The notes under the pieces: model-generated
The model's input: the letters and a program-made list of their open reading frames with translations, nothing else
What the model was told of the DNA's origin: nothing
Database searches by the model: none
Assembly (NCBI GenBank): GCA_030147925.1
Contig: JASBUK010000077.1
Span: forward strand, 1 to 33,463
DNA length: 33,463 nucleotides
Direction: 5' to 3'
Source of the DNA: Trueperaceae bacterium
Lineage (GTDB): Bacteria; Deinococcota; Deinococci; Deinococcales; Trueperaceae
Shown: piece after piece, positions 1 through 33,463 of the stretch
Layout of the letters: every line of letters begins with the position of its first letter
How positions within the stretch are numbered: the first letter of the stretch is position 1
Made by a program: the position numbers and the translations under genes

Positions 1-103
1 CAAACTGCCTGCCGCAATCTTTACACCTATAGCGCTGCTTACCATTATGAATATGACCATTCTTGACAACTGCTTTACTTTCACATGCTGGACACTTTAG
101 CAT
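1..103 (-). CDS. insA: IS1-family transposase InsA, N-terminal part (cut by window edge)
   Basis: Reading the minus strand from the ATG at 103 gives 34 residues, beginning MLKCPACESKAVVKNGH and containing RYRCKDCGRQF, before the window ends. The paired CPAC and CKDC motifs form the N-terminal zinc finger of IS1-family InsA, the DNA-binding and regulatory protein made from the first reading frame of these elements; the transposase proper is usually an InsAB' frameshift product. The rest of the element lies outside the window to the left, so I cannot tell whether it is intact. The AT-rich 104-160 stretch should hold the element end. Confidence 0.8.
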   Translation of the reverse strand, partial: MLKCPACESKAVVKNGHIHNGKQRYRCKDCGRQF

Positions 104-360
104 CTGAATAGTCTATAACATTACCTCTGGAGGACTACCGCAATTACGGTAAGGTGATTCTTAACGTTAAATCATGCTAGCAAAAGCACTAGGTAGTCTT
201 GCGTGTTATTTCTATCTTGTATCGTGTGATGTTTTATTAAAGTTGTCAGTTCACAGCAGGCAAACAGTGCACAATGCTACTTGAGGTAGCATTAGACGTA
301 ACGGGTGAACCTCTCTGTTCAAGTGCGGCCATCCTGCTTTCTGCTAAATGGGGTTGATTA
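104..360. other. Intergenic: IS1 end and duplicated gene tail
   Basis: No gene is seen. Two small inverted repeats, CCTC-TG-GAGG (124-133) and TACCG-N6-CGGTA (136-151), lie just upstream of insA and probably belong to the terminal region of the IS element. From 291 onward the sequence resembles the 3' end of the adjacent rhomboid gene: ATTAGACGTA followed by a variant of CGGATGAACC, and then a GCGGCCATC block, recur from 360. The exact end of the IS was not determined. Confidence 0.5.
291..359. repeat. Degenerate duplicate of rhomboid gene 3' end
   Basis: Positions 291-311 match 360-380 at 19 of 21 bases. Read on the minus strand they would encode the last residues of the rhomboid (FTRYV-stop against FIRYV-stop). 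A second block, GCGGCCATC, also recurs but with a changed spacing, so the copy is a diverged, rearranged duplicate about 69 bp from the original. It may be a scar of insertion or slippage beside the IS1 element. Confidence 0.55.
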
Positions 361-1914
361 TTAGACGTAGCGGATGAACCACTGCGCGGCCATCAGCAGG
401 GCGTAAATCATCAGGGTAATGCTAAATCCACCCGCGAGAAGGTCGATTCGTTTGCTTTGTGACAAACCCTGACGCGCAAAACCCCACAGCAAGCCTCCCA
501 AGACACCACCGACATGTCCCCAGAGTGACACGTTGGGAATGGCCAGGGAGAAAAGTACAATCAGTACCATCCACTGCAGCAGTGAGCGGGTAAGCAGGCG
601 ATCCTGGACAGAGTGCCCACGCAAGGTATCTGCTAATAGCGCTCCGGCAATGCCTAAAATACCGCCGGAGGCACCCACCAACACCAGCTGATCGCTGCCC
701 TGGGCCAGAACCGTTAGATAGGCGCCCATCACTGTGCCAAAGACAAAGGATGTGAGCAGGCTGCCCCAGTGTCGCCGGGCTTCGTAAAGCCGTCCGATGT
801 CAAATAAAACCCAGGCATTAAAGCCAATATGCACCAGATTGCCGTGAACAAAAGCGTAGGACAAATAGCGCCACAGCCCATCTGGGGCAGGGACACCGGG
901 TACATTGAGTAAAAATCCTGCAATGATACTGCCGACATTTTGTCCATAGCGGCGGTCAAGCCAGCTTTGCAACACAAAGGTGGCAATGATACTGAGACCC
1001 AGCGCAATGGTAGCAGGGTTTTGGCCAATCCCCCGACGCGCTACTGTGGGCAAACTTTGACCATATCGTTTAAGTTTGGCGGCAAATTTCGGCCTTAAAC
1101 CTTCAGGGGCATAGCTATAAGCTTGGGAGTACAGCTTTATGGCCAGGTCAGGACGCTGCTGACGCTCGGCGGCTTCGCCCAGAACACCTAAAACCAGATG
1201 CGAAGGCACACCGGGCAGGGGCTCTTGCAATCTGCCTCGCGCCTCTTCAAAATTTCCCTGAGCCGCCGCAATTCGTGCCCGGGTCAACTGGATACTGCGG
1301 TAGCCCAGCGGTCCCTGACCTTGTTCTTGCCAGCGACGCTGCATAGTCATGAGTTCTTGTTCGGCCTCGGCAAGCTTCTCTAAGGCGAGATAAGCCTGGG
1401 CTCGAGCAGACAGCGCCAAAAAGATGTTGTCCCCGCCTTCGGGCAAATCAAGATTCAAAACTTCGTACCAGCGTTCTTGCAAGGCATAAGCCTGAATGCG
1501 GAGAAGTTTGCCGTTTTCGTTATCAGCCGCAAACCGCAGTGCCGCCTCGGCATCCCCCTGTTGCAAAGCCACCTGGGCTAATAACTGCCCGATGGCTCTG
1601 CGCCCCTCCTCGGTCCAGTACAGTAAGCTGACCACAACTTGTACTAAAGTGTAGCGTCTGGCCCGGGACAAGGCCGTTAAGATAAGCGGCGCAAAGACAT
1701 AAAGCGGCGCCAATAAAAGCGTTAGCAACACTAGTGACGATGATAAGGTCTGTGTAAAAGAAAGCAAAACCACCGCCCCGCTGAGTAAAGTGGCCAGTAG
1801 CGTCTTTAGCGGCAACTCGCTAGTCAGCGGAGCAAGCCTTAGCATCCAACGACTGCTGTATATACCGGTGATCGCCACCAATAAGAGAAAAAGGGTAGTC
1901 TGATTCATTGTCAC
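361..1914 (-). CDS. Rhomboid intramembrane serine protease with N-terminal TPR-like region
   Basis: 517 residues. The N-terminus has hydrophobic segments at about 5-20 and 36-80. A soluble helical repeat region at about 110-285 has TPR-like character (AEAEQELMTMQ, GNFEEARGRLQ, PDLAIKLYSQAYSYAP). The C-terminal rhomboid domain spans about 300-517. Catalytic residues are visible: Ser416 in GASGG and His467 in WGHVGG, with the conserved His362 and Asn366 of VHIGFNAW. Rhomboids cleave transmembrane segments of membrane proteins inside the bilayer. The substrate is unknown; the TPR-like part could recruit a partner. The start could be GTG at 1914 or ATG at 1908; no clear ribosome-binding site separates them. 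It lies downstream of speA on the same strand with a 67-nt gap. Confidence 0.88.
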   Translation of the reverse strand: MTMNQTTLFLLLVAITGIYSSRWMLRLAPLTSELPLKTLLATLLSGAVVLLSFTQTLSSSLVLLTLLLAPLYVFAPLILTALSRARRYTLVQVVVSLLYWTEEGRRAIGQLLAQVALQQGDAEAALRFAADNENGKLLRIQAYALQERWYEVLNLDLPEGGDNIFLALSARAQAYLALEKLAEAEQELMTMQRRWQEQGQGPLGYRSIQLTRARIAAAQGNFEEARGRLQEPLPGVPSHLVLGVLGEAAERQQRPDLAIKLYSQAYSYAPEGLRPKFAAKLKRYGQSLPTVARRGIGQNPATIALGLSIIATFVLQSWLDRRYGQNVGSIIAGFLLNVPGVPAPDGLWRYLSYAFVHGNLVHIGFNAWVLFDIGRLYEARRHWGSLLTSFVFGTVMGAYLTVLAQGSDQLVLVGASGGILGIAGALLADTLRGHSVQDRLLTRSLLQWMVLIVLFSLAIPNVSLWGHVGGVLGGLLWGFARQGLSQSKRIDLLAGGFSITLMIYALLMAAQWFIRYV

Positions 1915-1981
1915 TAAGTATTGCGCATCAATGCGGCAAAGTCTTGATAGCTAGCTTGCAATAAAAACACTTCCTCTAAAC

Positions 1982-3895
1982 CTACTCTAAATAGGTATAA
2001 CCAATCAGTTCGGCGTCATAAGTGGACAGCAACTCGGCAGCGGCCTCGGCGCTGAGTGCGCCTCTTGCCAAGGCCTCGTCAATCTCCTCTTTGAGCCAGG
2101 CGTGCAGTTGTGGCGTTTCATAACCCATATTTTCAATCACCCGGCGGGCTTTCTGACCGTTTACAAAGAGCTCGAGCTCATAGTCATCTTCTCCACTGAC
2201 GCGAATATGCGCCTCATTGACCCGGCCAAAGAGATTGTGGGCATTGGCTAGTACATCCTGATAGGCCCCGGCAAGAAAAACACCCAGATAATAAGGCTCG
2301 CCGTTTTTCAGCTCATGGAGCGGCAAGGTAGTCTTGACGTCACGTAAATCGACAAATTTATTGATCTTGCCGTCGCTATCACAGCTTATGTCCACCAGGG
2401 TGGCATCGCGAGTCGGTCTTTCGGCAAGCCGACTGAGTGGCACGATGGGAAAAAGCGCCTGAATCGCCCAGTGATCCGGCAGACTCTGAAAGAGGCTGAA
2501 ATTGCACACGTATTTATCGGCTAAAAGCTTTGGTAAGCTTTCGAATTCTTCAGGGACATAGTCTAAGTCTTTGATTACCCTTTGAACCTTCATTAAGATG
2601 CGGTTATAGAGATTTTCAATGTGGGCGCGCTCGAGCAAACTCAAATAACCAAGATCAAAAAGGTTATGCATGGTGTCTTTGTTACTGGCGGCATCGTAAA
2701 AGACCTCCCGATAGTTTTTGACCGTAACGGTTGCTAAGAGCTCACGCATATCCTTAACCAGCGCGTGTTCCTCGCCCTTAATTTCCGGCAGTTCCGGGGA
2801 CTGGCGCGTAGGGCCAATCGCGTCAATGACCGGCAATACCACCACCGCATGATGGGCCGTAAGCGCCCGACCGGACTCCGTGACTACAATCGGATGCCGC
2901 GCCCTAGCCTCATTGCAAGTTTCTAGGACGGTATAGACCACCATGTCGGCATATTCCTGCAAGCTGTAGTTCGCCGAGACATAAAAGCTGGTCTTGCTGC
3001 CGTCATAATCAACCGCCAAACCACCGCCGACATCGAGGTAGTTAATGGGTGCGCCAAGCTCACGCATTTCGACATAAGCTTGTGCCGCCTCACGCACCGC
3101 CGTCTTTACCTTGCGGATATCGGTGACCTGGCTACCCACATGACAGTGAATCATCAGCAGTGAATCAAGCATGTCGAGTTCTCGTAAGCGTTCAACAACA
3201 TTCACCATTTCGGTGGCGTTTAAGCCAAACTTAGCATCATCCCCACCCGAGGCTTCCCACTGCCCGGCACCGCGGGCATGAAGTTTAAAACGCAGACCAA
3301 TGGCGGGCTTGATTCCCAGTTCTTTACTTAGGCGCAAAACCCGCTCGAGCTCACTGTATTTCTCTAGGGTAATGACTACATTTTTACCTAAACGCCTACC
3401 CCAGAGCGCCAGACGAATAAAATCATCATCTTTAAAACCGTTACAGCAAAGCAGCGCCTCAGGGTGAATATCCTGCACCAGACACAGCGCTAATTCGGCT
3501 TTGCTACCCGCCTCTAAGCCCGTTTGATAGCGAGCGCCGTACTCGGCAATTGTCTCGACCACCACCCGGCGCTGATTGACCTTAATCGGGAAAACACCTT
3601 GATAGCGGTTCTGGTAGTCAAATTTTGCAATTGCCTGAGCAAAAGACTGGTTTAAAGCCGTCAAACGGTCTTCCAAAATTTGGGGAAATCTCAGCACCAA
3701 GGGTAGTGAGCGCCCACTGAGGCGCAGGTCATCAACAATCTTGGCCAAAGAGATGCTTAAGCTCTCCTCTTTGTTTCCCACCCGCAAGAAACCACTAGCA
3801 TCAACCCAGAAATACCCGCCGCTCCAATAGGGCACCCCATAGAGCTCGGCGGCGTCAGCAAGCGAAAAGCGATTTGCAGCAATAAGCTTGTTCAA
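1982..3895 (-). CDS. speA: Biosynthetic arginine decarboxylase (SpeA)
   Basis: Converts arginine to agmatine and CO2, the first step of the agmatine route to putrescine and spermidine; cytoplasmic and PLP-dependent. The family N-terminus is clear (SLADAAELYGVPYWSGGYF). The PLP lysine is in VFPIKVNQ (Lys105 from the chosen start). The barrel motifs GLRFKLHARGAGQWEASGG, HCHVGSQ and LDVGGGLAVDYDG are present. The open frame extends to 3949, but a strong AAAGGAGG (3906-3913) lies just upstream of an in-frame TTG at 3895, giving 637 residues starting LNKLIAANRFSL, which matches usual family length. The 18 extra residues of the longer form look unlike family sequence, so TTG is preferred. It is transcribed divergently from the PKD lipoprotein gene. 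Confidence 0.93.
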   Translation of the reverse strand: MNKLIAANRFSLADAAELYGVPYWSGGYFWVDASGFLRVGNKEESLSISLAKIVDDLRLSGRSLPLVLRFPQILEDRLTALNQSFAQAIAKFDYQNRYQGVFPIKVNQRRVVVETIAEYGARYQTGLEAGSKAELALCLVQDIHPEALLCCNGFKDDDFIRLALWGRRLGKNVVITLEKYSELERVLRLSKELGIKPAIGLRFKLHARGAGQWEASGGDDAKFGLNATEMVNVVERLRELDMLDSLLMIHCHVGSQVTDIRKVKTAVREAAQAYVEMRELGAPINYLDVGGGLAVDYDGSKTSFYVSANYSLQEYADMVVYTVLETCNEARARHPIVVTESGRALTAHHAVVVLPVIDAIGPTRQSPELPEIKGEEHALVKDMRELLATVTVKNYREVFYDAASNKDTMHNLFDLGYLSLLERAHIENLYNRILMKVQRVIKDLDYVPEEFESLPKLLADKYVCNFSLFQSLPDHWAIQALFPIVPLSRLAERPTRDATLVDISCDSDGKINKFVDLRDVKTTLPLHELKNGEPYYLGVFLAGAYQDVLANAHNLFGRVNEAHIRVSGEDDYELELFVNGQKARRVIENMGYETPQLHAWLKEEIDEALARGALSAEAAAELLSTYDAELIGYTYLE

Positions 3896-4036
3896 TCCCT
3901 GTTTTCCTCCTTTATTAACATAATGCCAAACAATAAGGCCAAATCCCAATTAGGCAAATGCCCACAAGGGCGACTGTAAAAATAGCATTTCTCCGTCCAT
4001 AGAATTAGCAACTAGCCGCAAAAATACCAATCTGTT

Positions 4037-4051
4037 TTGTTGTAACAACAA
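4037..4051. promoter_or_regulatory. Inverted repeat in speA / PKD-gene divergent spacer
   Basis: TTGTTGTAACAACAA has perfect 5-bp arms around GTAAC. It sits midway in the divergent spacer (3896-4203), where a shared operator would be expected. No factor can be named. Confidence 0.3.
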
Positions 4052-4059
4052 TGAGTATT

Positions 4060-4089
4060 TTGGTCACAAAATGTGAAAGCCATTATGGT
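4060..4089 (+). promoter_or_regulatory. Possible promoter for the PKD-lipoprotein/subtilase pair
   Basis: TTGGTC and TATGGT are separated by 18 bp on the plus strand, about 115 nt upstream of the ATG at 4204. Both hexamers are imperfect matches to the sigma-70 consensus, so this is only a candidate. Confidence 0.25.
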
Positions 4090-4203
4090 TTAATGTGTAC
4101 AAGCTTAAATAGGTGAGCAAAAGAGGGGAGGTTCTTACTCACATTAAGTAGCGAATTGAGGCCCTTATTCCTTTTATTCCAATGCTCAATGAGGAGGTTA
4201 ACT

Positions 4204-6039
4204 ATGCGACTAAGCTATTTGAGAGCACTTGCCCTCATATTAGCGACTATGTTTGTATTGGCTGCCTGCACGGTCAATCAAAGACCCACGGCAAGCTTTA
4301 CCGTAGCACCTGGTAACAGCGGCGACACTACTACAGAATTCAGCTTCGATGCCAGTGGCTCGAGCGATCCCGATGGCAGCATTGCCAGTTACGAATGGGA
4401 CTTTGGTGATGGCAACACTACCTCAGGTCAAACTGTCACTTACCAGTTTGCAGCAACCGGTACTTATACCGTCAGCCTGACCGTTGCTGACGACAAAGAC
4501 CTTAAAGACATCAGCACTACGACTGTCGAAGTTCTTGAGCCTGGAACCTTGTCGGGCTATGTCGTCAACCGCAAGGCCGGCACAGCGGTAGCAGGTTCCA
4601 CCGTTACCGTCGAAGGCACCAGCCTCAGCACCACCACCGACGCCAACGGCTTTTATAGCCTTAATGTGCCCTTAGGGACAATAAACGTCGTCTTTAGCCA
4701 AAACGGCTACGCCAGCTCACGCGTCGAAGGCATCCAGGTCGAGAGTGGTCAAGCCCTTTCCTACGACACCATCCAGGCCGAAGCCTTCGATCCCTTCTTG
4801 CCCACCGCGGCTCCTACACTCGACATTGATATCAACAACGGCGACAGCATCAGCGGCGACGCTACCGATGACAGCTTTGTCGTCACCATCAGCGGCAGCA
4901 CCGTCAACCCCGAGGTAAACGGTTTTGTCTTTGCCGATGTCGGCATTGGCCAGGTGGGTGGCAGTTCCGGTTACCTAAACGGCTTTATCCCTCATGAGCG
5001 AGTCTTTGGCTTTGACGGCAGCAACACCAAAGTAAGCTTACTGGCTAGCGGCTTTGATGGCGACACCACGATTCATGTTATCGCCTACGATCAAAACAAC
5101 AACCGCACGGAAATTATTCGCTATGTCAGTATCAACAGCAGCTTTCCTGGCGGCAGCAACTTGGCTACTATCGATAACTTTGAGGCCAGCGCCGTTACCT
5201 TTGGCGATACCAGCATCTTCGGTCCGCTCGGTATTGCGGATTTAAATACCCGCGATCTGCGCACGGCCGTCAAAAACAATGATTTTGAGGCCCTGCGCAA
5301 GCAAGCACAACTTATAGAAACAGCCCAAAGCGGTTTACAAACACAAGGTTTTCTTGACGAAGTGATAACCTGGGTCGATCTGTTTTTTGACTACGACTTT
5401 AGCAGCGCCGACCTGCCCACCGCCTTTGAAATCTATCGCCAGCTAGAGGGCGAAGCCGACTTTAAACTGATTGGTCGCCTTGATCCTTCCACGGCTTATC
5501 TGGGTGGTATCACCTTTGGCTACCGCGACTCGACGCCCGCTTTGCAAGCAGGTGTTGCCACTAGCTACCGTGTCGATGCCGTAACAGGTAGTGATCGGGT
5601 AAGCTCCACTACGTTCAGCGTAACCCCGCTGCCGCCCTTCTACGTCGAGGCGGTCAGCCCGGCTAACGGCGAAAACTTCAGCTCGGTTCTACCTGATTAC
5701 GAAATGACATTTATTGACCGCAGCGACCAGGTTGTCTTTGGCGTCATAGTCTTAGACCGTGTTCAGGCGGAAGATAATTTTCTTGAATGGCTGGCCGGCT
5801 TATTTTTGGATAATACCGGCGCAACCAGTGTAGCCATCCCTCATAACTTTGACGGAACCGCCTCGACACCGACCTTACAACCCTATCACGCCTATGACTG
5901 GCAACCCGTAGCCATCACCGCCAATGCCGACTTTAGCGCCATCTCGGTGGCCGCAGACTTCTACGATCGTTTTGAAGTCGGTTTCGGTGTTGAAGACGGT
6001 CCAGTAAATACATTCCTTACCGGCGACGGCAGTTACTAG
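4204..6039 (+). CDS. PKD-domain surface lipoprotein
   Basis: A GAGGAGG site at 4191-4197 selects the ATG at 4204 over an upstream in-frame TTG. The 611-residue product starts with a lipoprotein signal peptide ending LAAC (Cys22), so it should be anchored in a membrane. Next comes a PKD domain (about 27-112; hallmarks FDASGSSDPDGS and WDFGDG). A carboxypeptidase-regulatory-like beta-sandwich follows (about 115-195; GTLSGYVVNRKAGTAVAG, DANGFYSLNVPLG). The remainder is beta-rich, Ser/Thr/Asp-rich and not recognised, with a fibronectin-like stretch near AFEIYRQLEGE. PKD domains usually mediate protein or polysaccharide binding outside the cell. It ends 9 nt before the subtilase gene, suggesting joint expression. 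Confidence 0.82.
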   Translation: MRLSYLRALALILATMFVLAACTVNQRPTASFTVAPGNSGDTTTEFSFDASGSSDPDGSIASYEWDFGDGNTTSGQTVTYQFAATGTYTVSLTVADDKDLKDISTTTVEVLEPGTLSGYVVNRKAGTAVAGSTVTVEGTSLSTTTDANGFYSLNVPLGTINVVFSQNGYASSRVEGIQVESGQALSYDTIQAEAFDPFLPTAAPTLDIDINNGDSISGDATDDSFVVTISGSTVNPEVNGFVFADVGIGQVGGSSGYLNGFIPHERVFGFDGSNTKVSLLASGFDGDTTIHVIAYDQNNNRTEIIRYVSINSSFPGGSNLATIDNFEASAVTFGDTSIFGPLGIADLNTRDLRTAVKNNDFEALRKQAQLIETAQSGLQTQGFLDEVITWVDLFFDYDFSSADLPTAFEIYRQLEGEADFKLIGRLDPSTAYLGGITFGYRDSTPALQAGVATSYRVDAVTGSDRVSSTTFSVTPLPPFYVEAVSPANGENFSSVLPDYEMTFIDRSDQVVFGVIVLDRVQAEDNFLEWLAGLFLDNTGATSVAIPHNFDGTASTPTLQPYHAYDWQPVAITANADFSAISVAADFYDRFEVGFGVEDGPVNTFLTGDGSY

Positions 6040-6048
6040 GAGGTCTGC

Positions 6049-8553
6049 ATGAAAGCTTTGCGTAATTTTGTACCATTACTGCTTGCTGTGGTGCTGGCTG
6101 CCTGTAGCAGCGTATTAAATAACCCCAGTAGCACGCCAGCACGCGAGATAACTCTCGACCCCAGTCAATCTCTGGTTGAAGGGCAATTGATTATTGGCTA
6201 TCAGCAGAATGAAGACCCGGCGCAACTAGCTGCCCGCATAGGCGCCAGTGTGCTTACCGACTGGCCGCAAATCAGCGCGGCTTTGCTACAACTGCCTGAA
6301 AATATCGGTGTTAGCAAAGCCGAGAGCATCTTTGGAAATATGCGCGGCGTACGCTATGCTCAGCCCAACAAAGTTTTCTGGAATGAACCAGAACCCAGTA
6401 CTGCAATAAACCCCACGGGCATGCTCAGTCCTACAGCGGTAATCGACGATCCAGACTTTGATAAACAGTGGCAACACCGTCAGCTCAATACCGAAGCCGC
6501 CTGGGACCTCGGTACCACCGGCCAGGACATTCGCATTGGTATTCACGACAGCTTTGTTGACCACCGTCACCCCGATCTGGTCGACAATATCCTCTACCCC
6601 GGCTATGACGGCTTTAACAGCACGCTTATCGAAGAAACCACCCCACACGACGGCATCAGTGACCACGGTAGCTCGGTTGCCGGCTCGGCTGCCGCCTCCG
6701 CTAATGCCATTGGTGGACGTGGTGTCGCCTACGAGGCCGATATTGTGCCGCTGAATATTGCCGACCCGGTATCGGGTGCGCTGGTACTAGATGCTATCGT
6801 GGATGCGGCCATCTTTGCCGTTGACGGCCCCGACGGTGCGCCTGGCGGCACTGACCGCGCCCCCGGCACCGACCCCAGCAGCGGGCCCTATGTCCATATT
6901 GTCAACATGTCCTGGGGCGGCGGCGGTTATGACCAGGCCGTAAAAGATGCTATGGATTACATGCTGGCCTTTGGCGTTACTTTAGTAACTTCGGCGGGTA
7001 ACACGCCAACCCAGAGCTACGCCGAACCCGCCTGGCACCCGGGGCTCATCACCGTAGCGGCAACCAACCCTAATGACGAACGCACCGGGTTCTCCAACCG
7101 CGGCAATTACCTAAATGTGGCTGCACCCGGGCAAAACGTGTGGGTCACTACCACCCGCTCGTGCGTCCTGGCAACACCGGACGGCTCATCTTGTACCGCG
7201 GCTGACGCCGATTACACCTTCATTAGCGGCACTTCTTTTTCAAGCCCCTTTACTGCCGGGGTAGCTGCGCTCATTCTTGACGCCAGTGCCGAGCGCGATA
7301 GTAGCGGTAACATTACTAATATCAACTTAAGCCCGGCACAAGTGCGGCAGGTGCTCGAGCAAAGCGCCTACCAACCTAACGGCGACATCTTTAACAAAGA
7401 CTTAGGCTATGGCATAGTAGACGCCGCAGCCGCCGTGACCATGGCTCTGGATAATAGCCAGTGGCCGGCGCCCGGCGCTACGCTGGTCGTTGATGCCGTC
7501 TTAGCCTCCGATACCAGCATAGGCCTTTCCAAAGTCAGCCTTTCCTTGGTGCCGCTTGACCGTGACGGCCCCACCGAATACACCCAAACCGCCGATGGCA
7601 AGTTCTGGGTCGAAGGGCAAGGACTGTTCCAGGAAATCAACCCTGGCCGTTATCTGCTAACCGCCAGTGGGCCGCATACGGCCACAACCGGTATAGAAGC
7701 GGCTACTTTTGAGAAAGTGGTCGATTTGCAAGCCGGTGCTACCACCTTTGTCACAGCCCCACTGAATGTCACACTTTTTGATGACCTCAATGAACCAAAC
7801 GACGCCGTTGCAGCAGCGACCCCAGCCACTTTAGGCACGACCACCAGGGCCAGCCTCTACAATCCCAGTAGCGGTGACGATATAGACATCTATGCCATTA
7901 GCGTCACGGCGGGAAGCAGCTACCGTGTCAACCTAGAAACCATTTCTGGTAGTTTTGATACCTATCTGCGCGTGCTGGCCGCAGACGGTACTACTGTAAT
8001 TGCCGAAAACGACAACAACCAGGCACAAAGTCTTGATTCCCTGGTCGATTTCACGGCCACAAGCACCGGCACGGTATACCTTGAGGTTACCGATATCTCG
8101 GCTTCAGACAGTCCCGGCAACGTCTATGAAATGGATATCGCCACGTTCATCGGCAGCGAAACAGAGCCTAATGGCAGTGCGGACGTTTCTGGCGCCACCA
8201 TCAGCAATGTCGACCTTGGCAATGCCCAGGCCATAGCGTTTGGCAGCGCCATCGACGCTACTTTGAGTTCAGGCACTGACGACGATATCTTTGCCGTTAC
8301 CGTCACCGCCGGTACTACTATCGTCGCCGACGTTGAAACTCTTACAGACGGTGACCCGGATACCATGATCGCCATTTACGCCGCCGATGGCAGCCAAGTC
8401 GCCTTTAACGACGACTTTACGGGACGTGAATCACGTGTTAACTACGAAGTGACTGCCGATGGTACCTACTATGTTTTGGTGGTAGCTTGGGATAATGACA
8501 CTCCCGCTACCGGTAACTACGGCCTTACCATCACCAGCCACGTCAACCCTTAG
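6049..8553 (+). CDS. Lipoprotein subtilisin-like (S8) protease with two PPC domains
   Basis: 834 residues, with an AGGAGG site before the ATG. The signal peptide ends VLAAC (Cys19). Residues about 40-110 resemble an I9-type propeptide or fervidolysin-like inhibitor (LVEGQLIIGYQQNEDPAQLA). The S8 catalytic domain spans about 130-460. Its residues are Asp167 (IHDSFVDHRHPDL), His206 (SDHGSSVAG; the family usually has HGTHVAG), oxyanion Asn318 (SAGNTP) and Ser396 (SGTSFSSPFTAG). A beta-rich linker is followed by two PPC-type domains, starting at about DDLNEPNDA and ETEPNGSAD; such domains are often removed after export. Likely an extracellular or surface protease. It follows the PKD lipoprotein gene by 9 nt, so the two probably work together. 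Confidence 0.92.
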   Translation: MKALRNFVPLLLAVVLAACSSVLNNPSSTPAREITLDPSQSLVEGQLIIGYQQNEDPAQLAARIGASVLTDWPQISAALLQLPENIGVSKAESIFGNMRGVRYAQPNKVFWNEPEPSTAINPTGMLSPTAVIDDPDFDKQWQHRQLNTEAAWDLGTTGQDIRIGIHDSFVDHRHPDLVDNILYPGYDGFNSTLIEETTPHDGISDHGSSVAGSAAASANAIGGRGVAYEADIVPLNIADPVSGALVLDAIVDAAIFAVDGPDGAPGGTDRAPGTDPSSGPYVHIVNMSWGGGGYDQAVKDAMDYMLAFGVTLVTSAGNTPTQSYAEPAWHPGLITVAATNPNDERTGFSNRGNYLNVAAPGQNVWVTTTRSCVLATPDGSSCTAADADYTFISGTSFSSPFTAGVAALILDASAERDSSGNITNINLSPAQVRQVLEQSAYQPNGDIFNKDLGYGIVDAAAAVTMALDNSQWPAPGATLVVDAVLASDTSIGLSKVSLSLVPLDRDGPTEYTQTADGKFWVEGQGLFQEINPGRYLLTASGPHTATTGIEAATFEKVVDLQAGATTFVTAPLNVTLFDDLNEPNDAVAAATPATLGTTTRASLYNPSSGDDIDIYAISVTAGSSYRVNLETISGSFDTYLRVLAADGTTVIAENDNNQAQSLDSLVDFTATSTGTVYLEVTDISASDSPGNVYEMDIATFIGSETEPNGSADVSGATISNVDLGNAQAIAFGSAIDATLSSGTDDDIFAVTVTAGTTIVADVETLTDGDPDTMIAIYAADGSQVAFNDDFTGRESRVNYEVTADGTYYVLVVAWDNDTPATGNYGLTITSHVNP

Positions 8554-8576
8554 TTAAAATCTCACCGTAAACCTTA

Positions 8577-8605
8577 AGCCCTGCCTATACGGCAGGGCTT
8601 TTTTT
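8577..8605 (+). terminator. Rho-independent terminator after the subtilase gene
   Basis: A perfect 9-bp stem, AGCCCTGCC / GGCAGGGCT, with a 5-nt TATAC loop is followed directly by a run of seven T. It lies 24 nt after the subtilase stop codon. Confidence 0.9.
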
Positions 8606-8739
8606 AGAGCTGGGTTCAGCAGAAGTTTAGCCTTCTACAAATTTATTTAGCGGTGTCATAGTCCGAATCATCTGAGTTTACACTCACGCTACGCGGTACT
8701 CCGTAAACACGAGCGGGTTTTAGAGCCACAAAGCCATAA

Positions 8740-10047
8740 TCACGAGTTTTGCTTATCGTTTCCCGCTAGCACCGAGACCAAAACCTTATCCACCTTGCCC
8801 CGGTCCATGTCCACCACCTCAAAACGCAGGCCGGACCACTCGAACTGCTCAGTAGGGCTGGGCAGATGCCCGAGCCGGGCCACTACAAAACCCCCTACCG
8901 TCGCATGAGGCTCCAAAGCATCATCAGCTGACGGGCTGATGCCAAACAGCTCCCGAAAATCATCTATTGACAAAAGACCGTCAATCAGCCAGGAACCTTC
9001 CTCACGCTGCACCGCTTTGGGTTGCTCGAGCTCCTCGGGAGTAGGAATATTGCCAACCAAGCCTTCCAATAAATCCCTTAAGGTCAGCACGCCTTCGATA
9101 CCGCCGTATTCGTCAACAACCAGACCCAGATGAGCACCGCTTTGTTTGAACTGTTCAAGGGCGCGTAAAGCAGACATTGACTCCGGTAAAAACAGCGGCT
9201 GCTGCACTAATGCAGCGATTTCTAGGGTTTCCCCTTTGAGGCACATTAAGAGCAAGTCGCGGGCACTGACGATCCCTTCGACCTGATCTATGTCTTGGCG
9301 GCTGACCACAAAAAAACTGTGTGCGTGTTGGCTTAGGCGCCCTTGCATGGTTGCTAGGTCATCGTTTAGATCAAGCCAGGCGATATTATGCCTTGGCGTC
9401 ATCAGGGTTTGAATACGCCGTTCTCCAAACCAAAAGACGTTCTCGATGATGTCATGTTCGGCTTCCTCAAATACGCCGGCGGCAGCGCCTTGTTTAAGCA
9501 AGCCCGTGATTTCGGCTTCGCTCACCGGCGGTCTACCGCTGTCTGCTAGGGGCAAGAGGCGCAAGACCCCGTTGGTTGAAGCGCTGAGAAAAGCAACCAA
9601 AGGAGCCGCTAATCTCGCAAGCAGCTTCATGAAACTGGCTACCGACAGGGCTGTTGTTTCGGGGTTGCTAAGGGCTATGCGTTTGGGCACTAATTCGCCG
9701 ATAATCAAAGTCAGATAGGTGATAAGAGCGACTACTAAAGCTAAACTAAGAGGCTGGCTATAGGGTTTGAGCCAGGCAACCTGATCAAACAGTTGTGCCA
9801 GCGGTTCCGCCAAGGCTCTACCTCCAACCGCGCCCGCCACAATAGCAATCAGGGTAATGCCAATCTGCACCGCCGAGAGAAAGCGCGTAGGGCGGTCATA
9901 GAGCTCGAGCGCCACTGTAGCCCGTCCGTCACCGGCTTCGGCCAACTGTTGCAGCCTGAAACGCCGTGAACTCACGATGGCCGTCTCCGCTAAGGCAAAA
10001 AGACCGTTTAACAGAATGAGTAAGAAGATAACAGCGGTTTCTAGCAT
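8740..10047 (-). CDS. CNNM/CorC-type membrane protein (DUF21-CBS-CorC_HlyC)
   Basis: The N-terminal half is a DUF21/CNNM membrane domain with several hydrophobic segments (e.g. VIFLLILLNGLFALAETAI, LALVVALITYLTLIIGELVPKR). Two CBS motifs follow (from about 215, VMTPR-like LMTPRHNIAWLDL, and about 285-330). A CorC_HlyC transporter-associated domain lies at the C-terminus (about 350-430, DEYGGIEGVLTL just before it). Proteins of this family are linked to Mg2+/Co2+ efflux or resistance; the older name hemolysin is misleading. GAGGTG at 10053-10058 overlaps a potential GTG start at 10056, so the ATG at 10047 is preferred, giving 435 residues. A small element-like repeat lies upstream and may affect its promoter. 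Confidence 0.88.
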   Translation of the reverse strand: MLETAVIFLLILLNGLFALAETAIVSSRRFRLQQLAEAGDGRATVALELYDRPTRFLSAVQIGITLIAIVAGAVGGRALAEPLAQLFDQVAWLKPYSQPLSLALVVALITYLTLIIGELVPKRIALSNPETTALSVASFMKLLARLAAPLVAFLSASTNGVLRLLPLADSGRPPVSEAEITGLLKQGAAAGVFEEAEHDIIENVFWFGERRIQTLMTPRHNIAWLDLNDDLATMQGRLSQHAHSFFVVSRQDIDQVEGIVSARDLLLMCLKGETLEIAALVQQPLFLPESMSALRALEQFKQSGAHLGLVVDEYGGIEGVLTLRDLLEGLVGNIPTPEELEQPKAVQREEGSWLIDGLLSIDDFRELFGISPSADDALEPHATVGGFVVARLGHLPSPTEQFEWSGLRFEVVDMDRGKVDKVLVSVLAGNDKQNS

Positions 10048-10085
10048 CTTGGTCACCTCGGTTTTTAGCGACGCTTAGTTTTATT

Positions 10086-10313
10086 GGCGGTGTACCACAA
10101 ATTGTGTAAAGAGGTGAGTAGTTTGTGGTGAGTGGTTAGGTGGGAAAAACGTTTTTAGAAAACCCTCCGCTGAGTTCTTTTTCACTGGAGCTTAACAATT
10201 GACGGATTCCATTTGTCTGAATAATTTTTATCATCACTAGAAAATCTCTACTTTCCTCTTTCCACTTTTTACTTTCCACTTTCTCTTTTACACCCAATTT
10301 GGGACAGCTTCGT
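10086..10313 (+). mobile_element. MITE-like element, copy 1
   Basis: The left end, GGCGGTGTACCACAAATTG (10086-10104), and the right end containing CAATTTGGGACA (10295-10306) form an imperfect inverted repeat about 25 bp deep. Both end types recur in opposite orientation at 24666-24757. Flanking bases TTAGTTTTATT (10075-10085) and TTAGTATTACT (10314-10324) match at 9 of 11 and could be a decayed target duplication. The interior has a pyrimidine-rich stretch (10240-10290) and no convincing gene. The family is not identified. Confidence 0.5.
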
Positions 10314-10331
10314 TTAGTATTACTACCAGCA

Positions 10332-12056
10332 TTACTGCGGCACAATGAGCACCATCGCCGGAAAGATCATATCCGGGTCATCAATCAGATGCGCGTTGGC
10401 CACCAATATATCCGGCCAGCGGTTGCCGTCACGATAAAAGAATGCCGCAATAGAAGAAAGTGAGTCGGCTGGCTGTACCGTGTAGATGCCCCTTGCACCC
10501 GTGAGTCTGGCCACTTCACTTTGTACTTGTTCTAACTCCTGTCTTGTACGCTCGAGCTCAAGTCTCTGCGTTTCGGTAACGGTGCTGAGTTGCGACGCTT
10601 CTTCTAACAACGCGGCATAGCGCGAACTTAGGTCGCTGGCCCTTGCCTGGGCCGTTTCCAATTCGCCGGTTGTGCGAATCAAGCGCTCTGTTAGGGTCTC
10701 ACTGCGGTTTTCAAGCTGATTCAGTTGGTCTAAGAGCAAGTCCCGCTCGGTCATGGTTTGCTCGAGCCGCTGGGTAAAAGCCTGGTTTTGTTCGGCTAAA
10801 GAGGCGCTCTGCAAACGTTCTGTTTCAAGTTCGCGAGAGATTTGCTTGACTTCGTTTTGAAGTGCTTCGCTCTGGCTTTGCACTTCCGCAAGTCGGCCCT
10901 GATACTCCTCAACTGCCGCAGTGAGTTCTTCTTGTCTTTTATTTAACTCAGCATTTAACGATTCGTTATTTTCCCTTAGGTCAGCAAGTTGAGTCTGGAG
11001 ACTAACAATTTCGGCTTGCGCTTCCTCTTGTGCAGCGTTGGCTTCTGTCAAGGAGCTATCCAGTTGACTTAGCTGCTCTTGTAAATCAGCGTTTTGCTGT
11101 TGCAGCGTAGCAAGTTCCCCCAACTGGCTGTCGCGTTCGGCAACTAGCGCTTGGCTGTTAATCTCGGCTTCGTCAAGTTGGGCTTGGAGACTATCGCGTT
11201 CCTGACGCAAAACGGCAAGTTCGCTGTTTAGCGCCTCTAGCTGAGTTGCGAGGTCTTGGGGTTGCGCAGCGGCCAGCGCCAGTTGTTCACGTAAGCGCTC
11301 ACTTTGCGCTTCCATCTCGCTTCGCTCGCGGCTTGCCTCGGCCTGCATGGCGGCCAAGTCAGCCGTTAAGCGGGCATTTTCAGCGGCCAGAGCTTCCTGG
11401 TTGGTTGCGGCCTGGGCGCTTTGCGCGTTTAGTACTTTGATACGCGCGGTCAAGACATCTAGTTCACTTTGGCGTTGCTTAAGCTCTGCTGCTAAGGCTT
11501 CTAGCTGCGTTTCTAAGCCAAGCCTTTGTTCCTTAGTTCTGGCAAGTTCTGCTTGCAAAAGGGTGCGCTCTGTCGCGATGTCCCGCCGCGACTGCTTAAC
11601 GGCGAGCAACTGCGCTGCTAACTCTGTGCGGCTGGCGCTCAGAGTGGTGAGTTCTTGCTCGAGCCCAGCCAACTTATCCTGTTGCGCGTTGATAGTCTCG
11701 TTTAGCTCGTCAAACTGACTTTGGGATTCAGCAAGCCGATCTTGTAGCGTGGTCTGGGCAATTTGTAAAAGCTCATTTTGCCCGCTAAGCTCCTTGGCAC
11801 GCTGTGCTAGTTCCTGCGCTTGGGCAAGCTCGGCTTCGAGACTCGAAACAGTCTCGCGCGAAGCCGCTAAATCCGCTGCAAGGGTGGTGTTAGTCTCTTG
11901 AGCGTTCGTTAGCTCCTCTTGAAGGCTACTCACTTGTTGCTGGAGTTGCTCGTTCTGCGAACTTAAATCCCGCTCGCGCTGGCTCGGACCACAAGCCGCG
12001 AGTACCGTGATTAGCGAGAATGCGAGACCCCATCGAACTGCTTTTCTGGCGGACAT
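10332..12056 (-). CDS. Coiled-coil lipoprotein with C-terminal LysM domain
   Basis: 574 residues, with AAGGAGG 7 nt before the ATG. The N-terminus is a lipoprotein signal peptide ending VLAAC (Cys22). Residues about 28-515 are an almost unbroken heptad-type coiled coil rich in Gln, Glu, Leu and Ala (for example LQQQVSSLQEELTNAQ), broken by few prolines or glycines. The last 55 residues form a LysM-like peptidoglycan-binding domain (GIYTVQPADSLSSIAAFFY, then NRWPDILVANAHLI and MVLIVPQ). The layout suggests a membrane-anchored rod reaching the cell wall, perhaps with a structural or division-related role. The specific function is not known. The coiled coil makes long-range homology calls unreliable. 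Confidence 0.82.
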   Translation of the reverse strand: MSARKAVRWGLAFSLITVLAACGPSQRERDLSSQNEQLQQQVSSLQEELTNAQETNTTLAADLAASRETVSSLEAELAQAQELAQRAKELSGQNELLQIAQTTLQDRLAESQSQFDELNETINAQQDKLAGLEQELTTLSASRTELAAQLLAVKQSRRDIATERTLLQAELARTKEQRLGLETQLEALAAELKQRQSELDVLTARIKVLNAQSAQAATNQEALAAENARLTADLAAMQAEASRERSEMEAQSERLREQLALAAAQPQDLATQLEALNSELAVLRQERDSLQAQLDEAEINSQALVAERDSQLGELATLQQQNADLQEQLSQLDSSLTEANAAQEEAQAEIVSLQTQLADLRENNESLNAELNKRQEELTAAVEEYQGRLAEVQSQSEALQNEVKQISRELETERLQSASLAEQNQAFTQRLEQTMTERDLLLDQLNQLENRSETLTERLIRTTGELETAQARASDLSSRYAALLEEASQLSTVTETQRLELERTRQELEQVQSEVARLTGARGIYTVQPADSLSSIAAFFYRDGNRWPDILVANAHLIDDPDMIFPAMVLIVPQ

Positions 12057-12265
12057 GACATTACCTCCTTAAGCAACGTGGGCTAGTGTTTCAGTTAGTT
12101 TACAACGCAGACACATCCTTAAGTGGCAGAGCTTCGCTCATCACGGAAAGAACAATTTTGTCCGGAGATTTAAGGCGAGAACAAACTAACACCCTAGGCT
12201 GACCCTGGCATTTATGATGATTCAGCTTAGCTACACAAGGGCTCGAGCAAAGGAGGCCGAAGTTC

Positions 12266-12841
12266 ATGTTTAAGGCACAGGTTGACTATCTTGAGGGCAG
12301 GGTTCACACCGTTGACTATCGGATTTACTGCGCCCTGCATCCTACAGTGGGAGTCGGCGTGGCCGAACACATGAACCGCAACGACCGCGCTGTCTTGCCG
12401 GTGACCGATGCTATGGTCTACGGCAAAGGCTTTCAGCACCCACCGGGTTTTGAAGAGCTGGGCAGTTCACTGTCGTTTATGGTCATCCCCAAAGATCGAA
12501 TTTTATGGATCAAAGGGGGCTATTTTGATAAAAAAGACGCCCATCAATACGAAGTGAAACGCGTCATCATCTTCTTTGCAGATCACTTCTTATTGGGTGA
12601 TCTCAGGATGACTAAAGACTCGCGTATCTCCGATTATCTAAACAGTGTAATTGCCCAACGACCCTTTCACCGGCTGTATAACGCCTCTTTGGGTGTCTTA
12701 GCAGAGGGAGAGCCCGTCACCAAGATAAAACCTCTCGAGAGGTTTGACCTGCTAACTGTAAATCTGGCCAATATTACGGGCATGGGCGAGCCGCAGGGCT
12801 TTGATCCGCTACGTTTAGAGGACCCTGATGCCGAAACGTGA
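12266..12841 (+). CDS. Hypothetical protein, unrecognised family
   Basis: 191 residues. AAAGGAGG at about 12249-12256 sits 8-9 nt before the ATG, which makes this a convincing gene. The product is soluble, without a signal peptide or membrane segment. Visible stretches are CALHPTVGVGVAEHMNRNDR, LSFMVIPKDRILWIKGGYF and KRVIIFFADHFLLGDLRM, alternating beta-like and polar segments consistent with a small beta-rich domain. I cannot assign a family or function. It stands alone between the LysM lipoprotein (divergent) and hemA (same strand, 110-nt gap). A GCTCGAGC palindrome lies immediately before its ribosome-binding site, the only copy outside coding sequence. Confidence 0.75.
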   Translation: MFKAQVDYLEGRVHTVDYRIYCALHPTVGVGVAEHMNRNDRAVLPVTDAMVYGKGFQHPPGFEELGSSLSFMVIPKDRILWIKGGYFDKKDAHQYEVKRVIIFFADHFLLGDLRMTKDSRISDYLNSVIAQRPFHRLYNASLGVLAEGEPVTKIKPLERFDLLTVNLANITGMGEPQGFDPLRLEDPDAET

Positions 12842-12898
12842 AGAATCAAGCTATCGGGTTGATATTGTTATGGCCATATCCTGCCAGCCTGCAGAACT

Positions 12899-12920
12899 AT
12901 GACACTTTCATGACACTTCC
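12899..12920 (+). promoter_or_regulatory. Tandem 11-bp direct repeat upstream of hemA (candidate regulator site)
   Basis: ATGACACTT occurs at 12899-12907 and again at 12910-12918, an exact 11-bp period. OmpR/PhoB-type response regulators bind as tandem dimers to direct repeats of about this period. A regulator of that class is encoded in the same gene cluster. The repeat ends 33 nt before the hemA start. Confidence 0.45.
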
Positions 12921-12939
12921 TAAAGTCCATAAGTTTTAA

Positions 12940-12951
12940 CATAGTTACTTA
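12940..12951 (+). promoter_or_regulatory. hemA: Candidate -10 element for leaderless hemA
   Basis: CATAGT lies at -12 to -7 relative to the GTG start at 12952, and no Shine-Dalgarno sequence precedes the start. The same arrangement, GATAGT then TAATTT then ATG, precedes miaA at 28707-28718. The start itself is well fixed because an in-frame TAA lies at 12937-12939. Confidence 0.4.
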
Positions 12952-14109
12952 GTGGAACGACTTGCACTTATTGGCGTCTCGCATCGTCGGGGCGGCGCCA
13001 GCGCCTTAGAAAGCTGGCAAAGCAGCTTTGAACCTAAAATACTTAATGAGCTAAACGGTCTCGGTTTTTCCGAGTGGGTGCCGCTCATTACCTGCAACCG
13101 CTGGGATTTAGTCGTGGCTCTGCCCGAAGAAGTGAATATAGAACAAGCGCGGCAAAAGCTCATCCCTGCCGGACAAGACATAAAACCCTATGCCTACTTA
13201 GGTGACGGTGCCCTAGAGCAGATAACCCGCATTGCCGCCTCGCTCGACTCCTTAAATCCTGGCGAGGATCAGATCATGAAACAAGTGCGTGAGGCCTTTG
13301 TCGAGGCGCGGGTAGCCGGTAGCACCGGCCCGCTGACCTCTTTTGCCTTTCACACCGCGCTGCGCATTGCTAAAAAAGTGCGGCGCGAGGTGGCCTTAGC
13401 GCCTATGAACACCTCGCTATTTAGCTTAGCGCGGCCCGAGCTCGAGCAGCATTTGCCGCCTAAAGCCACCATAGCGATTCTGGGTGCTGGTGAAATAGGC
13501 ACGCTGGCCGCCAAAACGCTCTCCGAAAAGGCGGGCGTCAAACTTATGATTGTAAACCGCAGCCCCAAAAGAGCGCAGCTACTGGCTGAGAGCCTGGGTG
13601 CCGACAGCCTGAGCTTAAGCGACTTTTTAGCACAACCACCCAGACTTGACGCCCTAATCTGCGCCACTCCGGTCAAGAGACTGGTTGATGAGAAGCTGCT
13701 CGATAAATTGCCCGCGCTAAAGATTGTGGTGGATTTGGGCATCCCGCGCAATATCGAGGCCGAGGCGGCGCGTCGGCGTAATTTGCCGGTGCTGGATGTT
13801 GACAGCCTACAGCTCGCCGGATACCAGCGGCGCGAGGAACTCATCAGCAAGCTGGCCGAAGCCGAAGACTTGGTGCAAAAAGAGCTCGAGCTAGCCCTTA
13901 GTGAGTGGACAGAGAGGCAACTGGGGCCATCTATCAAAAAACTGCGGGACTGGTATTTAGAAACCATTGGCGATGACTTGCCCCCGGAAGAAGCAGCAAG
14001 ATTAGCCCACAAGTTCGCCCATGTGCCTGTTAAAGGTTTGCGTGCACTAGCCAGAGAACACGGTCTTGAAGCGGCTAAGACCTTTTTAGCCGAAACGGGC
14101 TTGTTATGA
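12952..14109 (+). CDS. hemA: Glutamyl-tRNA reductase (HemA)
   Basis: Reduces glutamyl-tRNA(Glu) to glutamate-1-semialdehyde with NADPH, the committed step of C5-pathway heme synthesis. 385 residues, slightly short for the family. The N-terminal catalytic domain has ITCNR with the nucleophile Cys48. LNPGEDQIMKQVREAF and FHTALRIAKKVR match conserved family blocks. The NADPH-binding domain starts at AILGAGEIGTLAAKTL, followed by MIVNRSPKRAQ. The C-terminal helical dimerisation region contains LRDWYLETIGDDL. GTG is the only possible start after an in-frame TAA at 12937-12939. First gene of the hem cluster; its last codons overlap hemC (ATGA). Confidence 0.95.
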   Translation: MERLALIGVSHRRGGASALESWQSSFEPKILNELNGLGFSEWVPLITCNRWDLVVALPEEVNIEQARQKLIPAGQDIKPYAYLGDGALEQITRIAASLDSLNPGEDQIMKQVREAFVEARVAGSTGPLTSFAFHTALRIAKKVRREVALAPMNTSLFSLARPELEQHLPPKATIAILGAGEIGTLAAKTLSEKAGVKLMIVNRSPKRAQLLAESLGADSLSLSDFLAQPPRLDALICATPVKRLVDEKLLDKLPALKIVVDLGIPRNIEAEAARRRNLPVLDVDSLQLAGYQRREELISKLAEAEDLVQKELELALSEWTERQLGPSIKKLRDWYLETIGDDLPPEEAARLAHKFAHVPVKGLRALAREHGLEAAKTFLAETGLL

Positions 14110-15005
14110 AAAATATTCGCATTGCCACTCGCAGGAGTGATTTGGCCTTGTGGCAGGCCAACTGGGTCAAGTCTCGTCTAGAAGCGCTGGGTCACAAAGC
14201 CGAACTGGTCTTGATTGAAACGCAAGGCGACCTTAACTTGCAGGCCTTTAAGCTACTGCCAGGGCAAGGGTTTTTTACTAAGGCCGTGCAAGACGCGGTT
14301 ATTAACAAAACGGCGGACTTAGCAGTTCACTCTTTTAAAGACCTGCCCAGCGCTACTATGTCGGGGCTCGAGCTGGCCGCCATGAGTGAACGCGCCGACC
14401 CACGCGACGTGCTGCTGATTCGCCTCGAAGTATTCACTCCAGCAAGCTCTCCCCTGCCACTAAAAACAGGCATCACGGTAGGCACCAGCGCCGTGCGCAG
14501 GCAAGCTCAGCTTAAACATTTGCGTGCCGACCTTGAGCTTAAGGAGTTGCGCGGCAATATACCGACCCGGGTACAAAAGCTCCGTGACGGCCTATACGAT
14601 ACCATCGTGCTGGCTGCCGCCGGAATAAAGCGTCTAAAACTTGACCTCGCTGGGCTTAAGCTATATCCGCTCTCGCCCGATGTCTTGGTGCCGGCTCCGG
14701 CCCAGGGTGTGGTGGCCATCGAATGTCGCCGTGAAGACTTTGAATTGGCCAGCATCTTAACCGAACTACACTCGCCGGAAAGCCATCGCGCAGTAGCCGC
14801 CGAACGTGGTCTGATGGCCATGCTTAAAGGGGGTTGTCAACTGGCGCTGGGCGCTCACGCCACCTTAGATAAAGGCGCTATCACCCTAAGCGCCTGGTAT
14901 GAAGGCAAACAAATTAGCGTGCAAGATGTCTCGGCGGAAGGCGCGGCGTTTTTGGCCTACGAGGCACTGGGCCGCCCCGTACCCCAGTCTGAGGTAGAAG
15001 TTTGA
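14106..15005 (+). CDS. hemC: Hydroxymethylbilane synthase / porphobilinogen deaminase (HemC)
   Basis: Polymerises four porphobilinogens into hydroxymethylbilane. 299 residues. The family opening RIATRRSDLALWQANWVKS is clear. The catalytic aspartate is Asp79 in VHSFKDLP. GTSAVRRQAQL and LRGNIPTRVQKL are the basic substrate-binding blocks. VPAPAQGVVAIECR is conserved. The dipyrromethane cofactor would attach to Cys244 in KGGCQLALGAHA; most family members read GGCQVPIG here, so the residues after the cysteine are slightly unusual. Its ATG overlaps the hemA stop and its TGA overlaps the TTG start of hemD, so translation of the three is probably coupled. Confidence 0.96.
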   Translation: MKNIRIATRRSDLALWQANWVKSRLEALGHKAELVLIETQGDLNLQAFKLLPGQGFFTKAVQDAVINKTADLAVHSFKDLPSATMSGLELAAMSERADPRDVLLIRLEVFTPASSPLPLKTGITVGTSAVRRQAQLKHLRADLELKELRGNIPTRVQKLRDGLYDTIVLAAAGIKRLKLDLAGLKLYPLSPDVLVPAPAQGVVAIECRREDFELASILTELHSPESHRAVAAERGLMAMLKGGCQLALGAHATLDKGAITLSAWYEGKQISVQDVSAEGAAFLAYEALGRPVPQSEVEV

Positions 15006-15688
15006 GAATTGCCCTCACGCAATCCCAAGGGCGACTTGAAGGGCTCGAGCAGGCCTTGCGTGAACGCGGCCATGAAGTGCTGCGTAGCCCGCTGATCAAA
15101 ACCGAAACTCTGCTTAGCGATAATGTACGCCAGCGCGCTTATGAGTTGTTGGCTTGTCCCTGGCTGCTCTTTACCAGTCCGGCAGGGGTCGAAGCCTGGC
15201 AGGACTTAGAGCTGCCTTTACAAGGCGTCACCGCCAAAATCGGTACGGTTGGCGCTAAGACCGCTAAAACCCTCAAGAACTTTGGTGCGCGGGTCAGCCT
15301 GGTTGCCAAAACAGCAAATGCCGCTGGCCTGGCCCAAAGCTTTTTGGAAAATCCTCAGGCCAAAGGCCCGGTGGGTTTACTCCGCGGAGACCGCGCCTTG
15401 CCCACCTTGCAGGATGAACTTGAAAAAAACAGTATCGAGACACGTCCCCTGGTCATCTACCGCACAGTCATGCTCGACTGGCCGGTAGAAGATATCGATA
15501 TCATCTTGCTCTCGAGCCCTTCGGCGGTAGAAGCGTTGCCGCCCGAAGTCGGTATGAACAGCAAACTGGTCACCCTCGGCCCCAGCACGGCCGCCGCCGC
15601 CGCCGAGTACGGCTGGCGCAGTGTTCAGGCCGAAGCCCCTGACGCACCAGCGGTTCTAAGGGCCATTGAAAGGTTGGTAAAGACATGA
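15002..15688 (+). CDS. hemD: Uroporphyrinogen-III synthase (HemD)
   Basis: Cyclises hydroxymethylbilane with inversion of ring D to give uroporphyrinogen III. 228 residues, close to the usual 240-260. HemD sequences vary widely; the supporting blocks are RIALTQSQGRLEGLEQAL, LLFTSPAGVEAW, KIGTVGAKTAKTL, GPVGLLRGDRA, IILLSSPSAVEAL and VTLGPSTAAAAAEYGW. The last corresponds to the conserved GxxTAxAxxxxG segment. Translation starts at TTG (15002), overlapping the hemC stop as TTGA. Its end overlaps hemB (ATGA). Context and sequence agree, so the call is firm. Confidence 0.92.
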   Translation: MRIALTQSQGRLEGLEQALRERGHEVLRSPLIKTETLLSDNVRQRAYELLACPWLLFTSPAGVEAWQDLELPLQGVTAKIGTVGAKTAKTLKNFGARVSLVAKTANAAGLAQSFLENPQAKGPVGLLRGDRALPTLQDELEKNSIETRPLVIYRTVMLDWPVEDIDIILLSSPSAVEALPPEVGMNSKLVTLGPSTAAAAAEYGWRSVQAEAPDAPAVLRAIERLVKT

Positions 15689-16713
15689 CAATCGCACAAA
15701 GACAGGCTATGCAACTGAGCAAACGCCCGCGCAGACTACGCAGCAGCGCCGCCATGCGCGAACTGGTAGCGGAAACCACTTTAAGTGCCCATGACTTTAT
15801 TGCCCCGTTCTTTGTGATACCCGGCAAAGCTATAGAACAACCCATCGCAGCACTACCCGGCATCTCGCGTTTTAGCAGTGATCGGCTTTTAGCAGAGCTC
15901 GAGCACGCCCTTGAACTCGGGGTCAAAGCCGCCCTGCTCTTTGGCGTAGTCCCAACAGAAGCCAAATCTCAGACGGGCAAAAGCGCTGCTGATCCACAAG
16001 GCCCGGTGGTAAGCGCCTTAAAAGCGGCCAGGCAAGCCTTTGGCAACGACCTGACCTTGCTGACCGATGTTTGCCTTTGTGGCTATACCGATCACGGTCA
16101 CTGCGGTCTGCTAAAAGAAACTCCGCGAGGCTGGGTGGTGGATAATGACAGCAGCTTAGAGCAGCTTGCCCGCATGGCCTTAGCACACGCAGAAGCCGGG
16201 GCGGACATGGTTTCACCTTCGGACATGATGGATGGGCGCGTGGCCTATCTGCGCGACAGTCTCGATGCTCAAGGACACAGCTCCGTTGGCATTTTGTCCT
16301 ATGCGGTTAAATACGCCTCGGCATTTTATGGCCCCTTTCGCGATGCCGCTGGTTCTGCCCCCAGCAGTTCTGTAAGCATTCGTGACCGCAAGACTTATCA
16401 GATGGACCCGCGCAATACCCGGGAAGCTCTGCGTGAGGCGGTGCTGGACGAGAGCGAGGCTGCCGATATGCTCATGGTCAAACCGGCTCTGCCCTATCTC
16501 GATATTTTGTCTCATGTCCGGCAACATTCCTCTTTGCCTTTAGTCGCTTACAATGTCAGCGGTGAATACGCCATGATTAAGGCCGCCGCCGCTGCCGCCG
16601 CCCTGGAGGAAGCCGCCGCCGTTAAAGAAAGCCTTATAGCCATGCGCCGCGCCGGTGCCGACCTGATTATTAGCTATCACGCACTAGAAGCGCTGGAGAA
16701 GGGTTGGATATAA
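15685..16713 (+). CDS. hemB: Porphobilinogen synthase / delta-aminolevulinate dehydratase (HemB)
   Basis: Condenses two 5-aminolevulinates into porphobilinogen. 342 residues, normal for the family. The active-site lysines are Lys209 in SYAVKYASAFYGPFRDA and Lys266 in MLMVKPALPYLD, which forms the Schiff base. A three-cysteine metal site, DVCLCGYTDHGHCG (Cys130, Cys132, Cys140), marks a zinc-dependent enzyme rather than the aspartate-rich magnesium type. Its ATG overlaps the hemD stop. Gene order hemACDB places it after HemD although it acts earlier in the pathway. A short alanine-rich run (KAAAAAAALEEAAA) interrupts the otherwise conserved C-terminal part. Confidence 0.96.
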   Translation: MTIAQRQAMQLSKRPRRLRSSAAMRELVAETTLSAHDFIAPFFVIPGKAIEQPIAALPGISRFSSDRLLAELEHALELGVKAALLFGVVPTEAKSQTGKSAADPQGPVVSALKAARQAFGNDLTLLTDVCLCGYTDHGHCGLLKETPRGWVVDNDSSLEQLARMALAHAEAGADMVSPSDMMDGRVAYLRDSLDAQGHSSVGILSYAVKYASAFYGPFRDAAGSAPSSSVSIRDRKTYQMDPRNTREALREAVLDESEAADMLMVKPALPYLDILSHVRQHSSLPLVAYNVSGEYAMIKAAAAAAALEEAAAVKESLIAMRRAGADLIISYHALEALEKGWI

Positions 16714-16741
16714 AAGTAAGTCCGCAACTTTTTGTAAGAAG

Positions 16742-17887
16742 ATGAACAAGCGCCGCCTACACTCAAGAACCACCACCCGCATCGCCTTTGGGGTGATAAT
16801 CGTCTTTGTCTTGGCGCAGGTGCTGTGGTGGATTATCTTTCAGGCACGGCTTATCAACAGCAATACCGAAGAAACTTTAAGCCACTGGCAACGCGACGCC
16901 AGCACTGCTAATTCTCTGCTGCTGCTTGCACCCGGCAATGAAAACCTCATTAGACAGTTACAGGAAAGCTATCCGCAGTTGCTTTTTGATAATCAGCAGT
17001 TTGTCGTCGATAATCGCGCGGTCATAGAGTTGGAGCAGCAGCAAAGAGGCTATATCCGCATGTTCGCCTTCGAAGGGCCGTTTTTTGTCCTGGTAGTGCT
17101 TTTTGGGCTTTATATCATCGCCCTGAGCCTTAGAACCGAACGTGAGCTCAAGCGTCGCCAGCAAAATTTTCTAAGCGCCATCAGCCACGAGTTCCGCACC
17201 CCCATAGGAACTTTGCGTCTGCTGATCGAAACCGCCCTTTACCGCTCGCTCAGCCCCGAAAAACAACGTGACTATTTGCAGCGTATGGACCGGGAGCTTA
17301 CGCGACTGGAAACCACCAGCGAACAGGTCTTGGCCAGCGCCCGGCTCGAGCAAACCGGCACGTCGCCACAGCTAACAGCCACCGAGCTCAATCGGGAGGT
17401 CAGGGAAATCGTGCAACGCTCAAAGCCTGGCCTAGAAGCCCGGGGAGTCTCGCTCTTGGTTGATTACAGCCCCGAATCGCTTCCCGTGTCGCTCGAGCCC
17501 TCGGCTTTTAACATCGTTATCAATAACCTGCTGGACAATGCCGTTAAGTACAGCCCCGAGGACAATAAGCCCATAAGGTTGCATCTGGAGACCCGGGGTC
17601 ACCTCGTCATGCTGCATGTTGAAGACCAGGGTGTGGGCATTAGCGAGAGCGAGGCAAAAAACATCTTTGACAAGTTTTACCGTGTGGGCAGCGAAATGAC
17701 CCGCGACTCAACCGGCGTGGGTCTGGGTCTTTATCTGGTTAAGTCTATTACCGAAGCCATGAACGGCTGGGTAAAATACGAAGCTCTCGACAAAGAGCAA
17801 GGGCGGGGCAGCCGTTTTACCGTCATTTTGCCTCGGCGCTTAGAGCAAGGCAGCAAATACTCATCTCAGGCAGTCGTATCGGAATGA
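16742..17887 (+). CDS. Membrane sensor histidine kinase in hem cluster
   Basis: 381 residues. Two transmembrane segments (about 13-34 and 109-130) enclose an extracytoplasmic sensor loop of about 75 residues (from SNTEETLSHWQRDAS to QQQRGYIRM) that I do not recognise. The HisKA motif SAISHEFRTPIGTLR carries the phosphorylated His149 and follows the second membrane segment with no HAMP between. The ATPase domain shows N-box NNLLDNAVKYSP, G1 EDQGVGIS, F-box IFDKFYRVG and G2 TGVGLGLYLVK. It begins 28 nt after hemB with only a weak ribosome site and is followed by its response regulator. The location suggests sensing of heme, a porphyrin, iron or oxygen, but the signal cannot be read from sequence. 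Confidence 0.9.
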   Translation: MNKRRLHSRTTTRIAFGVIIVFVLAQVLWWIIFQARLINSNTEETLSHWQRDASTANSLLLLAPGNENLIRQLQESYPQLLFDNQQFVVDNRAVIELEQQQRGYIRMFAFEGPFFVLVVLFGLYIIALSLRTERELKRRQQNFLSAISHEFRTPIGTLRLLIETALYRSLSPEKQRDYLQRMDRELTRLETTSEQVLASARLEQTGTSPQLTATELNREVREIVQRSKPGLEARGVSLLVDYSPESLPVSLEPSAFNIVINNLLDNAVKYSPEDNKPIRLHLETRGHLVMLHVEDQGVGISESEAKNIFDKFYRVGSEMTRDSTGVGLGLYLVKSITEAMNGWVKYEALDKEQGRGSRFTVILPRRLEQGSKYSSQAVVSE

Positions 17888-17948
17888 AATATCACAAAAC
17901 CCACAGTTTTCCCGCCAAGCTTTCACTTTGTTTTCTTAAGACCAAATC

Positions 17949-18671
17949 ATGAAACCAAGCATCCTTATCATCGAAGACGAAACGTCCATGGCCGACATCC
18001 TGGCCGATAACCTAAGCGAAGAAGGCTATGAAGTTGCTGTGGCCCAAGACGGTCAAACCGGGCTGGATATGTGGCAGCATTCAAGACCTCAGCTTGTTGT
18101 CCTGGACGTGATGCTACCGCAGCTAAACGGCTTTGAACTCTGTCACAAAATGCGCACCGCCGGCGACGACACCCCGGTTTTGTTCTTAAGCGCCAAGAGT
18201 GAGCCAGAAGATCGTGTGCAAGGCCTAAGAGTCGGCGGTGACGACTATCTGCCTAAACCCTTTCACTTACCCGAGTTTTTGCTGCGGGTAAAAAACATGC
18301 TAAAACGTAGCCGCTGGAGCGGGGTGACAGGGCCAGCAGAAACCAATATTTTCTTTGGCGGTCACAGCGTTGATTTGCGCAGTTGGACCGCTAATTTGGC
18401 AAACGGCAAACAGGAGCTTTTGGGCGAGCGGGAGTTCAAGATTTTTAGGCTACTAAGCGAACGTTCGGGGCAAGTGGTAAGCCGTGACGACATCCTAGAC
18501 GAGGTCTGGAGCGACGACGCCTTTCCCTCCAGCCGCACGGTCGATAATTTTGTGTTGCGCCTGCGCAAACTGTTCGAGCCCGACCCGAGCCTCCCTATCT
18601 TTTTTCACACCGTCTGGGGGGTGGGCTATAAATTCACACCCGAGGGGCAAGCAGAAGAGGTCAAATCATGA
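17949..18671 (+). CDS. OmpR/PhoB-family response regulator
   Basis: 240 residues. The receiver domain has the acidic pair Glu9/Asp10 (IIEDETSM), phospho-acceptor Asp53 in VVLDVMLPQLNG, and Lys in LPKPFHLPEF. A C-terminal winged helix (about 135-232; LLGEREFKIFRLLSE, SRTVDNFVLRLRKLF, TVWGVGYKF) binds DNA. It is the natural partner of the histidine kinase just upstream. The 61-nt gap between them is AT-rich and could hold an extra promoter. Candidate target: the tandem 11-bp repeat upstream of hemA. Confidence 0.93.
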   Translation: MKPSILIIEDETSMADILADNLSEEGYEVAVAQDGQTGLDMWQHSRPQLVVLDVMLPQLNGFELCHKMRTAGDDTPVLFLSAKSEPEDRVQGLRVGGDDYLPKPFHLPEFLLRVKNMLKRSRWSGVTGPAETNIFFGGHSVDLRSWTANLANGKQELLGEREFKIFRLLSERSGQVVSRDDILDEVWSDDAFPSSRTVDNFVLRLRKLFEPDPSLPIFFHTVWGVGYKFTPEGQAEEVKS

Positions 18672-18738
18672 AGCAAATTTTAGCGACAATTCCCGCTCCT
18701 CAAATCTCATATAAACCAGCTGAGGAAAAGCGCCTATC

Positions 18739-19770
18739 ATGAGTCTATTTTTAGACGCCGCCTGGGGCCAGGACACCAACCGCGCACCCATCTGGATAAT
18801 GCGCCAGGCAGGGCGCTATCTACCCGAATATCTGGCTATCAAAGAAAAATCCTCCTTCTGGGAAATGTGCCGCATACCCGAGCTGGCCTGCGAAATCACC
18901 CTGCAACCAATTCGGCGTCTGGGCGTCGATGCCGCCATCCTCTTTCAGGACATAATGACCCCACTACCGCCTATGGGTATCGGCATCGAGTTTAAGCCCG
19001 GCCCGATGATTGACGCACCGTTGCGCACACTCAAGGCTGTGAATGACTTGCGTATTCCCGCACAGGACGAGGTCGCCCCCTTTGTTGCCGAAGCTATCAA
19101 GCTCATCCGCCAGGAAAGCCCCGTGCCCTTAATTGGCTTTGGCGGTGCCCCGCTGACGCTGGCAACCTATCTGGTGCAAGGCAGCGGCAGCAAAGATTAT
19201 GCCGAATTTCGCCAATTCTTGCGTCAGGACCCCCAAGCCGCCCACGCTTTGTTAGACAAGCTCACCGAAGTCTCCATCCGCTACTTAAAGATGCAGGTCG
19301 AAGCTGGCGCCCAAGCCATTCAGCTCTTTGACTCCTGGGCAGGGCTGCACGACGCCAGAACATATGCCAAATTTGCCAAACCCTATAACAGCCGCATCTT
19401 GGAAGCGCTCGAGCCCTACCGCATCCCTCGGCTTTATATTGCAGTGGATGCACTACACCTTTATGACGAGATCAAAACTCTCCCCTGCGAAGTCATTAGC
19501 GTAGACTGGCGAGCCCCTTTAAGCCAGGTCAGACCTATGCTTCCCGGCAAAACCCTGCAAGGCAACTTAGACCCGGCTGTACTGCTGGCTGACAAAGAGG
19601 TCATAACAAATGAAGTCGAGCGTGTTCTAAGCGAGGGTCTGGGCGGCGCTCACATCTTTAATCTGGGTCACGGCATCATGCGTCAGACCGACCCCGAACA
19701 CGCGCTGCATCTGGTGAATACCGTTAAAGCATTTGATCGCAAAAAGGCACGCGAACTCCTGCTTGATTAA
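18739..19770 (+). CDS. hemE: Uroporphyrinogen decarboxylase (HemE)
   Basis: Removes four carboxyl groups from uroporphyrinogen III to give coproporphyrinogen III in the cytoplasm. 343 residues, standard length. The N-terminal signature PIWIMRQAGRYLPEY (18-31) holds the conserved arginines. ILFQDIMTPLPPMGIGIEF carries the active-site aspartate segment. GFGGAPLTLATYLVQG matches the second family signature, and FNLGHGIMRQTDPEH the conserved C-terminal block. It lies 67 nt after the response regulator, with a purine-rich GAGGAAAAG before the ATG. A weak hairpin follows the stop. Confidence 0.96.
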   Translation: MSLFLDAAWGQDTNRAPIWIMRQAGRYLPEYLAIKEKSSFWEMCRIPELACEITLQPIRRLGVDAAILFQDIMTPLPPMGIGIEFKPGPMIDAPLRTLKAVNDLRIPAQDEVAPFVAEAIKLIRQESPVPLIGFGGAPLTLATYLVQGSGSKDYAEFRQFLRQDPQAAHALLDKLTEVSIRYLKMQVEAGAQAIQLFDSWAGLHDARTYAKFAKPYNSRILEALEPYRIPRLYIAVDALHLYDEIKTLPCEVISVDWRAPLSQVRPMLPGKTLQGNLDPAVLLADKEVITNEVERVLSEGLGGAHIFNLGHGIMRQTDPEHALHLVNTVKAFDRKKARELLLD

Positions 19771-19801
19771 AACACTGACGTTAATACCTAAAGTGTTTTT
19801 T
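19769..19801 (+). terminator. Weak hairpin after hemE, possible attenuating terminator
   Basis: AAAACACT and AGTGTTTT form an 8-bp, AT-rich stem around a 15-nt loop and run into a short T tract. The stem is weak, so partial read-through into vapBC-hemF is likely if it works at all. Confidence 0.35.
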
Positions 19802-19855
19802 CCTGGCATGGTTTGTCATAAAACGACCAATGCTTTAGCGTTAAATGACCCCTCG

Positions 19856-19879
19856 TTTTACACAAGACAATGTGTAAAA
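19856..19879. promoter_or_regulatory. Perfect 9-bp inverted repeat, likely vapBC operator
   Basis: TTTTACACA and TGTGTAAAA are exact reverse complements separated by 6 bp, ending 8 bp before the vapB ATG at 19888. VapBC-type antitoxins typically bind such palindromes to repress their own operon, so this is probably the autoregulatory site, overlapping the -10 region (TAAAAAT). Confidence 0.65.
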
Positions 19880-19887
19880 ATGGGTCT

Positions 19888-20088
19888 ATGGCAACCAATT
19901 TACAAATAGATGACCGCTTGCTTTTAGAGGCGCAAGCACTAGGTCACTTCAAAACAAAAAAAGAAACCGTAAATCAAGCACTTAAAGAGTTTATAGAGCA
20001 TCGCAAGCAGTTAGAAATTCTAAATCTAAAAGGGCAAGTAGATTACTACGACGACTATGATTACAAAAAACAGCGCCAACGGCGATGA
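19888..20088 (+). CDS. vapB: VapB-type antitoxin
   Basis: 66 residues from the ATG at 19888 (MATNLQIDDRLLLEAQALG). An alternative upstream ATG at 19870 lies inside the operator palindrome and is unlikely. The sequence matches the small VapB/DUF2191 type: a short N-terminal beta strand and helices typical of ribbon-helix-helix proteins (KKETVNQALKEFIEHRK), then an acidic, tyrosine-rich tail (DYYDDYDY) that would cover the toxin active site. Its stop overlaps the vapC start (ATGA), the usual arrangement. It sits inside the heme cluster between hemE and hemF. Confidence 0.85.
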   Translation: MATNLQIDDRLLLEAQALGHFKTKKETVNQALKEFIEHRKQLEILNLKGQVDYYDDYDYKKQRQRR

Positions 20089-20495
20089 GGGTAATTGTCG
20101 ATACATCAATCTGGTCGCCTTTTTTGCGACGTAAGCACCCTATAAGTGCTCAAAATTTACAGGTGCTCGAGCAACTCATTCGCGAAAAGCGCATACAGAT
20201 GCTAGGGATTATTAAACAAGAACTTCTTTCGGGCATCAAAGAACAGGCACAATTTGAGAAATTGAACGATATATTGGCAGGATATCCTGATTTGCTGGCC
20301 GACAGCGAGGATCATATTGTTGCGGCACAATGTTATAACACTTGCCGAAAAAAAGGTGTGCAGGGTTCAACCGTGGATTTCCTTATTTGCGCTCAGGCCG
20401 TCAATCACCAACTAGCTATCTTGACCAGTGATAAGGATTTTCAAAGCTATGCCAAATTTCTACCAATTAGACTCTATTCAGAAGAGGTCGAATAA
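20085..20495 (+). CDS. vapC: VapC-type PIN-domain ribonuclease toxin
   Basis: 136 residues. All four PIN-domain acidic residues are in place: Asp6 (VDTSIW), Glu46 (KQELLSG), Asp98 (STVDFLICA) and Asp116 (LTSDKDF), so the toxin looks catalytically competent. VapC toxins cut tRNA or rRNA when released from VapB. It contains one GCTCGAGC palindrome like the surrounding genes, which argues against very recent arrival from an unrelated genome. The stop codon lies 3 nt before the hemF ATG, and the probable hemF ribosome site (GAAGAGGT) lies inside the vapC 3' end, so hemF translation may depend on vapC translation. Confidence 0.88.
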   Translation: MRVIVDTSIWSPFLRRKHPISAQNLQVLEQLIREKRIQMLGIIKQELLSGIKEQAQFEKLNDILAGYPDLLADSEDHIVAAQCYNTCRKKGVQGSTVDFLICAQAVNHQLAILTSDKDFQSYAKFLPIRLYSEEVE

Positions 20496-20498
20496 TCT

Positions 20499-21428
20499 AT
20501 GAATCGACGTGACCGGGTCGTTAAGTTGCTTAAAGCCGGACAGACTAAAATTATTACCGACCTTGAAGACTTAGATAGCAAAGGTAAATTCCAGGAATAC
20601 AGCTGGCAGCGCCCTGGTGGTGGAGGGGGCACAGCGCAAGTCATGGAAGGTGGCAAGGTCTTTGAACGAGCCGGGGTGAACGTCTCGGCTGTTCACGGGG
20701 TACAGGTGCCACCAAGCCTAGCCCAAAAACACCCTGGCGCGGCGGATAAACCTTTTTTTGCCACCGGTATCTCGATGGTGCTGCATCCGTGCAATCCTTA
20801 TGTACCGGCTTTTCATGCCAACTATCGCTATTTTGAAGTTGGCGCTAGTGACATCTGGTGGTTTGGCGGCGGCGCCGATATGACGCCTAGCTATGGTTTT
20901 GCAGAAGACGCCGTTTATTTTCATAAGACGCTTAAAGATTTTTGCGACAGACACAATCTTAGCTACTATCCAAAATTCAAGGTAAATTGCGACGATTATT
21001 TCTTTATCAAGCATCGCCAGGAAATGCGCGGCATTGGCGGCATCTTCTTTGATCAGTTGCAAGACGTTGGCACTGGTGATTGGGAGGCGAATTTTAAGTT
21101 TATCCGCGATGGCATTGACACTATCTTGCCAAGCTATCTGCCTATTGTTAAGCGGCGCCAGGACATGGCTTATGGCGAACGTGAGCGCCAGTGGCAGCTT
21201 TATCGCCGGGGGCGTTATGTCGAATTTAATCTGGTTTATGACCGCGGCACCACCTTTGGTTTGCAAACCAGCGGTAATATTGAGGCCATTCTGATGTCGA
21301 TGCCGCCCTTGGCACGCTGGGAATTTAATGCCCAACCCGAGCTTAACAGTCCGGAAGCTAAATTAGCCGAGTACTTAAAACCGCGTAACTGGGCCGAGTT
21401 TGAACTCGAGGAGAAACTTGCAGGGTAA
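20499..21428 (+). CDS. hemF: Oxygen-dependent coproporphyrinogen-III oxidase (HemF)
   Basis: Converts coproporphyrinogen III to protoporphyrinogen IX using O2. 309 residues. Family blocks: KFQEYSWQRPGGGGGTAQVM, ATGISMVLHPCNPYVPAFHANYRYFEV (with His96 and His106), WWFGGGADMTPSYG, and HRQEMRGIGGIFFDQL. The strict O2-dependence of the family indicates an aerobic lifestyle. It begins 3 nt after vapC, with GAAGAGGT about 10 nt before the ATG. Its last codons overlap the TTG start of the broken dehydrogenase. Confidence 0.96.
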   Translation: MNRRDRVVKLLKAGQTKIITDLEDLDSKGKFQEYSWQRPGGGGGTAQVMEGGKVFERAGVNVSAVHGVQVPPSLAQKHPGAADKPFFATGISMVLHPCNPYVPAFHANYRYFEVGASDIWWFGGGADMTPSYGFAEDAVYFHKTLKDFCDRHNLSYYPKFKVNCDDYFFIKHRQEMRGIGGIFFDQLQDVGTGDWEANFKFIRDGIDTILPSYLPIVKRRQDMAYGERERQWQLYRRGRYVEFNLVYDRGTTFGLQTSGNIEAILMSMPPLARWEFNAQPELNSPEAKLAEYLKPRNWAEFELEEKLAG

Positions 21429-21900
21429 AAACGCCATTATCACCGGCGTCAGCCGTAAGCTTGGTATTGGTGCTGCCCTCGCACGCGAGTTTGCCGAGGC
21501 AGGCGTCAACGTTTTTATCAGCTATTACCGCCCCTATGACGCCAATATGCCTTGGGGAAACCAGCCTAAAGAAGTTAAAGATTTGCTTATTGAGCTTAAA
21601 CGCAAAGGAATTCAGGTCGTTGGGCTCGAGCTCGACCTATCCATTCCCGAAGCCGCCGGTCAATAGTTTGATGCAGCCGAATATCATCTGGGTCCTATTG
21701 ACATTCTTATCAACAACGCCGCCCACTCACAAAGAACACGACTTGACGAGCTTGATGCCGCACAAATTGACGCACATTACGCAGTGAATGTTCGAGCTGT
21801 TGCGCTACTGTGTGTGGCACGATTTATTGAGTACCAACTTAGCTTAGTCAGCAGTTTCAACAAACACCATTTTGGAGAGCTTTGCAAGGTAGGCTATTAA
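21418..21900 (+). pseudogene. Short-chain dehydrogenase/reductase remnant
   Basis: A GAGGAG site inside hemF precedes an in-frame TTG at 21418 and a Rossmann start, LQGKNAIITGVSRKLGIGAA. The frame stops at an amber TAG (21664-21666) but continues in the same frame with clear family sequence (LGPIDILINNAAHS, then LDELDAAQIDAHYAVNVRA) to a TAA at 21898. The catalytic YxxxK and the rest of the C-terminal half are missing. One stop plus truncation with otherwise good codons suggests fairly recent decay of an FabG-like reductase. It fills the gap between hemF and hemH. Confidence 0.82.
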
Positions 21901-21901
21901 C

Positions 21902-23014
21902 ATGAGCGAACACTCCTCTTTAGGTCCCACCGGGATTGTCATGATGAACTTAGGTGGCCCCAAAAACCTCGACGAGGTAGGGCCGTTTCTGTTAAAACTC
22001 TTTGAAGATCGCGAGATTATCCAGTTGCCCGTACAGGATTTCTTGGGGCCTTTTATCGCCAAGCGCCGCACACCCAAAGTGCAAAAGCTCTACGAGGGCA
22101 TTGGTGGCGGCTCACCCATCCTCAAATGGACCGAGCTGCAAGGCCAGGGCATGGTTCAGCGGCTGGACAAACTCTCACCCGCAACCGCCCCGCACAAGTT
22201 TTATGTTGCCTTTCGTTACATCGACCCTTTTAGCGAAGACGCCCTAAGACAAATGAAGGCCGATGGAATAAAACGCGCCGTGGCTTTTACGCAATATCCG
22301 CAGTTTAGTTGTGCCACTACCGGCTCGAGCCTAAACGAATTGTGGCGGGCAGCTAACAGACTGAGGCTGGAGCAGGAGTTTAACTGGAGCGTTATTGACC
22401 GCTGGCCCACGCATCCTAAATTTATTGAGGCCATGACCAAAACGGTAAAACAAGGGCTCGAGCTCTTTAGCGAAGATGAGCGTGACGACGCACTGCTGCT
22501 CTTTAGCGCCCACTCGCTGCCGCTAAGCGTTATCAACCGTGGCGACGCCTACCCGCAAGAAGTCGGTGCAACCGTACACGAAGTGATGAAATGTTTAGAC
22601 TTCTCGCACGAATACCTGCTCAGCTACCAATCGGATGTCGGTCCGGTACCCTGGCTGGGCCCCAGTACCGAATCGGTGATAAAAGAACTGGGCAAGAAAA
22701 AGCGCCAGAACGTGCTGGTAGTGGGTATTGCCTTTACCAGCGACCACATCGAAACTCTCTCGGAGATTGATATCGAGTATGGCGAACTTGCACACGAAGT
22801 CGGTGTCAGCAACTTCAAACGTGCTCCGGCTCTAAACGGCGACCCGCTTTTTCAGGACGCACTGGCCCAGGTCGTTTACGAACATCTGCAAAGCGGTGAA
22901 GCCTGCAGTCGTCAATACGGCCTGCGTTGCCCCGGCTGTGTCAATGAGCAGTGCCGCAACATCTTGAAGCCGGTGGCAGCTTTTAAGCGCACCGCGGTAG
23001 GCTCCAGGCAATAA
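21902..23014 (+). CDS. hemH: Ferrochelatase, mitochondrial-like with [2Fe-2S] cysteines (HemH)
   Basis: Inserts Fe2+ into protoporphyrin IX to make protoheme. 370 residues. GIVMMNLGGPKNLDEV and GGGSPILKWT open the fold. The catalytic His204 is in FSAHSLPLSVINRGD and Glu284 in TSDHIETLSEIDIEY. Four cysteines match the human cluster ligands in position: Cys137 (YPQFSCATTGSS) and Cys343, Cys346, Cys351 (RCPGCVNEQC). The overall sequence, including PFIAKRRTPKVQ, LSPATAPHKFYVAFRY and VGPVPWLGPSTE, is closer to mitochondrial ferrochelatases as I remember them than to the Bacillus type. It starts 1 nt after the remnant frame and ends the cluster. Confidence 0.95.
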   Translation: MSEHSSLGPTGIVMMNLGGPKNLDEVGPFLLKLFEDREIIQLPVQDFLGPFIAKRRTPKVQKLYEGIGGGSPILKWTELQGQGMVQRLDKLSPATAPHKFYVAFRYIDPFSEDALRQMKADGIKRAVAFTQYPQFSCATTGSSLNELWRAANRLRLEQEFNWSVIDRWPTHPKFIEAMTKTVKQGLELFSEDERDDALLLFSAHSLPLSVINRGDAYPQEVGATVHEVMKCLDFSHEYLLSYQSDVGPVPWLGPSTESVIKELGKKKRQNVLVVGIAFTSDHIETLSEIDIEYGELAHEVGVSNFKRAPALNGDPLFQDALAQVVYEHLQSGEACSRQYGLRCPGCVNEQCRNILKPVAAFKRTAVGSRQ

Positions 23015-23027
23015 AACAAGCAACAAA

Positions 23028-23051
23028 AAAGGCGGGAATTAACCCGCCTTT
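23028..23051. terminator. Bidirectional terminator between hemH and rpoD
   Basis: AAAGGCGGG and CCCGCCTTT form a 9-bp stem with an AATTAA loop. The minus strand ends in six T, so it is strongest for rpoD transcripts, but it can also stop the hem operon. Confidence 0.85.
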
Positions 23052-23185
23052 GGTCTCTCATACCGAATCTCATTAATTCCTTAAGCGTTATGAAAGCCAC
23101 CGGTCTCATTCTTCTCGTGCCACTCGCATTGAAAAACCGAAGGGGATTCGTCTTTTTAACGGAATCGGTATCAGCTAGGCAAAAC

Positions 23186-24520
23186 TCAATCCAGAAAATC
23201 CCGTAGTTTACGAGTGCGGCTCTCGTGATACTTGAGTTTGCGCAGCGCTTTGTTTTCAATCTGGCGGATGCGCTCACGCGTCACCCCAAAATAAGCGCCG
23301 ACCTCCTCTAAGGTGTGCTCACGACCATCGACTAAGCCCTTGCGCAGCTTCAGCACCATCGCTTCACGTTCGGTGAGCTTATCCAGCGCTTTGTCAAGCT
23401 CTTCGCTCAGCAGCGTCTTGCTGGCCTGCTCAACCGGCGATTCGACGTTATCATCGGGAATAAAGTCACCGTAAAAGGAGTCTTTCTCGTCGCCAATAGG
23501 CGTTTCGAGCGATACCGGTTCTTGGGAAACCTTAAAGACTTCTTCGACCTTATCGGCGCTCCAGCCCGGCCCCATCGCATCGGCAACTTCTTCGTAACTG
23601 GGTTCGCGAGAGAGTTCTTGCTGCAACTGCCTGGCTGTGCGGGTAAGCTTGTTGATCGTCTCGACCATGTGAACGGGAATGCGAATGGTGCGGGCCTGAT
23701 CGGCAATGGCGCGGTTTATGGCCTGACGAATCCACCAGGTGGCATAGGTTGAAAACTTGTAGCGACGGCGATACTCAAACTTTTCTACCGCTCTAATCAG
23801 CCCTTGGTTGCCCTCTTGAATAAGGTCGAGGAAGCTAAGACCCCGGCCAGTGTATTTTTTGGCAATCGAGACCACCAACCGCAGGTTGGCCTCAATCAAG
23901 TGCTGGCGGGCCATATCACCGTCTTCAACCACACGCTTTAGACCGCGCTTGGTGCGCTCGGGTAGTTCCTCGACTTCTTCCTCAAGACGTTTGGCGGCGG
24001 CTTCACCCTCTTCGATACGACGCGCTAAGCTGATCTCTTCTTCGAGCGTCAGCAGGTCAACACGGCCAATCTCATGCAAATACTGGCGCACCGGATCGTT
24101 GGTGCTAAGCCTGGGACCGGCCATCATTTCGGCTCGAGCTTCTAAGGCTTCGCGCTCTTCGTCATCCTCTAAAACATCATCGTCTACATCGTCAAGATCG
24201 TCGTCTTCGATAATCTCATCGTCGGCCAAATCGACAATTTCAACGCCTTTAGCTTCCAAGACCTTCATCAGGTCCTCAAAATTGGCGGCTTCACTGTCTA
24301 TATTCAGTCCTTCGAGGGCATTGTTAAAAGCCAGGCTGATCTCTTCGGTATTCAGCGTGCCCTCACGTTGACCCTGTTCTATCAGCTTTAAGACAGGCGC
24401 GGCCTCAAGCCACTGGGGCGTCGTGGCTGTTTTGGCTGCAGCTTGCTTGCTGGCTTTTTTGGCCTTGGCTTTCGTGCCGGTTTTACTCTCGGGTTTTGTC
24501 TTGGTCTTTGTTTCTGCCAT
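23186..24520 (-). CDS. rpoD: Primary RNA polymerase sigma factor (RpoD/SigA)
   Basis: The housekeeping sigma-70. AGGAGAGG directly upstream selects the ATG at 24520 (444 residues), not the longer open frame to 24544. The N-terminus is Lys/Ala/Thr-rich ([15 protein letters not shown]). A strongly acidic stretch at about 100-125 ([16 protein letters not shown]) resembles sigma region 1.1. Region 1.2 is [16 protein letters not shown]. Region 2 contains [21 protein letters not shown] and [15 protein letters not shown]. Region 3 includes [15 protein letters not shown]. Region 4 ends in [20 protein letters not shown]. It converges on hemH. A small element-like repeat lies 146 bp upstream. Confidence 0.97.
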
Positions 24521-24945
24521 GACCTCTCCTAATAACAGACTCAAACTTTTACGTCAAGCCGCCTAAGCGACAGCTTAATAACAGGTTTGTTGGTCTGGTG
24601 GTGTCCAATCGTTTGATACTTAAAGAAGCTCTCGGCCTGTGGACAAGCGACAGTCTTGTGATTGTGTGAAGGTGTCCCAAATTGTGTGTATTGAACTAAA
24701 ATAGCGTCTGTTACGCAATTCGTAAATCGCAATACCCAATTTGTGGTACACCGCCGATTGTGATTGTACGCCGTTTTGCAACGCGCCTCTCTATCTTAAA
24801 CGCTGGTAACGGGCTCTGGTGTGAGCCCGTTGTCAAAGAGCTAGTGTAGCATAAAGCGCCGATTCTGATAGTGTGCCGCAGTCGCTTAGCCCGGCTTTAG
24901 GGTCATGTCACGCTTCTCATGGCGCCTAATTGATAGATTAAGGTC
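24521..24945. other. Divergent spacer between rpoD and lptC-like gene
   Basis: No gene is seen in this stretch of about 420 bp. It holds the rpoD ribosome site, the second MITE-like element (24666-24757), and a perfect 9-bp hairpin AACGGGCTC / GAGCCCGTT at 24808-24831 with no T tract in either direction. The promoters of rpoD and the lpt genes must lie here, but no pair of hexamers stands out. Confidence 0.6.
24666..24757 (-). mobile_element. MITE-like element, copy 2, with 10-bp flanking repeat
   Basis: The ends TGTCCCAAATTG (24673-24684) and CAATTTGTGGTACACCGCC (24737-24755) are imperfect inverted repeats. They match the two ends of the element at 10086-10313, in the opposite orientation. 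An exact 10-bp direct repeat, TTGTGATTGT, flanks the unit (24656-24665 and 24758-24767), as expected for a target duplication. At 92 bp it is too short to encode a transposase; the interior differs from copy 1. Confidence 0.55.
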
Positions 24946-25515
24946 GTGCTAAGGCTCGCCACCATAGTCTTTACGGCAGTTGTGATAGCGCTGCTTGCGG
25001 TTTCTTTGCTGCCCGCCAGAACTCGCACGATACCCGAGCGGCTCATCCAATTAGGCGAGGTCAACTTAACACTGTATCCCCAGGCAGACCCGGAAGCCGT
25101 CTGGAGCTTTAGCGCTAAAAAGGTCGATTATCTACCGCAGAGCCGTGAAACCACGCTTTATGATATTGCCGATAGCCAGCGCGTGATAAAAGGCGAGGTG
25201 GATTTCACCCTCGAATCGGAACTCCTCACCATTGACAGCCAGGAAAACCTGCGGGGTGAGCAAATGTCCGTTCACCTAATCGAAGCCAACTGGGACTTAG
25301 ATATGCAGGCTAGAGACGAGCGACAAGTATTGATTGACCAACGGCGTGGCAAATTTGAAGTGCCGCTGCTGCTCTATAGTGGTGACGGCATCCAGGAAAG
25401 CCGTGACGAGAATGTGCGCATGAACTTCGATCTGACCGATTTCGAGGCCGGGGGGCCAAGCAGCATCGGTTATAACCGTTTTATCGATACGCCTGCAGAA
25501 GACAGCGGCCCCTAA
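24946..25515 (+). CDS. LptC-like envelope protein
   Basis: 189 residues from GTG, with a weak TAAGG before it. A single N-terminal membrane segment (about 3-23, IVFTAVVIALLAVSLL) is followed by a periplasmic beta-rich domain. WSFSAKKVDYLPQSRETTLYDI and VDFTLESELLTIDSQ resemble LptC/YrbK, which hands lipopolysaccharide from the LptBFG transporter to LptA in diderms. Context supports this, since two OstA/LptA-type genes follow with tight coupling. Deinococcota generally lack classical LPS, so the cargo may be another envelope lipid or glycolipid. Family assignment is by fold pattern and context, not by strong motifs. Confidence 0.6.
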   Translation: MLRLATIVFTAVVIALLAVSLLPARTRTIPERLIQLGEVNLTLYPQADPEAVWSFSAKKVDYLPQSRETTLYDIADSQRVIKGEVDFTLESELLTIDSQENLRGEQMSVHLIEANWDLDMQARDERQVLIDQRRGKFEVPLLLYSGDGIQESRDENVRMNFDLTDFEAGGPSSIGYNRFIDTPAEDSGP

Positions 25516-25532
25516 CCGCTTGAGGAGATAGC

Positions 25533-26453
25533 ATGAGCAAACGCATCCTGATCGTTCTTAGTCTGATTTTTACTTTGCTTTTAAGCGCTTATGCCCAGGA
25601 CTCGGGCGAACGCATTATCACCATCACTTACGACGGCGGCAATCGGCGCAGCCCTGATCTGCGTTACGGCCCTTATATCTATACCCACCCTCAGCCAGAA
25701 GGTCTAATTGCTAACGTCTCCAACCTGACCATCTACGCCCGGCAGGCCAAGATGAAAGCACCTGAGGGGGTGCTTATCTCGCAGGCACAGGGCCAACGCG
25801 AGGCCAGCTTCGCCGGAGGGGTGCGTGTCACCCGGGGTAGATTGGAAGCAACTGGCCCCAGTCTGGTCTACAGCGAAACCAGCGGCTTAGGCGTAATGCC
25901 GGAAGCCACCCAAATAGTCATCGCCCCAGGCAACGAAGGAGAGGATCCGGTGGAAATCAGCGCCGCGACCGTCACCTTTGATGTCGATACCGATGTGAGT
26001 ATCAGCCGGGGTAAAGTCAGGCTGGTCAATGGCGATCAGAGCGCCGAAGCCGAAGAGCTGGTTTTCGAGGAAGAGCGCAATCTGGCCCGCTTGCGCAGTG
26101 AAGGGCAGCAGGTAAACGCTAAGCGTCAGAGTGAGGAAGGCGAGCTCATTATCATCGCCGATGAAATTCGGGCGCTGACCGATCAGAACAATTTGTTGGC
26201 CAGCGGCAACGTCACTATCATCGACGGGAATATCACCAGCAAAGGCGACACCGTTTATTTTGACGATGAGGCCTCTCGCGCCGAGGTCATTGGCAATCCG
26301 GCGGTATCGGTCAATGCAGAGCTAGGGCTTACTATCTCCGGGGCCAGGCTCGAGCAACTTACCGATATTGACGTAGTCGAGGTATTAGACGAGTCGGTGC
26401 CCTCACAATTTGACGTTCTGGCCTTTAGGTTGAGCAGCGAAGCTGCGGAGTGA
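25533..26453 (+). CDS. LptA/OstA-like periplasmic protein
   Basis: 306 residues with GAGGAG before the ATG and a cleavable signal peptide ending SAYAQ. The mature part shows repeated OstA-type strands: LTIYARQAKMKAPEGVLIS with ASFAGGVRVTRGRLEAT, and IIIADEIRALTDQNNLLASG with NVTIIDGNITSKGDTVYF. Such repeats build the twisted beta-jellyroll that bridges the periplasm in Lpt-type lipid transport. It is longer than E. coli LptA (185 residues), with about two copies of the domain. Its stop overlaps the next gene (TGATG), so translation is coupled. Confidence 0.72.
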   Translation: MSKRILIVLSLIFTLLLSAYAQDSGERIITITYDGGNRRSPDLRYGPYIYTHPQPEGLIANVSNLTIYARQAKMKAPEGVLISQAQGQREASFAGGVRVTRGRLEATGPSLVYSETSGLGVMPEATQIVIAPGNEGEDPVEISAATVTFDVDTDVSISRGKVRLVNGDQSAEAEELVFEEERNLARLRSEGQQVNAKRQSEEGELIIIADEIRALTDQNNLLASGNVTIIDGNITSKGDTVYFDDEASRAEVIGNPAVSVNAELGLTISGARLEQLTDIDVVEVLDESVPSQFDVLAFRLSSEAAE

Positions 26454-27235
26454 TGAAGCGCTGGTTCTATGCCGGGCTGCTAGCTCTCTGGGCCATCAGT
26501 TCCGGGCTGGCTCAAAACGGCGACACCCGCCCCCAGCTTAGTATCGAACGTAAAGATAAAACCATCCGGGTGATTCAAAATGGCCGCAGCGCTGATGGCG
26601 CGCGTTTTATTCCCGGCAACCCCAACTGCGAAAAAAATAGCAGCATTAGCAGCTTTTTTGCTCCCGAACCCGGTTTTGTCGAAACGATAGTCAACGACAC
26701 CCGCATCACCTCGGCTATCGCCCTGCTCAAGAAGCCCGATGAAGGTGAAGACGAGGAAGTGCTCGAGCTTTACAGCGGCACAGTTGATTTTACCGAGCGC
26801 ACCCGCTGCCCGGAGAATCTCACGGAAAGCAGCACGCCCAGCGTCACGATTTTTGAAGGCCGCAGCACCATTGTCGGCAATAACTTTTTTTATGACAACG
26901 CTACGGGCATAGGCACTATGACCGGCCCGGTTGACCTAAACCGTGCTGCCCAGGGAGAATCTGCCGCCCTTAAGGCCAGTGCCGATAACTTGAGCATCAA
27001 TGTCGATGAAGACCTGACTATTTTAGAAGGTAATGTCTTAGTAGAGACAAAAACGCGCATTAGCACTGCTGAGGTGCTCGAGCTCGACGAGCAAACCGGT
27101 GTAGCCATCTTGCGCGGCAATCCGGCCAGCAGCCGCGAAGGCAGCGATCTGGTCGAGGGTCGCGTGATCGAATACGATATTGACAACAACGATGTGGTGG
27201 TAACCGAGTCAGTCAGGGCTACTTTTGAGTATTGA
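26453..27235 (+). CDS. Second LptA/OstA-like periplasmic protein
   Basis: The ATG at 26453 overlaps the previous stop (TGATG); a GTG just before it is possible but less likely. 260 residues with a signal peptide ending SSGLAQ. OstA-like strands are visible late in the protein (SADNLSINVDEDLTILEGN, then VETKTRISTAEVLEL). Two cysteines (NPNCEKN and TRCPEN) could form a disulfide in the periplasm. It is the third member of the lptC-lptA-lptA-like set. The ABC transporter and outer-membrane parts of an Lpt machine are not in the window. Confidence 0.7.
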   Translation: MKRWFYAGLLALWAISSGLAQNGDTRPQLSIERKDKTIRVIQNGRSADGARFIPGNPNCEKNSSISSFFAPEPGFVETIVNDTRITSAIALLKKPDEGEDEEVLELYSGTVDFTERTRCPENLTESSTPSVTIFEGRSTIVGNNFFYDNATGIGTMTGPVDLNRAAQGESAALKASADNLSINVDEDLTILEGNVLVETKTRISTAEVLELDEQTGVAILRGNPASSREGSDLVEGRVIEYDIDNNDVVVTESVRATFEY

Positions 27236-27323
27236 GGGCAAAGCGTTCGGACAGTTAAAAACCAGATTTTCAAGCTGTTAGCCAATCACTGGCGTGAATG
27301 TCTGAACTATGCAACCAGATCCA

Positions 27324-27662
27324 CTAAGGAGCCCGCGCCTCTTCAGAATTCATGCGCTTGGTGAACTGAGTGAGCGCAACCACCTTGTCGGGAAACTTTG
27401 CCCTAATTTCCAGCTCACCCCCCAGAGCTCTGATATATTTCTCCAGTGTTCTAACCAGAATATCTTCCTGACTTTCAATCTTGGAAATGGCCGCCTGTCG
27501 TATTTCCAGAATATCGGCGAGTTCTTGCTGGGTAAGCTCTTGGTCTTTGCGCAAGGTGGCAAGCAGGTCATGTTCCATCACCAGTAGTTCTGTGCCTTTT
27601 TTTATACGCGCTTGGCGTTCTTCGCTGAAGTCCTTGGTTAACTCACCAAAGGATTTTGCCAC
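27324..27662 (-). CDS. HigA-type XRE-family antitoxin
   Basis: 112 residues from a GTG at 27662, with AAGGAGG about 8 nt upstream inside the toxin remnant. The helix-turn-helix is LTQQELADILEIRQAAISKIE, followed by LVRTLEKYIRALGGELEIRAKF, the arrangement found in antitoxins paired with RelE/HigB-type toxins. The first 45 residues form a helical N-terminal arm. The gene looks intact although its upstream toxin is broken, so it would be an orphan antitoxin and regulator. Confidence 0.85.
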   Translation of the reverse strand: MAKSFGELTKDFSEERQARIKKGTELLVMEHDLLATLRKDQELTQQELADILEIRQAAISKIESQEDILVRTLEKYIRALGGELEIRAKFPDKVVALTQFTKRMNSEEARAP

Positions 27663-27664
27663 AT

Positions 27665-28019
27665 CTAATCCTCCTTGTCTAAAGTATCTAGGTGCTTTGC
27701 AAATATGGCTTCAGCCAACGGAATCATCTTTTTATACCAGCGTTTATCGCCTGCTTTATTACCCCCGATCAATAAGGAGTGCTTCCCGCTTAGGATCAAA
27801 GGCAAAGAGGATACGGTAGGGTTCGCCTCGGTGTTGCACCCGTAATTCTTTTAAGTTACTCAGACTCGCCCCTTCCAAAGTATCTGCGTAGGGTCAGCTC
27901 AATTGGTAGCCACGCTCTTGTAACAAACCAACGGCGAAAGCAATCTCATCCTGTAAATCTTCTTTTAGGCCATTAAACCAATTATCAAATTCATCTGAGC
28001 TGTTGACTGTATACGGCAT
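27665..28019 (-). pseudogene. Broken HigB/RelE-type toxin gene
   Basis: Reading from the ATG at 28019 gives MPYTVNSSDEFDNWFNGL, then AFAVGLLQERGYQLS, followed by an in-frame TGA (27894-27896). The frame continues with PYADTLEGASLSNLKELRVQ and RGEPYRILFAFDPKREALLI, the hallmark of phage-derived Gp49/HigB-like toxins. A shift at or near a run of five G (27762-27766) then moves to another frame reading GDKRWYKKMIPLAEAIFAKH to a TAG at 27665-27667. Two independent lesions make a functional toxin unlikely. Confidence 0.85.
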
Positions 28020-28051
28020 CCTACTATCACAGCAATTTATAACCTCAGAGT

Positions 28052-28080
28052 ATTATATAACCTCTAAGTTATATTGTAAA
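28052..28080 (-). promoter_or_regulatory. Promoter and operator of the higBA-like pair
   Basis: On the minus strand TTTACA (28075-28080) and TATAAT (28052-28057) are separated by exactly 17 bp, close to consensus. The spacer holds the inverted repeat TATAAC-N6-GTTATA (28056-28073). A further TATAACCTC half copy lies at 28038-28046, 18 bp away. This is where an antitoxin repressor would be expected to bind. Confidence 0.65.
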
Positions 28081-28194
28081 GCTTTTTTACTAAATTCTCA
28101 CTATGAACTAGCACTATTAGTTGTTGGCCTGTCAAGAAATCAGTCACAAGCCATACTAATCAGCAGTGAGCCCGTTCTTGTGATTAGGCTGTTT

Positions 28195-28581
28195 TTAAGT
28201 GGTTTCCACTTTGGGTAAATCCAGAATAAGCAAACCCTGGTGCAAATGAGCGTGGCTGGCTTCGCGCTCGACCTCAGCCGGCAGTTCAATGCTGCGCTGA
28301 AAATGTCCACTGGGTCGTTCGCTAACGAGCAATTTACCGTCCTGGTTTGGTTCACGCAAACCAGCGACAATTACTTCACGACCCTGGATGGCTACCTCAA
28401 GGTCATCCTGAGCAACTCCGGGTACTTCCATAATCAAGCGAAAAGCCTCGCCAAAGTCAAACAAATCGACCCTTGGCCGAGGCTCGGAGAGATTTAAATT
28501 CTCATGCAAATTACTGATTTGTTCGCGCAGCACCAATAATTGCTGAATATCGTGGCTGGTTTCCAGTGTATCAAGCTCCAT
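28195..28581 (-). CDS. Hsp20/alpha-crystallin small heat-shock protein
   Basis: 128 residues. The alpha-crystallin domain spans about 35-126: RVDLFDFGEAFRLIMEVPGV, DDLEVAIQGREVIVAGLR, then the beta-strand pair ending GLLILDLPKVE. The usual Arg-containing SGHFQRSIELPAEV block is present. An N-terminal helix (about 10-28) precedes the domain; the C-terminal IxI/V tail is absent or very short. Small heat-shock proteins hold unfolding proteins for ATP-dependent chaperones. No close ribosome site precedes the ATG; an AGGAG lies 18 nt away. No CIRCE or clear heat-shock promoter was found. Confidence 0.9.
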   Translation of the reverse strand: MELDTLETSHDIQQLLVLREQISNLHENLNLSEPRPRVDLFDFGEAFRLIMEVPGVAQDDLEVAIQGREVIVAGLREPNQDGKLLVSERPSGHFQRSIELPAEVEREASHAHLHQGLLILDLPKVETT

Positions 28582-28706
28582 TCGCCGAGTTTAGCACTCC
28601 TGCTTATGAGCTTTGTTACCCCAGCTACGCGACTGTATTGGCAAGGACTGCCAAGATAAACTAGGTTGCCCGAGCGTTACGTCGCAAAAGGGCTTAGGGC
28701 TTTTCT

Positions 28707-28718
28707 GATAGTTAATTT
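28707..28718 (+). promoter_or_regulatory. miaA: Candidate -10 element for leaderless miaA
   Basis: GATAGT lies at -12 to -7 relative to the ATG, with no Shine-Dalgarno sequence. The ten bases ATAGTTAATT match those before hemA (ATAGTTACTT) at 9 of 10, at the same distance from the start. Confidence 0.35.
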
Positions 28719-29642
28719 ATGAACGACTCCCCCTTCATACCAGTCATCACCGGCCCCACCGCGTCCGGCAAAAGTTCTCTGGCGCTGTGGCTCACCCAAC
28801 AGTTTAAGTTAGAAATCGTCTCGGCTGACGCCATGATGGTTTACCGGGGCATGGATATCGGCACCGCCAAACCCACGGTGCTCGAGCGCAGCCGCTTGCC
28901 CCATCATCTTATCGACGTGGTCAGTCCTGATGAAAAGTTCAGCGTTGCTAACTATGTCCGCTTAGCAGAAACAGCTATTGCCGACATTTTAAAGCGGGGG
29001 AAGCTGCCGCTGTTAGTGGGTGGCACGGGTTTTTATATCCACGCCTTAGCCCAGGGCCTGCCCACTGTTCCCGCCGCCGAACCCGAGTTGCAAGCTGAGC
29101 TCTGGCAGGTGTTTGAGCAGCAGGGTCTAGAATCCCTGCAAGCGGAGTTAGCAGTGTTTAGCCCTAAAGACGCCAGCCGCGCCCAGCGCAATCCCCGGCG
29201 CGTGATCCGCGCCCTGGAAATCATCCGGCGCAGCGGTAAGGCTCCTAGCGAATACCCCTATACCACGCCCAAATTTCGCTATCAAAAAATCGCACTAATC
29301 CCGGCAATTGAACTGCTTAGTGAGCGCATCATAGCGCGTACTGAGACGATGTTTGCCGCTGGCCTGCTAGACGAGGTCAAGACTTTGCTAAAACTCTATC
29401 CTGAGCGACCCACCGCCATCCAGGCCATAGGTTATAAGGAGGTAACAGCTTTCTTAGAAGGCTTAAGCACGCTTACTGAGGCCAAAGACGCCGTAAACTT
29501 AGCGACCATTCAGTATGCCAAACGTCAGCGCACCTGGCTTCGTAAAGAACCCAAAATAAGACTGGTTAAGAGCATAGCCGCCGAAGCCAAGGACGAGGTA
29601 ACTACCTGGCTTGACGAGGTATTGAAGCTCTCAGGCTTTTAG
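28719..29642 (+). CDS. miaA: tRNA dimethylallyltransferase (MiaA)
   Basis: Transfers a dimethylallyl group to A37 of tRNAs reading UNN codons. 307 residues, normal length. The P-loop is GPTASGKSS (12-20). SADAMMVYRGMDIGTAKP holds the catalytic Asp37. HHLIDVVSPDEKFSVANYV and LPLLVGGTGFYIHAL are conserved blocks. RNPRRVIRALEI lies in the tRNA-binding insert, and QAIGYKEV and TIQYAKRQRTWLRKE near the C-terminus. There is no hfq gene next to it. Convergent with dnaJ. Confidence 0.96.
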   Translation: MNDSPFIPVITGPTASGKSSLALWLTQQFKLEIVSADAMMVYRGMDIGTAKPTVLERSRLPHHLIDVVSPDEKFSVANYVRLAETAIADILKRGKLPLLVGGTGFYIHALAQGLPTVPAAEPELQAELWQVFEQQGLESLQAELAVFSPKDASRAQRNPRRVIRALEIIRRSGKAPSEYPYTTPKFRYQKIALIPAIELLSERIIARTETMFAAGLLDEVKTLLKLYPERPTAIQAIGYKEVTAFLEGLSTLTEAKDAVNLATIQYAKRQRTWLRKEPKIRLVKSIAAEAKDEVTTWLDEVLKLSGF

Positions 29643-29669
29643 ACTTTGCGTCATTTAGTATTAGAGATG

Positions 29670-30767
29670 TTATTTCGCTTTTTTGAAAAGCCCCTTGATG
29701 CGCTCTAGCAGCGTTTCGTGCGCCTCGATTTTTTCACCTACTTCCTGGGCGTAATCCTCAAGCAAGTCCCGCGCTCTGGGGTTGAGTTTTTTGGGTATCT
29801 GCACATCAGCGGTTACCACCAAGTCACCCATGCCCATGTGACGCAGACGTGGCATGCCCTTACCGCGCAGACGAAACTCGGTTCCTGCTTGCGTACCGGG
29901 GGGAATATTGATTACCTCGGGCTCATCCATGGTGGGAATCTCAAAAGCACTGCCCAGTGTTGCCTGGGCAATACCCAGTTTAAGCCGGTAATGTAGGTCG
30001 TCACCCTCACGGGTGAAGTCTTGATGAGGTTCAAGCTCGATATAAACATAAAGGTCACCCGCTTCGGCTCCGTCAATACCGGCATTGCCCTGTTGCGGAA
30101 TCCGCAAGCGGTAGCCCGCGTCAATGCCTTTGGGTAAATTGATCGGCACCGTCTCACGCACTTTCATGCGTCCACTGCCGCCACATTTGCCGCAAGCAGT
30201 GGTAATTACCTCACCAAAACCCCGGCACTTCGGGCAAGTTTGACTGCTCACCACAGTGCCAAAAAATGACTGTGACTGCATGCGTACCTGTCCTGCGCCA
30301 GCACAGGTCGGACAGGTCTGACGACCACCGCTGCCCGGTTCGGCACGCTCGCCCTCACAGCGATCACAAACTGTTAAGCGCTCTAGCTCGAGCTCCACTG
30401 TAGCGCCCACTCGCGCTTGCTCGAGCGTAACCGTTAGCCGGGCCTCAAGGTCTTCGCCCGGACGCCCCCGCTGAACCCCAAAACCGCCCCCGGTAAAACC
30501 ACTACCAAAGACCGAGGCAAAAATATCAAAGATATCGCCGCTATAGTGCGCTTGCGGATCGGCGCTGCCAAAGCGGTCGTAGCGGCTGCGTTTTTCCGTA
30601 TCGGAAAGAACCGCATAGGCCTCGTTGATTTCCTTAAACTTTTCCTCGGCGGCCTTATCGTCAGGGTTGCGGTCAGGGTGATATTTGAGAGCCAGCTTGC
30701 GGTAGGCGCTTTTAATCGCCGACGCCTCAGCGTCTTTGTCCACCCCTAGCAAGTCGTAGTAATCCAT
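29670..30767 (-). CDS. dnaJ: Chaperone DnaJ
   Basis: Hsp40 co-chaperone that stimulates DnaK ATPase. The J-domain starts [20 protein letters not shown], with HPD at residues 30-32. A short glycine/phenylalanine-rich segment follows ([11 protein letters not shown]). The cysteine-rich region has four CxxC motifs: CDRC, CPTC, CPKC and CGKC. The first departs from CxxCxGxG (CDRCEGER). The C-terminal substrate domain is intact. The ATG at 30767 matches the family N-terminus; an ATG at 30773 and a TTG at 30776 are alternatives. TATACT (minus strand, 30783-30788) lies 9 nt before the 30773 ATG, so the transcript may be nearly leaderless. Confidence 0.95.
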
Positions 30768-30827
30768 CGTCATCAACTAAGCAGTATAACCAACTGACAG
30801 CAATTAGTTGTAGTGCGCCAAAGATTT

Positions 30828-31214
30828 TTAACGGCGTTTTAAGTTGCGCAGTCGCGTCGTGGCTTCTTCTGCGCTGATCTCGCCCTGCTCGAGCAGATTG
30901 AGCACTTCGGTTCTTTCGCTCTGGCTGTCTTCGATTGCTTCATAAGCCTCGTAACCCAGTGATTTGAGCAGGTTTTCAAAGCGCAAACGCACCGTGGGAT
31001 AGCTAAGCCCCAAGATGCGCTCAACTTCTTTTAGGTTGCCACGCACCTTGACAAAAAGGCGCATGAATTCCAAGTGTTCGGCAGAAAGCAGCGCAAACTC
31101 ATTGGGTACAAAGCGCCCTTCGATTTTCACACCACTCGTGGGGCACTCTAGGCGCGTCACTTCGAGTGGTTCGCCCGTAACCGGGCACTGGGTTGGCATG
31201 GCCAGTTTTTGCAT
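30828..31214 (-). CDS. DUF2089 family protein with SHOCT-like tail
   Basis: 128 residues, with AAGGAG before the ATG. The N-terminus carries CPVTGEPLEVTRLECPTSG, a two-cysteine pattern typical of DUF2089. A helix-turn-helix-like central region follows (LKEVERILGLSYPTVRLRFENLLKSLG), suggesting DNA binding. The C-terminal helical tail, VLNLLEQGEISAEEATTRL, is the same module that opens two proteins encoded nearby (31630-32860). That shared module and the proximity make it the probable regulator of the DUF4097-like operon. Confidence 0.82.
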   Translation of the reverse strand: MQKLAMPTQCPVTGEPLEVTRLECPTSGVKIEGRFVPNEFALLSAEHLEFMRLFVKVRGNLKEVERILGLSYPTVRLRFENLLKSLGYEAYEAIEDSQSERTEVLNLLEQGEISAEEATTRLRNLKRR

Positions 31215-31228
31215 CTATAACTCCTTAA

Positions 31229-31531
31229 TCAAAGTCGGCTGAGTTTAATAGCAAACTCCGCACTGTCAATCTCCAAGATGGTATCGCCGGGGGCAAAACC
31301 AAGTGGCTTTAGATCATCGCGCAGCAAAATCAGGCTGGCTTCTTGCCAGCTCGGGCGGCTTTTCTGCCGGTAACGCCACCACAGCAAAACGAGCTTTAGG
31401 CCAAAACGCAGAACTTCCTCAAGCGCCCACAAGGGCAGCAGCGAAACAAAACGGTGTCGCTTTAAGCGAAATTCCAAACGCAGGAGACGCGGCCTTAAAT
31501 CAGTTATGTAGGATTGCTTTATCCGTATCAT
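31229..31531 (-). CDS. Small hypothetical basic protein
   Basis: 100 residues. A strongly basic N-terminal half (RPRLLRLEFRLKRHRF) surrounds a hydrophobic stretch (LLPLWALEEVLRFGLKLVLLWW) that could be an amphipathic or membrane helix. A compact acidic C-terminal part follows (LKPLGFAPGDTILEIDSAEFAIKL). I do not recognise the family. No ribosome-binding site is visible, so the start is uncertain. It lies 14 nt upstream of the DUF2089 gene on the same strand, suggesting a shared transcript. Confidence 0.55.
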   Translation of the reverse strand: MIRIKQSYITDLRPRLLRLEFRLKRHRFVSLLPLWALEEVLRFGLKLVLLWWRYRQKSRPSWQEASLILLRDDLKPLGFAPGDTILEIDSAEFAIKLSRL

Positions 31532-31563
31532 AAATAGAATCGTCTAAGGGGATGCTCTCACGA

Positions 31564-31598
31564 GCAGTTTTCCTGGCATTGCATGCCAGGAAAACTGC
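31564..31598. repeat. Perfect 16-bp inverted repeat (hairpin)
   Basis: GCAGTTTTCCTGGCAT and ATGCCAGGAAAACTGC are exact reverse complements around a 3-nt TGC loop. It lies between the SHOCT/DUF4097 operon end and the small gene at 31531. A T tract follows on neither strand, so it is not a standard terminator, though it could act as an RNA-stabilising or Rho-related hairpin. Twelve bases of one arm (TTTTCCTGGCAT) also occur at 19798-19809 after hemE. Confidence 0.7.
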
Positions 31599-31629
31599 AC
31601 TTTGGTATCAACTACAGCTAACAGCATGA

Positions 31630-31995
31630 CTAGACAACCTCAACAATCACCTTGACTTCTTTACCCTCATCATCAGCTTCGACTTCTACTAAGCGCCCCT
31701 CGGGCAATTCACCCTTTAGGACATCTAATAATTCATCTAAGTTGATGCCCTGGGCTTTTAGTTCCTCACGGGTTTCTGTGGGCACAAACTGCATGGCGAA
31801 CTTAGCCAGTGGAGCCGGCACGTTTACCCGCACTTTAGCCTGATCGGCGGCGTCGACCTGGATGCGCACCATTTTAGCTATGCCCTTTTTCGGGGCCGTG
31901 CTTGCTGTCTCTATGGCCGCGAGCAATTCCGTGGCCTGTTCGACGCTGATCTGTCCGGCGGCTAACATTTCGAGAATCTTTTGTCTTTCAGTCAC
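31630..31995 (-). CDS. SHOCT-like domain protein
   Basis: A GGAGG directly abuts a TTG at 32001, too close to use it, but lies 6 nt before a GTG at 31995, which is therefore chosen (121 residues). The N-terminal 27 residues (RQKILEMLAAGQISVEQATELL) are a SHOCT/YvlB-N-like helical hairpin. The rest is a small alpha/beta domain with VRIQVDAADQAKVRVNVPAPL and a C-terminal acidic beta strand pair. It overlaps the preceding DUF4097-like gene by 8 nt, so both are co-translated. It may act with it in envelope-stress sensing, as related yvl/lia genes do in Firmicutes. Confidence 0.82.
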   Translation of the reverse strand: MTERQKILEMLAAGQISVEQATELLAAIETASTAPKKGIAKMVRIQVDAADQAKVRVNVPAPLAKFAMQFVPTETREELKAQGINLDELLDVLKGELPEGRLVEVEADDEGKEVKVIVEVV

Positions 31996-32860
31996 TTTCA
32001 ACCTCCAGTTGTAAGTCCCCTGTGCGCAACTGCACTTCCAAAGATGCTGCGGCTTCCCCTAGCGTAGCTTCGACATGTCCCCCCATCATGCGCCGTTTTG
32101 TTTGCAGGGATTCTTTAAGTTCAGCCGGGCCTTTAAAATCGAGATCACCGATATTAACGTCTGCTGTTATTTTGACGCTCGAGCCCTTTAAGAGCTTAAT
32201 ATCAACATCACCTGCGGTTAACTGAACGCGGTGCTCACCCTCGCTTAAGAGCAAGCCAACATCGAGATCACCTGCACTCATGCTCAAATCAATACCGCCT
32301 AAATTAGTGGCGTTAATATCTCCGGCCAGTAAATTGCCTTTTAGGTAAGGAACGCCGTCAATATCAACATCTCCGGCTTTGCTCTTTAACTCCACTCCAT
32401 AGCCCGGTGGAATGCGAACGTTCAGGTCATCCATACGGCGCATAAATCCTGTGATCAAGCCAGCTAAGCTTTTATCTTCAGCACGCTCATAAGCAATGAG
32501 ATAATCATTGCCCTGCTTGCGAATCGTCGCCTTGCCGTCAACTGCAGGCGCGGTTAAAGACGGGTCAAGCCGGATAGAAAGGTCGCCTGCCAGCACATTA
32601 ATACGCACCCAGCTAAGACCCTGTGGTGTTTTGACGGCAGCGGGGTCGGGGGCTTTGGCTGCTGCAAACGGCATGTCACTAGCTTCTGCGTTATCGCTAG
32701 ACTCGCCTACAGCCGCCTGCTTGCTAACCTCCTGAGCAACATCGTCAACGGCAGTCTCGGCCTTATCAATGTCCTCTAGTGCCGATAAGAGTAGATCAGC
32801 TTCCTCCTGACTGATTTTGCCTTCTGCTAACAAGGCTTTAACGCGTTCTTGTTCCGTCAT
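31988..32860 (-). CDS. DUF4097 (toastrack-like) protein with N-terminal SHOCT-like domain
   Basis: 290 residues, with AGGAG before the ATG. Residues 1-30 are the SHOCT-like module (VKALLAEGKISQEEADLLLSAL). An acidic, alanine-rich linker spans about 32-80. From about 85 onward the protein has repeating beta strands with a recurring GD (LAGDLSIRL, KAGDVDIDG, LAGDINATN, SAGDLDVGL, TAGDVDIKL, NIGDLDFKG, RTGDLQLEV), the pattern of DUF4097 single-stranded beta-helix domains. Related YvlB/LiaX proteins take part in cell-envelope stress responses. There is no signal peptide. It is the middle gene of a three-gene operon. Confidence 0.85.
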   Translation of the reverse strand: MTEQERVKALLAEGKISQEEADLLLSALEDIDKAETAVDDVAQEVSKQAAVGESSDNAEASDMPFAAAKAPDPAAVKTPQGLSWVRINVLAGDLSIRLDPSLTAPAVDGKATIRKQGNDYLIAYERAEDKSLAGLITGFMRRMDDLNVRIPPGYGVELKSKAGDVDIDGVPYLKGNLLAGDINATNLGGIDLSMSAGDLDVGLLLSEGEHRVQLTAGDVDIKLLKGSSVKITADVNIGDLDFKGPAELKESLQTKRRMMGGHVEATLGEAAASLEVQLRTGDLQLEVESD

Positions 32861-32868
32861 TTTGTCTC

Positions 32869-33063
32869 CTAAAAGTGCGTGAGCGATTTGGTTGTTTTGC
32901 TGGCCTGGGGCTCGAGCCGCTCGGCCAGTAAACGCAAGCCCTGCGCTAAAGAGGCGCGTAGCGAGAGGCGAGGCGCCAGACTCCTTAGCCGGACTACCTG
33001 CGCCCTTTGCTCTTTTTCCACAATTTCGGCCCTAACCAGATACTCCAAATAAAACGGATTCAT
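32869..33063 (-). CDS. Small hypothetical protein leading the SHOCT/DUF4097 operon
   Basis: 64 residues (MNPFYLEYLVRAEIVEKEQR start) with a strong AAGGAGG 4-6 nt before the ATG and a near-consensus promoter upstream, so it is very likely real. The sequence is helical, with an Arg/Leu-rich middle (LRSLAPRLSLRASLAQGLRL). No signal peptide or recognised domain. It ends 8 nt before the DUF4097-like gene. Confidence 0.7.
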   Translation of the reverse strand: MNPFYLEYLVRAEIVEKEQRAQVVRLRSLAPRLSLRASLAQGLRLLAERLEPQASKTTKSLTHF

Positions 33064-33083
33064 AACGCCTCCTTTCTTAAATG

Positions 33084-33113
33084 AGTATAAAGCTATAGCT
33101 TATTGTTTGTCAA
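33084..33113 (-). promoter_or_regulatory. Promoter and operator of the SHOCT/DUF4097 operon
   Basis: On the minus strand a perfect TTGACA (33108-33113) and TATACT (33084-33089) are 18 bp apart. The spacer begins with or contains the perfect palindrome AAGCTATAGCTT (33090-33101), placed where a repressor would block polymerase. The transcript start would fall shortly before the ribosome site at about 33070. Confidence 0.7.
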
Positions 33114-33297
33114 TATTTATTTTATATATTATAAAGTTTAACTATATATAATCACAGGAACAAGTTTTTCGGCGACCAAAACAGCTAGTGGGTGCTTTGC
33201 GGTCAGTGGTTGGTAGGAAACCTTTCACTTTTCTCTTTTCCCGGCTCATCTGACAGCCATGCGTAGCCGGAACTTTCACCGCCTTTTTATGCCTACA
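33114..33297. other. AT-rich then unassigned sequence upstream of the DUF4097 operon
   Basis: 33114-33160 is extremely AT-rich (TATATATT-like stretches), perhaps an UP-type element for the strong promoter beside it. The remainder up to 33297 shows no gene; it contains a CTTTCACTTTTCTCTTTT pyrimidine run resembling the one in the element at 10240-10290. Confidence 0.4.
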
Positions 33298-33463
33298 GTG
33301 CGGCAAAAATCCGTATCAAAGCAGGGTGCAACATTGCCTACGGGGATGAAGCTGGAAGCGAAAAGGCGTCGAAGCGTAGGGTGTCAAAGGTAACAAGAGG
33401 GTGTTTAGCACAGGTTTGCGCTCTCAAGGCTGCCATACCGGCAGCACCTTGTTCGGACCAGTG
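33298..33463 (+). mobile_element. Possible group II intron 5' region, cut by window edge
   Basis: GTGCGGC at 33298 fits the GUGYG start of group II introns. The following 160 bases hold no gene but several potential RNA stems: CCTACG (33337-33342) with CGTAGG (33375-33380), and CAAGGCTGCC (33425-33434) with GGCAG-CA-CCTTG (33440-33451). The GGTAACAAGAGGG segment also resembles intron domain I as I recall it. Without domain V or the reverse-transcriptase gene, which would lie beyond the window, this is tentative. Confidence 0.35.

Follow-up and report, generated by a model that had tools for sequence, protein, structure and literature searches.

The stretch of DNA analysed here (the window, 33,463 nt) contains a short operon in which a DUF2089-type regulator is encoded next to a protein with a DUF4097 domain, and the question raised by this locus is how the regulator, its neighbours and their promoter are linked. 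An earlier note, made from the letters alone, described it as a repressor-controlled envelope-stress locus in which three proteins share one SHOCT-like helical module. The locus is real, conserved and of a published kind; its control element and its core pair are corrected below, and it includes two small proteins without a family.

Of 61 genomes searched, the window's own included, 56 contain PF22746 and 57 contain PF09862; the control genomes with matches include those of Thermus composti and Deinobacterium chartae. Sixty stretches around the regulator gene (D) were collected from relatives. Of these, 53 are main clusters and 7 are second copies, which makes 54 main clusters with the window's own; the relatives appear to be Deinococcota. 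A contig search led by the D protein of Niallia gave at least 504 relatives, and the best 80 of at least 504 were used here. Their titles are nearly all those of Bacillales, one naming Pseudomonas and one only Bacillota.

The operon lies on the minus strand and has the order K-T-S-O-D. The first gene, K (32869–33063), encodes a leader protein of 64 aa that belongs to no Pfam family; it has a conserved, amphipathic-looking motif LA..LR.LA.RLEP at its C-terminus. With a profile built from 19 K proteins of the window's family, K is recognised in 12 further clusters at E below 0.001, three other families among them, and K is present in 31/54 main clusters, lying downstream of D in two genomes (G045 and G049). 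T (31988–32860) is a protein of 290 aa with a SHOCT-like start and a Toastrack domain, DUF4097 (PF13349), which scores 32.3 bits against a cut-off of 22.9. The genome encodes a second Toastrack protein elsewhere (L070, G000:C52:82547-82963), which has no PF22746 match. S (31630–31995) has 121 aa, a SHOCT-like start and a tail domain without a family. If S starts at the GTG at 31995, which GGAGG precedes at a distance of six bases, the overlap of T and S is 8 nt, as the earlier note had it; a longer TTG start would make it 14 nt. O (31229–31531), found in 26 of the 54 main clusters, encodes 100 aa with a hydrophobic stretch and has no Pfam family. The earlier note had found T, S and D; the first gene, K, and the gene O had escaped it. 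Immediately downstream of D, and also on the minus strand, there is a dnaJ-type gene (29670–30776).

Among 60 members scanned, the S tail has no Pfam family apart from two single weak matches, and NCBIfam gives only scattered weak matches. In the predicted structure of S, the hairpin is fairly confident (about 83), whereas the tail, an uncertain bb-aaa-bb arrangement, is of low confidence (pLDDT about 60–68; pTM 0.40), and a fold search with this model gives no match at E 0.001. Sequence searches found no convincing solved relative of S or D. Relationships of O to the S tail (hhalign 11%) and to the third gene of the Bacillales loci described below (hhalign 0.8%) are unsupported. Between S and O, there is a hairpin with a 16-bp stem (31564–31598). 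It recurs at four dispersed places of the genome and is a small dispersed repeat, not a plain terminator; since it parts S from O-D in the window, D may be transcribed partly apart.

D (30828–31214) combines a degenerate zinc ribbon, an HTH and a SHOCT-like end, the domains covered by the DUF2089 family profiles PF09862, PF22747 and PF22746. Its HTH (PF09862, 30948–31088) scores 78.6 bits against a cut-off of 33.4. The DNA-binding regulator with a Toastrack partner that the earlier note described is supported, and its neighbourhood is conserved. The zinc-ribbon profile also matches D (49.6 bits), but the four cysteines are not all there. The first 44 residues contain only one or two cysteines in 32/32 D proteins of the window's family, while there are four in 14/14 of families f3 and f4 and none in 8/8 of f2 and f5; four are present in 76/80 Bacillales D proteins (best 80 of at least 504). 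Since the ribbon of D has lost cysteines in the window's family, D is unlikely to sense zinc or redox state there. The model of D shows the ribbon, the HTH and a C-terminal hairpin (pLDDT 79.4, pTM 0.44); its Foldseek matches are mostly HTHs of the LuxR/NarL type, with high probability and all at E above 0.1.

The three motifs read as one module in the earlier note lie where it placed them, in genes that are all on the minus strand, and all three match PF22746 (SHOCT-like_DUF2089-C), C-terminally in D and N-terminally in S and T. In D (30831–30917), the match covers residues 100–127 (30.1 bits), and in S (31906–31989), it covers residues 3–30 (34.6 bits), both over the cut-off of 27 bits; in T (32765–32854), residues 3–32 score 20.7 bits (E 3e-4), below the cut-off. 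The profile of classical SHOCT (PF09851) matches none of D, S and T up to E 1, and the related SHOCT-like PF22746 matches instead. A scan of the whole 2.98-Mb genome finds these three copies and no others, so chance does not account for their lying within about 2 kb of each other. That the module is a relic of duplication without a common function seems to us very improbable: short as it is, and weakly as it scores in T, it is recognised (E 0.1) in 51/54 D, 48/49 S and 43/49 T proteins of the main clusters and is present in 60/60 S proteins of alignment A5, while the bodies of these proteins are unrelated.

In the relatives, the gene order T-S-(O)-D is kept, and all recognised genes share one strand in 54/54 main clusters. 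Four clusters (G004, G051, G032 and G035) are out of order when judged by the starts of open frames, but the positions of domains give the usual order. T and S are each present in 49/54 main clusters, T being missing in G024, G054, G058 and G060, and S in G012, G021, G045 and G049. At least one of them is beside D in 53/54; in the remaining cluster, G023, the contig ends within the locus. The pairing of DUF2089 with DUF4097, for which the earlier note proposed a survey, is present in these clusters, with Toastrack as an optional member.

The Bacillales loci (best 80 of at least 504) carry S directly after D in 80/80 cases and have no Toastrack gene in flanks of up to 4 kb, so D with S, and not D with Toastrack, is the wider core. 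In 76 of these best 80 loci (L176–L255), S is followed by a small third gene of 90 aa with a hydrophobic stretch; profile comparison makes it a probable relative of the S tail (hhalign 90.8%, E 1.2e-6). Other partners are found as well. Seven relatives have a second copy of D, and in 5/7 of these loci (L124, L125, L126, L128 and L129), the adjoining protein has an N-terminal SHOCT-like module followed by HG(V/I)-type repeats without a clear Pfam family; no module-bearing neighbour was seen at the G048 copy, and the G044 locus is cut. On a Legionella plasmid, the neighbour of D is Yip1-like (E 3.9e-5, below the cut-off) and has a faint module-like start (E 1.6). Thus, D is accompanied by a module-bearing partner whose body changes. 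The idea of a shared module is generalised by these loci, and its centre shifts from Toastrack to S. A Terribacillus plasmid (L175:3010-3985) has PH-domain genes and a bacteriocin gene of the aureocin A53 type in the vicinity of DUF2089; DUF2089 genes adjoining leaderless bacteriocins are also on record (PMC9484092, PMC7332713).

Do the modules dock with each other, or do they tether each protein separately to the inner leaflet of the membrane? Co-variation between the D and S modules is not enriched in these small samples: such pairs make up 1 of the top 20, with 1.4 expected, both in the window's relatives (33 effective sequences) and in the pooled set (44), and 2 of 20 in Bacillales (11). 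An unrelated SHOCT peptide was monomeric and did not self-associate (PMC3581485). Separate anchoring is consistent with the missing co-variation signal, given the small sample, and with the hydrophobic or amphipathic look of O and K, and anchoring by SHOCT-like domains has been proposed in print (Ravi et al. 2024, PMC11237479). On the other hand, the module stays with D though its partner changes completely, which suggests a matched pair, and the operator reading given below, if right, would place the action of D on the DNA of its own promoter. We regard anchoring in place of docking as rather unlikely.

The core idea has a precedent, since the pairing of DUF2089 with a SHOCT-like Toastrack protein is already published. 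In the available text of Ravi et al. (2024, PMC11237479), DUF2089 is described as a zinc ribbon-HTH-SHOCT-like protein in a four-gene Toastrack context with a predicted Psp-like role; as here, it stands beside a Toastrack protein with an N-terminal SHOCT-like domain. That text is centred on Toastrack and gives no operator, whereas here D with S is the wider pair, T is optional, and K, the S tail and a conserved promoter element are added. The available portions of the literature found on DUF2089/PF09862 likewise mention no binding site. The earlier note compared the locus with Psp/Lia systems, and there is no Pfam match to PspA, PspC or LiaI-LiaF in K, T, S, O or D. Its phrase "without PspC" is true of the locus but not of the genome, which has PspC and two PspA proteins on other contigs. 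The yvlABCD operon of Bacillus subtilis and lmo2487-2484 of Listeria are likewise short operons with a Toastrack protein, YvlB (PMC12791056), and a further likeness is the SHOCT-like start of CAB15517.1 (PMC11237479). Genes for PspC and holin-like proteins belong to these operons, and sigma-W controls yvl in part, while the operon of the window has a DUF2089 gene and no PspC. As for LiaX of enterococci, the N-termini of S and T match its model at 12.9 and 12.7 bits against a cut-off of 350, so there is no significant match that would make S LiaX-like; unlike in the LiaX setting, no LiaFSR-type genes were recognised among the five genes of the window.

The promoter of the operon, called strong in the earlier note, is close to consensus: the promoter scan places TTGACA (33108–33113, minus strand) and TATACT (33084–33089, minus strand) 18 nt apart, with 11/12 consensus positions. 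The central palindrome of that note, AAGCTATAGCTT, is present (33090–33101, minus strand), but it is absent from the aligned promoters of relatives and is ruled out as the operator. There were 52 main clusters with enough upstream DNA, and in 45 of them, the promoter reached a score of 9.5 or more; these 45 were aligned on the −35 box; the other seven were left out because the stretch was cut or masked or contained no promoter within 480 nt. In this alignment, the conserved element is aATRKAAA at a fixed distance 5' of the −35 box, with T at −13 in 45/45, A at −9 in 45/45 and A at −8 in 44/45 promoters. In the window, this register falls in a putative operator unit 1 (33121–33135, minus strand), which lies immediately upstream of the −35 box. 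This unit is a perfect 15-bp dyad, TTTATA-ATA-TATAAA, and the genome's only exact match to TTTAYANNNTRTAAA. A weaker copy of aATRKAAA in the 45 promoters lies 22 bp downstream in the spacer, its left half being the −35 box itself; the corresponding putative unit 2 of the window, TTGACAAACAATAAG (33099–33113, minus strand), is degenerate. Because the promoters were picked for their TTGACA, the conservation of the −35 box proves nothing; no such choice had been made for the flanking copy. Symmetry of the dyad across the promoters is loose, with a mean of 2.84 of 6 pairs compared with 2.81 for shuffled halves and 1.2–1.8 at other offsets. Therefore, the symmetry comes from conserved columns and not from co-variation, and most of the signal resides in the right half.

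The spacing of the two copies appears as a self-match peak at period 22 (z 11.2) in the 45 operon promoters. For the Bacillales D promoters (78, from the best 80 of at least 504 relatives), the peak is at period 21, with z 11.7. Related sequences inflate these z values, but both peaks survive declustering, and the controls do not have them. After declustering to 41 promoters, the match at period 22 is 0.380 compared with 0.266 at other sites; for Bacillales, again among the best 80 of at least 504, the match at period 21 is 0.447 compared with 0.328 and 0.313 in AT-rich controls. Several other periods also beat the shuffles in these AT-rich Bacillales sequences (13 with z 9.5 and 9 with z 6.4). 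Taken sequence by sequence, 22 is the best period in 18/45 operon promoters, and 21 is the best in 21/78 Bacillales ones. The window's own dyad is not in excess over shuffles in the Bacillales promoters (same best 80 of at least 504).

An AT-rich element adjoining the −35 box might be an UP element or the site of another factor, with D acting elsewhere. However, WATRKAAA is present in register in 30/45 operon promoters and in 0/45 other promoter-like sites of the same loci. The pattern AATRKAAA-N7-TTGACA has 32 matches in 28 of 61 genomes, with a single match for the reversed-pattern control; 27 of the 32 precede this cluster by coordinates, that of G045 standing some 0.8 kb before T, and 5 are on other contigs. 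The window promoter, which has TATATAAA in this position, does not belong to the 32. Together with the second copy at 22 bp and the similar 21-bp period before Bacillales D (best 80 of at least 504), this distribution argues for a site belonging to the operon, and we consider an UP element or a foreign site quite unlikely.

A large regulon was considered and rejected: there is one exact dyad in the genome, and one-mismatch sequences occur at 14 places, compared with 11 reversed-pattern matches per strand. Single operator-like sites were noted before an ammonium-transporter-like gene (L167) and, in a relative, before an ABC-transporter ATPase-like gene (L153:286-360), the latter with a good promoter and SD; both genes were named by reading of the sequence. 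The ABC-transporter ATPase-like gene is a possible second target.

We find it slightly more probable than an even chance that K-T-S-O-D is a compact autoregulated one-component control operon, in which D acts on its own operator and its partners engage it through the module. With its LuxR/NarL-like HTH, D would be the protein that binds the promoter element, most likely at the tandem operator with 22-bp spacing upstream of and across its own −35 box, and by binding there, it would repress its own operon. The near-optimal spacer of 17–18 nt and a site across the −35 box would fit repression. D could instead be an activator needing partners: unit 1 adjoins the −35 box, many activators bind next to this box, and LuxR/NarL-type factors, to which most Foldseek matches of D belong, often activate. 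Such a role appears doubtful, for the promoter is already near consensus (11/12), and unit 2 overlaps the −35 box and the spacer. With D as a repressor, S and T, or other proteins at other loci, would most likely engage it through the common SHOCT-like hairpin, the modules of D and partner presumably touching. Whether D sits on DNA would then depend on the condition of its partners' bodies (S tail, Toastrack, near the membrane), and the signal may be envelope stress.

The layout as such was already described in outline; the precisely spaced, putative double control site at the promoter in related bacteria goes beyond it. DUF2089 proteins are widespread predicted regulators, and such a site makes the target of the regulator directly testable, while the candidate operator, the minimal pair of regulator and partner and the two small families (the S tail and K) make a family known from comparative genomics accessible to experiment. 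Tentatively, and at somewhat less than an even chance, DUF2089 regulators may form a widespread plug-in system. Its small autoregulator would bear a hairpin tag at the C-terminus and would have, across the −35 box of its own promoter, a tandem operator with a spacing of two helical turns. Its partners would be exchangeable and recruited through the same tag at their N-termini; the S tail would be the commonest of them, along with Toastrack and HG-repeat proteins.
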